DNA of 64,000 bases from NCBI GenBank assembly GCA_026414545.1, contig JAOAIU010000048.1:62001-126000 (forward strand), in the 5' to 3' direction. The notes below the pieces were generated by a model. The model ran no database searches. It was not told where the DNA came from and worked only from the letters and a program-made list of their open reading frames with translations. Shown here one piece after another: positions 1 through 64,000 of this stretch. Every line of letters starts with the position of its first letter. The first letter of the stretch is position 1. The translations under genes were made by a program, and so were the position numbers. This DNA is from Candidatus Saccharicenans sp. Its GTDB lineage: Bacteria > Acidobacteriota > Aminicenantia > Aminicenantales > Saccharicenantaceae.

Positions 1-553
1 TGGTGTAGTAGCCGCGTCGGGTCAGACTAAAAGTCATGGTCACAAAGACCGGAAGAGAAGAGGTTTCTCTAGCCGCCCTTAAAGCCATCAGCGCCTCTCT
101 CAGGTCATACTGGGTTTCTATCAACAGAAAGTCGACTCCGCCCGCGGCCAGGCCTTCAACCTGTGGCCGGAAAGCTTCCACCAGCCTGCCTTCGGTCAGG
201 TCGCCAACCGGTTTTAAGAATTTGCCCGTTGGCCCGATGCTTCCGCCGATATAGCCACCTTCAGGACAGACACTGCGGGCCAGCCGAGCAGCCTTCAGGT
301 TCAGTTCAAAGGTTCTGTCTTCCAGCCCATAACCGGCCAGCTTGAGGGTATTGCCTCCGAAAGAATTGGTCAGGACGGCCCGCGAGCCGGCTTCAAAATA
401 AGAGCGGTGGATTGAGGCCACGGCTTCGGGCTTTTCTTCATTCCAGGCTTCCGGGCAGTGACCTGGAGGGAGCCCGACCCGAAACAATTCGGTGCCCATG
501 GCTCCGTCCAGTAGAAGAATCTGGTTTTCTGTTAGCTTCTTTATATCAAGCAT
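1..553 (-). CDS. metH: Homocysteine S-methyltransferase domain protein (MetH-like), 3' end outside window
   Basis: I translated this from the reverse complement because the ORF track omits it. It starts at the ATG ending at 553 and stays open to the window edge, giving about 184 codons. The motifs DGAMGTEL, TNSFGGN and GGSIGPTG are those of the homocysteine-binding TIM barrel found at the N-terminus of cobalamin-dependent methionine synthase and in related Hcy methyltransferases. An SD (GGAGG) lies 7 nt before the ATG. The start overlaps the last 8 nt of the upstream RACo-like gene, so the two are probably translationally coupled. The zinc-binding cysteines and any folate or cobalamin modules would lie outside the window, so full MetH cannot be told from a stand-alone Hcy methyltransferase. 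The RACo neighbour favours a corrinoid-dependent enzyme. Confidence 0.8.
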   Translation of the reverse strand, partial: MLDIKKLTENQILLLDGAMGTELFRVGLPPGHCPEAWNEEKPEAVASIHRSYFEAGSRAVLTNSFGGNTLKLAGYGLEDRTFELNLKAARLARSVCPEGGYIGGSIGPTGKFLKPVGDLTEGRLVEAFRPQVEGLAAGGVDFLLIETQYDLREALMALRAARETSSLPVFVTMTFSLTRRGYYT

Positions 554-2351
554 CTTTTTCCCTCCAGTAGCTTCGGCCAAGGCTCAGGGCCTTGAGGAAT
601 TCGCTTTGAAAATCTTTCATGGCCGCCAGGGAAACGGGCTGAACTAGGACAGGAAGTCTGGCCACAGCCTTCCTGGCTTCCCCGCTCATGAGCATCAGTT
701 CTGCCCCGGCCAGGGAAGCATTGCCGGCAAAAATGATCTTCCGGCGGGGAAGGGGAGGGAGAAGGCCAACGGAGATACACTGACCAGGGTCGACCGAGCT
801 GCCAAAGACTCCTGCCAGGTAAATGCCGTCCAGTTCGGCCCAGTCCATCCCGGCAGAACGCAGCAAGAGCCGCATTCCACTCTTGATGGCAGCCAGGGCC
901 AGCTGCAGTTTTCTAATGTCAAGCTGGCTCAGGGCCAGTCCCGGGGCCACCGCAATTTCAGACCGGCCTGCGGCTATTCTCCCCGAAGACTGTAACAGAC
1001 CGGCCTTCAATGACCCGGCCAGAACTCCCAGCAGGCCCGAACCGCAGAGTCCGGATGGCTTGAGCTGGCCTATCGTCCGGTACTCAAACCTACCATCAGA
1101 CCACCTTGCGTATTCAATCGCCCCGGCGACGGCTGGTTGTCCGCAGGAAATTCCGCTGCCCTCAAAGGCCGGGCCAGCGGCAGTAGAAGCGACCATGATT
1201 TTTCGGCCCCGCTTCAGGACTATTTCTCCGTTAGTTCCGAGGTCCAGGTAAAGATAATTGCCGGTCCTGTTCAGAAGTCCAGTATAAATCAGCCCGGCTG
1301 AAATATCACCGCCGACAAATCCGCCCAGGTTGGGGCTGATGAAAACCATGGCCCGGGGATTAACCCGAAGCTGAACCGAGGAAGCCAGGACCGGGTCATG
1401 AGACATGAAGACCGGCTTAAAGGGCGCCCGCCCCAGGGAATCAACCGGTTTATTAAGGAACAGATGGTTCATGACCGCATTGCCGGCCAGGCAGACGGCA
1501 TAAATCCACCGGGGTTTGATTGCGGCTTCCCGGACCAGGACTTCTGTCAGATTGCTGATTGATTTAAGGGCGGCCAGCCGAAGTTTCTTCAGGTGGCCAG
1601 GTTGGCCAGTGGCCAGGCCAACCCGCGAAATAAGGTCGGCTCCAAAGGCAGCCTGCAGGTTGGCGGCACTGGCCGAGGCCAGAATTTTTCCATTGGACAG
1701 GTCAAGAAGCCGGGCTGAGACGGTGGTCGTTCCAAGGTCCAGAGCCAGACCGAAAACCCTGTCATCGGTGCGACCAGGCTCCAGGTTCAGCAGTATTCTA
1801 TCATCATAAATAACGGCCGTGGCCTGGCCTGTCAGGAGGCCCCGGCTTCTAAGTCCGGGCAGCACTGCCGAAGCAGAAGCCAGTTCCTTGAGGCCGAGGC
1901 TGGACTTGATGGCCGACAGCAGTCTTTTTTCTACGGATAAATCTTCCGCTGAGAAGCGAAGCACATATTTTTTTACCATCGGTTTGAAATCACTAAGAGC
2001 AGACTGAACCTGGCCGGAAAATTTTGCGGTCAGGTTCTTTATTTCTGGAAGCAGAAGCAAGTCTTCCGGAATTCTCACGGTCAGGGGCTGGTCGAGGCGG
2101 AGCTGGCAGGCCAGGCGAAAGTGTGAAGGGAGCCGGCGCTCGAGCCTCATTTTCTTTTCGGCTTCAGTTTCTTCGGGCATCCGGCCCGATTTAATTTCTA
2201 CCAGGCACCGGCCGCAGATTCCCCGGCCCTGGCAGTAGAGCTTAAGCGGCAGCCCGACCTGGAGCAGGGTCCGGGAAAGTTTCTGGCCACTCGAGACCTG
2301 AACCCTGATGGTTCTCTTGCCAGCCAACAGCTTTAACCCAACTCTGGTCAT
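546..2351 (-). CDS. RACo/RamA-type reductive activator of corrinoid protein (2Fe-2S plus ASKHA ATPase, DUF4445)
   Basis: This 601-residue protein starts with a plant-type ferredoxin domain: Cys40-x5-Cys46-x2-Cys49 and Cys82 are the expected [2Fe-2S] ligands. The rest is an ASKHA ATPase of the DUF4445 type, with LALDLGTTTVSA (phosphate-1 loop), YLDLGTNGE and ICGSGLLG-like nucleotide-binding motifs. Family members use ATP to reduce Co(II) corrinoid back to Co(I) in methyltransferases that lose their electron by accident. The gene overlaps the start of the MetH-like gene by 8 nt, so the likely client is that methionine synthase. Whether that enzyme has its own AdoMet-dependent reactivation domain cannot be seen here. 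No full operon promoter was recognised; the gene diverges from tldD across about 260 nt. Confidence 0.88.
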   Translation of the reverse strand: MTRVGLKLLAGKRTIRVQVSSGQKLSRTLLQVGLPLKLYCQGRGICGRCLVEIKSGRMPEETEAEKKMRLERRLPSHFRLACQLRLDQPLTVRIPEDLLLLPEIKNLTAKFSGQVQSALSDFKPMVKKYVLRFSAEDLSVEKRLLSAIKSSLGLKELASASAVLPGLRSRGLLTGQATAVIYDDRILLNLEPGRTDDRVFGLALDLGTTTVSARLLDLSNGKILASASAANLQAAFGADLISRVGLATGQPGHLKKLRLAALKSISNLTEVLVREAAIKPRWIYAVCLAGNAVMNHLFLNKPVDSLGRAPFKPVFMSHDPVLASSVQLRVNPRAMVFISPNLGGFVGGDISAGLIYTGLLNRTGNYLYLDLGTNGEIVLKRGRKIMVASTAAGPAFEGSGISCGQPAVAGAIEYARWSDGRFEYRTIGQLKPSGLCGSGLLGVLAGSLKAGLLQSSGRIAAGRSEIAVAPGLALSQLDIRKLQLALAAIKSGMRLLLRSAGMDWAELDGIYLAGVFGSSVDPGQCISVGLLPPLPRRKIIFAGNASLAGAELMLMSGEARKAVARLPVLVQPVSLAAMKDFQSEFLKALSLGRSYWREKDA

Positions 2352-2613
2352 TTTTTTGCTCTTCCTGTTTACAGCTGAGATAATTGTATTAAATTGCCCG
2401 TCTCGATTAAACGGGGAATTTAGTCAGCTGCTCGATTTCTTCAAGATAAGGCGCCGGCCTTTCCCTTTAAGACACAGCTTTGTTCGCCCCCGTTATAAAG
2501 AGCTTGACCCCGGCTGGCCAGATAAGCTAAAACAATCCAGGCTGGAAAATGAGCCCTGGAAATTTCTGAATAGATTGGATCCAGCCCAGGAAAATGATTT
2601 GAAGGAGAGCGTC

Positions 2614-4137
2614 ATGAAAGACTTTTTTCCTGAGTCCAAGCCCATCAACCGGCGAAAGTTCTTGACTCTCGGACTTCAGGGTAGCCTGGCCCTGGCCGCC
2701 AGCCCGACTCTGGTTAAGGCCCTGCTGGCCGGGGAGGGACAGAAGCTCCAGGTGTCAGACGAGCTTCTGAAGAAAGCCCTGGCTGCCGCCCTGAAACGGG
2801 GAGGAGATTTTGCCGATATCTACGTGGAAAATCGGGTGACCAGAAGCCTCGTCCTGGAGGAAGGCAAATTCAAGAGCGCGGTCTTTGGCCTGACCCGGGG
2901 AGCGGGAGTCCGGGTGATTGATGGGGACAAGACTGGCTTCGCCTATACCGACGAGCTGACCGAAGAAAAAATACTGAGGGCGGCCGAGGTGGCATCTTTC
3001 ATCGCTACCTCCGGGAAAAGGCTTCAGCCCATGGCTCTCAGAGAGCAAAAGAGGCCTTCATACATTAAGGTCAAAATTCCTCTGCAGGAAGTGGCTGACA
3101 CCAGAAGGATGGAAATCATGAACAGGGCTCATGAGGCGGCCCTGAGTTACGACCCTCGAATCAAAATGGCCTCCATCGATTATTACGATGAAATCAGGGA
3201 CCGGTTAATCGCCACCTCCGAAGGAGTCCTGCTCAGAAGCAGCCTGCCGCTCATTTTCTTCGTCGTCCAGACTCTGGCTTCGGGCAATAATACTTCCCAC
3301 ATGGGACGGGAAAGACTGAGCCAGCATGCCGGCCTGGAAATGTTTGACCAGCTGCCGCCAGAAAAAGCCGCCCGGGAGGCAGCCCGGGAATCGGTGGCCA
3401 TGCTGGAGGCCCGCGAGGCTCCGGCCGGAAAGCTGGATGTAGTCATTCAGAACGGTTGGGGCGGGGTCCTGGTCCACGAGGCGGTTGGACATCCGCTCGA
3501 GGCCGACAACATAGCCAGAGAGACTGGAGCTTTTGTCGGTAAGCTCGGGCAGAAAGTGGCCGCCGAAATTTTCACCATGGTGGATGACGGCAGTATTCCC
3601 AACTTCCGGGGGTCAACCGACTTTGACGACGAGGGCACCCAGATGAAAAAGAACGTGCTGATAGAAAACGGGGTGCTGGTCAAGTACCTGACTGACATCC
3701 TGTCGGCCAGACAGCTAAAAATGGAAAGAACCGGAAACGGTCGCCGGGAGAGTTTCCGCTACTATCCCATACCCAGGATGACCAATACTTACATCGAGAG
3801 GGGCAAGGATAAACCCGAAGACATTGTGGCTTCGACCAAGAATGGACTCTACGTCCAGAGCCTGAGCGGAGGCAGCGTCAACCCCACCACCGGCGTTTTT
3901 AATTTTACTTGCCGCGAAGCCTACCTGATTGAAAATGGCAAGAAGACCGTTCCGGTCAGGGGAGCCACCCTCATCGGCAGCTGCCTCGATATCATTACCA
4001 AGATAGACGCGGTGGGCAACGACCTTGATTTTGGCCCCGGCATCTGCGGCAAGGGGCAATCGGCCGAGGTCACCGCCGGGCAACCGACGGTCAGGATCAG
4101 GGGCATCACCGTCGGCGGAACCAGGCAGAGAACCTAA
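2614..4137 (+). CDS. tldD: TldD-family metallopeptidase with a twin-arginine signal
   Basis: The ORF track opens the frame at 2308, but the ATG at 2614 has a strong SD (GAAGGAG, 2601-2607) and begins a believable protein of 507 residues. The N-terminus reads NRRKFLTLG followed by a hydrophobic Ala/Leu stretch ending near residue 40, which looks like a Tat signal. HEAVGH (His288, Glu289, His293) is the HExxxH zinc site of TldD, and the C-terminal Gly-rich PmbA/TldD domain is complete. With TldE, TldD forms a heterodimer that degrades unfolded or modified peptides (known for the E. coli pair). The TldE gene follows after 13 nt. Classical TldD is cytosolic, so the signal is the odd point; it may mean export of the pair or a periplasmic variant. 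Confidence 0.93.
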   Translation: MKDFFPESKPINRRKFLTLGLQGSLALAASPTLVKALLAGEGQKLQVSDELLKKALAAALKRGGDFADIYVENRVTRSLVLEEGKFKSAVFGLTRGAGVRVIDGDKTGFAYTDELTEEKILRAAEVASFIATSGKRLQPMALREQKRPSYIKVKIPLQEVADTRRMEIMNRAHEAALSYDPRIKMASIDYYDEIRDRLIATSEGVLLRSSLPLIFFVVQTLASGNNTSHMGRERLSQHAGLEMFDQLPPEKAAREAARESVAMLEAREAPAGKLDVVIQNGWGGVLVHEAVGHPLEADNIARETGAFVGKLGQKVAAEIFTMVDDGSIPNFRGSTDFDDEGTQMKKNVLIENGVLVKYLTDILSARQLKMERTGNGRRESFRYYPIPRMTNTYIERGKDKPEDIVASTKNGLYVQSLSGGSVNPTTGVFNFTCREAYLIENGKKTVPVRGATLIGSCLDIITKIDAVGNDLDFGPGICGKGQSAEVTAGQPTVRIRGITVGGTRQRT

Positions 4138-4150
4138 AGGGAGGAACAAA

Positions 4151-5485
4151 ATGGATTACAGAGCAATAGCCGAACAGGTCATAAAAATCTGTCAGAGAAA
4201 AGGAGCTGACCTGGCCGAGGCTTACCTGTCCAGCGGACGAGAACTCAGCCTCGAAGTAAGAAACGGAAAAATCGAGAGCATCCAGGAAGCCAGCAGCTAC
4301 GGCCTGGGATTGAGGGTCATCAGCGGCAATAAACTGGGATTTGCCTACGTAAACGATTTCAGGCCGGAGAGCCTGGAAGAAACGGTCAGCCGGGCCCTGG
4401 AGTTTGCCAGGATTCTGACTGCCGATAAAAATAACGTCCTGCCCGACGACCCGGGTGTGACCGAAGTCAGGGGACTGTATGACCCCGGTCTGGCCCAAGT
4501 GGCCATGGACAGAAAGATTGCCCTGGCCAGGGAAGTGGAGAATCTGGCCATGAAGGTTCAGGGAATCAGCAAAAGCGACGGGGCCAGCTACAGAGAGAGC
4601 GAGGGCGAAATAGTTCTGGCCAATTCTCTTGGGCTGCTCAAAAGCTACAAGTTCAGCGGTTGTGGCTTCGGGGTGGGAGTGATTGCCGAAAAGGGAGAAC
4701 AGAAATCCAGCGGTTATGAATCATGCCAGCGCCGATTTTTCTCCGACCTCAAGCCGGCGGCCGAAGTGGCCACCAGAGCTGCCAATAAGGCCCTGGAGAT
4801 GCTCGACCCCAGGCCGGTCAAGACTCAGCGGGCCGCGGTCATCCTCGACCCCGATGTAGCTTTCGCTATCCTCGGTGGAATCGTCCAGGCGATCAACGGC
4901 GAGCGAGTGCTCCAGGGAGCCAGTTTCCTGGGTAAAAAGCTGGGCCAAAAAATTGCATCCGAGCTAATTACCATCATTGATGACGGCACGCTGGAAAAGG
5001 GCCTGGGCTCCGCGCCCTTTGACGGAGAAGGAGTGCCCACCCAGAAACGCCCGGTGGTGGAGAACGGTGTCCTCAAGGGCTTTCTGTATAATACTTATGC
5101 CGGGAGAAGGGCCGGAACCAAGAGCACCGGCAATGCCATCCGCGGCGGCTTTGACAGCCTGCCGGGCATCGGTCCACACAATTTCTACCTGGCGGCCGGA
5201 AAGAGCCAACCGGAAGAAATTATCGCGGCCACTGAAAGGGGAGTGCTGGTCAAGGAAATTACCGGTTACGGAATAAACCCGGTCAATGGCAATTTCAGCG
5301 GCGGGGCCACCGGCCTGTGGATAGAAAACGGAAAAATAGCCTTTCCGGTAAAAGGCATAACCATCGCCGGCACGGCCGACGAAATCCTGAACGGAATAGA
5401 TATGCTGGGCAACGACCTGGATTTGAACCGCAGCCGGACTATCCCCACCCTCAGGATTAAATCTCTGCAGATAGGCGGAGAATAA
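4151..5485 (+). CDS. pmbA: TldE/PmbA-family partner subunit
   Basis: The ATG at 4151 follows GGGAGG closely and gives 444 residues; the upstream extension in the ORF track runs inside tldD and is not real. It aligns in layout with TldD, including the shared N-terminal RNGKIESIQEASSYGLGLRV stretch and the closing segment with GTADEILNGIDMLGNDL. As expected for TldE, it has no HExxxH motif, so it should be the non-catalytic half of the protease. Unlike its partner it carries no signal peptide. If TldD is really exported by Tat, TldE would have to ride along as a folded complex, which the Tat system allows. The gene is the last of its operon; no clear terminator follows. Confidence 0.92.
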   Translation: MDYRAIAEQVIKICQRKGADLAEAYLSSGRELSLEVRNGKIESIQEASSYGLGLRVISGNKLGFAYVNDFRPESLEETVSRALEFARILTADKNNVLPDDPGVTEVRGLYDPGLAQVAMDRKIALAREVENLAMKVQGISKSDGASYRESEGEIVLANSLGLLKSYKFSGCGFGVGVIAEKGEQKSSGYESCQRRFFSDLKPAAEVATRAANKALEMLDPRPVKTQRAAVILDPDVAFAILGGIVQAINGERVLQGASFLGKKLGQKIASELITIIDDGTLEKGLGSAPFDGEGVPTQKRPVVENGVLKGFLYNTYAGRRAGTKSTGNAIRGGFDSLPGIGPHNFYLAAGKSQPEEIIAATERGVLVKEITGYGINPVNGNFSGGATGLWIENGKIAFPVKGITIAGTADEILNGIDMLGNDLDLNRSRTIPTLRIKSLQIGGE

Positions 5486-5806
5486 TAAAAAAATTACGAG
5501 CCCTCTGGTCGGATAAAGCCCGACTGCCCGGAGCTCTTCGCCCCGGAGTCAGGAAAAGTCTGCGGGTGAATTAGAGTTCAGCCGAGCCCAGGGGGAGCCA
5601 GGGCGAAAACGGGCTGCGCTCCCCGGAAATCAATCAGGATGAGACTTTCCGGGCCGAAGCGGAACCCGCCCCTCTTCTCAAGAAGTCTGGCCAGATTGAT
5701 TCCCGGCTACTGGTCCTAATAACTTTTAGTTTTCACGGCCCGAAATATGACTATCAAACCAGCTGATGGTGGCCAGAACTCCTGGCTTTTTAGTGCCGTC
5801 AACCGC
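5486..5806. other. Intergenic stretch between convergent genes, nothing recognised
   Basis: About 320 nt lie between the ends of pmbA (plus) and the M14 carboxypeptidase (minus). I see no ORF with an SD, no tRNA, no known riboswitch core and no hairpin followed by a T-run. Short GC-rich patches exist, but they do not form a convincing terminator. Confidence 0.5.
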
Positions 5807-7591
5807 TTATTTCAGGCTGATTTTTTGTTCCAGGTAACCGCCCTTCAGCGAATCGTAGATGAGGTTGACTTGGCCCGAGCCTTCAACCAGCAGTCGAAAG
5901 TCCACATAACCGAACCCCGGAATGCCGTTATCCACCTGAACATAATTTTTCCTGACCTGGAGCGGTTCCGACAGCTCCCGGAAACGGTCAGTCAGAATTC
6001 CAGCCGAAACCAGCCTGGTATTCCCTTCCAGCCTGAGCATATCGGGGCGGTGCAGTTTCCTCTGAACGGCCTGGCTAGAAATTGAAGGGGTTACCCGGTC
6101 GTTGGCGATCCTGACCTCTACCTGATACTGCCCGTTTTCCAGCTTCTTGAGGCTGACGTTTTCCACCTTGAGTCTTGGCAGCTGGTCGGCATGGTAAAGG
6201 CAGAAAGCGGCGTTCCGGTGGCAGGTCTCAGCCAGTTGAAACAGGGCTGGCACCCGGCGTCCCATTTTCTTAACTCCTCCGATTTCGATATCACCATAGA
6301 GAGGATGCTTGTAAGGTTTCCACTCCACCAGCTGTTCACCCATCAATACCAGCTGGTGGTAAACGATTTCCTCCAGGCTGGCCCCGGCCCGGAACATCCG
6401 GCTCCGGACGTCTTCGTCTTCTTCTTCAGCGCCCCTTCTCTGGGCCGCCGGCTGGGTTCCAGCGTACTGGTCAAAATCGAGTTCGTTGGAGAAGGTGAAA
6501 ATACCGAGAAGGTAATAGGTGAAATCAATCGTCCCGCCGTAGACGGTGTACATGTCCTTGTAGATAACAATGTAGCGGTAGCCGGGAAGAATCTTTTCGC
6601 CCTGCTTTCCGATGTAATCATAGACCTGGCGGTCCTGGGGAAGCGTCTCGCCCAGGTTCTTGGCTCCGGGTCCGCGCAGAATCATGCCGCCGTAATTGTG
6701 GAAGGACTGAGCCCCCATTATGTTGGGGTGGGCCAGGAGGAAATCCCTGACTGCCCTGGTCTCTGGCCAGCAGAAAGGATAAGAACCAGCTCCCCGCTGG
6801 ACGTAATTGGGCTGCCAGTTGTAACCGAAGTTCCGGTTCAGGTCATAGCCGCCCGGGCCGTCCTCGTTGACCTGGCCGTCGCCGTCGTTATCCAGGCCTT
6901 CTGAACCCAGGATGATGAACTCGCCCTTTTCTCCCGGACGGCAGGGAACCATGACCAGGGGGTTGTCCGGGCTGGTCTTATAATTTCCCTTCGGGTCGCG
7001 CTTGCGCATGTAGGTTATCGAACCATCCCCGTCCAGGTCATCCGGGCCGTCTTCGTCCAGAAGACCGTCTCGGTCATCATCATAGGGGACGAGTCCCGAG
7101 CGCGGGGAATTGGAATCGGTGGCCAGGTGCAGGAAATAATCGCGGCTGTCGGGGTTCATGGTGGGAACGATATAGAAAGCCCGGTCTCGCAGCAGTCGGT
7201 CGACGAACTCCAGCCGGCCAGAATTTTTGAGCAGATAGTAGATGGCATAAAGGGCCACTTCCGCCCCCTGGATTTCGTTGCCGTGGATGTTGCCGTCGAT
7301 GTAAAAACCGGGCTTGCGCTCGGCCGGACCGGTGGCCGGGTTATTGATGATGACCGCCCAGATATCCCGTCCCTGATAGGATTTGCCAATCGATTCCAGC
7401 TTCATCAGGTCGGGATAAGCCTTCTGCAACTCTTTGAGAGCGGAGGTCAGCTCCGAGTGGTCATAAAAGTGGTCGAAGCTGAGCTTGACCTCGGGCCTGG
7501 GCCTGGTGCTCTGAGAGGAACTTAACTGGCTTAATCCCGAAAGCGTGATAGCCAAGACTATGAGCAGAATAATCTTAGAGGCTCTTATCAT
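5807..7591 (-). CDS. Secreted M14 zinc carboxypeptidase with Asp-rich Ca-like loops
   Basis: The 594-residue product has a Sec signal peptide (hydrophobic residues 5-25). The M14 metallocarboxypeptidase core shows the zinc ligands His103 and Glu106 in NIHGNEIQG and His298 in SFHNYGG, the substrate-binding DLNRNF motif (about 250-255) and a candidate catalytic Glu near residue 370 (FTFSNE). Two Asp/Gly-rich loops (about 170-190 and 222-240, e.g. DDDRDGLLDEDGP and LDNDGDGQVNEDGP) look like calcium-binding loops inserted in the fold. A beta-rich C-terminal region follows. It should remove C-terminal residues from peptides outside the cytoplasm. It follows its degenerate paralogue by only 10 nt, so they are co-transcribed. 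Confidence 0.93.
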   Translation of the reverse strand: MIRASKIILLIVLAITLSGLSQLSSSQSTRPRPEVKLSFDHFYDHSELTSALKELQKAYPDLMKLESIGKSYQGRDIWAVIINNPATGPAERKPGFYIDGNIHGNEIQGAEVALYAIYYLLKNSGRLEFVDRLLRDRAFYIVPTMNPDSRDYFLHLATDSNSPRSGLVPYDDDRDGLLDEDGPDDLDGDGSITYMRKRDPKGNYKTSPDNPLVMVPCRPGEKGEFIILGSEGLDNDGDGQVNEDGPGGYDLNRNFGYNWQPNYVQRGAGSYPFCWPETRAVRDFLLAHPNIMGAQSFHNYGGMILRGPGAKNLGETLPQDRQVYDYIGKQGEKILPGYRYIVIYKDMYTVYGGTIDFTYYLLGIFTFSNELDFDQYAGTQPAAQRRGAEEEDEDVRSRMFRAGASLEEIVYHQLVLMGEQLVEWKPYKHPLYGDIEIGGVKKMGRRVPALFQLAETCHRNAAFCLYHADQLPRLKVENVSLKKLENGQYQVEVRIANDRVTPSISSQAVQRKLHRPDMLRLEGNTRLVSAGILTDRFRELSEPLQVRKNYVQVDNGIPGFGYVDFRLLVEGSGQVNLIYDSLKGGYLEQKISLK

Positions 7592-7601
7592 GATTGTTCT
7601 C

Positions 7602-9644
7602 CTAATCCACCTTGATCATCTTTTCCACGGGCGATACCCGGTTGCTCCAGACCCTGACCGCCAGGCTGGAACCTTTGCTGGCCTGGACTGTCCATTCCAG
7701 TTTCTTGACCTCGCCACCCTGAAGGTGCGATACCAGTTCTACCGGCCGCCCGGCAAAAAGCTTCTGCTTGCCCTCCAGTCTTAAACTGACTCTGATGGGG
7801 TAGGAGGTCAGGGCCCGCCGACCCTGGGCCAAGGAAGTGGGCAGAAGCCCATCATTCTGCAGGTAGACGGTCAGCCGGTAAAGGTCAGACCCGAGTTTTT
7901 CAATTTTAGTTTCCCTTATGGAGACGACTGGCAATTTCATCATGAGTTTTCGGCTGTATTGAACATGGTACCTGAGGGCAGCCTGAAGCTGGTCAGCCGG
8001 CGGTGTGTATTTTATGAAAGGAACAAAACCCCCAATTTCCACCAGACCCAGCCCGGGATGCTTGAATTGCTTCCAGTTGACAAAACCAGCACCTTTTAAG
8101 ACGTTATCGGAATAGGCCAGGAGATAAGCTTCCGGATTTTCTTCGCCCGCTGTGGCTCCGGCCGGCCTGGGCATTTTTTCCATCATCTCGGCCATCCTGG
8201 CCGGCGTGACCTGGCCCGATTGCACCATCTTGATGAGCATGGTGGCATTAAAGTTGGGGGGAGCGCCCCTGTCCTTCAGAAAAGCCGCGATTTTCTCCTC
8301 CCCCAGGGACAGGAATTCTTCCGACGACATCGACCTGAGGCGGTCGGGAGTTAATTCGTCCTTTTTATCTTCCTTTTTTGGCTCAGCGACCTGCCACAGG
8401 TCAAAGGAAAACACCGGCACCCCGTACTGGTAATAGGCAAAAGCCGCCAAGGAGCCCTTGCCCACGCCCCTGGCTCTCTTTTCCAGGTAATCCAGGCCGA
8501 CTTCCTTCAGTCCGCTTTTGTATTCCTTCTGAAGCTCTTCGTATATGGCCTGGTCCGAGCGGTCCAGGTTCATGGCCGGGCCCAGCCCCAGGAAAGTGGC
8601 CACCAGGCTCTCGTCTACTTCCATGCCCCCGGCGAAGCCAGAGCTTTTCAGAACATCCACAATTTCCTTAAGCGTATATTCAGCCTCGGGGTCCAGCCCG
8701 AGGAAGCTGGCAAATTGCCGGGGAACTCGGACCCGGTCCGCACCAACTCTGGCCTGTCCGGTCTGCTGCATATTAAGCAGGTTATTCTCGGTAGAAAAAT
8801 TTATTACCATGGCTATGTTGTTATGGTCGAACATGAACTTCAACAGGGCTTCGGTTTCGGGTTCAGATACCGGATAAAGGCCGGATCGCTTCTGGAAATA
8901 CTCAAAGTCGTGGGGGAAATTTCTGTTCAGGTCCACTCCGCCGGGGCCATCCTCGTTTATCTGGCCATCGCCATCATTATCCAGGCCCTCCGTATATACC
9001 AAGTATTCTCCCTTCTCTCCTTTTTTCGGGTCGGCCAGCTTCATCAGCCTGGGCTCCCGGGGGTCAATCATCCAGCGGCCTTCTGGCGATTTGACTCTCA
9101 TGGTGGTAATGAGTCCGTCGCCGTCGAGGTCCTCCGGCCCATCCTCATCGACCAGTCCGTCGTTGTCTTCATCCACAGGGCGGCCGTTAAAAGTCCTTTC
9201 CTGTCTTGGTTTCGAGAAATAGGCTGCCGCCGCTTCTGGATTCAACAGCGGAATTATGTAAACGGTATTCCGGTTCAAGAAATCCGTCCAGGCCTTATCC
9301 TGGCCATAGTCGGTAAGAATGGATTCGGCCAGTTGCAGGGCGGCCTCGGTTCCCGGAAGGTGAATCCCTTCTGCGTTAGCCACCACCAGCACGGCCGGCC
9401 TATCTTCCGGCTCGGACTTATTCTTTCGCCCGGCAATTTCCAGGACAAGGATATCCTGACCGCCAAACGATTTACCGATGCCCTTCAGGCGGCTGATTTC
9501 AGGGAATTTGCCGGCCAGGCTTTTCAGGCTGGCGGCCACTTCGGCCGGTGAATGGTATTTTGTTTCTACCTGAGCCACCAGCAGGGGAGCGGCCAGCAGA
9601 AAGCAGAAGATAACCAGGAACAACGGGATCTTATATTTGGACAT
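7602..9644 (-). CDS. Secreted M14-family paralogue with a degenerate zinc site (probable pseudo-peptidase)
   Basis: I chose the ATG at 9644 because a GGAGG lies just before it and a clean signal peptide follows (MSKYKIPLFL...); the track's longer start adds 31 unlikely residues. The 680-residue product aligns along its N-terminal half with the next gene, sharing the Asp-rich loops and GVDLNRNF. At the zinc site HGNE is replaced by EGIH (92-95), and the third ligand His is replaced by Ser (INFSTENN, near 284). The Glu expected in the catalytic strand is not seen (FSFDLWQV). An insertion of about 80 charged residues sits in the middle. I infer a non-catalytic or altered-metal protein that may bind peptide or assist the active paralogue. 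Confidence 0.87.
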   Translation of the reverse strand: MSKYKIPLFLVIFCFLLAAPLLVAQVETKYHSPAEVAASLKSLAGKFPEISRLKGIGKSFGGQDILVLEIAGRKNKSEPEDRPAVLVVANAEGIHLPGTEAALQLAESILTDYGQDKAWTDFLNRNTVYIIPLLNPEAAAAYFSKPRQERTFNGRPVDEDNDGLVDEDGPEDLDGDGLITTMRVKSPEGRWMIDPREPRLMKLADPKKGEKGEYLVYTEGLDNDGDGQINEDGPGGVDLNRNFPHDFEYFQKRSGLYPVSEPETEALLKFMFDHNNIAMVINFSTENNLLNMQQTGQARVGADRVRVPRQFASFLGLDPEAEYTLKEIVDVLKSSGFAGGMEVDESLVATFLGLGPAMNLDRSDQAIYEELQKEYKSGLKEVGLDYLEKRARGVGKGSLAAFAYYQYGVPVFSFDLWQVAEPKKEDKKDELTPDRLRSMSSEEFLSLGEEKIAAFLKDRGAPPNFNATMLIKMVQSGQVTPARMAEMMEKMPRPAGATAGEENPEAYLLAYSDNVLKGAGFVNWKQFKHPGLGLVEIGGFVPFIKYTPPADQLQAALRYHVQYSRKLMMKLPVVSIRETKIEKLGSDLYRLTVYLQNDGLLPTSLAQGRRALTSYPIRVSLRLEGKQKLFAGRPVELVSHLQGGEVKKLEWTVQASKGSSLAVRVWSNRVSPVEKMIKVD

Positions 9645-9783
9645 AAATCCTCCTTCCAATTTCCAGCAAGAATAAATATACGGACAAGAACTCAGCATGG
9701 TTCTGACGTTATCGACCTTATGAAAACTCCGGGCCATCAGCAGATAACAAATAAATTATTTTTATCGTCTGAGGTTCTTATCT

Positions 9784-9789
9784 TATAAT
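9784..9789 (+). promoter_or_regulatory. Candidate -10 box for the Asp-box protein gene
   Basis: TATAAT sits 39 nt before the chosen ATG, in the AT-rich gap between divergent genes. The -35 position 17 nt upstream (TTTATC) is weak, so only the -10 element is supported. Confidence 0.45.
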
Positions 9790-9828
9790 GGACCTCGGTC
9801 AGAAGCAAATCAGAAATTGGAGGTCAAC

Positions 9829-12800
9829 ATGCCGAGCGCCCGGAGAGATTTAATTTTTCCATTCCGGCGGAAAAATATCCTCACCATTAAGGCAGTAATT
9901 TTCTGCCTGGCTTTCCTGATGTTCCGGTCACCCCTTCCGGCCCAGGCGCAGCAAACGGACCGGGTCAATGAATACCTGAATAAGTTTATCACCTGGAGGA
10001 ACATCGGCCCGGCAGTTCCTGGTGGCCGAACCGTGGACCTGGATGTGGTGGAAAAAAATCCCTCGATAATATACGCGGCCGTCGGACCCAGCGGGCTATG
10101 GAAATCGGAAAATAATGGACTTAGCTGGTTTCCGGTCTTTCAGCGCGAAGAAACAGTTTCGGTGGGAGCAGTGGCTGTGGCCCAGTCTTCGCCCGATGTT
10201 GTCTGGGTAGGAACCGGGGAAAGCACCAGCCGGAATTCAGTCACAGTTGGAAATGGAGTTTACAAGTCAACCGACGGGGGCAAGACCTGGAAGAACATGG
10301 GGCTCAATGATACCAGGCACATCAGCCGGATCATCATCAGTCGGGGAGACCCCAACGTCGTCTATGTGGCAGCCATGGGCCACCTCTGGGGGCCTAACTC
10401 CGAGCGTGGAATTTACAAGACCATAGACGGGGGCCAGAGCTGGCAAAAGATTCTCTATGTTAATGAAAATACAGGATTTAGCGACCTGGAAATGGACTCC
10501 GGAGATTCTCAAGTTCTCTACGCCGCTGCTTATGAACACCGCCGGCTTCCATACCGCATGGTCAGCGGCGGACCGGGCAGCGGTATTTTTAAATCCACTG
10601 ACGGTGGCTTGACCTGGTCCAGGCTGACCAGGGACTTGCCTGAAGGAATCATGGGCAGAATCGGGCTGGCCGTATCCAGGAGCAAGCCAGGAGTGGTCTA
10701 TGCCCTGATTGAACACCAGGACCCGGGAATCTGGCGCTCGGAAGATTATGGCCAGAGCTGGAAGAGGACCTGCGATGCCAAGACCTACAAAAATGTAAAT
10801 AACAGGCCATTTTATTACAGCCATATCTATGTCGACCCGTCTGATGACCGGACCATTTATGTCCAGTCCACCGGTCTTTACGTTTCTAATGACATGGGCC
10901 AGAAATTCCGGGCGATAGGGCAGGGGACCCATCCTGATCACCATGCCCTGTGGATCGACCCGGCCAACCCGTGGCATCTAATCGACGGAAATGACGGCGG
11001 CATAGATATTACCTATGACGGCGGCAAGACCTGGTTCCCGGTGACCAGCATCGACGCGGCCGAGGTCTATCAGGTGGGCTTTGATTATAGTCTGCCCTAC
11101 AGGGTCTACTGCGGGCTCCAGGATAATGGCTGCTGGGGTGGCCCCTCCAATTCTCTGGACAGCCGGGGAATCCTTAATGAGCACTGGGAATTCATAAATG
11201 GGGGAGACGGCTTTTTTGTCAGACCAGACCCTGAGAACAGCTTTATTGTCTATTGCAATTCTCAGAATAATGGACTTATCAGGAAAGATCTCAGGCACGG
11301 TCTGGGCAAGAGCCTCAGGCCTGAGGCTCCGCTGAATGAGCCCCCTTACCGGTTTAACTGGAATGCACCCATCATGATATCACCTCATGATAATAATACA
11401 GTCTATTGCGCCGGAAACTTCCTTTTCAGGTCAAAAGATGGGGGATATTCCTGGGAAAAGATCAGCCCGGACCTGACCAGCAACGACCCGGCCAAGCAGG
11501 TTGACGGAGTGGGCCCTATAACCATTGAAAACAGCGGGGCCGAGGTCCATTGCACCATTACAGCCATAGCTGAATCGCCCGTACAGGCCGGGGTATTGTG
11601 GTGTGGGACTGATGACGGCAACCTTCAAGTTTCACGGGATGGAGGCCAGAGCTGGACCAACGTTGCGAGGAATATCACGGGACTTCCCCGGAATTCCTGG
11701 TGTTCCAGGGTTGAGGCCTCTCATTTTGAAGCTGGAACAGCCTACGTAGCCTTTGATAACCACCGTAGCGATGATTATTCACCATATATTTACAAGACTA
11801 CTGACTTTGGAAAGACCTGGAAATCCCTGCGCTCCAACCTGCCCGCATTTGGCTGGGTGCATGTAATAAGAGAGCATCCTAAAAATAGGAATTTACTGTT
11901 TGTTGGAACAGAATTTGGAATTTATGCTTCTTATAACTTTGGGTTAAGTTGGCTTAAAATTCACGGCACAAATTTACCTACTGTAGCCGTCAATGACATT
12001 GCCATTCATCCCAGAGAAGATGACCTTATCATCGGAACTCATGGCCGGGGCATCTGGATCCTGGACGATATCTGTTACCTCAGCCAGTTCAACCCGGATA
12101 TCATAAATTCTGATTTTTACCTTTTTAGGCCCAGAGCCGCCTATCTTTTCTTAAATTCTAGCCGGGGAGACATTTATTCGACTTTCGGTTTCAGGGGAAA
12201 TAACCCGCCCGTCGGAGCTGGGCTTACTTATTTTGTCCGCAGCGACCTCAGCGGGGATTTTAAAATAGTTATTCGTTCGAACGATAACGAGCCGGTCATA
12301 GAAATCCCGCTTCAGAAGAAAGCCGGCCTTAATCGAACCAGCTGGAATCTCCAGTTTTTACCAAGAACCGGCAGCGGCGAAAAACCTCAGATGGTCGGTA
12401 TCATGAACGTCATGTGTAATGTTACTCCTGGGGAATACAGTGTTTACATAAAAATAGGGGACAAAGAACATCAAGCAAAGCTAACGGTTTTTCCCGACCC
12501 CAGATTTGAACTTAACCCGGCAGAAATTCAGAAGCAATATCAGCTTGTGGCCGAGCTGACCAAAATCAACAACTTTTATGCCAGGGCTATTGCTGTGGTA
12601 CGCAATATTTCCAGAGATCTGGAAAAGACCAGCACCGAGATTGCAAATATTAAAGACGAGTCAACCAGAAAGCAAGCAGAGAATCAGCACAGGAAATTCC
12701 TCGATTCCTTCAATACCATGTCTGATATTTTTCAGACAGAGGGGACCATGCTCGGCCTTTCCATTCCTTACCAGAAATTCCTCCGTGGTCCAATAAATAT

Positions 12801-13017
12801 TAAGCTCATTACCCTTATTCAAGGAATCGCTGGTTATCCAGCAGGCCCAACAGCAACCGAAATTAGACAGGCAGAAGAACTCATCTCCAGGATCCGCAAT
12901 TCAATCCAGAAGCTAAATGAATTCATCAACAAAGACCTGGACGAATTCAACCGCTTCCTCGAATCAAATAAATTAACGCCCATAAAGAAACCGGAACCAT
13001 TAACCATGGATAACTGA
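9829..13017 (+). CDS. Large secreted Asp-box (BNR/VPS10-like) beta-propeller protein
   Basis: The ATG at 9829 is preceded by TTGGAGG; the TTG used by the track is part of that SD. The 1062-residue product has an arginine/lysine-rich N-terminus and a signal peptide ending at AQA-QQ. At least ten Asp-box repeats follow, such as KSTDGGKTW, KTIDGGQSW, RSKDGGYSW and KTTDFGKTW, spread over roughly residues 140-710. They form one or two beta-propellers of the sortilin/VPS10 or photosystem-assembly YCF48 type. After HGRGIWILDD comes a beta-rich stretch and then a Lys/Glu-rich helical tail. Such proteins are often annotated as glycosyl hydrolases, but no catalytic residues can be assigned here; peptide or glycan binding outside the cell is more cautious. 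Base composition becomes visibly more AT-rich in its last third. Confidence 0.85.
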   Translation: MPSARRDLIFPFRRKNILTIKAVIFCLAFLMFRSPLPAQAQQTDRVNEYLNKFITWRNIGPAVPGGRTVDLDVVEKNPSIIYAAVGPSGLWKSENNGLSWFPVFQREETVSVGAVAVAQSSPDVVWVGTGESTSRNSVTVGNGVYKSTDGGKTWKNMGLNDTRHISRIIISRGDPNVVYVAAMGHLWGPNSERGIYKTIDGGQSWQKILYVNENTGFSDLEMDSGDSQVLYAAAYEHRRLPYRMVSGGPGSGIFKSTDGGLTWSRLTRDLPEGIMGRIGLAVSRSKPGVVYALIEHQDPGIWRSEDYGQSWKRTCDAKTYKNVNNRPFYYSHIYVDPSDDRTIYVQSTGLYVSNDMGQKFRAIGQGTHPDHHALWIDPANPWHLIDGNDGGIDITYDGGKTWFPVTSIDAAEVYQVGFDYSLPYRVYCGLQDNGCWGGPSNSLDSRGILNEHWEFINGGDGFFVRPDPENSFIVYCNSQNNGLIRKDLRHGLGKSLRPEAPLNEPPYRFNWNAPIMISPHDNNTVYCAGNFLFRSKDGGYSWEKISPDLTSNDPAKQVDGVGPITIENSGAEVHCTITAIAESPVQAGVLWCGTDDGNLQVSRDGGQSWTNVARNITGLPRNSWCSRVEASHFEAGTAYVAFDNHRSDDYSPYIYKTTDFGKTWKSLRSNLPAFGWVHVIREHPKNRNLLFVGTEFGIYASYNFGLSWLKIHGTNLPTVAVNDIAIHPREDDLIIGTHGRGIWILDDICYLSQFNPDIINSDFYLFRPRAAYLFLNSSRGDIYSTFGFRGNNPPVGAGLTYFVRSDLSGDFKIVIRSNDNEPVIEIPLQKKAGLNRTSWNLQFLPRTGSGEKPQMVGIMNVMCNVTPGEYSVYIKIGDKEHQAKLTVFPDPRFELNPAEIQKQYQLVAELTKINNFYARAIAVVRNISRDLEKTSTEIANIKDESTRKQAENQHRKFLDSFNTMSDIFQTEGTMLGLSIPYQKFLRGPINIKLITLIQGIAGYPAGPTATEIRQAEELISRIRNSIQKLNEFINKDLDEFNRFLESNKLTPIKKPEPLTMDN

Positions 13018-13064
13018 TAATTCAAATATTTTATATATTATTTATTATCAATTACTTATAGATA

Positions 13065-13080
13065 TGTCGGCCTGCCGACA
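13065..13080. repeat. Perfect inverted repeat TGTCGG-N4-CCGACA before parA
   Basis: TGTCGG, a CCTG loop and CCGACA form a perfect 6-bp hairpin 48 nt after the stop of the Asp-box gene. No T-run follows on the plus strand, so an intrinsic terminator is doubtful. It could be an operator, a dispersed repeat unit or a Rho-related hairpin. Confidence 0.5.
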
Positions 13081-13106
13081 GGTAATAAATTTTTAAAAAT
13101 AATCTC

Positions 13107-13135
13107 TTGTATTTACATCTTCTTTTTTGTATATT
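13107..13135 (+). promoter_or_regulatory. Sigma70-type promoter for parAB
   Basis: TTGTAT (13107-13112), a 17-nt spacer and TATATT (13130-13135) match the -35 and -10 consensus well. The predicted transcript starts near 13142, leaving the GGAGGA at 13155-13160 in a short leader before the TTG start of parA. Confidence 0.6.
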
Positions 13136-13165
13136 TTTATTAATGATATTTACCGGAGGATTATC

Positions 13166-13933
13166 TTGATCATCGCTGTAACTAATCAAAAAGGCGGAGT
13201 GGGTAAGACCACCACCTGTGTTAACGTCTCTGCTGCGCTGGCCTTAATGGGGCATCGTGTTCTTCTGGTAGACATGGACCCCCAGGCTCACAGCACAATA
13301 TCAATAGTAAATAATCCCCACGAAATTCCCAGGTCACTGTTTGATGTATTAATGGATAAGAATACCAAAATAAACGACATAATTGTAAAGTCGACCATTC
13401 CTGGGCTTGATGTGGCAATTAGCAGGATTTCCATGGCTAAGTTGGAACCTGCGCTGATAGGAGAATTCGATGGGCATTATCGTCTTAGGGATGCCCTGAA
13501 TACGGTTAAGGATCACTATGATTTTATATTCATCGATACGCCGCCAACACTTGGGCTGATAACCTTAAATGCCTTGGTAGCAGCCAGTCATATTCTTATT
13601 CCGATTCAATCTTCCTACCTGTGCCTTGAGGGTACCGATGACCTTCTGGAAACTATTGATAAAGTAAAAAAGATTGCTAATCCTGACCTTGAGATTCTCG
13701 GGGTAATAATCACTCTTCATGACCGCAGAACAAATATCTCTAAAGATGTCGTGGACAGAATTATTGAGGTTTTTGGCGACAAGGTCTTTAAGACCTATAT
13801 TTCAAAAAGTGTTAAGCTTGAGGAAAGTCCGGCCTACAAGGAAAGCATTTTTACTTTTGCCCCCGATTCTATCGGGGCCATTCAATATAAATCTGTCGCT
13901 GAGGAGTTGATTGAACGTGCAACAAAAAACTAA
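13166..13933 (+). CDS. parA: ParA/Soj chromosome-partitioning ATPase
   Basis: The track opens at a TTG inside the promoter. The better start is the TTG at 13166, 5 nt after GGAGGA, which gives 255 residues beginning LIIAVTNQKGG (Met in the protein). The deviant Walker A (QKGGVGKTTT), the DMDPQAHST switch segment and FIDTPPTLG are those of small chromosomal ParA proteins. It binds DNA as an ATP dimer and moves ParB-parS complexes; no parS-like site (TGTTTCACGTGAAACA) was found in the window. Its end overlaps the start of parB, so the two are coupled. The gene is distinctly more AT-rich than the housekeeping genes to the right. Confidence 0.94.
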   Translation: MIIAVTNQKGGVGKTTTCVNVSAALALMGHRVLLVDMDPQAHSTISIVNNPHEIPRSLFDVLMDKNTKINDIIVKSTIPGLDVAISRISMAKLEPALIGEFDGHYRLRDALNTVKDHYDFIFIDTPPTLGLITLNALVAASHILIPIQSSYLCLEGTDDLLETIDKVKKIANPDLEILGVIITLHDRRTNISKDVVDRIIEVFGDKVFKTYISKSVKLEESPAYKESIFTFAPDSIGAIQYKSVAEELIERATKN

Positions 13934-14819
13934 AAAATCCGGCCTTCCCGACAATTTAATTATGAGGCATGACCCTCACTTTGTTGAGTTGATTGCCTCC
14001 AAGACCTCAGCTCCCAGGATCAGAATGATCCCGCTCGACAGGATAGAGCCGAATCCCCGGCAACCGCGTAGCGAGCTGGGAGACATCCAGGAATTGATGG
14101 ACTCCATAAAAGCAAAGGGCGTTCTTGAACCCATAATCGTCAGGCCAAAGGGAGAAAAGTTTGAGATTATTGCCGGAGAACGACGATTTGTAGCTTCAAA
14201 AAATCTTGGCTTAAAAGAAATTCCCTGCATTGAGATGACAGTCGACGATCAGGAAGCTATGGAGATAAGCCTGATAGAAAATCTCCAGCGAAAAGACCTT
14301 GATATTTTTGAAGAGGCAGACGGCCTAAAAGCCCTGATGAATCTTTATGGGTATAGCCACCAGGAAGTGGCCGACAAGATTGGCAAAGCCCGTTCCACAA
14401 TTACTGAAATTATTTCCGTTAGCCGCATACCTTTCGACCTTCGAGATAAGCTTAAACGAGCCGGCGTAACCAGCCGGAGCACCATTATTGAAATCGCCAA
14501 GCTTGAAAACGAGTCCCTGATGAGTCAGGTAGTGGAACGAATTATCCAAAATAGACTGACCAGAACTGATACCCGCGATTTGACCAGGCTATTTAAAGAA
14601 AAAGAAAATCAAGATACGGAAAAACCCAAGTTTTTCGTTTTTAATTATGTTCCCAAGGAAAATAAGACCTTTAAGCTGCGGATAGAATTTAAAAAACAGG
14701 TAGTTACCAGGCAAGAATTAATCAATATCCTTGAAAATATCATCAAACAACTTAAAGAAGAAGCGGGACAAAAGACTGGCTCAGGACAGCTCAAGCTTGA
14801 TGATGGGCAGGAAAAGTAG
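13911..14819 (+). CDS. parB: ParB/Spo0J-family centromere-binding CTPase
   Basis: The start is either the TTG at 13911 (GAGGAG just upstream) or the GTG at 13917; both overlap the end of parA. The 302-residue product has the ParB N-terminal CTP-binding fold, with NPRQPR, GERRFVAS (the GERR signature) and ENLQRKDLD. A helix-turn-helix domain follows (YSHQEVADKIGKARSTITEI), then a linker and a short C-terminal dimerisation region. The usual N-terminal ParA-stimulating segment (LGKGLxALI-like) is absent or diverged; the protein begins instead with a Lys-rich stretch and DNLIMRHDPHFVELI. With parA it should handle origin segregation. No terminator is seen after it. Confidence 0.93.
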   Translation: MNVQQKTKKSGLPDNLIMRHDPHFVELIASKTSAPRIRMIPLDRIEPNPRQPRSELGDIQELMDSIKAKGVLEPIIVRPKGEKFEIIAGERRFVASKNLGLKEIPCIEMTVDDQEAMEISLIENLQRKDLDIFEEADGLKALMNLYGYSHQEVADKIGKARSTITEIISVSRIPFDLRDKLKRAGVTSRSTIIEIAKLENESLMSQVVERIIQNRLTRTDTRDLTRLFKEKENQDTEKPKFFVFNYVPKENKTFKLRIEFKKQVVTRQELINILENIIKQLKEEAGQKTGSGQLKLDDGQEK

Positions 14820-15797
14820 CCTGATAGCAAAAGATATCAAGAGACCTGATATTAGTTTACATAATATAACTTATGCGACACAATTTAGCTACCATTTTCA
14901 TTTATTTTATTATCTATCACTTAGCATATTGTTAATCCTGTTAATATATCTGTTACCCATATTTTGTTCAGGTGTGGAAATCTCCGGCTAGGACCCAAAC
15001 CGTTACCCTGATGCTTGCCCGCCAGATTTATTTATCTAGATAATCACAAGAATGTGCAGAAAAGATTTTTGATGTGACAGCCATATTAATTTCAGTTGGC
15101 TTTATGAGTACAAAAGATTGTTTGAAAAAACTATCTCCGGTTAATTGGCTTATTCTGGCCTTAGAAAATTTAAAGGAAAAGGCTCCAGAGCGCCTGTTCT
15201 CAATGATCTTTTATTTTTTATATGACTTGCCAAATCATTGCCACCTAGACATAAATCCCTGAGACCGCCCTTAATTTTGCTTAGAATTCCAGGATATTAT
15301 CTCCTGTATAGAGTTGCCCTTGGTGATTACAGCCCAAAGATATAATTAAACCATATAGACTTCTAACCAGGATTGAAGCTCTTATCCCGTATGCCAACTT
15401 CCCCGCTATCGCCAAATATAACGAAAAATATGATGGAATATATCCTTTTAGGTATTTTTTTAGCTTTATCTGGTACATGTTAAAGGGCATGATTTCCCGG
15501 CCACTCGATAAAAAATGTTTTATTGTAATATCAATTGGAATTCTGCTATCATCTTTATAATCAATAATTTAAGATTAATTCCATATTCATCTTATTTATT
15601 ATCAACAAGATAAAGAATCACGGGGTTCAGAAAACACCCTTGCTTGTTAAGACTGATTTGTTCGCTATTTTTGCCAGAAATTAAGAAAGACCGGACCTGA
15701 CCGCATTAAATTAGTTAGAGCTTATGGAAATTAGAAGAAGGTGCGGGAGGCATCAGCACCTTATAGCGCCACGCCTCTGTACTCAAAAAAATGACAG
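14820..15797. other. AT-rich gene-poor island after parB
   Basis: Nearly 1 kb without an intact, SD-preceded gene, and clearly richer in A and T than the genes to its right. It holds a perfect 12-bp palindrome (TTATCTAGATAA, 15032-15043), a short unconvincing ORF (15074-15262) and the frameshifted protein-like remnant listed separately. A lone DnaA-box-like TTATCAACA at 15599-15607 is not enough to call an origin. I read it as a decayed region between convergent genes. Confidence 0.55.
15280..15560 (+). pseudogene. Probable frameshifted 3' remnant of an unidentified gene
   Basis: No ORF in the track covers this, but two adjoining plus-strand frames read like real protein. The first gives LRIPGYYLLYRVALGDYSPKI and then a stop at 15343. 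From about 15339 the next frame gives IIKPYRLLTRIEALIPYANF, continues through AKYNEKYDGIYPFRYFF and SFIWYMLKGMISRPL, and stops at 15558-15560. The composition (Tyr, Ile, Phe, Pro and charged residues, no low complexity) is unlike random AT-rich DNA. There is no start codon or SD. I do not recognise the family. A single indel near 15340 would join the two pieces. It could equally be chance in AT-rich sequence. Confidence 0.35.
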
Positions 15798-15857
15798 AAA
15801 AAAGCCAGGATGCCACTGACCCGGGGCCTGTTTACAGGCCCTTGCTCATGGCATCCA
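15798..15857 (-). terminator. Intrinsic terminator overlapping the 3' end of rho
   Basis: On the minus strand GATGCCA, inside the last codons of rho, pairs with TGGCATC beyond the stop. Inside this lies a second perfect hairpin, GGGCCTG-TAAA-CAGGCCC, whose loop is the rho stop codon. The outer stem is followed by CTGG and then six T. This is a good bipartite Rho-independent terminator for the rho transcript. Confidence 0.65.
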
Positions 15858-17112
15858 GGAAGTCGCTGTTGGTCTTGGTCTTGGAGAGTTTTTCCAGCAA
15901 CAGCTCCATGGCCTCGACCTCGTTCAACTGGCTGAGGATTTTCCTGAGGATCCAGATCCTATTCAGGTCCTTATCGGGGATGAGCAATTCTTCCTTTCTG
16001 GTTCCCGACCGGCTGATATCTATGGCCGGGAAGATTCTCTTGTCGACCAGACGACGGTCAAGGTTGATTTCCATGTTGCCGGTTCCCTTGAATTCTTCAA
16101 AGATGACATCATCCATGCGGCTGCCGGTATCAATCAGAGCCGTGGCCACGATGGTCAGGCTGCCGCCTTCCTCAATCTTTCTGGCTGAGCCGAAAAACTT
16201 TTTGGGCTTGTTGAGGGCGTTAGCATCGATACCGCCTGACAGCACCTTGCCCGAGGGCGGCACAATGGCGTTATGAGCCCTGGCCAGCCTGGTGATAGAA
16301 TCGAGCAGGATTACCACATCCCGCTTCAATTCCACCAGTCTCTTGGCTTTTTCCAGGACGATGTTGGCCACCTGGACGTTGCGGGTCGGGGGCTCGTCGA
16401 AAGTTGAGGCTACCACCTCGCCGTTGACACTTCTCTTAAAATCGGTAACTTCTTCCGGTCTTTCAGCTACCAGCAGCACTATCAGGAATATCTCGGGATG
16501 GTTCTTTTCGATGGACTTGGCCACCGTTTTGAGCAGGGTGGTCTTTCCAGCCCGGGGCGGGGAGACGATCAGGCCCCTCTGCCCCTTCCCTATTGGGGTC
16601 AGCAACTCCATTACCCTGGCGTTCATATTCTTGGGGTTTCCGTCCTGCAGCTTTATCAGTTCGAAGGGATATACCGGAGTCAGCTGTTCGAACTGGACAT
16701 TCCGCCTGGCCTCCAGGACTACATCGGGATGGAGGAAATTTATGGCTTCTATCTTAATCAGGGCAAAATACTTTTCTCCGTTCTTTGGGGGTCTGACCAC
16801 ACCTGAAATAGTGTCCCCGGTCCTGAGCTGGAATTTTCGAATCTGAGAGGGAGAAACGTAGATATCGTCAGGACTGGGCAGGTAGCTGAACTCTGGAGCC
16901 CGCAGGAAGCCAAAGCCATCTTCCAGGCATTCCAGGACACCTTCAGAAAACAGCAGGCCCTGCTTCTTGGCCTGAGCCTCCAGTATCTTGAATATCAGAT
17001 GGTGCCGGCTGGAATTTTCAATATCCTCATCCTCCAGCCCCAGGGAATTGGCAATTTTTTTCAGACCGGATAGTTCCTTTTCTTCCAGGTCGATCAGACT
17101 GTATTCTTTCAT
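15832..17112 (-). CDS. rho: Transcription termination factor Rho
   Basis: The 426-residue protein has the usual length and order: an N-terminal helical Rho_N domain, a cold-shock-like RNA-binding domain ([27 protein letters not shown]) and a RecA-like hexameric ATPase. Walker A is [12 protein letters not shown], the Q-loop/R-loop region reads [16 protein letters not shown], and the arginine-finger region is complete. It ends transcription of untranslated RNA by translocating on C-rich transcripts. The gene stands alone on the minus strand, 95 nt downstream of lon, and its transcript appears to end at an intrinsic terminator that includes the stop codon. Nothing is missing. Confidence 0.98.
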
Positions 17113-17207
17113 CGCTCCTACCTCACATTTTTTAATTTTTATGATTCAATTTATCTTGAATCTATTCTGAGGAAAAAAATCGGAAACGGATTTCAGTTAA
17201 CCTTTCC

Positions 17208-19622
17208 TCAATTGGTCATCTGGGGTTCCTTGGTGGCTTCAGCCCCGGGGGTCGGCTGCTTTTCCTTGCCTTCGGGTTCAGTCGGGCCTGCCTTGGGAAC
17301 CAGTTCTTCGGTCAGGGCTATTTTCAGCACCTGGTCCATGTTTTCCACCAGGTGGACCTTCAGGTTTTGCTTCAGCTTTTTGGGCAGGTCCTTGAGGTCC
17401 GGGCGGTTGTCCACGGGCAGAATGACTTCGGTGATGCCCTCACGGAAGGCGGCCAGGAGCTTCTCCTTTATTCCTCCCACCGGCAAGACCTTGCCTCTCA
17501 GGGTAATTTCCCCGCTCATAGCCACTTTCTTGCTGACCGGGATACCAGTCAGCAAAGAGATGATGGCCGTGGCGATGGTAATACCGGCTGAGGGCCCTTC
17601 CTTGGGTGTGGCCCCTTCCGGCACATGAATATGGATATCAAAATTCTTTTCGAGTTCCTTGCCCATATTGAGTTCATAGAGCTTGTGCCTCACATAACTG
17701 TAAGCGGCCTGGGCTGACTCCTGCATGATTTCTCCCAGGTGGCCGGTCAGCATCAGGTTGCCCTTGCCATGAATCTTGGTAGCTTCAAAGGTCAGCAGCT
17801 CGCCGCCAAATTCAGTCCAGGCCATCCCCAGGGAAACGCCGATTTCATTCTGCTGGTCAATCTCCAGTCGGCGATACTTGGGAATACCCAGATAATTCTC
17901 CACAGCTTTGGCCGTCAGCTTTTCCCGGTATTCCTTGCCTTTGGTAACCACTTTCTTGACCATCTTGCGGCAGATGGAGGTAATTTCTCGCTCCAGGTTT
18001 CTGACCCCGGCTTCCCTGGTGTATTCCCTGATTATCTTCAGAATAGCCTGTTCGGTGAACTCCAGGTTCCGGGAAGTCAGGCCATGAGCCTTGAGTTGCT
18101 TGGGAATCAGGAATTGCCTGGCAATCTGAACTTTTTCGTCCTCGGTGTACCCGGGCAACCGGATGACCTCCATTCGGTCCAGCAGGGCTCGCGGTATGGG
18201 GTCGATGGAATTGGCGGTGACGATGAACATTACCTGGGACAGGTCAAAATCGGTATCGATATAATGGTCGAGGAATTCTTTATTCTGTTCCGGGTCCAGC
18301 ACTTCCATCAGGGCAGCGGCCGGGTCTCCGCGGTAGTCCATGCTCATCTTGTCGACTTCGTCCAGCAGGAAGACCGGATTCTTGGTGCCGGCCCGTTTTA
18401 TCATCTGGATAATCCGGCCGGGATAAGCTCCGATGTAGGTCCGGCGATGCCCCCTGATTTCAGCTTCATCCCTGACTCCGCCCAGCGATAACCGGACAAA
18501 TCTCCGGCCCGTGGCCCGGGCAATGGACTTGCCCAGGGAGGTCTTGCCGACCCCCGGAGGACCGATGAAGGCCAGAATGACCCCCTTGGGGTTCTTGACC
18601 AGCTGACGAATGGCCAGATATTCCAGAATTCTTTCCTTGACCTTTTCCAGCCCGTAATGGTCTTCGTTCAGTATCCTTTCGGCCTCTTTCAGATCCCTCT
18701 TTTCTCTTGATTTCTTGTTCCAGGGCAGAGAAATCAACCAGTCCAGGTAGTTGCGGCTGACCGTGGCTTCGGCTGACATCGGAGGCATGGTTTCTAGGCG
18801 TTCGATTTCTTTCATGGCCTTCTCGTGGGCGTCGGGGGGCATCTGGGCTTCAGTCACTTTTCTCTTCAGCTCTTCTATCTCGTTGGGCTGTTCTTCTTTC
18901 TTAAACTGACCGCCGGGAATAAAGGTCCGCTGGCCGCCTTCTTTCGGCCCTCCCCTTCTCCGGGATGGGCCCGTCCCTGGCTCCCGGCCGATGAAATTGA
19001 CCAGGGATTCCTGGAGGAGGAATTTCAGGCGGTTCAGCCGTTCCCTGGTGTTGAGGGTCTCCAGCAGGTTCTGTTTTTCCTCCAGCGGCAGGTACAGGTG
19101 AGAAGAGATGATGTCGGCTATTCGGTCGGTGCTGTTTTCCCTCAGGGCCGGTATGATCGAATCCAGGTTGGCGTTCTGGTTTATCTTCAGGTATTCCTCA
19201 AACAGAGCCAGGACCTTTTTTAGCAATTCCTGGGTTTCCGGCGAGCTGTCCTCGATTTCTTTGACCACCTTGGCCAGAATCTGGTAATAGGGGTAGGTAC
19301 TCAGGAACTCCACTATCCGGGCCCGGTTCAGTCCTTCCACGATGACCTTCATGTTCCGTTCATCGGTCCGGGCCGTCCTGATAATTCTGGCGGTTACCCC
19401 CATGGTATAAATATCGCGGGGCAAGGGATTATCGATGCCGGCATCCATCTGGGCGGCCAGGAAAATCAGCTTGTCCTTCTCATAAGCCTTCTCCAGGGCC
19501 TTGATCGATGAGGGCCGGCCGACGACAAATGGTACCAGGGTGGCTGGGAACACCACCAGGTCCCTCAACGGAATCAGGGGTATATTTTTTATCAGTTCAG
19601 AATTTTCCTGGGACTCGGTCAT
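17208..19622 (-). CDS. lon: ATP-dependent protease Lon (LonA type)
   Basis: A full-length LonA of 804 residues: an N-terminal substrate domain, an AAA+ module with GPPGVGKTSLGKS, then the protease domain with catalytic Ser678 (PKEGPSAGI) and Lys721 (GGIKEKL). The linker before the AAA+ domain carries an Arg/Gly-rich patch near 220-240, and the extreme C-terminus is a Pro/Glu/Lys-rich tail. Lon degrades misfolded and regulatory proteins in the cytoplasm. It starts 1 nt after the clpX stop and is the last gene of tig-clpP-clpX-lon, so the three ATP-dependent protease genes are co-expressed. No heat-shock operator was recognised in front of the operon. Confidence 0.98.
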   Translation of the reverse strand: MTESQENSELIKNIPLIPLRDLVVFPATLVPFVVGRPSSIKALEKAYEKDKLIFLAAQMDAGIDNPLPRDIYTMGVTARIIRTARTDERNMKVIVEGLNRARIVEFLSTYPYYQILAKVVKEIEDSSPETQELLKKVLALFEEYLKINQNANLDSIIPALRENSTDRIADIISSHLYLPLEEKQNLLETLNTRERLNRLKFLLQESLVNFIGREPGTGPSRRRGGPKEGGQRTFIPGGQFKKEEQPNEIEELKRKVTEAQMPPDAHEKAMKEIERLETMPPMSAEATVSRNYLDWLISLPWNKKSREKRDLKEAERILNEDHYGLEKVKERILEYLAIRQLVKNPKGVILAFIGPPGVGKTSLGKSIARATGRRFVRLSLGGVRDEAEIRGHRRTYIGAYPGRIIQMIKRAGTKNPVFLLDEVDKMSMDYRGDPAAALMEVLDPEQNKEFLDHYIDTDFDLSQVMFIVTANSIDPIPRALLDRMEVIRLPGYTEDEKVQIARQFLIPKQLKAHGLTSRNLEFTEQAILKIIREYTREAGVRNLEREITSICRKMVKKVVTKGKEYREKLTAKAVENYLGIPKYRRLEIDQQNEIGVSLGMAWTEFGGELLTFEATKIHGKGNLMLTGHLGEIMQESAQAAYSYVRHKLYELNMGKELEKNFDIHIHVPEGATPKEGPSAGITIATAIISLLTGIPVSKKVAMSGEITLRGKVLPVGGIKEKLLAAFREGITEVILPVDNRPDLKDLPKKLKQNLKVHLVENMDQVLKIALTEELVPKAGPTEPEGKEKQPTPGAEATKEPQMTN

Positions 19623-19623
19623 G

Positions 19624-20871
19624 TTACGCTCCCATTACCTGCTTAAATTTTTCATAGCTCAGCCTCTGTTCTTCTACCATCTCCCGGGTAATGACGATCC
19701 TGGTTTCCTTTTTTTGCGAGGGCAGGTAAAACATCAGGTCGAGCATCAGGTCCTCGATTATGGCCCTCAGTCCCCGGGCACCCAACTTCTTCTCTATCGA
19801 CTTCTCGGCTATGGCCTGAACTGCCTCAGCGGTAAATTCCAGTTCGACTCCCTCCATCTCGAACAGCTTCTGGTACTGCTTGATGATCGCATTCTTTGGC
19901 CTGGTCAGGATTTCGATCAGGTGACCCCGGTCCAGGTCATGGAAGACGGCCACCACCGGCATCCGGCCGACCAGCTCGGGAATCAGGCCATATTTTATCA
20001 GGTCCTCGGGCATCAGATGGCGATAAATGTCCTGGCTGTCCACCAGCCTCCTGATCTCAGACTTGAAACCGACCGTGGACTTGCCGAGCCGCTGGGCAAT
20101 TATTTTATCCAGGCCGTTGAAGGCCCCGCCGCAGATAAATAGTATATCAGAAGTGTCCACGGGAATGAACTCCTGGTAGGGGTGCTTGCGACCGCCCTGC
20201 GGGGGCACGTTAGCCACGGTCCCTTCTATGATCTTCAACAGCGCCTGCTGGACGCCTTCCCCCGAGACATCCCGGGTAATCGACGGGCTGTCGCTCTTGC
20301 GGCTGATTTTATCTATTTCATCTATGTAGATGATTCCCTTCTGGGTTTTCTCGATGTTACCCTTGGCCGCCTGGAACAATTTCAGGATTATATTCTCTAC
20401 GTCCTCGCCGACGTAGCCGGCTTCGGTCAGGGTGGTGGCATCAGCAATGGCGAAGGGAACCGAAAGCAACCTGGCCAGGGTCTGGGCCATCAAGGTCTTG
20501 CCGGTTCCGGTGGGACCGATGAACAGCAGGTTGCTCTTGGTGATTTCCACCTCGCTCTGGCCCCTGGGTTGGTTGATGCGTTTATAATGGTTATATACCG
20601 CTACTGAGATCTTTTTCTTGGCCTCTTCCTGGCCGATGATGTACTCGTCCAGAGCCTTCTTGATTTGAATTGGAGTGGGGAACGGTTCCTTTTTCTGTTT
20701 TATTTCCAGGTCCTGCTGGCGGTCAGAAATCAGGATGGAGTGGGCAATCTCCACGCAGTTATCGCAGATGTAGACCTTCTGCGGCCCGGCAATCAGCCGG
20801 CGGACCTGGGTCTGGGTCCGGTGACAGAAACTGCACTTGACCGTGCCCGCATTTTGTTCATTGGTTGTCAT
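19624..20871 (-). CDS. clpX: ATP-dependent Clp protease ATP-binding subunit ClpX
   Basis: A 415-residue ClpX with the N-terminal C4 zinc-binding domain (Cys13, Cys16, Cys36, Cys39), Walker [13 protein letters not shown], Walker [11 protein letters not shown] and the RLGKSTVGF loop, which corresponds to the IGF loop that docks on ClpP. It unfolds tagged proteins and feeds them to ClpP. It lies 40 nt after clpP and 1 nt before lon on the same strand. Length and motifs are normal. Confidence 0.98.
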
Positions 20872-20911
20872 GGTCTATGCCTTACCTGCTCCCGTGGGGA
20901 GCCTGAGCAGC

Positions 20912-21508
20912 TCAGGCGAGAGTTTCCTTACGGGAACTTATAATCTGGTCAATGAGCCCGTACTCCCTGGCTTGAACCGGAGTCATGATGAAATCTCGCT
21001 CCACCTCAGACTGGATCTTTTCCAGCGGCTGGCCGGTGTGCCTGGCCAGGATCTGGTTCAGGTTCTCGCGCAACCTCAGAATCTCTTTGGCCTGGATGGC
21101 CAGGTCGCTGGCCTGGCCCTGGAATTCACCAAACGGCTGGTGAAGGACCACCCGGGAATTGGGCAGGGCAAATCTCTTGCCGGCGCTCCCGGCCGCCAGG
21201 AGCACAGCTGCCATGCTGGCCGCCTGCCCCAGGCAGATGGTGGTCACTGGTGAGGTTATGAACTGCATGGTATCGTATATCGCCAGACCGGCAGTTATGC
21301 TGCCTCCCGGTGAATTTATATACAAGGAAATATCCTTATCACTGCCCTCGGCTTCCAGGTACAACAGCTGGGCGATCACCAGGTTGGCCACTTCATCAGT
21401 TATTTCCGTGCCCAGAAATATTATCCTGTCTTTGAGCAACCTGGAATATATGTCATAACCGCGCTCGGTGCGCCCCTCGGATTCAATGACAAAAGGAATT
21501 ATGGCCAT
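20912..21508 (-). CDS. clpP: ATP-dependent Clp protease proteolytic subunit ClpP
   Basis: A standard ClpP of 198 residues. The triad is Ser98 (GQAASMAA), His123 (LHQPFG) and Asp172 (ERDFIMT). The N-terminus has the IPFVIE...[11 protein letters not shown] processing and axial-loop region. It assembles as a double heptamer and cuts substrates unfolded by ClpX. It sits 10 nt after tig and 40 nt before clpX in the operon. Confidence 0.98.
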
Positions 21509-21518
21509 AGGGGAAGCT

Positions 21519-22796
21519 TTATTCTATTATAATCCTCCCGGCTAAAAAGTCAACCGTTTTTCGCAGGAGCAGGTTGAGCTTCCAGTCCTCATCGCGCCCC
21601 TCCCTGGCCAGGGCCGCCCTGAGCTGGTCCAGAGGAATGTTTCTTGACTCTGATACCCTCTTCAATTCCTGTTCGAACTCTTCGGGGGTAATTTCCAGTC
21701 CTTCCCGGGAAGCAATTTTCCGCAGCAGAAGGTGATTCTTAAGGTTAGCTTCGGCCTGCTTCCGGGCCTGTTCCAGCAAGCCGGGCCAGAGGTCGGAGGG
21801 AATTTTCTTCAGCTCTTCCTCCCGGAATTGACGCCCGATTATGGCCTGGGCTTCTTCCTTGACCATGCTCTCGGGAATAACCAGGTTGATTTCCGCGGCC
21901 AGTTTTTCCAGGTACTGATTTATAGCTTTATCCCTGGCCTCCTCTTCCCGGTGACTGACCAGGTCCTGGCGGATTTTCTCCTTCAGGGCCTCCAGGTTTT
22001 CCACCTGGTCGACCAGCCTGGCAAAATCATCATTGAGTTCGGGTAATTTTTTCTCTTTTATCTCCAGAACTTTCAGCCGGTACTCGATTTCCTTTCCGGC
22101 AAATTTCTTCTGACGGTAATCCGGCGGATAATTAACGGTGAAAGTTTTTTCATCTCCGGGTTTCAGTCCGGGCAGCACTTCATTGAGTTGGGGCTCGTTA
22201 TCGGGATGACCGGCCAGCACCACCACTTTTTCTACTGGCATAAACTTCCTCGAAGCCATGTCCTTGCCCTGGATTTCAATGACCACATAATCGCCAGCCT
22301 GAACTCCGCGCTCTGTGACGGGCAAATACTCGGCGGCGTTTTCCCTGAGCCTGTTAAGCACAGCATCAACCTCGGCTTCTGCCAGCTGGGCTTTTTCCTT
22401 TTCAACTTTTTTATCCAGGTAATCAGACGGCAGGTCGAATTCTGGCCAGACCTCAAAAGACACCTGGTACCTGACTCCCCCGTCCAGACTGAAATCAATC
22501 GACTTAACCGTGGGCACGTTGACCGGAACAACTTTCAGGCTTTCCAGCTCCTGCCTCAGGTTCTCGGGAATGAGGTTATCCAGAACCGCTTCTTTAATTT
22601 CGGCCTCAAACATCCTCTGCACCATGTCTTTGGGGGCAAAGCCCTTTCTGAAACCGGGCAACTTAACCCGCGACACGTAGTCCTTGAGCACCTTTTCGTA
22701 TTCTTTTTTAACTAACTCGGGCGAGATTTCCAGGTCCAGTTCCCGGACTGTAGGGCTGACCACTCTCAGTTTTTCCTGGTTGGCATTGTTTTCCAT
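21519..22796 (-). CDS. tig: Trigger factor, ribosome-associated chaperone
   Basis: 425 residues, normal for trigger factor. The ribosome-docking loop is [13 protein letters not shown] in the N-terminal domain. An FKBP-like peptidyl-prolyl isomerase domain follows (about 155-245, [12 protein letters not shown]), then the helical chaperone arms. It binds L23 at the tunnel exit and shields nascent chains. It is the first protein gene of tig-clpP-clpX-lon and lies about 75 nt downstream of tRNA-Leu on the same strand, so the tRNA may be cleaved from a shared transcript. Confidence 0.97.
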
Positions 22797-22870
22797 CGTC
22801 TTTCCTCGAAATAAGATTTCCCCCGCAATCAGGCCGGATGGGGTGGATTCAGGCTGCTGAATGCTGGGAA

Positions 22871-22955
22871 TGGGCAGAGCGGGAATCGAACCCGCACTCC
22901 TTGTTCAGGAACTAGGTCCTAAGCCTAGTGCGTCTGCCAATTCCGCCACCTGCCC
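22871..22955 (-). tRNA. tRNA-Leu (anticodon TAG)
   Basis: On the minus strand the acceptor 5' arm GGGCAGG pairs with TCTGCCC (one G-U), with discriminator A. The D arm GGCGGAATTGG is typical of leucine tRNA. The anticodon stem-loop CTAGG-CTTAGGA-CCTAG gives TAG. A long class II variable arm (TCCTGAACAAGGA) and the T arm GCGGGTTCGATTCCCGC follow. CCA is not encoded. Confidence 0.96.
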
Positions 22956-23054
22956 AGCTTAATTATCTTATTCTTATTATGGAGATCTGATTGCCTGTGC
23001 GGATTTTAAGATTATTAAATACCATACTTCAGCCTGTCAGTCAATCCGGCCGCA

Positions 23055-24881
23055 CTATTTAATCAGCTTGGCCAGACGGCCGGCCAGGTTCTGGTCCAGT
23101 TTCTGCAGGGTCTTCAGCACTTCCCGGGCACTGTAGTTATCCTTGAGATTTATGTAGGTTATACCCAGGTTATACTGAGCCACGGCATTGTTGGGATTAA
23201 GGGAAACGCTTTTCTCCAGGTTGGGCAGGGCTTTTTCAAAATCCTTCAGGAGCATGTATTCCAGCCCAATATTCAACCAGCCGCTGGGGTCATCCGGAGC
23301 CAGGGCGGTATACTTTTTAAAAGCTTCCACTGCTTCTGGATGTTTTTTCATCTTGTCGTACACGATTCCCAGGTTGAACCAGGCATGAGTATAGTCACCC
23401 TTGACGGCCAGGCATTCATTTAAGGTGCTGGCTGCTTCTTCCAGCTGGCCCAGCCGGTCATACATGATTGCCAGATTGTACAGAGCCACTTCATTTTTCG
23501 GATTTATTTCCACTATTTTCCGGGCCGCTTCGACCGCCTTATCGTATTTCTGGGCCCGGTCATACATCTGCATGATTTGCCCGTAGTAGGTAATGGCATC
23601 ACGCTGGTTCATGGCGGCCAGTTTCTTGAAGACCGCTTCTGCTTCATCCAGCTGATTGGTTTCGGCCAGCAGCTTGGCCAGGTTATAATTAGAGTTAAGG
23701 TCGTCGGGGTTAATCTTCAGAGCTTCCCGGAAAGCGGCAATGGCTCTGTCGGGCTGATTCAGCCGCTGGTAGGTCTGGGCCAGTTTCAACCAGGCCGGAA
23801 AGGGATTGGCCGGCCCACTCCTGGCATACTTTTCATAATTTTCTGCGGCCCGGGCCAGGTCCTGCAATTCCTCGTAGGCTGTGCCCAGCTCAAAATATAC
23901 TTCCTTCAACTCCACCCGATTGCCTATGGCCCTTTCCAGGAACTCGGCCGCTTCTTTAAACTTTCTCTCCTTAATCTGGGTCAAGCCCATCCCATAAAGA
24001 GCCCGGGGATGGTTCGGGTTTAAGAGTATAGCTTTAGCAAAATTCTTATAGCTTTCGGCTGTATTGCCAAGTTTCAAATAAGCCTGGCCAAGAAGCACAT
24101 AGCCCTCCAGGTCATCCGGCTTAAACTTAAGGTATTTCTCCAGATAGACGCTGGTCAGGCCCGGCTCGTTCAGCAGGGCAGCGGCCATGCCCACCAGGAA
24201 ACTGCCCTCGGCCTGTTCCAGATAATTTTCCTTGGTGGCTGATTTCAGTTCCTGCCCCTTGGCCTGGGAGTTCATAGCCAGGACCGCTTCCACCGGAACA
24301 CCAAATTTGACTCCCGAACCGAAGACCAGGGCCACACCCACCACCTTACCCTGAACATCAAAAATCGGTGCTCCGCAGCCGGGTTTTTCCAGGTTCATGG
24401 TCATTTCCATAACCCTGATTTTGCCTGGCGAGAGGTCCAGCCAGCTCCTCATGTTCCCTTCGGTTATGATTACCTGTCCCGAGATTTCACTCAGGGCAAA
24501 AAGACGGTCCCCGGCCTGAAGACCGGTGGACACTCCGGCCGACAGCCCGCTGACTTTGCCTTTTATCCTGATCAGAGCCAGATCGTAATCGCGGGAGGTA
24601 GCTACCAGTGATTCCACCTTGCCGCTCTTGCCCGAGATGCTGGTCACTTCGGCTTCTGCGGCCTGGGAAATGAGATGGTAGGGCACCACCACCAGATTAT
24701 CGGCCAGGGCAAAACCCGTGCCCTCCCCCACCACGTTCTTGCTATTATCCCAGGCCTTTAAGGTTACCACCCCGGCCGAAGCTTTGCCAAGTATATCAAC
24801 GGCTTCCTGCGTCTGAACGGCCATCAGACCCTGACAGAGGACGAAAAAACCAACTATCAGAAAAAGATAGTCCTTTTTCAT
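23055..24881 (-). CDS. Secreted trypsin-fold protease with Cys nucleophile, fused to TPR repeats
   Basis: The ATG at 24881 follows GGAGGC and gives 608 residues with a signal peptide. Residues 30-215 form a trypsin-like/DegP-like domain: GEGTGFAL, His69 (VVPYHLIS) and Asp100 (DYDLALIRI). The nucleophile position, normally GNSGG, reads PGCGAP with Cys169. The His-Asp-Cys order is intact, so it may be a cysteine-type chymotrypsin-fold protease or an inactive binding domain. From about residue 240 to the end there are roughly ten TPR repeats (e.g. AVALYNLAIMYDRLGQLEEA-like units), which suggest protein-protein scaffolding in the periplasm. It stands alone between tRNA-Leu and a divergent membrane-protein operon. 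Confidence 0.88.
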   Translation of the reverse strand: MKKDYLFLIVGFFVLCQGLMAVQTQEAVDILGKASAGVVTLKAWDNSKNVVGEGTGFALADNLVVVPYHLISQAAEAEVTSISGKSGKVESLVATSRDYDLALIRIKGKVSGLSAGVSTGLQAGDRLFALSEISGQVIITEGNMRSWLDLSPGKIRVMEMTMNLEKPGCGAPIFDVQGKVVGVALVFGSGVKFGVPVEAVLAMNSQAKGQELKSATKENYLEQAEGSFLVGMAAALLNEPGLTSVYLEKYLKFKPDDLEGYVLLGQAYLKLGNTAESYKNFAKAILLNPNHPRALYGMGLTQIKERKFKEAAEFLERAIGNRVELKEVYFELGTAYEELQDLARAAENYEKYARSGPANPFPAWLKLAQTYQRLNQPDRAIAAFREALKINPDDLNSNYNLAKLLAETNQLDEAEAVFKKLAAMNQRDAITYYGQIMQMYDRAQKYDKAVEAARKIVEINPKNEVALYNLAIMYDRLGQLEEAASTLNECLAVKGDYTHAWFNLGIVYDKMKKHPEAVEAFKKYTALAPDDPSGWLNIGLEYMLLKDFEKALPNLEKSVSLNPNNAVAQYNLGITYINLKDNYSAREVLKTLQKLDQNLAGRLAKLIK

Positions 24882-24964
24882 CGTGCCTCCTTCCATTCCA
24901 TCAGAGAAAAATTTATATTATCTTTAATCATTGTGTCAAACAATTTATTAAAGCTGTGGACCTG

Positions 24965-25444
24965 ATGAGCAGATTCAAAACCTTGATCTGGTTGGCCACC
25001 GTCTTTTTTTCGGGCCTGATCCTGTCGGGCATATTCCTGGCTCCACTGCTTCAGGAAAAAAGCCCGGCTCTTTCCGCCTTTATCTATCACCTCTTCTCCA
25101 CCATCTGCCACCAGAGGGTTGAGCGTTCCTTTTTCTGGCTCGGCCAGCAGCTGGCTGTCTGCAGCCGGTGCCTGGGTTTTTATGCCGGCTTTTTCCTGAG
25201 TGCTCTGGCTTATCCCCTGTGGCCACATCGGCTCGTCCGCTGGCTGGAATCGAGGCCCTCATTAATTTTAGTCGCCGCTGGACCACTGATTGTGGACGCC
25301 ACCGGAGGCCTTCTCGGCCTGTGGTGGACAACGCTGAGCCTCAGGCTGGCCAGTGGAGTTCTCTGGGCAGTCTTCCTGCCTTTCTTCTGGTTCAGGGCTC
25401 TTTTCAACCTGTCGGGAACATCCGGACAGACCAGCCGCGGCTGA
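24965..25444 (+). CDS. DUF2085-family integral membrane protein
   Basis: About 159 residues from the ATG at 24965; the track's GTG at 24956 is possible, and neither start has a clear SD. The sequence shows the DUF2085 signature: CHQRVERSFFWLG, then CSRCLGFYAG with Cys-x2-Cys, between hydrophobic segments. About four transmembrane helices are visible. The function of the family is not established. It begins a short plus-strand operon with another membrane protein and a lipid-kinase-family gene, which hints at a membrane or lipid role. Confidence 0.75.
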   Translation: MSRFKTLIWLATVFFSGLILSGIFLAPLLQEKSPALSAFIYHLFSTICHQRVERSFFWLGQQLAVCSRCLGFYAGFFLSALAYPLWPHRLVRWLESRPSLILVAAGPLIVDATGGLLGLWWTTLSLRLASGVLWAVFLPFFWFRALFNLSGTSGQTSRG

Positions 25445-25506
25445 CTATTTGCCTTAAGGGGCTTTTAATCGTAAAATTAATAACCTTTAGGAAGAGAAAA
25501 GCAAAA

Positions 25507-26034
25507 ATGAGCAGACAGGACCACAACCTGATTATCCCGGCACTGATAGGCGGAAGCCTGGCCGGAATTCTATCATCAATCCCTTTTTTTCACTGTCTCT
25601 GCTGCCTGTGGGTTCTGGCCGGCGGGGTGCTGGCTACTTATCTGTTTTCCGACAGGGTTAGCCAACAATCTACCTATAAGATGAGTGATGCCCTTTTGAC
25701 CGGAGCCCTGTCTGGAGTTTTTGGGGCCATTATCAGCATCATAATAAAAACCCCGCTCACCGGCTATTATCTTAACTGGAACAAAAGATTCCTGGAAAGT
25801 CTGGCCCGGTTTGTCGATGAGATGCCTCCCGGCTGGGAAAAATGGACTGAAATCGGACAGCAGGGCTGGACTCCTTTTACCTTTTTTTTGAACCTGCTTC
25901 TGACCTCAAGCCTCTATGCCTTTCTCGGGGGGCTGGGCGGCCTGATCGGCTTTTCTCTCTTCAAACCGTCCAAAGGAGCCATGAATGAAACGCCGACTCC
26001 TCAAAACCCGGGTGATAGTCAACCCGGCCTCTAA
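25507..26034 (+). CDS. Small conserved-looking membrane protein, function unknown
   Basis: The real start is probably the ATG at 25507, behind a GGAAGAG stretch, giving 175 residues; the track's longer version runs inside the previous gene. Four hydrophobic segments are visible (about 8-28, 33-48, 62-82 and 130-155). A Cys-rich patch (FHCLCCLWVLAGG) lies between the first two and a hydrophilic loop with two Trp in the middle. The tail is Pro/Asn-rich and overlaps the start of the next gene by 50 nt. I cannot name a family. Glycine-rich helices and the position before a lipid kinase suggest a membrane function. Confidence 0.65.
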   Translation: MSRQDHNLIIPALIGGSLAGILSSIPFFHCLCCLWVLAGGVLATYLFSDRVSQQSTYKMSDALLTGALSGVFGAIISIIIKTPLTGYYLNWNKRFLESLARFVDEMPPGWEKWTEIGQQGWTPFTFFLNLLLTSSLYAFLGGLGGLIGFSLFKPSKGAMNETPTPQNPGDSQPGL

Positions 26035-26935
26035 CCAGGGACGCACCAGGCAACGCTGGCTGGAGATCAAAGAAAGCCTGAAGAGCTTTTTTAAGGAATT
26101 CAAGTACGACTTCACCGAAAAACCCTTCCAGGCCACCGAACTGGCCCGGGAGGCTCTGAAGGAAGGAACCGAGTTGCTGATCGGCGTTGGCGGCGACGGC
26201 ACAGTCAACGAAATTGCCAACGGCTTTTTTGATAATCAGAAGGTCATCAACCCGGAGGCCAGTCTGGGCATTGTGCCCTCGGGCACTGGCTGTGACCTGA
26301 CCCGCAGCCTGAATATCCCGCGCAACCTGAAAAACGCCGTCAAATTCATCTCGGAAGCGCCAGACCAGTCGATAGACGTCGGTCGGGTCAGCTTTACCGG
26401 CGCGGAAGGCCGGGTGGATAGCCGTTATTTCCTTAACATCGCCGATTTTGGCCTGGGGGGTGAAGTGGTCAGAAGAGTTAATGAGGAAAGGCTGAAAAGA
26501 AAGGCTTCTTCCTACGTTCGCTGCCTGATAGAGACCATGCTCTCATTCAAGGGCCACGAGGTAACGATTTCAGTCGATAACCGGGAAGAAGCATCCGGTC
26601 GGTATCTGATTGGAGCCATCGCCAACGGCCAGATTTTCGGCAAAGGCATGAAGGTGGCCCCGCGGGCCCGGCTGGATGACAGCCTGTTCGACATCATCTT
26701 GGTCAAGAGCCTGAGCTTCCTGGAATTCTGCCTCCACGGCTGGAAATTGATAAACGGCAGCCATCTTAACTATCACAAGGTATCAATGTGGCGGGGACAG
26801 AAGGTCATGGTTACCCCGCTGCGGCCCGAACCGGTGTTGATCGAGCTGGACGGCGAACAGGTGGGGCGCCTGCCAGCCTCGTTTGAAATCATACCGGGCA
26901 GCCTCCAGGTAAAGGGCTTCCTGAAAAAAAACTGA
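25985..26935 (+). CDS. Diacylglycerol kinase-family (DagK/YegS-like) lipid kinase
   Basis: 316 residues, typical for the family. The catalytic loop reads GVGGDGTVNEIANG, followed by VPSGTGCDLTRSL (GTGND-like motif) and a C-terminal beta-sandwich with FGKGMKVAPRARLDDSLFDI. These enzymes phosphorylate diacylglycerol or related lipids at the inner membrane. The ATG lies 4 nt after another possible ATG in the preceding frame, with AAAGGAG upstream serving it. The 50-nt overlap with the upstream membrane-protein gene implies coupling. It ends convergent with the lytic transglycosylase gene, 27 nt away. Confidence 0.9.
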   Translation: MKRRLLKTRVIVNPASNQGRTRQRWLEIKESLKSFFKEFKYDFTEKPFQATELAREALKEGTELLIGVGGDGTVNEIANGFFDNQKVINPEASLGIVPSGTGCDLTRSLNIPRNLKNAVKFISEAPDQSIDVGRVSFTGAEGRVDSRYFLNIADFGLGGEVVRRVNEERLKRKASSYVRCLIETMLSFKGHEVTISVDNREEASGRYLIGAIANGQIFGKGMKVAPRARLDDSLFDIILVKSLSFLEFCLHGWKLINGSHLNYHKVSMWRGQKVMVTPLRPEPVLIELDGEQVGRLPASFEIIPGSLQVKGFLKKN

Positions 26936-26962
26936 TTTGAACTGAAATAGATACTGGCCGGG

Positions 26963-27508
26963 CTATTTTCTGGGCAGGTAATAAGGATTATTAGTGACAC
27001 ACAGTCGCCCGGTTTCGTCGTAAAAACGGTAAATTTTGGTCCGGGTTTTGATGTAGGGGTTCCTGTACTCAACCTTTTTCAGGTAGGTCCTGGTTTCGGG
27101 ATAGGGCGGAACGCCATTATGTTTTTCCACCGCCCCCTGGCCGGCATTATATGCAGAAAGCACCAGGTTCCGGTCGCCCTTGTACTGTTTGATAAGGTCC
27201 TTTAAGTACTTGATCCCGCCCTCGATGTTCTGTTCCGGGTCCAGAATATTCAGGACGCCGTACTTCATAGCTGTCTCCGGCATCAATTGCATCAGGCCCA
27301 GAGCCCCCTTGGCTGAGACGGCAAACTGGTCGTAATTGGATTCCGCTTTGATCACGGCGTGAACCAGGTCGGCCGGAACGCCATGCCGGGCTGCCAGTTT
27401 CTGGATGATGGGGTCGTACCTGGCCTTCAGCTCATCCTGGCGCGAAGCCAACAGGAAGGCCGAGCAGGCCATGGACAGCAGCCACAGACACAGAATCCTT
27501 CTTCCCAT
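26963..27508 (-). CDS. Lytic murein transglycosylase (SLT domain), exported
   Basis: 181 residues with an N-terminal hydrophobic signal; the Cys after LSMA could be a lipid site but the lipobox is poor. The SLT domain has the catalytic Glu in IKAESNYDQFAVS, GALGLMQLMPETA and YNAGQGAVEKH, all standard for soluble Slt-type enzymes that cleave the glycan strands of peptidoglycan. A short C-terminal tail (IYRFYDETGRLCVTNNPYY) resembles the small DUF4124-like piece found with such enzymes. It follows alaS by 56 nt on the same strand, perhaps in the pilT-alaS transcript. Confidence 0.92.
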   Translation of the reverse strand: MGRRILCLWLLSMACSAFLLASRQDELKARYDPIIQKLAARHGVPADLVHAVIKAESNYDQFAVSAKGALGLMQLMPETAMKYGVLNILDPEQNIEGGIKYLKDLIKQYKGDRNLVLSAYNAGQGAVEKHNGVPPYPETRTYLKKVEYRNPYIKTRTKIYRFYDETGRLCVTNNPYYLPRK

Positions 27509-27564
27509 GCTAACTATATCCTAAGAATTTCGGCCGGCCCTGACAATCCCCTTTCGGGGTGATT

Positions 27565-30201
27565 TTATAGCACCTTTTCCAGCAGGTCAAGACTCTTTTC
27601 CAGGGCCTGGTCAATGTTCTCGGGCTTTGTTCCGCCGGCCTGGGCAAAATCGGGCCGGCCTCCCCCACCTCCCCCGATAATTCCGGCGATATCTTTTATC
27701 AACCGGTTGGCTTGAACTCTGGGAGTCAGGTCGGCAGTCACCGCCACTACTAGGAAAACCCGCCCGTCGACTGCCGAGGTTAGAACAATCACCCCTGAGC
27801 CGATTTTCTGCTTCAGGCTATCGGCATATTGCCTGAGAGCCTCGATATCTATTCCCTCGAATTTCTGGGTTACCAGCTTGATGCCTTTTATCTCCCTGAC
27901 GGCCATTTCCGGAGATTGCCCGGCCTGCTGCACCAGTTTTTGCTTGAGTTTCCTTACCTCTTCTTCCCTCGCTTCGAGGGTCTCCAGCATCTTTTCTGTT
28001 CGGGTCAGGAGCTCTTTACGGCTGACCTTTAATAGCCCTTCCAGTTGCCGCAATTGTTTTTCCAGAGATTCAACGTAATTAAAAGCTTCCTCTCCGGTGA
28101 CGGCTTCTATTCGGCGCAACCCGGCAGCCACGCTGGATTCAGAGATGATCTTGAAAAAACCTATTTCTCCGCTCTGCCGTACATGGATACCGCCGCAGAG
28201 CTCCTTGCTGAAATCCCCCACAGTGACCAGCCTGACCTTTTCCCCGTATTTTTCTTCAAAGATGGCCATGGCCCCTTCGGCCAGGCCCTCTTCCAGGGTG
28301 GTCACTTTTACCGTCACCGGCAGGTTTTCCCTAATTTTTTCGTTAACCAGCCGCTCCACCTTTTCTATTTCTTCTTCGCTCAGAGCGGCAAAATGGGTGA
28401 AGTCAAAACGGAACCTCTGTTGGCTGACCAGCGAACCTGACTGCCTGACGTGGTCGCCCAGGATTTCCCTCAGGGCAGCATGGAGAAGGTGGGTGGCAGT
28501 GTGGTTGCGACTGATGGCTTTACGCCGGACGGCATCCACCATCGCCTCCACCACCTGTCCGGCTTTTAACTCCCCGGCCAGCACCTTGACCCGGTGAACG
28601 ATCAGCCCGGGAATAGGGGCGAAGGTATTCTCCACCAGCCCGGAAAAATGCGAGCTTTTCAGTATGCCTGAGTCGCCCACCTGGCCCCCCGCTTCAGCAT
28701 AAAACGGGGTTACCGACAGGATGACTTCACCGCTGTCTCCTTCTTTAAGGGATTCGACCGCCTGGCCGTTTTTAATAATGGCCAGGACCACGGTTTCTCC
28801 GACTTCCGTCCTATCGTAGAAAACGGGCTCTATCTTCAGATGCTGGTAATTCTGGTAGACCGATTTTTCCCGGAACCTGGCTTCACCCTCCCAGGACTGC
28901 CGGGCCCTTTCCTTCTGAATCTCCAGCTCTTTCTGGAAACCGGTTTCGTCCACTTCCAGGTTCTTCTCTCGAGCCAGTTCCTGGCAGAGGTCGAGCGGAA
29001 AGCCAAAGGTGTCATAGAGCTTGAAGACTCTATCTCCGGGTATGACGCGGCTTCCAGAGGCCAGGGTTTCCTCGGCATATTGCTCAAAATAGCGGAGCCC
29101 CGAGTTCAGAGTATAGATAAAACGTTCTTCCTCGGCCAGGCAGACCCGGCTGATGTAGGGCAAGTTAGACATGAGCTCCGGGTAGGCTTCCTTCATTATG
29201 TCCACCACCCGGCCAGCCAGCCGGTAAAGAAAAGGCCTGTCCAGTCCCAGCAGATTACCTCGCCGGTAGGCTCTTCTTATCAGCCGGCGCAAGACATAAC
29301 CGCGTCCATCGTTGGCCGGAGTCACTCCGTCGCCTATCAGAAAAGTAATGGCCCTGATATGGTCGGCAATGATTCTGACCCAGACGTCGGTTTCCCCGCC
29401 GGTCGGGTACTCCTGGTTTGTTTCCTGAACGATGGCCTGGATCAGCGGGGCGAACAGATCAGTCTCAAAATTACTCCTGCGGCCCTGGAGAACAGCAGCC
29501 ATTCTTTCCAGCCCCATTCCCGTGTCGATAGAAGGTTTGGGCAACGGGTGCATCCGGCCCTGCTCGTCCTGGAAAAATTCCATGAAAACCAGGTTCCAGA
29601 GTTCGACGAACCGGTAGCTGCCACTGGCAATCAGCTCCCGGGGTGAACCGGGCTCGAGGTCTTCCCCCAGGTCGTAATGAATTTCTGAACAGGGACCGCA
29701 GGGTCCGGTCTCGCCCATGGCCCAGAAATTGTCCTCCTTGCCGAAACGAAAAATCTTTTCGGCCGGGATGCCGATTTCCCGGTTCCAGAGGCGAAAGGCC
29801 TCATCATCATCCTGATAGACCGTTATGTAAAGCCTCTCGGCCGGCAACCGATAAATTGAGGTTACCAGCTCCCAGGCAAAGACAATGGCTTCCCCCTTGA
29901 AATAATCGCCGAAGGAAAAATTCCCCAGCATCTCAAAAAAGGTATGATGCTTGGGAGTTCGGCCCACCTGTTCCAGGTCATTGTGTTTGCCGCTCACCCG
30001 CAAACACTTCTGAACGGTAGCCGCCCGGCTGTAACTGCGTTTTTCCAGTCCAAGAAAGATGTTCTTGAACTGGTTCATGCCGGCATTGGTGAATAATAAA
30101 GTGGGGTCGTCCTTGGGAATGAGGGGTGAACTCGGAACTACCCGGTGACCTTTCTTCTCGAAGAACTCCAGAAAAGCAGTTCTGATCTCATTAGCTTTCA
30201 T
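27565..30201 (-). CDS. alaS: Alanine-tRNA ligase
   Basis: A full-length AlaRS of 878 residues. The class II catalytic core contains FTNAGMNQFKNIFLG and GMGLERMAAVLQG; the editing domain has HTATHLLHAALREIL and CGGIHV, the zinc-binding His and Cys that clear Ser/Gly-tRNA; and the C-terminal Gly-rich C-Ala domain ends IIGGGGGGRPDFAQAGG. It charges tRNA-Ala. It lies 6 nt after pilT, so it is co-transcribed with it. Nothing is missing. Confidence 0.98.
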   Translation of the reverse strand: MKANEIRTAFLEFFEKKGHRVVPSSPLIPKDDPTLLFTNAGMNQFKNIFLGLEKRSYSRAATVQKCLRVSGKHNDLEQVGRTPKHHTFFEMLGNFSFGDYFKGEAIVFAWELVTSIYRLPAERLYITVYQDDDEAFRLWNREIGIPAEKIFRFGKEDNFWAMGETGPCGPCSEIHYDLGEDLEPGSPRELIASGSYRFVELWNLVFMEFFQDEQGRMHPLPKPSIDTGMGLERMAAVLQGRRSNFETDLFAPLIQAIVQETNQEYPTGGETDVWVRIIADHIRAITFLIGDGVTPANDGRGYVLRRLIRRAYRRGNLLGLDRPFLYRLAGRVVDIMKEAYPELMSNLPYISRVCLAEEERFIYTLNSGLRYFEQYAEETLASGSRVIPGDRVFKLYDTFGFPLDLCQELAREKNLEVDETGFQKELEIQKERARQSWEGEARFREKSVYQNYQHLKIEPVFYDRTEVGETVVLAIIKNGQAVESLKEGDSGEVILSVTPFYAEAGGQVGDSGILKSSHFSGLVENTFAPIPGLIVHRVKVLAGELKAGQVVEAMVDAVRRKAISRNHTATHLLHAALREILGDHVRQSGSLVSQQRFRFDFTHFAALSEEEIEKVERLVNEKIRENLPVTVKVTTLEEGLAEGAMAIFEEKYGEKVRLVTVGDFSKELCGGIHVRQSGEIGFFKIISESSVAAGLRRIEAVTGEEAFNYVESLEKQLRQLEGLLKVSRKELLTRTEKMLETLEAREEEVRKLKQKLVQQAGQSPEMAVREIKGIKLVTQKFEGIDIEALRQYADSLKQKIGSGVIVLTSAVDGRVFLVVAVTADLTPRVQANRLIKDIAGIIGGGGGGRPDFAQAGGTKPENIDQALEKSLDLLEKVL

Positions 30202-30207
30202 CGTCCT

Positions 30208-31365
30208 CTAACTTTCCTCTTCACGCCCTCCTTCAATTCTCTCCACTTTGACCATTTCCTTTTCCATCTGCTCGAGTGCGATGTCCAGCGTGGACTGGAC
30301 CCCCATAACCCTCAGTTTGAAGGCATCTGGATTGGAGGAATACTTGATGCCCTGCTCGAACGAGATGTAACCATCCCGATATAGCTGATATATTGACTGG
30401 TCAAAAGTCTGCATTCCATATTGAGAAACTCCGGTGGCAATGGCATCGCGAATGAGGCTGGTCTTGTCGCGGTCGGCTATGCATTCCTGAATAAATGGAG
30501 TGGAAATCATGACTTCCACTGCCGGCACCCGGCCCTGCTCGTCCATCCTCGGCACCAGGCGCATGGAGATGACCGCTTTGAGGACGCTGGCCAGCTGCAG
30601 CCTGACCTGTCTCTGGTGATGCGGCGGGAAGGTGGCGATAATCCGGTTGATAGTTTCAGGAGCGTCCAGGGTATGCAGGGTGCTGAGAACCAGGTGTCCG
30701 GTTTCGGCCGCTAGCAGGGCCGTTTCGATGGTTTCCAGGTCTCTCATTTCACCCACCAGGATGACATCGGGGTCTTCGCGCAGACAGGCTCTCAGTCCCC
30801 GGGAGAAACTCAGGACGTCCATGCCCACTTCTCTCTGGCTGATGGTGCTTTTCTTGTCCTTGTGCAGGTATTCGATCGGGTCTTCAACGGTGATGATGTT
30901 TTCCCGGCGGTAGGTGTTGATGTAATCAATCATGGCCGCCAGGGTGGTGGTCTTGCCGCTTCCGGTGGTTCCGGTCACCAGGACCAGACCCCGGGGATAA
31001 AAAGCGATTTTTTCCAACACCTCGGGCAGCAGCAGTTCTCTGATGGTCTTCACTTCCAGGGGAATAATTCTCAGGGAGATGGCCAGGGTACCCCTCTGGT
31101 AATAAATGTTGCCCCTGAACCGGCCGAAACCCGACAGGCTGTAGGCCAGGTCCACATCAAAGTCTTCCTTAAGTTTCTTGCGCTGGTAATCGCTCATGAT
31201 CTGGTTGGCCAGGTCGGCCGTATCCTCCCCGGTCAACCGCGGGAAGCCCACCAGCGGGATTAACGTACCGTGGACCCTGATCATCGGATGATTTCCGGCT
31301 TTAAGATGAAGGTCCGAGGCATCTCTTTCGATGGCAATCTTTAATAAATCATCAATGATCATCAA
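30208..31365 (-). CDS. pilT: Type IV pilus retraction ATPase PilT
   Basis: 385 residues. The N-terminal PAS-like domain is followed by the secretion ATPase core: Walker A GTTGSGKTTTLAAMI, the Asp box EDPIEYLH, Walker B LVGEMRDLETIETAL and the His box HTLDAPETINRI. The AIRNLIRE-like motif reads TSLIRDAIATG, close to PilT's signature. The C-terminus has a charged Glu-rich extension. It powers pilus disassembly and twitching. No other pilus gene is in the window. A promoter lies about 150 nt upstream, so the mRNA has a longish leader. Confidence 0.95.
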   Translation of the reverse strand: MMIIDDLLKIAIERDASDLHLKAGNHPMIRVHGTLIPLVGFPRLTGEDTADLANQIMSDYQRKKLKEDFDVDLAYSLSGFGRFRGNIYYQRGTLAISLRIIPLEVKTIRELLLPEVLEKIAFYPRGLVLVTGTTGSGKTTTLAAMIDYINTYRRENIITVEDPIEYLHKDKKSTISQREVGMDVLSFSRGLRACLREDPDVILVGEMRDLETIETALLAAETGHLVLSTLHTLDAPETINRIIATFPPHHQRQVRLQLASVLKAVISMRLVPRMDEQGRVPAVEVMISTPFIQECIADRDKTSLIRDAIATGVSQYGMQTFDQSIYQLYRDGYISFEQGIKYSSNPDAFKLRVMGVQSTLDIALEQMEKEMVKVERIEGGREEES

Positions 31366-31518
31366 ACCCTCCCCTAACTCCGATATCTACTGATATAAAA
31401 AGAAAGCCGGTGTTCCGTTCCGACAGGAAAAAACGGTATCCGTTTACTGGGATTTTTCTTTCCGAACAGCTCATCTTTCCTGGCGTCTCCCTGCCCGGCT
31501 TAAACTCAAATTGTTTTT

Positions 31519-31547
31519 ATAGTAAAACAACTGCTGCTCAATGTCAA
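31519..31547 (-). promoter_or_regulatory. Sigma70-type promoter for pilT-alaS
   Basis: On the minus strand TTGACA, a 17-nt spacer and TACTAT match the consensus (6/6 and 4/6). The predicted leader of about 145 nt before pilT contains AAACGG-ATA-CCGTTT followed by more T, a small hairpin with T-run that could attenuate. Confidence 0.55.
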
Positions 31548-31580
31548 TTTTAGGAAGCCCCGCGAATTTCAGCCCCGGGC

Positions 31581-32519
31581 TCAGACACTTTCCCCGCAGT
31601 AGGGGCAGACCCTGGTTTTGTATGGCAACGGGCGGCGACAGTTCCAGCAGAGGTCCGACCGCCTCTGTTCCCGGGCCTTAATCCTGGCAAAGATATCATC
31701 CAGCTCGGTTGTCTTTTCTTCCTTTCCTTTGATCCGGCTGAGTTCCCTGATTATTTCTGAAGCGCTCTGCACCCGGTCCTCCACTTTCGGAGCCAGACAG
31801 CGCATGATCAGGACATCGACCTCCTTGGGCACCTTCATATTTTTCAGACGGGGCGGGGTGATCTTCCCCTGCTGGGCTTTCTCCAGGATCTTGAAGGGGT
31901 CCGGGTCAAAAATGGGCGGCCGGCCAACAATCATCTCGTAGAAAATACAGCCTATGGAATAGATGTCCGAACTGTAGGAAGCTTTGCCCAGGAACTGTTC
32001 CGGGGCCATATACGGAGGTGAGCCAATCCGGGTCGAGGCATACTGAGTGGAATTGAGCCAGGCCGAGGTCCCGAAGTCGGTGATCTTGACGGTCCCTTCC
32101 TCCGAAATCAGGATATTAGAAGGCCGCAGGTCACGGTGGATGATCTTATTTTTGTGGGCGTGGTCTACACCATAGGCCACCTGCTTTATTATATCAACCG
32201 CCTTCTCGGCATCGAGAATCTTTTCCTTCTCCAAGACCTTTTCCAGAGATTTCCCCCGGACATATTCCATGACCATGAAGAAGACGTCTTTTTCTTTTTC
32301 GGCCGCCAGCACCCGGACGATATTGGGATGGTTAAGCGCGGCCTGCAGCCTTGGTTCTTTGAGCAGTTTATAAAGCTCCTGAGATTGCTTGTGAGGAACC
32401 TTGATGGCCACTTTGATGTCCAGCCAGGTGTCCCTGGCCAGGTAGACTGAGCCAAAGCCGCCGCTGCCCAGCGACCGGAGAATTTCGTACTTGCCTACTT
32501 TCTGTCCCTGAAGGAACAT
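31581..32519 (-). CDS. Soluble Ser/Thr protein kinase with C-terminal zinc ribbon
   Basis: 312 residues. Residues 10-265 form a Hanks-type kinase: LGSGGFGSVYLARD (P-loop), VAIKV (ATP-binding Lys), HRDLRPSN catalytic loop, DFGTSAW and an APE-like MAPEQF. A short linker leads to a C-terminal Cys4 ribbon (CWNCRRPLPYKTRVCPYCGES). No transmembrane helix is visible, unlike PknB receptors, so it is cytoplasmic and may sense through the ribbon. It starts 1 nt after rsmE, at the end of the hrcA-grpE-dnaK-dnaJ-rsmE cluster, which links it to stress expression. Its substrates are unknown. Confidence 0.92.
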   Translation of the reverse strand: MFLQGQKVGKYEILRSLGSGGFGSVYLARDTWLDIKVAIKVPHKQSQELYKLLKEPRLQAALNHPNIVRVLAAEKEKDVFFMVMEYVRGKSLEKVLEKEKILDAEKAVDIIKQVAYGVDHAHKNKIIHRDLRPSNILISEEGTVKITDFGTSAWLNSTQYASTRIGSPPYMAPEQFLGKASYSSDIYSIGCIFYEMIVGRPPIFDPDPFKILEKAQQGKITPPRLKNMKVPKEVDVLIMRCLAPKVEDRVQSASEIIRELSRIKGKEEKTTELDDIFARIKAREQRRSDLCWNCRRPLPYKTRVCPYCGESV

Positions 32520-32520
32520 A

Positions 32521-33243
32521 TCACCAGTTCCAGAAATGAGAGATCAGGCTCAGGGCTGAAATTACAGCTGTTTCAGTTCTCAAAACCCGGCTTCCAAGCG
32601 ACAGCCCCTGAAACCCGGCTCCGTCCAGCAGTTGCCTTTCTTCTTCAGCCCAGCCGCCTTCTGGTCCGGCCAGCAGAAATACTTCCTCCGTCCGGCCTGA
32701 CATAAGTATATCACGAAAATATCTGGGACTGTCCTCCGACAGATAAAATTTCGAGCCGGACACTTTCCGGCCAACGGCCTGTTCCAACTTGAGTGGAGGA
32801 GCGAGGAGGGGAAGGCTGCCACCCTTGCATTGTTTAAGGGCTTCTCTGGCTATTTTTTCCCAGCGCTGAATTCTTTTCCCCAGACGGTCAGGTGGCAGCG
32901 GTTGAGACCTTCTGGTCAGCAACGGCTGAATTTCTGAGACTCCCAGCTCGGTGGCTTTCTGGATTATGAAATCAAACACGGCCGGCCTGGTCAGTCCCAG
33001 CCCCAGGATCACCCTGGTCCTGATTTCCTCCTCCACGGTCCTGAGCGGACGGAGCCATGTCTTTTCTTCTTCTACCGATTCAACCTCAGCCAGCAGGCGC
33101 CGACCCTTGCCATCAGTCAACCAGACCAGATTTCCAGGTTTCACCCTGGCCACCCGAGACAGATGGTGATGTTCCTGGCCTTCCAGATAGAAACGGGCCA
33201 GCCCTTCGGGCCACTCTTTGATAAAAAACTGGTTACTGGTCAC
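32521..33243 (-). CDS. rsmE: 16S rRNA (uracil1498-N3)-methyltransferase RsmE
   Basis: 240 residues, normal. The N-terminal PUA-like domain precedes a SPOUT methyltransferase domain whose trefoil-knot motifs are [13 protein letters not shown] and [16 protein letters not shown]. It methylates U1498 of 16S rRNA with AdoMet. Its start overlaps the end of dnaJ by 11 nt and its stop is 1 nt before the kinase. RsmE beside dnaJ is a common bacterial arrangement. Confidence 0.96.
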
Positions 33244-34381
33244 TGTCCTCGCTTCCGACCAGTCTCTGGTACTTATCCAGGACGGACCGGTCCACCTCTT
33301 CCAGCTTCTCTCCCCGGAGCTCGGCCAGCCTGGTAAACAGGGCCTTCTGTTCCCGGTCGAGTTTTTCCGGTGTCTTTACCAACACCTGGACATAGAGGTC
33401 GCCACTGCGACTGCTACCCAGTTCTTTCAACCCGGCCCCGCGCAATCTGAATACCTCGCCCGATTGAACTCCAGCCGGAATCTTCAGAGTTTCCTGACAT
33501 CCATTAATCAATGGAATGGCCAGCCTGGCGCCCAGGGCCGCCTGGGAAAAACTGAGGTCGACCTGGCAGTACAGGTCTCGCCCCCGTCTCTCAAAAAACG
33601 GATGTTTTCTGACCCTGATGATTACATAGAGGTCGCCGCGGGGCAAACCCTGGTCCCCGGCTTCTCCTTCCCCGGATATCCTCAAGCGGGTTCCGTCATC
33701 AACCCCGGCCGGTATCTTCACCTTCAGCTGCTTTTTCTGTTTCACCCGGCCCGTCCCCTGGCATTCGTGGCAGGGTGTGGCAATTATTTCACCCAGGCCG
33801 TCGCAGTGGGAACAGGTCCTGGTTATGGTGAAAAAACCCTGCTGGTAGCGCAACTGTCCGCGTCCCTGGCAGGCCGGGCAGACAGATTTTTTAGTTCCTG
33901 GTTTCAACCTGGAACCGCCGCAAACCGGACAGAGTTCATGCCGGGTTATTTTCAATTCTTTTTCAGTACCCGAAGCCACTTCCTCCAGGCTGACCTGCAG
34001 TTCCAGGGCCAGGTCCCGGCCACGCTGAGCCCTGGGCCGGCGCCCCGGTTCGCCTCCAAAAAACTCGGAAAAACTGAAGCCGAAAAAATTGCCGAGGATA
34101 TCTTCGAAATCCTGGAAAATGGAGGAATCAAAACCGCGGAAGCCCTCATAGCCCTGGCCCTGCAATCCCTGGTAGCCATAGCGGTCATAGATGGCCCTTT
34201 TTTCCGGGTCGATCAGAACGCTGTAGGCTTCGGCCGCTTCTTTGAATTTTTCCTCGGCTTCCTTGTTGCCGGGGTTGCGGTCGGGATGATATTTTAAGGC
34301 CGCCTGGCGATAGGCTTTTTTTATCTCTTCGGCTGAGGCCTGTCTGGAAACTCCAAGGACTTCATAATAATCCTTCTTCAT
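33233..34381 (-). CDS. dnaJ: Chaperone protein DnaJ
   Basis: 382 residues in the usual order: J domain with the HPD tripeptide ([10 protein letters not shown]), a Gly/Phe-rich linker, four zinc-binding repeats ([32 protein letters not shown]) and the beta-sandwich substrate domains. It delivers clients to DnaK and stimulates its ATPase. The start overlaps the end of the short dnaK by 20 nt. Two of the four zinc motifs depart slightly from CxxCxGxG, but all cysteines are kept. Confidence 0.97.
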
Positions 34382-35948
34382 TCCTGCTCTTCACCTCCTT
34401 CTGCCTCCGCTCTATTATCTCCTGCAGCTCCTCCGGCAGCAGGCCAGCTGCCGGTTTGACTTCAATTTTTTGCTCCCGTCCCGTAGTGGTATCGCGGGCC
34501 GAAACCCGAAGAATGCCGTCGGCGTCGATTTCGAAGGTTACGTCTATCTGGGGAACACCGGCCGGGGCCGGGTCAATTCCTACCAGGTCAAAGGTGGCCA
34601 GAGACTTATTATCGGCAGCCAGCGGGCTTTCTCCCTGCAGCACATGAATCCTGACTCGCCGCTGATTATGTTCCACGGTGGTAAAGGCCATGGTCTTGCG
34701 GGCCGGGATGGTAGTATTTCTTTCGATGATCTTCTGAAACATTCCGTTTTCCGTCTCAATTCCCAGGGAAAACGGGGTTACGTCCAGCAGCAGGACCAGC
34801 TCCCTCCCCTGTCCTTTTATTATGTTGGCCTGGAGAGCTGCCCCCATGGCCACGATTTCATCGGGATTGATGCGGGCAGCCGGCTGTTTCTTGAAATAAT
34901 CGGCCACCTTCTGCCTGACCAGCGGCATCCTGGTCTGGCCTCCGACCAGGATGACCTCATCAATCCGGGAAATGTCCAGGCCGGCGTCCTTCAGGGCTCG
35001 CTCGCAGATGACCAGGGTCTTTTCCACCAGGTCCGCCGTCAGGTTCTCAAAAAAGCTGCGATTGATTTTTTTCTGGATGTGCAGCGAGCCTTGCTCGGTG
35101 TTGCAGATAAAGGGAAGGTTGACTTCGGTTTCCGCGGTGAAGGACAGCTCTCTCTTGGCTTTTTCTGCGGCCTCCTTTATTCTCTGCAGGGCGAAACGGT
35201 CCTGGCTGAGATCTACTCCATGTTCTTTCTGGAACTCATCCAGCAACCAGGTAATCAGCCGGTTGTCAAAATCGTCCCCCCCCAGAAAGGTATCGCCGCT
35301 GGTGGACAGCACGTGGAAGATGCCGTCCTGAAGCTCGAGGACGGTGATGTCGAAGGTTCCCCCGCCCAGGTCATAGACGGCCAGTCTACCGTTTTTCCTG
35401 GTGTTGAAACCATAAGCCAGGCTGGCCGCAGTCGGCTCGTTTATGATGCGCAGCACTTTAAGCCCGCAGATGGCCGCGGCATCCTTGGTAGCCTGTCGCT
35501 GATGGTCGTTAAAATAGGCCGGGACGGTGATGACCGCTTCTTCCACCTCGGTCCCCAGGTAATTCTCGGCACACTTTTTCAGGTAGCTGAGGACGAGGGC
35601 CGAGATTTCCTGGGGAGTGTAAACCCTGCCCCCGGCTTCTATCAGGATATCCCCGTTCGGAGCTTCTATCATCCGGTAAGGAAACTTTTCCCGGAGCTCA
35701 GCCATCTCGGGCGAATTGTATTTCTTGCCGATCAACCTTTTGACTGAGTAAACCGTGTTATCGGGATTGGTGATGGCCTGGCGCAGCGCTGGCAGCCCGA
35801 CCAGCGGTTGCCCGGAATCGGTAAAAGAAACCACCGACGGGGTGGTGTTGCTGCCTTCCAGGTTGGGAATAACCGCGGGCTGCTGCCCGTTGATGTAAGC
35901 CACGCAGGAATAGGTGGTTCCCAGGTCTATCCCGATTACTTCGGCCAT
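34362..35948 (-). CDS. dnaK: DnaK (Hsp70) lacking most of the C-terminal helical lid
   Basis: The product is 528 residues; typical DnaK has about 600-640. The nucleotide-binding domain is intact ([38 protein letters not shown]) and the beta-sandwich substrate domain is present ([17 protein letters not shown]). The protein stops soon after the first lid residues ([20 protein letters not shown]). The stop overlaps the start of dnaJ, so there is no room for a lost lid downstream. A Hsp70 without its lid usually binds and releases clients faster; it may rely on DnaJ and GrpE. Either this is a divergent second DnaK or the only one; the operon position suggests a main copy. No frameshift is visible. 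Confidence 0.94.
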
Positions 35949-35950
35949 GC

Positions 35951-36685
35951 TCAGTTCTTCTTAGGAATGATAACTTTTACCATAGTCGGCCGCAGAAGTC
36001 TATTATGAAGGAGGTAGCCTTTCTGCAATTCTTCTTTTATTTCCGGCTCGCTGACCTCATCCGATTCCTCCGAGACCAGGGCATGGTGAAGGCTGGGGTC
36101 GAACTTATTGTTATCGAGCTCAATCGGTCTGACCCCATGCTTCTTGATCAGGTTCAGCAGCATCCTGTAAATCAGTTCCACTCCTTCACGGAAAGTTTTC
36201 CCGTCAACTTCTTCTTCGGAGGTCTTTAGAGCCCGCTCAAAATTATCGAGGATGGGCAGGATGTCCCGCAGCAGGTCGCTCAGGGCATATTGAAAGTAAT
36301 CTTCCTTTTCCCTTTCCATTCTCTTCCTGACATTATCGAGCTCGGCCACCGACCGTAGAAACTTGTCTTTCAGGTCTTCCACAGCCTTTTTAAGCTCGGC
36401 TATTTCCCGGTCCTTGCCTTCCAGCTCAGCTTGAAGTTTATTTACGGTTTCCTTGAGGTCTGGCTGAGCCTCCCCCGTCGCGCCGCCGGCAGAGCAGGTT
36501 GTTTCCTTCCCCTCACTTTCTTCCTGCAGGTATTCTATCTCCTCTTGCTCGCTAACCTTAAAACCGGCTTCCGCCCCGGGAGCTTTTTCGCTGACTTTCA
36601 ATTCTGTTTTTTCTTCTTTCTCTTCAGGCCGATGGGTAGCATTCAGGTCAGCAGCCTGGTTTTTTTCTGATTTTTTTCCGCTCAT
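35951..36685 (-). CDS. grpE: Nucleotide exchange factor GrpE
   Basis: 244 residues. A long acidic, low-complexity N-terminus (about 1-75, rich in Glu and Lys) precedes the coiled-coil dimer helix (ELEGKDREIAELKKAVEDL) and the compact beta domain (FDPSLHHALV). LDNFERAL is typical of the family. It removes ADP from DnaK. It overlaps the hrcA stop by 4 nt (ATGA) and lies 2 nt before dnaK. Confidence 0.96.
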   Translation of the reverse strand: MSGKKSEKNQAADLNATHRPEEKEEKTELKVSEKAPGAEAGFKVSEQEEIEYLQEESEGKETTCSAGGATGEAQPDLKETVNKLQAELEGKDREIAELKKAVEDLKDKFLRSVAELDNVRKRMEREKEDYFQYALSDLLRDILPILDNFERALKTSEEEVDGKTFREGVELIYRMLLNLIKKHGVRPIELDNNKFDPSLHHALVSEESDEVSEPEIKEELQKGYLLHNRLLRPTMVKVIIPKKN

Positions 36686-37743
36686 AGCTCCACTCCTTTT
36701 TCCAGGATGGTGATGGTCCGGGTTAGACGTCTGGCCACGTTATCAACCAGGGGAATTATCTTGTCGTAGGGCAACCTCTTTGGTCCGATAATACCCAGCG
36801 AGCCCAGAACCTGGTTCCGGTAACCATAGTGGGAGAGAATCAGAGAACAATCGGCAATCTCTGGAAGTTGCAACTCCGAGCCGATTATGACCTTGACCCT
36901 TTCCAGACTGATCAGGTCTGACAGCAGACGAGCCAGGTTGGCCTTCTCCTCGAAATTCTGGAACAGAGACTTCAGCTTGTTGAAGTCAAAGAGCTCAGCC
37001 TTGTCCAGCAACCGAGCTGTGCCCTGCAGAAAAATCTTGCCTTCTTCTTTTTCTAAGGAGGGAGAGCTCCGCAACAGGGCAATTAGTTTTTCCACCAGGT
37101 CTTCATATCTCATTTTCAGCCGGGGCAATTCCCGGAACAGGTAATCACGAACATGGGACAGGCTCTTGCCGCGAAAATTCTGGTTGAGATACTGAGCCGC
37201 CCGGTCCAGTTCCGTCTGGGTGAACAGAGTCTGGGTTTCGAAAATCTCGGTCTGAACCAGGTTAAAGGTCGAAAGCAGGACAATCATCACCCGATTATCT
37301 TTCAGCTTAACAAACCGGACCTGGTCGAAAGCCACCCGGGAGATGTGCGGAGAAATGACAAAAGCCAGATTGTCAGAACTGCTGGCCAGAATCTGGCTGA
37401 CCTGGAGCAGCAGGTTGTCCAGTTCTCCCGAGCCCACCTTCAATTCTTCCGGGTAGATGCGGAGTTCATCCGGCATTGCCCGCAGAGTTTCGGCCAGGAG
37501 AGTGTTGACGTAGGACCTGATCCCCTCATCGGTAGGCAACCTTCCGGCAGAAGTATGGGGCTGGTAGAGAAATCCCTGTCTCTCCAGGCTGGCCATGGCA
37601 TTCCTGATGGTGGCCGGGGATATCCTGAAATTTAGCTTTTGAGCCAGAAGCCCGGAACTAACCGGTTTTCCGGTTTCAAGGTAGGAAGCCACTGTAAGAT
37701 TTAATATAATTTTTTCTTTATTTTCTAATCTTGAGTAAGACAT
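36682..37743 (-). CDS. hrcA: Heat-inducible transcription repressor HrcA
   Basis: 353 residues, normal length. An N-terminal winged helix (KPVSSGLLAQKLNFRISPATIRNAMASLE) is followed by a GAF-like domain and ends with the family's GPKRLPYDKIIPLV segment. HrcA classically represses grpE-dnaK-dnaJ by binding CIRCE and is activated by GroEL. It heads the operon hrcA-grpE-dnaK-dnaJ-rsmE-kinase. No CIRCE sequence was found upstream; instead a different inverted repeat overlaps the -35 box (see the regulatory entry). Confidence 0.96.
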   Translation of the reverse strand: MSYSRLENKEKIILNLTVASYLETGKPVSSGLLAQKLNFRISPATIRNAMASLERQGFLYQPHTSAGRLPTDEGIRSYVNTLLAETLRAMPDELRIYPEELKVGSGELDNLLLQVSQILASSSDNLAFVISPHISRVAFDQVRFVKLKDNRVMIVLLSTFNLVQTEIFETQTLFTQTELDRAAQYLNQNFRGKSLSHVRDYLFRELPRLKMRYEDLVEKLIALLRSSPSLEKEEGKIFLQGTARLLDKAELFDFNKLKSLFQNFEEKANLARLLSDLISLERVKVIIGSELQLPEIADCSLILSHYGYRNQVLGSLGIIGPKRLPYDKIIPLVDNVARRLTRTITILEKGVEL

Positions 37744-37760
37744 TTTTCCCTTTCTTATTT

Positions 37761-37794
37761 TATTTACCTCAAAATATTGATTTTGTCAATCAAT
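37761..37794 (-). promoter_or_regulatory. Candidate hrcA promoter with an overlapping inverted repeat (possible operator)
   Basis: On the minus strand TTGACA (37784-37789) is followed after 17 nt by TAAATA. The -35 lies inside the perfect inverted repeat ATTGATT-N5-AATCAAT (37776-37794). A repressor bound here would block RNA polymerase. The sequence is unlike CIRCE (TTAGCACTC-N9-GAGTGCTAA), and I found no CIRCE elsewhere upstream. Confidence 0.5.
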
Positions 37795-37810
37795 TCTGGA
37801 GACTGCTAAA

Positions 37811-38617
37811 TTATACAATGGCCAGGCCGGCGTAACCCACTACCTCCCTATAATCTCCGGTCCTTTCTCCAGAGGTCTGGTAGCTGATTAGGCGGCCTTC
37901 CCTGGCCCCAAGCACCCGGGCTGCGGCCAGCATGGCTGCCGTCGGCTGGAAACCGCACATGGATATACCGAAGGAAGTTACCACTCTGACCAGTCCTTCA
38001 GGGTCCAGCTTCTCGATGAAGCTTATGGCCTTGAAATCAAGTTCCTCAGCTACCTTTTTACTGACATAATGACTCATATCAGTGGAGGCCACCAGCAAAG
38101 CCTGCTGACCGAATTTCTTTACAGCCTCAGCCAGAGCCCTTCCGAGCTGGCTCAGCTCAGGCCAGCCAGCCTGATAAGAAACCATGATGGGCACAATGGA
38201 AACATCCGGTCTGAAGTACTGAAGAAAAGGAACCTGGACTTCAATGGAATGTTCTTTCCGATGAGCCTCCGGGTCGCGGCTGATCAGGTCTGTTTCTTCA
38301 GCTACCAGGTCGGCCAGACGGGGCTCAATTTTTGCTTCGCCCAATGGAGTCAGCCAGCTGCCGCGGTCAAAAAGGGCAAACAAGGAACTTATGCGGTGAT
38401 GGGCCGGAGACAGGATAATGATATTTTCCGGTATTTCCACCGCCGAATACACCATCCCGGCCACCGGGCCAGAATACTCGTAACCAGCATGCGGAGCCAC
38501 TACTCCGACCGCCTTTATCTTTTTCTCCACATCCCTGATAAAGGACTGAATGGTATTTTTCAAGAGGTCCGGGTCATCCGGGTAAAAATAGCCGGCCACA
38601 TATGGCAACCTTTTCAT
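37811..38617 (-). CDS. Memo-family protein (AmmeMemoRadiSam system protein B)
   Basis: 268 residues with the Memo signature APHAGYEYSGPVAGMVY and the pair HSIEVQVPFLQYF and VASTDMSHY, which supply the conserved metal-binding His and Asp residues. Memo is related to extradiol dioxygenases. In bacteria it is often grouped with an AMMECR1 protein and a radical SAM enzyme; neither is present here. It is the last gene after lysine-ketoglutarate reductase and saccharopine dehydrogenase, with 26 nt spacing, so it may be co-expressed with them. The substrate is unknown. Confidence 0.9.
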   Translation of the reverse strand: MKRLPYVAGYFYPDDPDLLKNTIQSFIRDVEKKIKAVGVVAPHAGYEYSGPVAGMVYSAVEIPENIIILSPAHHRISSLFALFDRGSWLTPLGEAKIEPRLADLVAEETDLISRDPEAHRKEHSIEVQVPFLQYFRPDVSIVPIMVSYQAGWPELSQLGRALAEAVKKFGQQALLVASTDMSHYVSKKVAEELDFKAISFIEKLDPEGLVRVVTSFGISMCGFQPTAAMLAAARVLGAREGRLISYQTSGERTGDYREVVGYAGLAIV

Positions 38618-38643
38618 CTTGGCCCTCCTTCCTGAGCCGGGGC

Positions 38644-39966
38644 TCAGATGAAATTTTTTTCTTCTTTGAAGGCCAGACCCAGCGATTGCAGCTCGGCCAG
38701 AATCGGTTGATATATTTCGGCCACCGTAGGTGTCAGCACTCCGCTGCTGTGGATCCTTCCTTCCAGTATCAATTTTACACCAATAGCCACCGGCAGACCA
38801 ACCGTCCTGGACATGGAAGTATGGCCATGCGGCTGACCGAAGTCTATGAGGGTAGAGGTAATTTTTTCCCGCCTCTTTCCCGGGTATTCAGCCACAATTT
38901 CATGTTGCAGAACGGTCATATCACGCTCGCCTTCCCTGTATTTCAATTTATCAACCATCAGCGAAACCAGCAGGTCAAGCGGAGAAATCTTTCTGGAAGG
39001 AAGGGGATGCTCGCTGAATAACCCGAGCCAGTCCAGGCTCTTGATGACTTCAGAGTTGGCCTCAAGTTTGAGCCTGGCTGCCAGCGCATCTTTAAGGTCA
39101 GCACTTTCTCCCAGGCCCAGGTACTCCCTCATGAAACCGGCATAGGTTTCTGCCCGCCACTCTTTTTCGGTTATGTCCAGCAAACCCAGCTCCCCTATCT
39201 TTTTCATCTTGAGGCACCAGCCGGGATAGCGCAATGTTCCTCTGAGCATGGTCCTGGCCTCGGGGATGCCATAAGTTTCGGTGTAGGAAACAGAATTCCG
39301 GTTGGGGTAACCTTCAAAGAGCCCGAGGCCCGGAATTTCAATCATCTTATAATGAGCGAAAAGCTCTTCGGCCGGCACCACCACTTCCGACCCGTCCAGA
39401 AGATAGCGGGCCTCATTCCGGCCGGCCAGAAGAACGCCCCTCGGGCTCCAAGAGAATTTATAACCAAAGGGATTATCCCTGGCCTCGGGAGCCGGCAGCC
39501 CGCCACAGTAAGATATGAAGCTCACCACCCGGCCACCGGAGTTGTGCACTTCATGGATCAACCTCATGGCTTCCATGTGGTCAATTCCCGGGTCGAGGCC
39601 AAGTTCGTTAAGAAATACCAGGCCCTTTTCCCTCGCCTTTCCGTCCAGAGCCTTCATGGCCGGGCTGACATATGAAGCGGTTACCAGATGTTTATTGAGT
39701 TCCAGGCAGATTTCCGCCACATAGGGATGAAAGGTATACGGGACCATGCTGACCACCACCTCGCCGCCGGACAGTAATCGCACCAGGGCCTGGCGGTCCT
39801 GCAGGTCGAGCTGGAACACCCGACCACGGGGATGGTTCCCGACCAGGCTGCGGGCCCGCTCCAGGTCAAGGTCAGCCACCATCAGTTCCAGGTCATCATA
39901 ACCGAGAAGGTATTCAATCAACGGACCGGCAACCAGCCCGGCTCCCAGAAGGCAGACTCTTCTCAT
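38644..39966 (-). CDS. Saccharopine dehydrogenase (glutamate-forming type)
   Basis: 440 residues. An N-terminal Rossmann fold opens with VCLLGAGLVAGPL, followed by a saccharopine reductase-like catalytic region (ELGLDPGIDHMEAMRLI, GGLPAPEARDNPFGYKFSWSPRG). The layout equals the C-terminal half of eukaryotic alpha-aminoadipic semialdehyde synthase and fungal Lys9. It splits saccharopine to glutamate and aminoadipate semialdehyde, or makes it in the reverse direction. It directly follows a lysine-ketoglutarate reductase gene (34 nt), which supports lysine breakdown. Confidence 0.88.
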   Translation of the reverse strand: MRRVCLLGAGLVAGPLIEYLLGYDDLELMVADLDLERARSLVGNHPRGRVFQLDLQDRQALVRLLSGGEVVVSMVPYTFHPYVAEICLELNKHLVTASYVSPAMKALDGKAREKGLVFLNELGLDPGIDHMEAMRLIHEVHNSGGRVVSFISYCGGLPAPEARDNPFGYKFSWSPRGVLLAGRNEARYLLDGSEVVVPAEELFAHYKMIEIPGLGLFEGYPNRNSVSYTETYGIPEARTMLRGTLRYPGWCLKMKKIGELGLLDITEKEWRAETYAGFMREYLGLGESADLKDALAARLKLEANSEVIKSLDWLGLFSEHPLPSRKISPLDLLVSLMVDKLKYREGERDMTVLQHEIVAEYPGKRREKITSTLIDFGQPHGHTSMSRTVGLPVAIGVKLILEGRIHSSGVLTPTVAEIYQPILAELQSLGLAFKEEKNFI

Positions 39967-40000
39967 CGTAAACCTCGCTATTCTGACTAAAATTTTTTCT

Positions 40001-41311
40001 CTATTTCAGGTAATTTTCCAGGTAACGGTAATCCGGGGTGAGCTCGCCATTGTACACAATGATAGCTCTTTTCAGCACGGGGTCGAGTTCCAACCGGTCA
40101 AAAGGGCGTTTATAATCGGCCAGGGCTAGATCTGGGACATATCTTTTCAAACCCTGGCTGAAATAGGTTGAAGACTCGATCGGGAGTTCAGCGGGCAGAT
40201 TATAGACAGCCAGGACCACCGGCCCCTGACCCTGGAACCCGTCTCTGGATTCTCCCGTGGCCGGGTCATAGACATAAACCGGCTTTTCCGAATCCGTGGC
40301 TCGGACCGTGCTCTCGATGGAGCCATCGATGTCGCAGGTGATATCACCAATTACCTGAAGTCTGGGCTGTTCTTTGGTTCCGTAGAGTTTTTGCAGAAAT
40401 TTTCTGGTCACAAACCGGGGATACTTTGGCGTCCAGAATATGCCGTTTATAAGGATATTGAGATAGGGCAAATATTCCTCAGATACCGGGTAATACTTTT
40501 CCGGGTTCTGGTAATAATCCTGGAGGTCAAAAGGCTGCGGTCCTTTCGGCCTGACCATATCTTCTTCCTTGAAGACAACCTTGTACACCCGGTGCGGCGA
40601 AAAATAACCCTTTTCCACCGTTTCCGCCAGCTCAGAAGGTTTAATCTCCACCGCTGGCAGCAGGTCATACACCTCCTGGGCGCCCTGGGACACGTGACCG
40701 TAACCAAAAAAACCGCAGATAAAAGGGCTTATCTCAGGCGGTAGTCCCCTGTCAACTATTTCCTGGCCAACAGCCCTGACCTCTTCCTTGATTTCGGTCA
40801 GGCTGGCATAGTAAATAGCCTGCTTTATCCTCTCGAAGGAGGTATGCAGCCCCAGAAGTTTCAGTCTCTGGCCATAGGCCCAGAGGGAATCAACCATCCC
40901 GGCCTGACCGGCATAGTTGCCAAAAAACAGAACCCGGCGGCCCTGGTCATCGGTCATCTTCTCGTAGTCGATCAGGGTGCAACCCAGTTCCATTATCTTC
41001 CTGAGCATGGGCATATTGTGAGCCTGGCCTTTAATTGTATGGGAGAAAAAAACATAAACCTTGCCCGGCTCGAATAGTCCAGTGGGAATCTCCTTGATGG
41101 CCAGTACCACCCGGCTCGGGCAGAGGTCTTCCTGGACCACCGCCCCGGCCGAGCGAAACTCGCTGTCGGGGAAAACCCTGATGTCCGAGGGCTGAACAAA
41201 GAATTGCAGGGGGTATCTTTCCTGGAGTTCACGGACATGGGAAGGGATCAACGGAACCCGTCTCTCCCAGCGGCTGATATCTTCCCGTCTGATGCCAATA
41301 TTTATTTTCAT
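40001..41311 (-). CDS. Lysine-ketoglutarate reductase-type (saccharopine-forming) dehydrogenase
   Basis: The ATG at 41311 begins MKINIGIRREDISRWERRVPL and is preferred to the upstream one. The 436-residue protein has the alanine dehydrogenase/transhydrogenase-like N-terminal fold (ERRVPLIPSHV) with LIDYEKMTDDQGRRVLFFG and GYGHVSQGAQEVYDLL, as in the LKR half of AASS. It should condense lysine with 2-oxoglutarate using NAD(P)H. Together with the next gene it rebuilds the split form of the bifunctional eukaryotic enzyme. It diverges from cysS. Confidence 0.85.
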   Translation of the reverse strand: MKINIGIRREDISRWERRVPLIPSHVRELQERYPLQFFVQPSDIRVFPDSEFRSAGAVVQEDLCPSRVVLAIKEIPTGLFEPGKVYVFFSHTIKGQAHNMPMLRKIMELGCTLIDYEKMTDDQGRRVLFFGNYAGQAGMVDSLWAYGQRLKLLGLHTSFERIKQAIYYASLTEIKEEVRAVGQEIVDRGLPPEISPFICGFFGYGHVSQGAQEVYDLLPAVEIKPSELAETVEKGYFSPHRVYKVVFKEEDMVRPKGPQPFDLQDYYQNPEKYYPVSEEYLPYLNILINGIFWTPKYPRFVTRKFLQKLYGTKEQPRLQVIGDITCDIDGSIESTVRATDSEKPVYVYDPATGESRDGFQGQGPVVLAVYNLPAELPIESSTYFSQGLKRYVPDLALADYKRPFDRLELDPVLKRAIIVYNGELTPDYRYLENYLK

Positions 41312-41422
41312 TATTAGTCCTTTGAATGATAAAGTAGGCAAATATTATGTCATATTTTGAGAAACAAGGTCAAACTGATCCGTCTAACTGTAAGACACTG
41401 ATCATCTCATGTTTTCTGCCTA

Positions 41423-41451
41423 TTGACGCCCCATCAAGGTTTGGACATAAT
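41423..41451 (+). promoter_or_regulatory. Strong promoter placing the cysS transcript start at its ATG
   Basis: TTGACG (41423-41428), exactly 17 nt, then CATAAT (41446-41451): 5/6 matches at each box. The +1 would be about 41458-41459, the A of the cysS ATG, so the mRNA would have no leader. The TTG in the ORF track is actually the -35 box. Confidence 0.6.
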
Positions 41452-41458
41452 AGACAGG

Positions 41459-42853
41459 ATGATTCGCTTTTTTAACACGCTTTCTGGCTCCCTGGAGGAA
41501 TTCCGGCCCCTCAAGGAAGGAGAAGTCCGCCTGTATACCTGTGGCCCCACGGTCTATGATTATCCCCACATCGGTAATTACCGGGCCTATATTTTTGAAG
41601 ACCTTCTAAAGAGATTCCTGCTTCTGGCCGGCTTTAAGGTTATCCATGTCATGAACATCACCGACGTGGATGATAAGACCATTAAAGGAGCAGCCCGTCA
41701 GGGTGTTTCACTCCAGGAATATACCGCCAAGTACATTTCGGCCTTCTTCGAAGACCTGAAGGTCCTGAGAATCATGCCAGCCGATATCTACCCCCGGGCC
41801 ACCGAGCATATCCCCGACATGGTCAGGATGGTCAGGGGATTGCTGGACAGGGGCTATGCTTACTACAAGGATGGCTCCGTGTATTTCAGCATCCAGAAAT
41901 TCCCGGCCTACGGTCGCCTGGCCAAGATTGACCTGGAAGAGCTCAAGGCCGGGGCCCGGGTGGACAGCGACGAATACGAAAAAGAGAGCGTCCACGATTT
42001 TGCCCTGTGGAAGAAAGCCAAGGAGGGCGAGCCCTTCTGGGAAACCGAGCTCGGCTCCGGTCGGCCGGGCTGGCACATAGAATGCTCGGCCATGAGCACC
42101 AGGTATCTTGGCCCCAGCATCGATATTCACTGCGGCGGCATAGATAACATCTTCCCCCACCACGAGAACGAGATCGCTCAATCGGAAGCTTACTACGGAC
42201 AGAAATTCGTCAATTACTGGCTGCACTGCCATCACCTGGTGGTCGAGGGCGAAAAAATGTCCAAGTCCAGGGGCAATTTTTACACCCTGCGCGACCTGCT
42301 GGAGCGCGGAGTGGACCCGGTCGACCTGCGCTTTTTCCTGCTCTCCACTCATTACCGCAAAATGCTTAATTTTACCTTCGATAGCCTGGAGCAGGCTAAA
42401 GCTTCCCGGCAGAGAATCCTTGATTTTGTCTATGAGCTGGAACACCGAACCTTTGCCGCCGGTTCCGCGTCAGAAGTCCAGTCCCTGGCCGAGAAAATGC
42501 TGTCCAATTTCAGGGAAGCTCTGGCCGACGACCTTAATATTTCAGCCGCCCTGGCCGCGTTGTTTGAGTTCATCAGGGAGATAAATTCCAGGCTGTCCCG
42601 CGAGCAGGTCAAGCAGGACGACTCGGTTGCCATTCTGCGGGCGCTGGCCGAACTGGACCGGGTGCTGGCCATCCTGCCCGAAAAAAGAGAAGATGCGCTG
42701 TCGCCGGAGCTCATGGAGAAAATCGAGCAGCGTCAGAAGGCCAGGAAAGAAAAGAACTTTGCTCTGGCCGATGCCCTCCGGGAAGAACTGAGTCAGCGCG
42801 GAATAATACTGGAAGATACAAAAGAAGGCGTCAGGTGGAAAAGGATAAAGTAA
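41459..42853 (+). CDS. cysS: Cysteine-tRNA ligase
   Basis: 464 residues from the ATG at 41459. Class I motifs: YTCGPTVYDYPHIGNYRA with the HIGH-like HIGN and a zinc Cys, GWHIECSAMS and HHENEIAQSEAYYG with further zinc ligands, and KMSKS in GEKMSKSRGNF. The C-terminal DALR-like anticodon region is complete. It charges tRNA-Cys. No SD lies before the ATG; instead a promoter puts the transcription start at it, implying leaderless translation. It overlaps the next gene by 19 nt. Confidence 0.97.
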   Translation: MIRFFNTLSGSLEEFRPLKEGEVRLYTCGPTVYDYPHIGNYRAYIFEDLLKRFLLLAGFKVIHVMNITDVDDKTIKGAARQGVSLQEYTAKYISAFFEDLKVLRIMPADIYPRATEHIPDMVRMVRGLLDRGYAYYKDGSVYFSIQKFPAYGRLAKIDLEELKAGARVDSDEYEKESVHDFALWKKAKEGEPFWETELGSGRPGWHIECSAMSTRYLGPSIDIHCGGIDNIFPHHENEIAQSEAYYGQKFVNYWLHCHHLVVEGEKMSKSRGNFYTLRDLLERGVDPVDLRFFLLSTHYRKMLNFTFDSLEQAKASRQRILDFVYELEHRTFAAGSASEVQSLAEKMLSNFREALADDLNISAALAALFEFIREINSRLSREQVKQDDSVAILRALAELDRVLAILPEKREDALSPELMEKIEQRQKARKEKNFALADALREELSQRGIILEDTKEGVRWKRIK

Positions 42854-43206
42854 GCTCCCTTCCTTTCGGCCGCTGGGGGGAGCAGATGGCCGCAGAATAC
42901 CTGGAGAAAAAAGGCTTCCGGATTCTCGAGCGGCATTTTCAATTCCAGCATGCCGAAATCGACCTGGTGGCCCGCGACGGAGATTACCTGGTCTTCATCG
43001 AGGTTAAAACCCGAAGCTCGGACGACTTCGGCTGTCCGGAAGAAGCCATCACCGAGCGCAAAAAGGCTTATCTCAAAAGAGCCGCCGAAGGTTATCTTTA
43101 CTTAAATCAGCTCAATAACGTTGACTGCCGTTTTGATGTCATCAGCATCCTTTTTTCTGACGGGCAGCCGCCGGTGGTTGAACATCTGGTCAACGCCTTT
43201 GAATAA
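42835..43206 (+). CDS. YraN-family (UPF0102) nuclease-like protein
   Basis: 123 residues from a GTG inside the end of cysS. The sequence has the family pattern GRWGEQMAAEYLEKKGFRILERHF, then AEIDLVARDGDYLVFIEVKTR, which is the Asp/Glu-x-Lys arrangement of Holliday-junction-resolvase-like nucleases. Its cellular role is unresolved in the family. It is translated with cysS (19 nt overlap) and precedes the secreted M14 gene by 25 nt. Confidence 0.92.
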   Translation: MEKDKVSSLPFGRWGEQMAAEYLEKKGFRILERHFQFQHAEIDLVARDGDYLVFIEVKTRSSDDFGCPEEAITERKKAYLKRAAEGYLYLNQLNNVDCRFDVISILFSDGQPPVVEHLVNAFE

Positions 43207-43231
43207 TTTGAAATACTTTTTCAGGAGATAG

Positions 43232-45841
43232 ATGATGACCGAACACCGCCTTATATCAATTGCCTCCTTCATATCTCTGCTTTTCCTGGTCCTTTCCGGA
43301 CCGGTTCATTCCCAGGTAATCCCGGCGCCCGAAGAAATCCTCGGTTTTAAGGTCGGAGCCGATTACCACCTGATCACTTACGACCAGGCCATCGATTACC
43401 TGAAAAAAGTGGCTTCGGTTTCTGACCGCATCAAGCTCCAGGAAATGGGCAAGACCACAGTCGGGTTGCCTATGTATTACGCTGTTATTTCCTCTTCCAG
43501 AAACCTGGCCGAGCTGGAAAAATACCGCGATATCATGAAAAAACTGTCCCTGGCCCGGGGCCTGAGCCCGGAAGAAGCGGCCAGACTATCCAGGGAGGGA
43601 AAGGCTGTGGTCTATATCGACGGCGGGCTCCATGCTTCCGAATGCGCCCCGGCCCAGCACCTGGTGCAGTTGGCCTACGACCTGGTCTCGGCCCGTGATG
43701 AAAAGACCATCAGAATCCTGGATGAAGTCATCTGTCTCCTGGTATTCGCCAACCCGGACGGAATGAATATGCTGGCTGAGTGGTACCACCGGAACGTGGG
43801 CACGCCCTTTGAAGTCTCTCCACTGCCTTACCTCTATCATTATTATGCCGGGCACGACAACAACCGCGATTCCTACCTGGCCAACCTGAAGGAAACCCAG
43901 CATATCACCAGGCTGGTTAATCAGGAATGGTATCCGGTCATTCTGTACAACCACCACCAGACGGCACCTTTCCCGGCCAGGATCTGGATTCCCCCCAACT
44001 CCGAGCCGACCAACCCCAACGTCCACCCGCTGATAGTCCGCTGGCAGAATCTCATCGGCTCAGCCATGGGAGCAGCCTTTGATTCCGAGGGCAAGGAAGG
44101 CGCCATTTCCCGGGTATTCTTTGACACCTGGTATCCGGGCTACGTAACCCAGGTGGTCGATTCTCACAACATCATTTCCATCCTGACCGAAACTGCTCTT
44201 TACCGCTACGCCACGCCCAGGTTTTACACAGTCAGGGATTTCCCGGCTGAATACCAGGACCTGACCATGTCGGCCTTTTATCCCAGCCCCTGGAAAGGAG
44301 GTTGGTGGCGGCTGCGAGATGCCGTCGATTACTGCCTGACTGCTTCCAAAGCGGTTCTGGAAGTGGCTGCCAAATACCGCCAGGAATTGCTGTTCAACAA
44401 ATATAAAATGGCCAGCGAGGTCATAGCCAGGTTTCAGAAAGAACCACCCTATGCCTGGATCATTCCCAGGACCCAGAGCGACCCGGGGAATCTGGCCCTG
44501 CTGATGAACAGGCTGATTCTTCTGGGTATAGAAGTGTATGAGGCCCAGGAAGATTTTAGCTGCGACGGAATTGCCTACCCTAAGGGCACGCTGGTCATAC
44601 CCATGAGCCAGCCCTTTGCTCTGTTTGCCAAGAACATGCTGGAAGAGCAGCGTTATCCCGACCTGCGGAAATACCCGGACCTGTGGCAGGGCCTGGTCCA
44701 GTCCAGGAAAATTGAAGGCTCACCGCTCGAAGCCTATGACATGATGGGCTGGACTCTCCCCTACCAGTTCAACCTGAAAGTCCAGGCGGCCGGCAGTCCG
44801 GTCACAGTCAGGTTGAACCGGTTGCCCGAAGTTGCCCCTCTGACCGGCAAGGTGGAAGGTTCAGGAACGGCAGCTTTCCTGCTGGACCATGGGCAGAACG
44901 CTTCTTTCATAGCCATGAACCGCATCTTAAAGCAGAAGGGAAAAATTGCCTGGGCCAAAAAGAGTTTTGCTTACAACGGACAGAATTATCCCGAGGGGAC
45001 AATAATCGCCAGCGCCATAAGCCGCAACTTCGTGGAAAAACTGGCCCGGGACCTGGGCCTCAAAATCCAGGCCTGCGCTTCCCGCCCGACAGTGGAAACG
45101 GCCGAACTCCGCTTGCCGCGCCTTGGGGTCTACCAGTCGTGGGTAGCGGTTGAAGACGAAGGCTGGACCAGGTTTGTCCTGGACGAACACGAATTTTCTT
45201 ATAAGAGTTTGCATGATGCCGACATCAGGGCCGGCAACCTGGCTGCTCAATACGACACCATAGTCATCCCCGACCATTATTCTCCAGAACTCCTGGTCAA
45301 TGGTTACCGCAAGGGCGACATGCCGCCCGATTATGTCGGCGGTCTGACTGCTCGTGGGGTCAACAACCTGAAGGAATTCGTCAGGCAGGGCGGCACTCTG
45401 GTCTTTCTGAATACTTCCTGCAACCTGGCCACAGGCGAATTCAGGCCGGCTGTCAGGAATGTTCTAGAAAAAGCCAGAAGGGACGAATTCAACTGTTCGG
45501 GTTCAATTCTCCTGGCCGAGTTCGACCGGTCTCATCCTGTGGCCTACGGGATGGATAGCCAGCAACCCCTGGTCTTTGCCGAAAGTTGTGCCTTTGATGT
45601 CTTTCCATCTTTTGACCAGAAGAACTCCCCAAGAATTGTGGCTAAATACAGCGCTGACAACCTGCTGCTCAGCGGCTGGATTTACGGAGAGAAACTCATC
45701 CAGCAGAAGGCGGCCATCGTTGAAGTACCCCAGGAAAAAGGCCGGTTGATTCTCCTGGGATTCCCTGTTCAATTCAGGGCGCAGTCGCGCGGCACCTTCA
45801 AGCTGTTGTTCAATTCAATTTTTTACGGAACGGCAAAATAA
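43232..45841 (+). CDS. Large secreted M14-family metallopeptidase
   Basis: 869 residues with a signal peptide (ends near HSQ). The M14 core shows the zinc ligands in GLHASECAPAQ (HxxE) and a His in YNHHQTAPF, with NNRDSY and a catalytic Glu in SILTETALYRYATP. A long C-terminal part (about 430-869) has beta-rich regions and a flavodoxin/GATase-like segment (VIPDHYSPELLVNGYRKG, LVFLNTSCNLA). The start may be either of two adjacent ATGs; the second has better SD spacing. It belongs to a different M14 branch from the two carboxypeptidases at 5.8-9.6 kb. It probably digests peptides outside the cytoplasm. Confidence 0.9.
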   Translation: MMTEHRLISIASFISLLFLVLSGPVHSQVIPAPEEILGFKVGADYHLITYDQAIDYLKKVASVSDRIKLQEMGKTTVGLPMYYAVISSSRNLAELEKYRDIMKKLSLARGLSPEEAARLSREGKAVVYIDGGLHASECAPAQHLVQLAYDLVSARDEKTIRILDEVICLLVFANPDGMNMLAEWYHRNVGTPFEVSPLPYLYHYYAGHDNNRDSYLANLKETQHITRLVNQEWYPVILYNHHQTAPFPARIWIPPNSEPTNPNVHPLIVRWQNLIGSAMGAAFDSEGKEGAISRVFFDTWYPGYVTQVVDSHNIISILTETALYRYATPRFYTVRDFPAEYQDLTMSAFYPSPWKGGWWRLRDAVDYCLTASKAVLEVAAKYRQELLFNKYKMASEVIARFQKEPPYAWIIPRTQSDPGNLALLMNRLILLGIEVYEAQEDFSCDGIAYPKGTLVIPMSQPFALFAKNMLEEQRYPDLRKYPDLWQGLVQSRKIEGSPLEAYDMMGWTLPYQFNLKVQAAGSPVTVRLNRLPEVAPLTGKVEGSGTAAFLLDHGQNASFIAMNRILKQKGKIAWAKKSFAYNGQNYPEGTIIASAISRNFVEKLARDLGLKIQACASRPTVETAELRLPRLGVYQSWVAVEDEGWTRFVLDEHEFSYKSLHDADIRAGNLAAQYDTIVIPDHYSPELLVNGYRKGDMPPDYVGGLTARGVNNLKEFVRQGGTLVFLNTSCNLATGEFRPAVRNVLEKARRDEFNCSGSILLAEFDRSHPVAYGMDSQQPLVFAESCAFDVFPSFDQKNSPRIVAKYSADNLLLSGWIYGEKLIQQKAAIVEVPQEKGRLILLGFPVQFRAQSRGTFKLLFNSIFYGTAK

Positions 45842-46066
45842 CTGCGCGGGGAGAAAGCTGGCCTGAAGTCTTGCTACCTGGACTTCAATGCTGCGGGCGA
45901 AAACTGTAGCCCGAGCTAAATTCTGAGGGCAGCCAATTTTTATTAAACTGTCCGGCTTCCAGTTCAACTCACTCAGCTTTATTCCCTTCGCAGACAGATT
46001 AACCCCCGCGTATCGAGTTCATGGAGCGGCCCTCATGGCAGCTTGATGGCCAGAGCAACCGGTTCT

Positions 46067-46570
46067 TCAGACCGCCTGCACCTGATGATTTTCTTCCACC
46101 TTGCGGACCCGGGAAGAATCGCCGGTCATCCCGGCTAGTACCGAAACCGGCAGGTGAAACAGAGGATGCACAAAATCGGGAGCAATTTCGGCCAGCGGGA
46201 CCATAACGAAATTCCTGAAACTCATCCTGGGATGGGGCACCACCAGTTTACTGGTCTGGACCACAGTTTTTTCAGCCAGCAGGATGTCGATGTCAATCAC
46301 TCTGGGTCCCTTCTCCACCGCCGGGCGGCGCTTCATCTTGAGCTCGATGTCCTTTACCAGGTAAAGCAAGGCTATCGGGCTCTTAGAAGCCTCAACTTCC
46401 AGCACCTGGTTGTAGAACCAGGGCTGGTCCAGGTAATCAACCGGTTCAGTTTCGTAAATTGATGATTGCTTGATTATTCTAACTCCGGCTTTCTGGAGCA
46501 GACTGCGAGCCTGAGCCAGGTGGCGGGCCCGGTGGCCGAGGTTACTGCCGAGCGAAAGGTAGTATCTCAT
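46067..46570 (-). CDS. folK: 2-amino-4-hydroxy-6-hydroxymethyldihydropteridine pyrophosphokinase
   Basis: 167 residues with the HPPK motifs YLSLGSNLGHR, ETEPVDYLDQPWFYNQV, RVIDIDILL and LVVPHPRMSFRNFVMVPLAEI. It transfers pyrophosphate from ATP to the pterin in folate synthesis. It follows the D-aminoacylase gene by 59 nt on the same strand; no functional link is evident. Confidence 0.96.
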   Translation of the reverse strand: MRYYLSLGSNLGHRARHLAQARSLLQKAGVRIIKQSSIYETEPVDYLDQPWFYNQVLEVEASKSPIALLYLVKDIELKMKRRPAVEKGPRVIDIDILLAEKTVVQTSKLVVPHPRMSFRNFVMVPLAEIAPDFVHPLFHLPVSVLAGMTGDSSRVRKVEENHQVQAV

Positions 46571-46629
46571 TTTTAGCTCTAAATATTATCACCCTCAGCT
46601 CAAAAATCAATACTGACCGACAAAAAAAA

Positions 46630-48243
46630 TTATTTTTTACCGAAAGCCGGACCGCGGATTATCATCCCCGGACGCGCACCGGTAAATTTTCCTTTTTCCA
46701 GCACCGGCCGGCCGTTAACCAGAACATAGACTACCCCCCGGCTGTGTTGGTGGGGTTCAGCATAGGTGGCCGCATCTTTGACCTCTAAGGGGTCAAAGAT
46801 GGTCAGGTCGGCATAATAGCCTTCCCTTATCATTCCCCGTTCTTTGAGCCTCATGGTCTGGGCCGGCAGACAGGTCATTTTTCTTATAGCTTCTTCCAGG
46901 GTGATTATATGCCTTTGCCTGACATATTCACCTAGAATTCTGGTAAAGGTGCCATAACTCCTGGGGTGCGGGCTCCCCTGCCCGGCCACCTGCAGGCCTC
47001 CGTCAGAGCCGATCATCACGTACGGCAGCCTCATCAGCGCTTCCACGTCTCTTTCATCCATCTGGAAAAAGATGGCCGAAACATCCCCTTCTTTAACCAG
47101 GTCGATAATCAAATCTGCCCCGTTTTCGACTGTGGCCGGTTTGCCCCGCAGTTCCAGGATCTGCTTCAGGTTTTTGCCTTCATATTCCGGGAATTTGCGG
47201 CTATTGGCCAGGTATATAGTTTCTAATTTATCTATTCCCCGGTTGGAAGTCAGTCGGCTTCTGATAACTGCCTGTTTAACCCGGGAATAGACCTCCGGGT
47301 TCTGTAGCCTCTCCAGGAATTTTTCCCGACCACCCTCAAAAACATCCTGGGGCAGGCTGCTGGTAAAACCGGAACTGGTGGCAGTATAGGGATACTGGTC
47401 CATGGTCACTTCCACTCCCCTGGTTCTGGCTGCTTCCACCGGGGCTGTTATTCTTTCCAGCTGGTTCCAGACATCCTCATCGGCCAGCTTGATGTGGGAA
47501 ATCTGGACCGGGATTCCGTTCTTCTCGCCGATGGTTATGGCTTCTTCGATAGCTTCGGTAATTTTTTTGCCCTGGTTTCTGATATGGGAAGCATAGAAGC
47601 CACCCACAGCAGATAGCACCGAGGCCAGCTCCACCAGTTCCTCGGTCCTGGAATAGGTTCCGGGCAGATAGGCAAGCCCGGTAGAAAGGCCGACGGCCCC
47701 GGCCAACATTTCCTGCCGCAGCAAGTCTTTCATCCTCATCATTTCTTCAGCGGTCGGGGCTTCCATTTTCAGGCCCATGACCTGGCGGCGGATGGTGTTA
47801 TGCCCGGCCAGAGAGGCGAAATTGCAGGCTATGCCCTTTTTCTCGATGCCAGAAAACAACTCTCCCAGGGGAAAATCATGGTCGCCGCAGTTGCCTCCGA
47901 CCAGGGTGGTCACTCCCTGGGAAATGTAATTCTCGCAGCCGGGAATGTCCAGCAGGTCCCGGTCGGCATGGGTGTGAATATCGATGAAGCCTGGGGCTAC
48001 GGCCAGTCCTTCCGCTTCAATTACCCTGGTAGCTTTGCCCGGGTCGATCCGGCCGCTGACCGCCACAATCCTTGCCCCCTTAATGCCGATATCGGCCCGG
48101 AACCAAGGGTTGCCACTGCCGTCGAAGACCCGGCCGTTCTTGATGACCAGGTCATATCTTACTTCCGCTTTCCGGCAACTGAAAAAGAAGCTACCAGAAA
48201 TCAGAAAAAAAACCAGGATAATTACCGGAAGCCTGCTTTTCAT
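46630..48243 (-). CDS. N-acyl-D-amino-acid deacylase, probable lipoprotein
   Basis: 537 residues. The amidohydrolase fold has the metal motif APGFIDIHTHADRDLL, a carboxylate/Cys region (TLVGGNCGDHDF) and the family's HIKLADEDVW and MIGSDGGL segments. The N-terminus is a signal ending GSFFFSC, where Cys could be lipidated. D-aminoacylases remove acyl groups from N-acyl-D-amino acids; with a lipid anchor this one would act outside the inner membrane, on D-amino-acid-containing wall fragments or peptides. The neighbouring peptidases fit a scavenging role. Confidence 0.9.
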   Translation of the reverse strand: MKSRLPVIILVFFLISGSFFFSCRKAEVRYDLVIKNGRVFDGSGNPWFRADIGIKGARIVAVSGRIDPGKATRVIEAEGLAVAPGFIDIHTHADRDLLDIPGCENYISQGVTTLVGGNCGDHDFPLGELFSGIEKKGIACNFASLAGHNTIRRQVMGLKMEAPTAEEMMRMKDLLRQEMLAGAVGLSTGLAYLPGTYSRTEELVELASVLSAVGGFYASHIRNQGKKITEAIEEAITIGEKNGIPVQISHIKLADEDVWNQLERITAPVEAARTRGVEVTMDQYPYTATSSGFTSSLPQDVFEGGREKFLERLQNPEVYSRVKQAVIRSRLTSNRGIDKLETIYLANSRKFPEYEGKNLKQILELRGKPATVENGADLIIDLVKEGDVSAIFFQMDERDVEALMRLPYVMIGSDGGLQVAGQGSPHPRSYGTFTRILGEYVRQRHIITLEEAIRKMTCLPAQTMRLKERGMIREGYYADLTIFDPLEVKDAATYAEPHQHSRGVVYVLVNGRPVLEKGKFTGARPGMIIRGPAFGKK

Positions 48244-48321
48244 TTCACTCCCTCTCCTTTCTTCGCTTCATGTTCCTATTTTTCCCCCTCTCAAAATTCA
48301 AAGTCAACATATTTGTTTTGG

Positions 48322-48350
48322 TTGATTTAGGCCGGCAATTTGATTAATAT
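48322..48350 (+). promoter_or_regulatory. Candidate promoter for the cysteine desulfurase-like gene
   Basis: TTGATT, 17 nt and TAATAT (4/6 and 4/6 matches) on the plus strand would start a transcript near 48357, with a leader of about 110 nt containing a short CCGGC...GCCGG hairpin. Confidence 0.4.
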
Positions 48351-48465
48351 AAAAAACCTGATTTCAGACCATGGAAAGTAACTGTAGCCCAGACTGCCGG
48401 CTTTCGGGCCGGACATCATTCTTTATCTTCAGCCATAAATTAAAAAAATCCTGGAGGCCAATTCG

Positions 48466-49632
48466 ATGAACATAATCTTTCTGGATAACGGAGCAACTTC
48501 CTACCCCAAGCCTGAAGAAGTCTACCAGTTCATGGATTATTTCTACCGTAATTTTGGTGTCAACCCGGGCCGCTCTGGTTACGACCTTTGCCTGGAAGCT
48601 GGGGACATGGTGGAAAATACCAGAAAAATGCTGAACGATTTTTTTAACGGACATGACCCCAACCGTCTGTGTTTCACCTACAACTCCACCGACGCCCTGA
48701 ACCTGGCCATCTTCGGCCTGCTGGAGCCCGGGCAGCATGCCATCACCACAACACTCGAGCACAACTCTGTCCTCAGGCCGCTGTACCATCTCTCCCTTCA
48801 GGGAGTGGAGGTAGACTACGTTCCCTTTGACCGCCGCGGGTTCGTCGACCCCGAAGACATTCGCAAGAGAATAAAGAAAAATACCAGGCTGGTGGTGGTC
48901 AACCATGCTTCCAACGTAATCGGCACCGTCCAGCCGGTAAGAGAAATCGGGCGGATCTGCCGGGAACACGGGATTCTGTTGGCCATAGACGCTTCCCAGT
49001 CAGCCGGCAAAGTCCCCATCGACATGAAGGACATGAACCTCGATGTGGTCTGTTTCACCGGGCATAAATCTCTGCTGGGCCCGACCGGTATCGGAGGGTT
49101 ATGCGTGGCCGAGGGCGTAAAGATTAAAATTACCAGGGCCGGCGGAACTGGTGTCCGCTCGGCCCAGAGAACCCACCTGGAAGAATACCCTTACCGCCTG
49201 GAGTACGGCACTCCCAACGTCCTGGGCATAGCCGGTCTTCAGGCCGGGGTCAAATGGATACAGCAAAAGGGTCTGAATAACATCCACCACTACGAAATGA
49301 AACTAACCGAGATGCTGGTCTCTGGCCTGAAAGAGATTGATGGGGTAACTCTGTACTGCCAGGACGATTTAACCGACCATATCAGCGTCGTGGCCTTTAA
49401 TGTTGATGGGATGGAAGCCCAGGATGTGGGTATCATGCTGGACGCGGATTACAACATTGCCTGTCGCACCGGCCTGCACTGCGCCCCGCTGGTTCATGAG
49501 CAACTGGGCACCGACAGGATAAAAGGCGCGGTGCGTTTCGGTATCGGACCTTTTAACACCGAAGAACATATCAAAACTGCCATAGACGCGGTGCGGGAAA
49601 TCGCTGAATTCAGCAAGACCCGGAAACGCTGA
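48466..49632 (+). CDS. Cysteine desulfurase-family aminotransferase (class V)
   Basis: 388 residues, ATG with GGAGG just upstream. PLP enzymes of class V show FLDNGATSYPKPEEV at the start, VNHASNVIGTVQP, the PLP-binding Lys in FTGHKSLLGPTG and a catalytic-type Cys in CRTGLHCAPLVH. This is the cysteine-desulfurase subfamily that is not IscS or SufS in the strict sense. It should take sulfur (or selenium) from cysteine (or selenocysteine). It faces dsrC, which carries protein-bound persulfide in related pathways, so the two may share sulfur. Confidence 0.9.
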   Translation: MNIIFLDNGATSYPKPEEVYQFMDYFYRNFGVNPGRSGYDLCLEAGDMVENTRKMLNDFFNGHDPNRLCFTYNSTDALNLAIFGLLEPGQHAITTTLEHNSVLRPLYHLSLQGVEVDYVPFDRRGFVDPEDIRKRIKKNTRLVVVNHASNVIGTVQPVREIGRICREHGILLAIDASQSAGKVPIDMKDMNLDVVCFTGHKSLLGPTGIGGLCVAEGVKIKITRAGGTGVRSAQRTHLEEYPYRLEYGTPNVLGIAGLQAGVKWIQQKGLNNIHHYEMKLTEMLVSGLKEIDGVTLYCQDDLTDHISVVAFNVDGMEAQDVGIMLDADYNIACRTGLHCAPLVHEQLGTDRIKGAVRFGIGPFNTEEHIKTAIDAVREIAEFSKTRKR

Positions 49633-49736
49633 ACCTGACGGCGGTCACAAGCCGCTGATAACTCACCCCTGCCTTTCTAATCCAGGAAAACTTCTTCGGA
49701 AAAATTTCTCCAGGAAGAGACGGGTTGCCGCCCGCA

Positions 49737-50057
49737 TCAGACGCAGCCATCGGGTTTGGGCAGTCCGGCCACCTTGCAGGCTCCCTTGGCCGGGCCAGAA
49801 GGAAAGAGTTCGTAGATATGCTTGAGCGATATTCCGGTCTCGGCCACCATCTTGCGGATCATCGGGGCCTGACCTTTCTGCAGATAGTAGCTTCTTATGT
49901 AATTAACGACCTTCCAGTGTTCTTCGGTCATCTGTTCTATGCCCTCAGCCTGCTTGGCCAGAAACCGGGCGATATCCTCGTCCCAGATTTCAGGAGTGGC
50001 CAGGAAGCCTTCCTCGGTGAGTTTAAGCCTGGTGCCTTTGAACTCAATTTCGCTCAT
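49737..50057 (-). CDS. dsrC: DsrC/TusE-family sulfur carrier with both C-terminal cysteines
   Basis: 106 residues, normal. After a TLTEEGFLATPEIWDEDIA-like body, the C-terminal arm reads ACKVAGLPKPDGCV, with the two cysteines separated by ten residues as in true DsrC. DsrC binds a trisulfide made by DsrAB, while TusE keeps only the last Cys. No dsrAB genes are in the window. It lies 46 nt after a sensor kinase gene on the same strand, an unusual neighbour. The start ATG follows GGAGTG. Confidence 0.93.
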   Translation of the reverse strand: MSEIEFKGTRLKLTEEGFLATPEIWDEDIARFLAKQAEGIEQMTEEHWKVVNYIRSYYLQKGQAPMIRKMVAETGISLKHIYELFPSGPAKGACKVAGLPKPDGCV

Positions 50058-50103
50058 CGGATTTCACTCCAGAAACATTGCTAGGTAAAAATTATAGCCC
50101 AAT

Positions 50104-51852
50104 TCAGGCCTTCTGGCTATCATTAGGCAGAGCTGGCAGCCAGACTGTAAAGGTCGAGCCAAATCCCGGAGCACTCTTGACCTCAATTTTCCCGCCGTGG
50201 GACAGGACTATATGTTTTACTATGGACAGCCCCAGCCCGGTTCCGCCCGTTCGCCTGGAACGAGACCTATCCACCACGTAGAATCGCTCGAAAATGCGCG
50301 GCAGATGCTCCTCGGGAATACCGATCCCGGTGTCGGTCACAGTGAGCAGCACCCCTCCGTATTCCGGTTTAAGGCTGACTGTTACCCCGCCTTTCTCCGT
50401 GTATCTGATAGCATTATCCACCAGGTTGATGACCAGCTGTTCAATCTGGAAATCATCGGCGGCGACGAGGGGCAGGGGCTCTGCCTCCATTTTCAGGTAA
50501 AGCCCCTTGCTGCTGGCTTCTTTCTGGTAAGCCTCAACCACCTTCCTGACCACGCCGGACAGGTCCAGCGGCGATTTTTCCAATTCAAAACCCTTTTCCT
50601 CCAGCTCTGACAGCCTGGCCAGGTCTTCAACCAGCCTGGCCAGGCGACCCGTATTTCTCTTGATGATTTCAAGGTAACTACGGCCCTCAATGCTCAGGCT
50701 TTCTTCTTCCAGGGTTTCCAGGAAACCGCTGATGGCCGTAAGCGGGGTCTTCAATTCGTGGGCCAGATTGGCCACGAATTCCTTCTTCCTCAGGTTGAGT
50801 TCGCGGGTTTCAGTTATATCCCTGAACTTTATAAGAAAATTCTGCCGCCCCGGCAGCCAGCTTGAAAGACAGGAATAAGTCCGACCTCCCTTTTCCAGCA
50901 GGCATTCCACTGGCCCGGCCGACTGCCTGGCCCGGTTGACCAGCTCGTGGAGTTCAGGCCGGCGCAGACTCTGCCAGAAAAACTCGCTGTCGGGGCTTAT
51001 TTCCGGAAACATCTCCCTCAAGCTCCGGTTCATGAGAATGATCCGGCCACTCTGATCAACCAGGAGCCAGCCCTCATCACTGGAATCTATAAAAGTCCTG
51101 AAAACTTCCCGGTCAGATCTTATGGTTTGAGACAACTCGCCCATCTTTTCCAGCAGGATGTTCAAATCGGCGGTCAGGGGCTCCAGCCTGGAAACCAGGA
51201 AAGGTCCCAGCGAGACCTGTTCCGCGCCGGCCGCGGCCCGGGCCAGAACATCCGAAACCTGGTCCAGAGGTCTTTGCATGCTCCTGACCAGGAAATATAA
51301 GACCAGGGCACCGGCGATAAGAAGGATAAAGAGAGTAACCATAAGCTGGTTTCTGGCCCGGACATATGGCCCCACGGCCAGCTTCAAGGGACGGCTTACC
51401 CGGCAGACCGCTACCAGCTCACCCTGCTTTCTGACTGGAACGGCCACATAAAGCATCTTCCTGTTAAGGGTGTCGCTGAATCTGATCGTGGAATAAACTT
51501 CGCCGGCCAGGGCGGCGGCGATCTCGGGCCGGTAACGGTGGCTTTCCATATCTTCGGCCCGGCCTTCGCTGTCATAGCTGACCCGACCATTGATGTCGAT
51601 CAGGGTCACCCGGGTCCTGGAGATCCTGGCCTGGGTTAAAAGCATATGCTTTAAAGATTCCCCGCCCGGAGCTTCAGTGCCGGCAATTTCCACGCTCAGG
51701 GCCAGGGCCAATTCTTTTAGCTCGTTGACCTGGTCGTCCATCATCACCTGGCGCAAGTGTCGCAGACTCCACAGGAAAACGGTCATCAAGGACAACAGCA
51801 AAAAGGTTAGAAGCATCAGGTAACTTCTGGTAAACAATTTTTTGAGTTTCAT
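50104..51852 (-). CDS. Membrane sensor histidine kinase (PhoR-like), orphan
   Basis: 582 residues. Two transmembrane segments (about 10-30 and 172-192) flank a periplasmic domain; a HAMP-like linker and a PAS domain (residues about 265-360) follow. The HisKA phospho-acceptor is in ANLAHELKTPLTAISGF, and the ATPase domain has NLVDNAIRYTEKG, DTGIGIPEEHLPRIFERFY and GGTGLGLSIVKHI. It should phosphorylate a response regulator, but none is adjacent. dsrC follows by 46 nt, suggesting a shared transcript and perhaps sulfur-related sensing. Confidence 0.93.
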   Translation of the reverse strand: MKLKKLFTRSYLMLLTFLLLSLMTVFLWSLRHLRQVMMDDQVNELKELALALSVEIAGTEAPGGESLKHMLLTQARISRTRVTLIDINGRVSYDSEGRAEDMESHRYRPEIAAALAGEVYSTIRFSDTLNRKMLYVAVPVRKQGELVAVCRVSRPLKLAVGPYVRARNQLMVTLFILLIAGALVLYFLVRSMQRPLDQVSDVLARAAAGAEQVSLGPFLVSRLEPLTADLNILLEKMGELSQTIRSDREVFRTFIDSSDEGWLLVDQSGRIILMNRSLREMFPEISPDSEFFWQSLRRPELHELVNRARQSAGPVECLLEKGGRTYSCLSSWLPGRQNFLIKFRDITETRELNLRKKEFVANLAHELKTPLTAISGFLETLEEESLSIEGRSYLEIIKRNTGRLARLVEDLARLSELEEKGFELEKSPLDLSGVVRKVVEAYQKEASSKGLYLKMEAEPLPLVAADDFQIEQLVINLVDNAIRYTEKGGVTVSLKPEYGGVLLTVTDTGIGIPEEHLPRIFERFYVVDRSRSRRTGGTGLGLSIVKHIVLSHGGKIEVKSAPGFGSTFTVWLPALPNDSQKA

Positions 51853-51992
51853 CCCGACTCTCCAGAGCCCGCAGATTCTTTTACCGCGGCCAGTTATGAT
51901 TCCAGATTATAAGAAATTTCGAGCTAAATAAAAACCATTTTTTATCCTCAATTTCTGTGATAAAATTTGACAGTAACAGAAGGAGGTGGTCA

Positions 51993-52730
51993 ATGGAAAA
52001 ACTGGTCATCCTGGTGATGGCTTTTTTGCTGGGGCTGGCGCCCCTGATGGTATCCGGTCAGAAATATGAAGAAGACCTGATTCCGACTGCCTCGGGCGAC
52101 CTGAAAATTACTTTTCTGGGACATGGCACCCTGATGTTCACCTTCCGGGATAAAGTTGTCCATGTCGACCCCTGGCAGGAACAGGCCGATTACCGACAGT
52201 TGCCGAAAGCCGACCTGATTTTGATAACTCACGAACATTTCGACCATCTGGACCCCGAAGCCATAAAAATAATCCGCCAGGATTCCACGGTCATCATCGG
52301 AACCGCCGCTGTCCAGTCCCGCGTTCCCGGGCTCAAGGTGATGAAAAATGGAGACCGGCTGACGGTCCATGGCCTGGAAATAGAGGCTGTCCCGGCCTAT
52401 AACATCCAGCACAAAAGGCCGGACGGCAACCCCTTCCATCCCAAAGGCTCGGGCAACGGCTACGTCATTACCTTTGCTGACAGGAGAGTGTACGTAGCCG
52501 GGGACACCGAAAACATTCCTGAAATGAAGAACCTGAAGAATATTGCCATAGCCTTTTTGCCGATGAACCTCCCTTACACCATGACCCCGGAGATGGTGGC
52601 CGAAGCCGCTCGCTGGTTCAAGCCGGCCATTCTCTATCCCTACCATTATGGCGAAACAGAAGCTTCCAGGCTGATTAACCTGCTCAAGGACACGCCGGGA
52701 ATTGAAGTGCGGGTCAGACGCCTTAAATAG
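51993..52730 (+). CDS. Exported metallo-beta-lactamase-fold hydrolase (UlaG-like)
   Basis: The ATG at 51993 has AGGAGG upstream and starts 245 residues with a signal peptide (about 1-22). The metal site is THEHFDHLD, and the UlaG-like short form has GHGTLMF early and YVAGDTENIPEMK late. Most relatives are cytosolic, so secretion is notable. The substrate is unknown; lactonase or phosphodiester hydrolase activities occur in the family. An extended -10 (TGATAAAAT, ending 51966) is upstream. Confidence 0.9.
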   Translation: MEKLVILVMAFLLGLAPLMVSGQKYEEDLIPTASGDLKITFLGHGTLMFTFRDKVVHVDPWQEQADYRQLPKADLILITHEHFDHLDPEAIKIIRQDSTVIIGTAAVQSRVPGLKVMKNGDRLTVHGLEIEAVPAYNIQHKRPDGNPFHPKGSGNGYVITFADRRVYVAGDTENIPEMKNLKNIAIAFLPMNLPYTMTPEMVAEAARWFKPAILYPYHYGETEASRLINLLKDTPGIEVRVRRLK

Positions 52731-52929
52731 AGCTCTGAAACTGGGCTCAGACGTCGATCAAGAAGAATAAATTAGAGTCTTTTATTTTATTCATCGGGGA
52801 TTATTTTTCGAGTTCAGTGCGGTCCTGAGCCAATTTGCCATTGACCGATTCCGGCCAGGGTTCGGGGAAGATGCTGAGACAAACCTGCCCGGGATCCATT
52901 TCTCATCTGCCAGATAAAGGAGCGGCTTA

Positions 52930-55650
52930 TCAATAGACCCGGTAAAACCTGAACTTTTTGTTAAGGAACTTGACGAGTTCCATGCCCCAGAGCGGCAGCG
53001 AAGAAAGCACTATCACTAGCCCCCAGTCAAACAGGGTCAGGTTCTGGGTCTTAAAAATTTTCTGGAGCGACGGCACATAGACTACCGAAAGTTGCAGGGA
53101 TAGCGATACCAGGAAGGCATAGACCAGCTTCAAGTTGGAAAAAATTCCAAGCTCGAAGACTGATTTCATCTGGCTGCGACAGTTAAAAGAATGGAAGAGC
53201 TGGCTGACCGAAAGGACGATAAACGCCGCGGTCCGGGCCCTTTCTATACCCTCGTGCTCCACAAACAGGACATAACTGAAAGCAACCAGGGCACAGGCAG
53301 CCATGAATATCCCCTGGACCGCCATCAGGCTGGCCCGCTTGCGGTCGATGATTGGCTCTCCGGGCTTGCGCGGCGGTCGGGACATTATTTCCGGGTCGGG
53401 CGGGTCAAAGCCCAATCCCAGAGCCGGGAAGCTGTCGGTCACCAGGTTTACCCAGAGAATCTGAATGGGCAGCAACGGAACTGGCCAGCCGATTAAGGAA
53501 GCGGTAAACATGACCATGATTTCGGCCAGGTTGCAGGACAGAAGGTAATGCACAAACTTCTTGATGTTGTCATATATCGCCCGACCCTCTTCCACCGCAG
53601 CCACGATGGAAGCGAAGTTATCATCGGTCACCACCATGTCCGAGACTTCCTTGGTGACGTCAGTCCCGGTGATGCCCATGGCCACGCCGATGTCCGCTTC
53701 CTTGACGGCCGGGGCATCGTTGACCCCGTCGCCGGTCATGGCCACTACCTCTCCCCTGTCTTTCCAGGCCCTGACTATCCTTAATTTATGTTCGGGCGAG
53801 ACTCTGGCATAAACCTGGATTTTTTCCACTTGCTCCCGGTATTCTTCTGGCTTCAGACTATCGAATTCTTCCCCGCTCAGGGCCATGGCTCCTTCTTCCA
53901 GCATGCCCAGCTCCCGGGCAATGGCCACGGCGGTTACCTTGTGATCCCCGGTAATCATCACCGGCTTGATTCCAGCCTTTTTACAGTCGGCAATAGCCCT
54001 GATGACTTCTGGACGCGGCGGGTCGATCATGGCCACCAGGCCGACAAAAACCAGCTCTTTTTCAATGGCCGCGGCCTCGAGCTTTTCAGGAAAAGAAGGA
54101 AATTTCCTGTAGGCGCAGCCCAGAACCCTCAGGGCTTGCCGGGCCAGGGAATCGTTAACCTGAAGAAGACGTTGCCGGTCTTCTGGAGTCAGCCCTCTTT
54201 CTGCACCCCCTTCATAAATGAAGGCACAGTTGTTCAGCAGGATATCCGGAGCTCCCTTGATGTAGGCCACGAAACCGTGCCCGGCTTTTCTGAGCATGGT
54301 CATCATCTTGCGCTCGGAGTCAAACGGTATTTCTTCAACCAGCGGCTCGGTCTTTTCCAGTTCTTCAAGAGTCAACCCGGCCTTTCCGGCCAGAGTCAGG
54401 AGCGCTCCCTCGGTCGGGTCGCCGACAATCCGGTAACGGCCCTGAGTCTCGGCCAGCCGGGCCGAGTTGCACAACGTTCCACAGACCAGGGTTCTGAGCA
54501 GGCCGGGAAATTCTTCTGCCTTAACCGGCCGGTCATCAAGAAAAAATTCACCCCGGGGCTCGTAACCAGTACCGGAAACCGTAAACAAGCGGCCGTCAGC
54601 ATAGACCATCTTGACCGTCATTTCGTTCCTGGTTAACGTTCCGGTTTTATCGGAGCAGATCACCGTGGCCGCTCCCAGCGTTTCAACTGACGGTAGTTTT
54701 CTGATGAGGGCGTGGCGTTTGACCATCCTCTGGACGCCCAGGGCCAGAGCAATGGTCACCACTGCCGGCAGGCCTTCGGGAATGGCCGCCACCGCCAGGC
54801 TGACGGCCGTCAGAAAGACCTGGACCAGTTCCCCGCCCCGCAGCCATTCCAGCAGGAAAATCAGGCCCACCAGGAAAAAGCAGAGATAAACAATCCAGCG
54901 CCCGAACTGTTCCAGCTTTCTCTGCAGCGGCGTGGTTTCCAGGGAAATCTCCTGTATCATCCGGGCTATCTGTCCCAGCTCGGTGGACATGCCAGTGGTC
55001 ACCACCAGGGCCCGGGCCTTACCCGACGAGACCGAGGTCCCGGCATAGACCATATTGGCCCGGTCAGCCAGCGGAATGTCTTCGCCTTCCAGCACCGCTC
55101 CGGTCTTGAAGACCGGCGTGGATTCACCGGTCAGGGCCGCTTCATGAACGGCAAAATTGGTCGTATGGTAGACGATGCGGGCATCGGCCGCCACGTGGTC
55201 GCCGGCTTCCAGCTCCAGCAGGTCTCCGGGGACAATTTCCCGGGCCGGAATCTGTTTTAATTCGCCGTTCCTGATGACCCGGGCCATCGGAGCAGCCATC
55301 TTCTTCAGGGCAGCCAGCGATTTTTCAGCCCGGAATTCCTGGACGAACCCCAGAACGGCGTTGAGAATTACTATGGCGATTATGGCCAGGGCATCAACCC
55401 ACTCTCCGAGAAAACCAGATACCACGGCCGCGCCAATCAGCACCCAGATTAAGAAAGATTTGAACTGGTCTAAAAAGACAGCCAGGGGCGAGCGAGCCGG
55501 GGCTTCCTGCAGCTGGTTCGGTCCGTATTTTTCAAGATAAACCGCAGCCTGTTCAGAAGCCAGGCCACGTTTGAGGTCAGAATCATAAGACGAAGCGATT
55601 TCTTCTGGAGTCATCATCCAGAATTTGAGGGCTGGCTCTCTCTCGGGCAT
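52930..55650 (-). CDS. P-type ATPase, calcium-transporting (P2A) type
   Basis: 906 residues. The order is N-terminal cation ATPase domain, transmembrane pair, actuator domain (LTGESTPV), PEGLPAVVTIALALG in M4, phosphorylation site CSDKTGTLTRNE, nucleotide domain, hinge GDGVNDAPAVKEADIG, and M5-M10 ending in a C-terminal cation domain. PEGLP and the NLVTDSFPALGLG helix suit Ca transport more than Na/K or heavy metals. It exports cations from the cytoplasm. The gene is alone on the minus strand. Confidence 0.93.
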   Translation of the reverse strand: MPEREPALKFWMMTPEEIASSYDSDLKRGLASEQAAVYLEKYGPNQLQEAPARSPLAVFLDQFKSFLIWVLIGAAVVSGFLGEWVDALAIIAIVILNAVLGFVQEFRAEKSLAALKKMAAPMARVIRNGELKQIPAREIVPGDLLELEAGDHVAADARIVYHTTNFAVHEAALTGESTPVFKTGAVLEGEDIPLADRANMVYAGTSVSSGKARALVVTTGMSTELGQIARMIQEISLETTPLQRKLEQFGRWIVYLCFFLVGLIFLLEWLRGGELVQVFLTAVSLAVAAIPEGLPAVVTIALALGVQRMVKRHALIRKLPSVETLGAATVICSDKTGTLTRNEMTVKMVYADGRLFTVSGTGYEPRGEFFLDDRPVKAEEFPGLLRTLVCGTLCNSARLAETQGRYRIVGDPTEGALLTLAGKAGLTLEELEKTEPLVEEIPFDSERKMMTMLRKAGHGFVAYIKGAPDILLNNCAFIYEGGAERGLTPEDRQRLLQVNDSLARQALRVLGCAYRKFPSFPEKLEAAAIEKELVFVGLVAMIDPPRPEVIRAIADCKKAGIKPVMITGDHKVTAVAIARELGMLEEGAMALSGEEFDSLKPEEYREQVEKIQVYARVSPEHKLRIVRAWKDRGEVVAMTGDGVNDAPAVKEADIGVAMGITGTDVTKEVSDMVVTDDNFASIVAAVEEGRAIYDNIKKFVHYLLSCNLAEIMVMFTASLIGWPVPLLPIQILWVNLVTDSFPALGLGFDPPDPEIMSRPPRKPGEPIIDRKRASLMAVQGIFMAACALVAFSYVLFVEHEGIERARTAAFIVLSVSQLFHSFNCRSQMKSVFELGIFSNLKLVYAFLVSLSLQLSVVYVPSLQKIFKTQNLTLFDWGLVIVLSSLPLWGMELVKFLNKKFRFYRVY

Positions 55651-55883
55651 CGGGAGCTTCTCTCCTTTAATTTTAATCAGATGAGTCTTGAAAAACTGGC
55701 TTATGATTATATCATTTTGACGATAAAAACTGGATAGCCAACCGCTTCTTGTTCGGGTTCAAGAAATCCAGGCACTGAACTGGATAGAAATCCTTCTCGC
55801 TTTATCCCGAATTGATAGTCGATAAGTTTAAATCTTTTGAATGGTCCAGATTTTTTACCGGTTGGTCTGATAAGCGGCGAGCT

Positions 55884-57584
55884 CTAAATCCCCACAATCT
55901 GGCTGCCTTTAGGATATTCAACGGTAAACTCGATGGTAATTTCCTGTTTCTGGGCCGGGTTGAGCTTCAGTTTCCAGGTCAGGAGGCCTTTTTCATCCCG
56001 GCTGGTCGGTGCGGGCGCTATTTTTACGTCTTTGACTTCTATCCTGGTATTCTGACTCACAGGAATCTGGTCCTGAACTTCAATCTCCACCGGCCGGTTC
56101 CTCAGATTCTCCACGGTAATCCGGAAAGCCTGGTCGACCCGTTCGCTCTTTCCCAGGAAACCCGGTCCGCTCTTTTCCCGCCTGACCAGCTCTCTCTTCA
56201 CCTTGATCTGTGGGTCTTCACCGAAGAAGAGCTTCAATTCATCATTAACTGGAAGAAGCGGCAACGACAAGGACCCGACAAAATCCTGGGCAATGAACAG
56301 GTCAGCCTTGCCATTCAGCAACGGATAAGGCAGCGAGTTCTTGAAACCTGCTCGCAGGAAAACCTGTTCCTGCAACTTGGGAACGGTCAGGTAATCAAAG
56401 GCAGCGGTCAGTTTCCGGGAATCGATTGGTACCCGGCGTTCGGCCCCGTCGCTCAAGATGGTCCACGGCTTTTTGATTTCAAAGTTTACTCCCAGCCAGC
56501 TTTCCACGGTTTCGGCGGTTTCCTCCAGGGCCATAACCGGAGCAGCAGCTTCAGCTTCGACTGCCATTTTGCTTTCAGCCAGGTCCCTGGCCGGAGCTCT
56601 GAGCAACCTCGGCTGAGCAAAATCCAGGTACCAGGGAGGCAGCTCTCCCGGTTGCTGGCCCGCAGTCGGCCGGCTGGTAGAAAGCAACAGCCGGACATTG
56701 TCCCAGTTCTCCCCGGTCTTCTGGGTGACCACGGCCGCTACCGTAAGTTCAACTTCCCCGGACTCGGGCAGGGCCTTGATGGTGTAGACCGGGTACCAGC
56801 GGGCCGGGCTGACGGTATAGCTCAATTCCACCTGCAATGGTGTCGGCTGTGAAGCTTCCACTAGGATGCTGACTACAGACTGTTCCCTGGACACGGCCGG
56901 CATGATTTCATTAAGTTTTCTTTTGAGGGCTTCCAGCCGGGTCTGTTTTTCGGTCAGGGTTCTGGCATTCTCCTGCCTGCTCTTCTGAATGGATTGCAAC
57001 CTGGCACCCAGGTAATCAACAAATTTATCGACTCCAGCCAGGTCCGGGCGACCGGCCAGGAGCTCTTTTGAAGCCTGCCCGCTCAGGGCCGAGCCGAAGG
57101 AATTCAGAAACTTTTCCTGGGAATCAAGGGTGGCCTCCTGTCCCCTGATGCGGTTGATCTCGGATTCAACCGAGTTTATCTCGTCCATGAGTTTTTTAAT
57201 TTCCGGCAGCTCGCTGGCTTCCAGGAACTCACGACTTGTCTCCACCCCCAGAATTTTGACCGGGGCCGAACCGCTGGCCGAAACCCTGACCGAGCCCGGG
57301 ATTATCGTTCCGGGAAGACCTCTTATAATCAGGCCCCTGGTTTCCGGATTCAGGCTGGCCTGTCCTCTTCTAAAAATCTGAGCCCGGTCGGGATAGACAA
57401 CAACGTTCTGGATATGAGTGGCTACTTCGAGCTGGGCCCTTCCGTCACTCCTGGCCATGGCCTCTGTCCTTGGTTCAAGCTGCTGGTTGGAATCTATAAC
57501 TCTGGCCATAAGGTGACCGGATATTAGAACGAAACCCAGCAGAATTAAACTGACGGACGCAAATCTTTTTTTGTTAGATTTCAT
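55884..57584 (-). CDS. MuiA-like secreted protein (DUF4140/DUF4139)
   Basis: 566 residues with a signal peptide. The N-terminal domain (VVVYPDRAQIFRRGQASL...) is typical of the mucoidy-inhibitor MuiA family, a coiled-coil (about 130-245) follows, and the C-terminal DUF4139 region has the conserved LSTSRPTAG. The function is not settled beyond a first link to capsule control in enterics. It lies 330 nt downstream of the Mrp gene. A possible promoter (TTGAGA, 15 nt, TATAGT) stands upstream. Confidence 0.87.
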   Translation of the reverse strand: MKSNKKRFASVSLILLGFVLISGHLMARVIDSNQQLEPRTEAMARSDGRAQLEVATHIQNVVVYPDRAQIFRRGQASLNPETRGLIIRGLPGTIIPGSVRVSASGSAPVKILGVETSREFLEASELPEIKKLMDEINSVESEINRIRGQEATLDSQEKFLNSFGSALSGQASKELLAGRPDLAGVDKFVDYLGARLQSIQKSRQENARTLTEKQTRLEALKRKLNEIMPAVSREQSVVSILVEASQPTPLQVELSYTVSPARWYPVYTIKALPESGEVELTVAAVVTQKTGENWDNVRLLLSTSRPTAGQQPGELPPWYLDFAQPRLLRAPARDLAESKMAVEAEAAAPVMALEETAETVESWLGVNFEIKKPWTILSDGAERRVPIDSRKLTAAFDYLTVPKLQEQVFLRAGFKNSLPYPLLNGKADLFIAQDFVGSLSLPLLPVNDELKLFFGEDPQIKVKRELVRREKSGPGFLGKSERVDQAFRITVENLRNRPVEIEVQDQIPVSQNTRIEVKDVKIAPAPTSRDEKGLLTWKLKLNPAQKQEITIEFTVEYPKGSQIVGI

Positions 57585-57914
57585 TATTTATCCCTTTCGA
57601 TTATCGTTATCGCTAAACATACTATAACAACCAGCGCAAACTCTCAAGGCAGGTATGATTATCTCTTCACTCAGACCGCCAGCTGGCCAATCAGATTCCC
57701 GGCCGAAAATTCTTAATCTAATATAATGTAAGACCGGGACCTCAGCCCACGACTGACTTCAGATGTTGTTTGTAGCCGGTATTATAGATAACCCAAGACT
57801 TAGCCCGCAGCCAAAAAATATGGAAATGGAGTCTGTCAGAAACCTGTATTAACCTCCTGATCATTCAAGGTGGACGAATTTGGCTCGAGGCCAGGCCCCT
57901 TCTCGCCCGGGACT
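57585..57914. other. Intergenic stretch, only a weak promoter seen
   Basis: About 330 nt between mrp (ends 57915) and muiA-like (starts 57584), both minus. TATAGT (57621-57626) with TTGAGA 15 nt upstream is a weak promoter for the latter. I see no ORF with an SD, no tRNA and no clear terminator for mrp. Confidence 0.45.
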
Positions 57915-58691
57915 TCAGCCAAGCTTCTCGACTATTTTCTGACCCAGCTTGTCCAGGACCGCGGACACCAGCGGACTGGAAAGGTCCAGGCCGTCCGAGG
58001 GCATCCGGGCAAATTCCTGGCTGGTCGGAATCTGGACTATCAATTCCGTGCCGAACTGCCTGGCCAGCCTGGCAGTTTCCTCCTGACCAAAAAAGCTGGT
58101 CTTTTCCCCGCAGTGCGGGCAAATAAAATAGCTCATATTCTCCACCAGACCAATGACCGGTACTTTCATCCTTTCGGCCATCTGCATGGAACGAGCCACG
58201 ACCACCGAGACCAGGTCCTGGGGAGTGGTGACAAAGATAAAACCACTCAAATGGAACGATTGCATGACTGTTATGGCCACATCTGAAGTCCCGGGTGGCA
58301 TATCTATCACCAGGTAATCCAGCTCTCCCCATAATACTTCGCCCCAGAACTGCCGGATGGCCCTGGACAGAAGGGGGCCGCGCCAGATGACCGGCTGTTC
58401 CTCGTTGTCCACCAGGAAGCTTATGGACATGACCTTCAGGCCCTGCTCGGTTTCTACCGGGCAGATAAAATCCCCGCAGACCTTCATTTCATATCGGGGA
58501 AGGTGCATGATGCGGGGAATGCTGGCCCCGGTGATATCGGCATCCAGGATGCCAACCCTACAACCCTTCTGCTTCAGGGCGAAGGCAGTAAGATAGGTCA
58601 CGGTGGACTTGCCCACCCCTCCCTTCCCGCTCATTACCCCGATGAGGTGTTCGATTTTGTTTGGATTATCTTTCTTCTCTGGCTGGTTCAT
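57915..58691 (-). CDS. mrp: Mrp/NBP35-type P-loop ATPase (Fe-S cluster carrier)
   Basis: 258 residues. It has the deviant Walker A GVMSGKGGVGKSTVT, the MINd-like DADITGASIPR, and a C-terminal CxxC (FICPHCGEKTSFFG) that would bridge a labile [4Fe-4S] cluster in a dimer. The DUF59 domain seen in many Mrp proteins is absent. It delivers Fe-S clusters to apoproteins. A TATAAT box about 25 nt upstream of the predicted leader and a GGAG precede the start. Its upstream 560 nt hold no gene. Confidence 0.94.
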   Translation of the reverse strand: MNQPEKKDNPNKIEHLIGVMSGKGGVGKSTVTYLTAFALKQKGCRVGILDADITGASIPRIMHLPRYEMKVCGDFICPVETEQGLKVMSISFLVDNEEQPVIWRGPLLSRAIRQFWGEVLWGELDYLVIDMPPGTSDVAITVMQSFHLSGFIFVTTPQDLVSVVVARSMQMAERMKVPVIGLVENMSYFICPHCGEKTSFFGQEETARLARQFGTELIVQIPTSQEFARMPSDGLDLSSPLVSAVLDKLGQKIVEKLG

Positions 58692-58723
58692 GTTTACTCC
58701 GAACCGTGATTTAACCCGGCTAC

Positions 58724-58729
58724 ATTATA
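58724..58729 (-). promoter_or_regulatory. Candidate -10 box for mrp
   Basis: TATAAT on the minus strand, 32 nt before the mrp ATG; the -35 region is poor. GGAG lies between it and the start codon. Confidence 0.4.
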
Positions 58730-59231
58730 CACTTTTTCATCCCGTGGCCTTTGCCAGAAAAACATTTCCGCAATCTTGCCACGTTGGAAAACTTTGCTAA
58801 TAATTTCGGGGCTGCTTGATTTATCCTTTTTCAACTGGAAGCGTTTTTCCGGAGACGTAAACACTGTGGAAGGCTGTCCCACTTATCTATAATTCAGCAA
58901 CAGTCCCATGGCTAATACCCTCAAGCTGTCTCAGGGATTCAAATATGGATTGTTTACGATCGTAACGGTAAAAACCGCTGAATTTCCTGGCTGTTTACAT
59001 TCATGACCCACAGCCTCAGCCAGAACATTTTAAGTTTTCCTTAGACTATCTGGCTCCTGGTTTTTCCTAGAAACCCGGCGCCTTTCAGGTCGAATGTTCG
59101 GCAAAATTTCACCTGGCCCCGGTTAAAAATAATTCCAGTATCCATTCATCAGCTTTCCAGGTCGGGCTGAGCCACGAATTCTAAATATAATAAGCATATA
59201 TTTCCCGGCGGCCAAGCTAAACAGCTGATAC

Positions 59232-59249
59232 CCCGGTTCCGGCACCGGG
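59232..59249 (-). terminator. Hairpin just after the M28 peptidase stop
   Basis: CCCGGT and ACCGGG pair around a 6-nt loop directly downstream of the stop. There is no T-run after it on the minus strand, so it may act as an mRNA-stabilising hairpin before Rho-dependent termination. Confidence 0.35.
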
Positions 59250-59253
59250 CCAA

Positions 59254-60594
59254 TCATTTAATCTCTTCAAACCTGTATTCGGCCCGGCGGCGCGGGGGCA
59301 GGCGGTAAACGGAAACCAGACTTTCCAGCCCGTCCTGACCCAGGGCTGAAACCCCGAAAGTCAGGTCGTCAATAGAGACATTTCTCAGGACAAAGGTATC
59401 TGCTTTACCGGCAAAATAACACCGCTCCCAGTACGGAGCCTTGGTATCCCGCACATAGACCTTAAAACCTGCGATTTTTTCTGGGTTTCCTTCCCATTTC
59501 CAGCGTAGCTCGGCGTCGTAGCCCTGGCCGCGGCCAAGAAGCGGCCCTCCCCTTTCCGAGGTTACCACCGGGGCTTCCGGGGCACAGGCTAAAGACAGCG
59601 TGGCCGCCAGCACCACCCGCGTAACATCGGCGCAATAAGGCACGGAGAGATTTTCAATGAGGTCCTGGGTGCTATGCTGGACTGAATAGTTTTCCCTGGC
59701 CTCGGTAAAACGTATCCCGGCATAGCCTTCCTGCACAAAAGGGGTATGGTCGCCGCCCCGGCCAAACCGGTCTGCCCGGTAAATCAGGCTGACTTCAAAC
59801 GATGGATAGACCTGCTCGGCAACTCTTTTCACATACCTGGCCAGCTCCCGGCCGGGTGAATCGCTGGGGTCATCGCTGAACACTCTGACCCGGGTTGAGT
59901 CGATGTAGCCGTTTCCCGCTTTAACATTGGAAATCATATCCATGGTCAGGACTGCTTCCACGTTCTTGCCCTGCTGTTTCATCTTCTGGGCATAAAGGGT
60001 TGAGCCCACCAGTCCCTGTTCCTCTCCGGAAAAAGCTACCAAATGAATGGTGGCCTGGGTTTCCAGAGGGGCGATAAGCCTGGCCATCTCCAGGAGCGCG
60101 GCTATCCCGGAAGCGTCATCGTTAGCCCCGGGAGCCTCAGTGTTAATATCTTCATAGTGGAATCGGCCGTCCTGGCTGACAGCAATGGTGTCATAATGAG
60201 CGTTGACGATGATGATTCTTTCCCGGTCGGCTTTTCCTTTTTTTATGGCCACGACATTATGAAGTTCTGTATCCTTGACTATTCTCTGGCCCTGCTTTGG
60301 CAGTCTATAGCCGTCGTCCACTACCTCCAGCCCCGGAATTTTTCGGAATTCGGTAAGCAACCAGTCGCGGGCTGCGGCTATGCCAGAATTCTTACCCCTG
60401 GGCTCGGAGAGAAGGTTCCTGGTCTTAAAGGCTTGAAGAGCTCTGATGGTGGAAGCTATATTCTGTTCTGAGACCTGGTCCACCGCCCTCTTCAAGAAGT
60501 CATAGCCTTTGGCTTCTATTTCCTGAGCCCTTGAGACCTCAAAAAGAAGAAAAGCCAATGGTAAAATAAAAAATAAGCTAACCACTTTTCTCAT
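59254..60594 (-). CDS. Secreted M28-family aminopeptidase with fibronectin-III-like tail
   Basis: 446 residues with a signal peptide (ends near SRAQ). The M28 metal ligands are visible in order: NAHYDT, GANDDASG, FSGEEQGLVGS, DMISN and GGDHTPF. Residues about 345-440 (PEAPVVTSERGG...SALGQDGLESLVSV) look like a fibronectin type III domain for binding or spacing. It should release N-terminal residues from peptides outside the cytoplasm. It follows the tricorn-like gene by 43 nt, which suggests they act in series: one cuts, the other trims. Confidence 0.93.
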   Translation of the reverse strand: MRKVVSLFFILPLAFLLFEVSRAQEIEAKGYDFLKRAVDQVSEQNIASTIRALQAFKTRNLLSEPRGKNSGIAAARDWLLTEFRKIPGLEVVDDGYRLPKQGQRIVKDTELHNVVAIKKGKADRERIIIVNAHYDTIAVSQDGRFHYEDINTEAPGANDDASGIAALLEMARLIAPLETQATIHLVAFSGEEQGLVGSTLYAQKMKQQGKNVEAVLTMDMISNVKAGNGYIDSTRVRVFSDDPSDSPGRELARYVKRVAEQVYPSFEVSLIYRADRFGRGGDHTPFVQEGYAGIRFTEARENYSVQHSTQDLIENLSVPYCADVTRVVLAATLSLACAPEAPVVTSERGGPLLGRGQGYDAELRWKWEGNPEKIAGFKVYVRDTKAPYWERCYFAGKADTFVLRNVSIDDLTFGVSALGQDGLESLVSVYRLPPRRRAEYRFEEIK

Positions 60595-60637
60595 CTCAAT
60601 CCTCCAGTTTTAGCGGCTTAACAGTTTCCGGTTTCGG

Positions 60638-63600
60638 CTACTTCTTGGGATAAGGGGGCACAGCCGGAAGCTTTGGCTCCTTGGTCTTAAGTTCTTCCAG
60701 GATGAGTTCGATGGCCTTGTTGAGCTGCTCGTCTATTCCTTCATACTCCCTGGCCGGGTCGTTATCCACATAAATATCCGGCTCCACGCCCTGGCCCTCG
60801 ATGATCCACTGGCCTTCCAGGCTGTAAGTGGCAAATTCTGGCTTATTCAGGTAGCCGCCGTCCACCAGGGGCAGAGTACCCCTGATGCCGACCACTCCAC
60901 CCCAGGTCCTCTTGCCTACCAGCTTGCCCAGCTGCAGTCTTTTGAAACGGTAGGGAAAGATGTCACCGTCAGAAGCCGAAAATTCGTTGATGAGGCAAAC
61001 TTTGGGCCCCAGGATCAGGGCCTCGGGGTCGGGTCGGGGCACCGAACCACGGGCTATGTCCACCATCACCGCCTGGCGGGCCAGCCTTTCGATCAGCATG
61101 GGTGAGACATTGCCACCGCCATTCCCCCGGACGTCAATGATCAGGGCTTTCTTGTCAACCTGGGGATAAAAATGCTTGACGAATTCATTCAGCCCGGCAA
61201 CCCCCATGTCGGGCACGTGGATGTATGCTACCTTGCCGTCGGTGACCCTGGCCACGTACTCCATGTTCTTTTTTACCCAGTTGTAATAATAGAGGCTGTT
61301 TTCGGTCTCAATCGGGACCACCACCACTTCCCGGGCACCTTTATCCGAGGGCTGGGAATTGACCTTCAGGGTCACTTGCCTCCCGGCGGTATTGACCAGC
61401 AGTTCATATATATCCTTAACCTGGGTAACTGGCTTCCCGTTAACCGCGATTATGTACTCGCCCTCTTTGATGTTGACCCCGACTTCAGTCAGCGGTGAGC
61501 GCAAACTCCTGTCCCAGTTCTGGCCGGCCAGAATTTTCTTGATGAGATAATAACCGGATTTGTCGCGTTCCAGCCTGGCCCCCAGCCGGCCCACGTTCAC
61601 CCGGTCGACCTTCGGCAGGTCGCCGCCGCCCACATAGGTGTGACCGGCATTCAGCTCCCCGATCATCTCTCCGATAACATAGGTCAGGTCGGCCCGGTGA
61701 TTGACCGCCCGGGCCAGCGGTTCATACTGGGCCCGGACCTTTTCCCAATCCACCCCGTGCATGTTTGGGGCGTAGAAGAAGTCCTTCATCTGGCGCCAGC
61801 ACTCATCAAAGATCTGAGCCCACTCAGCTTTCCGGTCGAGCCACATCTCCAGCCCGGAGAGATTCAGCCTGTCTTCAATCTTAATCGGTCCGGCCGGGAG
61901 GTCGATGATGGCAAAATCGCGGCCCTGCTGCACCAGCATCTTCTTCTTGTCGGCCGAAATGACATAACCGTTGACGCCGCCCAGGTCTTTTTCTTCCAGC
62001 TTATTAAAGTCGTAGACCTTCAGGGATGTCTGCCGATCGCCGAAGGACCTTTTCAGATAATAAAGCTTGTCCCCAACCGAGGTCAGCCCGAAATAGCCGG
62101 AAACCTCAACCGGCAGGGCCACGATCCTGTCCTTGATGCCTTCCTTATCGACCCGGACCGCCAACTTTTCCGAAGCCGGTTTGGCCACAACCGGCTTTTC
62201 AATTTTCGGTTTTTCCGGAGCGCTAACTTCGGCCGCCGCCACCTTCACCTCGTCGCTTTTAGGTTCAAACGGGGACTTAACCTCGCGGGTCAGAGTCACT
62301 AGGTAGATTCTCGACAGGTTTAAGTAGGCATGGTTCCACTCGGTTCGGCTGTAAACCGGGCTGAAGTCGCGGTCGGAAACAAAGAACAGGTACCTGCCGT
62401 CAGCACTGAAGCAAGGAGAATAGGATGAATACCAGCTGTCGGTGATTTCGATTGTCTCCTTGCTGTTCAGGTTGTATATGTAAACTTTTTGCATCCCGTT
62501 TTCAGCCTGGTCCGAAAAGGCAATCCAGGCAGAATCGGGCGACCAGGTGTAATCATTGATCTCCCAGAATTTACTTTTGGCCACCTCCACCACCTGCTTC
62601 TTCTCTATGTCAACGTAGCGCAGGCGAAACATCCGGTCCGACCACAGGAGCTTCTTGCTGTCTGGCGACCACAGCGGGGCATACTTATAGCATTCACCAT
62701 CAGCCGTCAGCTGAACCGCCGGACCAGAACCATCCTGGGGAACGATGTAAACTTCTTCCCGGCCGGTTTTATCCGAAATGAAAGCAATCCAGCGGCCGTC
62801 GGGCGACCAGGCCACGTCCCGCTCGTGAACGCCTGAGGTCCCGGTCAGGTTCCGGGTGTTGCCATTCTTGGCCGGCACGGTGAAGATTTCACCGCGGGCT
62901 CCGAAAACTGCTCTGGCCCCATCCGGGGCAATGTCCCAGGTGCTGATTCTGTCGGCCACCTTGACCAGTTCAGTCCGAGCCACCACCTGGTCATCAGCGA
63001 TGTGAACCTGAATCCGGTTGACCTTTTCCGAGGCCAGGTCCAGTTTATAAAGATACCCACCATTCTCAAAAACGATGGCTCCCGGGCCCAGCGACGGGAA
63101 CTTGATATCGTAGTCTTTGAAATCTGTTACCTTTCTTGTTTCCCCGGTTTCGGTATTATAAACATAGAGGTTAAAGCGCTTGTTCTCATCGCGGTCGGAC
63201 AGGAAATAAATCTTGTTGCCGCTCCACATGGGAATGATGTCCGAGGCTGGGTTGTTGGTTATGTTTTCAGTCTTTTTGGTTTTGAAATCATAAATCCAGA
63301 TGTCATCCACCATGCCGCCCCGGTACCTCTTCCAGGTGCGGAACTCGCGGAAGATGCGGTTGAAGGCCAGCTTCTGGCCATCCGGGGAGAAAGAACAGAA
63401 CCCACCGCGCGGCAGCGGCAGTTGCTCCGGTGTACCGCCGTCCCTGGGTACCAGGTAGAGCTGACCGTTAAAATCATTCCACTCGGCCATTCTGGAACGG
63501 AAGATGATTTTCTGACCGTCGGGTGTCCAGCCCATGACGATGTTGTTCGGTCCCATCCTGTCTGAGATGTCGTCGCGACTCAGAACGGGAGTGTAGGTCA

Positions 63601-63943
63601 GACGGACCGGAATCCCGCCTTCAGCCGGCATCAAAAAAACTTCCCGGTTGCCGTCATATTCACCCGTAAAGGCAATGAGCTGGCCATCCGGTGAAAACCG
63701 GGCAAAAGCTTCGTATCCGGGGTGGGAAGTCAGCCGGCGGGCCACTCCGCCGCTGACCGGAACCGAGTACAGGTCGCCGGCGTAAGAAAAGACCACCAGG
63801 TCCTTATAGATGGCCGGAAACCGCAGGACCCTGGCCTCCTCTTCGGCTGCCCGCAACAAGGCCAGGCTGGCCATAACAAACAGAATCAGGAAAAAAACCA
63901 ATCTTCCGAATAAAGGCTTGACCCGGAAATTCTTTGAAGTCAT
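60638..63943 (-). CDS. Tricorn-like serine protease (S41 family), exported
   Basis: 1101 residues starting with a hydrophobic export signal. Two N-terminal beta-propellers (WD40/TolB-like repeats such as SPDGRWIAFISDKTGREEVY) are followed by a Lys/Pro/Glu-rich linker (about 560-590), the core domain with His768 (AGHTYVGGG), a PDZ domain (EYIIAVNGKPVTQVKD) and the catalytic Ser991-Asp992 (NEFSASDGD). These correspond to His746, Ser965 and Asp966 of archaeal tricorn. It cuts oligopeptides passed through the propellers. Archaeal tricorn is cytosolic, but bacterial homologues with signals exist. It begins an operon with the M28 peptidase. SD is AAGGAG. Confidence 0.94.
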   Translation of the reverse strand: MTSKNFRVKPLFGRLVFFLILFVMASLALLRAAEEEARVLRFPAIYKDLVVFSYAGDLYSVPVSGGVARRLTSHPGYEAFARFSPDGQLIAFTGEYDGNREVFLMPAEGGIPVRLTYTPVLSRDDISDRMGPNNIVMGWTPDGQKIIFRSRMAEWNDFNGQLYLVPRDGGTPEQLPLPRGGFCSFSPDGQKLAFNRIFREFRTWKRYRGGMVDDIWIYDFKTKKTENITNNPASDIIPMWSGNKIYFLSDRDENKRFNLYVYNTETGETRKVTDFKDYDIKFPSLGPGAIVFENGGYLYKLDLASEKVNRIQVHIADDQVVARTELVKVADRISTWDIAPDGARAVFGARGEIFTVPAKNGNTRNLTGTSGVHERDVAWSPDGRWIAFISDKTGREEVYIVPQDGSGPAVQLTADGECYKYAPLWSPDSKKLLWSDRMFRLRYVDIEKKQVVEVAKSKFWEINDYTWSPDSAWIAFSDQAENGMQKVYIYNLNSKETIEITDSWYSSYSPCFSADGRYLFFVSDRDFSPVYSRTEWNHAYLNLSRIYLVTLTREVKSPFEPKSDEVKVAAAEVSAPEKPKIEKPVVAKPASEKLAVRVDKEGIKDRIVALPVEVSGYFGLTSVGDKLYYLKRSFGDRQTSLKVYDFNKLEEKDLGGVNGYVISADKKKMLVQQGRDFAIIDLPAGPIKIEDRLNLSGLEMWLDRKAEWAQIFDECWRQMKDFFYAPNMHGVDWEKVRAQYEPLARAVNHRADLTYVIGEMIGELNAGHTYVGGGDLPKVDRVNVGRLGARLERDKSGYYLIKKILAGQNWDRSLRSPLTEVGVNIKEGEYIIAVNGKPVTQVKDIYELLVNTAGRQVTLKVNSQPSDKGAREVVVVPIETENSLYYYNWVKKNMEYVARVTDGKVAYIHVPDMGVAGLNEFVKHFYPQVDKKALIIDVRGNGGGNVSPMLIERLARQAVMVDIARGSVPRPDPEALILGPKVCLINEFSASDGDIFPYRFKRLQLGKLVGKRTWGGVVGIRGTLPLVDGGYLNKPEFATYSLEGQWIIEGQGVEPDIYVDNDPAREYEGIDEQLNKAIELILEELKTKEPKLPAVPPYPKK

Positions 63944-64000
63944 AGCTTGCTCCTTAAAACGAGGTAACAGACAACCATTTTATAGTTGGCCAGATCTGTT

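Follow-up and report, generated by a model that had tools for sequence, protein, structure and literature searches.

Does a bacterial trypsin-fold domain that carries cysteine where the catalytic serine is expected still cut peptides, or has it been kept for another purpose? The question is raised by a gene in the window (the whole stretch of 64,000 nucleotides of Candidatus Saccharicenans DNA that was analysed), whose product joins such a domain to a TPR array (Table 1). The sequence-only reading had offered two answers, an active cysteine protease comparable to the viral 3C-like enzymes or a binding domain. Its numbering of the putative catalytic residues and its reading of the motif around the cysteine were borne out by alignment: the three residues lie in the contexts PYH69, DYD100LAL and PGC169GAP. 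Pro167, two residues ahead of Cys169, falls at chymotrypsin position 193, the place of the oxyanion-hole glycine. The full open reading frame runs from 23055 to 24896 with its first sensible Met codon at 24881, and the predicted signal sequence, which has no lipobox, is matched by the same kind of N terminus in the orthologues.

Table 1 Features of the S1C-TPR locus and its downstream block, in positions of the window.
Feature	Positions	Strand	Basis or remark
S1C-TPR protein gene (probable pseudoprotease)	23055..24881	(-)	608 aa; positions include the stop codon; supported by orthologues
Predicted N-terminal signal sequence, residues 1-21	24819..24881	(-)	read from sequence
Trypsin-fold (S1C-type) domain, residues ~24-215	24237..24812	(-)	Pfam PF13365, AlphaFold2, Foldseek
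His69 (chymotrypsin His57 position)	24675..24677	(-)	alignment
Asp100 (chymotrypsin Asp102 position)	24582..24584	(-)	alignment
PGCGAP, residues 167-172, where G-N/S-S-G-G/S-P is expected	24366..24383	(-)	alignment
Cys169 (nucleophile, Ser195 position)	24375..24377	(-)	codon TGC; alignment
TPR solenoid, residues ~224-607	23061..24212	(-)	Pfam TPR matches, full-length model, Foldseek
Promoter-like site TTGACA-18-TAAATT, upstream of the S1C-TPR gene	24910..24939	(-)	consensus match only
tRNA-Leu(TAG), between the S1C-TPR gene and tig	22870..22956	(-)	position conserved in the order
Downstream block, tig to lon	17208..22796	(-)	
tig	21519-22796	(-)	named from recognisable sequence, no family search
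clpP	20912-21508	(-)	named from recognisable sequence, no family search
clpX	19624-20871	(-)	named from recognisable sequence, no family search
lon	17208-19622	(-)	named from recognisable sequence, no family search

The fusion of a trypsin domain to TPRs was confirmed by profile searches and by structure prediction. Residues 54-183 match Trypsin_2 (E=1.1e-9, 39.6 bits against a cut-off of 27.6), while TPR families match the C-terminal part with E values down to 2e-53; tandem 34-residue helix pairs are present there, and the 23 predicted helices correspond to about 11 TPRs and a capping helix. Given the window protein aligned with 16 relatives, AlphaFold2 predicts a chymotrypsin fold with confidence (pLDDT 93.3 over residues 24-250, 92.3 over the full length). 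The domain is colinear in sequence with solved HtrA/Deg proteases and with RsgI9 of Clostridium thermocellum, whose S1C domain (PDB 7sjy) is its best match by sequence (1.2e-17) and also heads the Foldseek list (E=6e-17, rmsd 2.2), followed by HtrA1, Deg5, DegP and HtrA2 (probability 1.00 for the first three of these). Its Trypsin_2 profile and chymotrypsin fold thus assign it to the S1C/HtrA type. The TPR part resembles the superhelix of O-GlcNAc transferase and designed TPRs, and a scan of a defence library gave weak matches only, to the trypsin or TPR parts. As for the viral 3C-like cysteine proteases (PA clan, C3/C4), the comparison held for the trypsin fold and for the cysteine at the nucleophile position, but the relatives by sequence and fold are S1C/HtrA domains, and the viral fold matches are weaker (the best at 9e-12, against 1e-14 for HtrA1, with different libraries behind the two values).

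We then compared the active-site columns in aligned N-terminal domains from 17 members of the genus, 68 others of the order, 3 from other parts of the class and 20 further S1C-TPR homologues. The cysteine is not a lone exception among serine-bearing homologues, since it is the prevailing state of the genus (14/17, with Ser in 3/17). Because these 14 members share it as TGC or TGT, a single base away from the Ser codons AGC and AGT, a lone mutation or a sequencing error can be discarded. Within the genus the triads are H-D-C (14), H-D-S (2) and N-N-S (1, L016), that is, an H-D-[C/S] set in 16 of 17. The remaining 68 members of the order have S27, N16, R13, T4, D3, A2, C2 and Q1 at site 195, which brings cysteine to 16 of the 85 orthologues, and they display 24 distinct triad combinations; His has been lost from 18 (still present in 50), Asp from 30 (still present in 38), and H-D-S/C is found in 13, just one of which has Gly193. 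This glycine is absent from 80/85 orthologues, namely from all 17 Saccharicenans members (Pro in 14, then Thr, Val and Ala) and from 63 of the 68 others, and it occurs together with H-D-[S/C] in a single orthologue out of 85. In the order members outside Saccharicenans, two thirds of the domain is better conserved than the nucleophile column, and few columns vary as much as position 193. The His and Asp columns stand at the 68th conservation percentile of the domain, a little above average, and that of Cys169 at the median.

A tree computed without the active-site columns (a quick search with SH-aLRT support) recovers Saccharicenans as a supported clade (SH-aLRT 100). The minimum number of changes on this tree is 22 for site 195, 12 for His, 14 for Asp and 32 for position 193. 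Cysteine has further origins at site 195 in L118 and in L129, where the His is Gln; Cys and Ser interchange inside one small clade (L015-L018), and sister lineages have Arg, Asn or Gln at the nucleophile site. Family-wide conservation is 98-100% at Tyr68, which directly precedes the His, and at Gly170, which directly follows the nucleophile; their retention while the nucleophile drifts suggests that the site now needs the fold and the tyrosine rather than the nucleophile. Tyr68 is 98% conserved family-wide although the adjoining His is not always kept; it is not typical of intact S1C-TPR homologues. Nor is this a dying pseudogene, given the full-length frames and a dN/dS well below 1: in comparisons of the window gene with six near relatives it is 0.07-0.14 in the trypsin domain and 0.05-0.08 in the TPRs (Nei-Gojobori with Jukes-Cantor, rough values as dS is often near or above 1), which indicates a maintained protein under strong purifying selection in both domains.

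Taken together, the window protein is very probably a periplasmic S1C pseudoprotease-TPR adaptor of the MamO/RsgI9 kind, in which a non-cutting trypsin domain is joined to an 11-TPR solenoid. Like other S1C pseudoproteases it has an HtrA-derived domain that is retained under selection with a degenerate L1 loop and nucleophile, and it possesses neither the His-Asp-Ser triad of an active S1C serine protease, as Cys169 replaces the serine, nor the oxyanion Gly193, replaced by Pro167. Proline has no backbone NH to donate for oxyanion stabilisation. In their work on MamO, Hershey et al. (PMC4794232) describe glycine 193 as highly conserved and critical for catalysis, the open, active shape of the loop being strongly disfavoured for other residues. 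Residues 166-168, directly ahead of Cys169, were modelled as a helical turn in both AlphaFold2 models, which may perhaps represent a collapsed oxyanion loop. With a critical glycine missing throughout the genus and a proline devoid of the NH in its place here, catalysis is unlikely; judged from its residues, the trypsin domain would not carry out proteolysis. The protein is probably located in the periplasm. By analogy it would serve in binding or as an adaptor, and the binding-domain option of the sequence-only reading fits the conservation pattern of the 85 orthologues.

Two described proteins show how such a domain can be retained. The RsgI9 S1C domain is secreted and, like the window protein, has a Tyr before His57; its triad is H-D-T with Glu193, a threonine rather than a cysteine thus standing at the nucleophile position, and it comes from another phylum, its fusion partners being NTF2 and an anti-sigma factor instead of TPRs. 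It has been described as protease-like and capable of binding cellulose (PMC12203970). MamO of Magnetospirillum magneticum (PMC4794232) is an HtrA-derived pseudoprotease with Thr at the nucleophile position and a non-glycine residue at 193, kept for non-catalytic work as we propose for the family studied here. It differs in binding metal via a surface di-histidine of the protease domain and in having a TauE domain and no TPR array; the comparison is one of kind only.

Among the alternatives, it is improbable that Cys169 has been kept in the genus for non-proteolytic chemistry, as a thiol redox partner, a ligand for a metal or cofactor, or a site of covalent attachment. Cys169 is the sole cysteine of the mature trypsin domain in the window protein and is widely kept, as such a role would predict, but serine takes its place in the three remaining genus members and no CXXC or metal motif adjoins it. 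Moreover, Cys490 of the TPR array is conserved in 15/17 genus members, so the conservation of Cys169 is not exceptional. Some members that retain Cys169 have no Cys490, which argues against a fixed disulfide pair, and a Cys169-Cys490 bridge was accordingly rejected as a family feature.

It is highly improbable that in Saccharicenans the domain works as a cysteine protease of the chymotrypsin fold, with Cys169, His69 and Asp100 forming a bacterial counterpart of the 3C-like enzymes in a reducing, anaerobic niche. The small chance we leave to it reflects the retention of His and Asp with Cys or Ser in all but one genus member, and both the purifying selection on the gene and the confidently predicted trypsin fold would suit an enzyme. 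Against this, Gly193 has been replaced in the entire genus, mostly by a residue that offers no NH donor, whereas 3C-type enzymes retain the oxyanion glycine; one genus member has N-N-S; Cys and Ser swap within one small clade; sister lineages have Arg, Asn or Gln; and the conservation of His and Asp lies only slightly above that of an average column. The orthologous group does not display the conserved Cys, His and oxyanion glycine of a 3C-like enzyme. With C, S, N, R, T, D, A or Q at site 195 and His and Asp repeatedly lost, the combination of a missing Gly193 and decaying columns led us to reject an active cysteine protease as the main reading. Most improbable of all is a Saccharicenans-restricted cellular cysteine protease of the chymotrypsin fold that would have emerged from a decaying serine protease and would work without the oxyanion glycine.

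The pseudoprotease reading also agrees with the relatives outside the orthologous group. Among the 20 S1C-TPR homologues examined (17 belonging to other classes of Acidobacteriota, 2 to the class of the window protein and one, L096, to Saccharicenans), which were chosen by profile score and are not a random sample, H-D-S is present in 20/20 and Gly193 in 19/20, and no variation is seen in the three catalytic columns. Intact Acidobacteriota S1C-TPR serine proteases (e.g. L053-L060, L162-L168) share the architecture of a trypsin domain followed by TPRs and are homologous to the window protein over most of a 269-position N-terminal profile, but differ from it in having H-D-S, GSSGS/GP and Gly193, and the four loci whose surroundings were checked (L091-L094) lie outside the tig-clpPX-lon block. 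The ancestors of the family would thus have been S1C-TPR serine proteases, of which intact His-Asp-Ser forms still exist in the phylum. In the Aminicenantales lineage the oxyanion glycine was presumably lost first and Ser195, His57 and Asp102 then drifted, with cysteine becoming the usual residue 195 in Saccharicenans as one of several replacements. The trypsin domain would most likely persist as a non-catalytic module that binds a ligand or peptide, and the TPR array would hold partner proteins. Other genes appear to cover general periplasmic proteolysis, since the window's genome encodes separate intact HtrA-type proteases, L174 (with PDZ domains) and L175. The same genome has two S1C-like proteins, L176 and L177 (contigs C10 and C24), which have no catalytic His and keep GMSGGP/GNSGAP; they are possibly further pseudoproteases. 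In a Saccharicenans genome, L096 (G017:C14:8000-22000) and L172 represent a second, intact S1C-TPR protein (H-D-S, GSSGSP) that occurs beside the decayed one.

S1C pseudoproteases are already known as a kind, but we found no description of the Aminicenantales pseudoprotease-TPR family in the literature searched, and it appears to be undescribed there. An order-wide, syntenic family of this sort replaces the tempting but weak claim of a bacterial 3C-like cysteine protease. Because the phylum still has S1C-TPR relatives with an intact site, one of them within the genus, the set offers a natural series for studying protease domains that are kept after the loss of catalysis.

Full-length orthologues (E<=1e-40) were found in 84/94 genomes of the order and in 45/45 of those of good quality, usually within a conserved block, alaS-[S1C-TPR]-tRNA-Leu-tig-(clpPX)-lon, in which the placement of the tRNA gene was examined in 18 block-bearing loci. 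Most of the order members that were tested, and the 16 named relatives within the limits of their contigs, have pilT-alaS-transglycosylase upstream of the S1C-TPR gene, which is oriented divergently from a DUF2085-like and a diacylglycerol-kinase-like neighbour. This constancy suggests vertical inheritance. A link to protein quality control is no more than hinted at, given the cytoplasmic location of trigger factor (tig), ClpXP and Lon and the tRNA gene in between; the notion that an operon shared with tig-clpPX-lon proves a role in proteostasis is likewise weakened by the tRNA-Leu gene and by the presence of alaS and pilT in the block. One genome from the class but not from the order, G097 (L090), has the same block, and its triad reads H-D-A; a decayed form may hence have stood at this locus before the order arose. 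Some order members have a block without clpPX; in L077-L080, for instance, no clpP or clpX was detected between tig and lon and the block is otherwise kept. G019 has two pseudoprotease-TPR copies, L086 and L087, both decayed (H-N-S and N-N-N); the tig-lon block contains just one of the two. Elsewhere in the window, positions 8001-16000 have a G+C content of 0.47 versus 0.53-0.56 in the remainder, possibly marking a foreign or unusual region.
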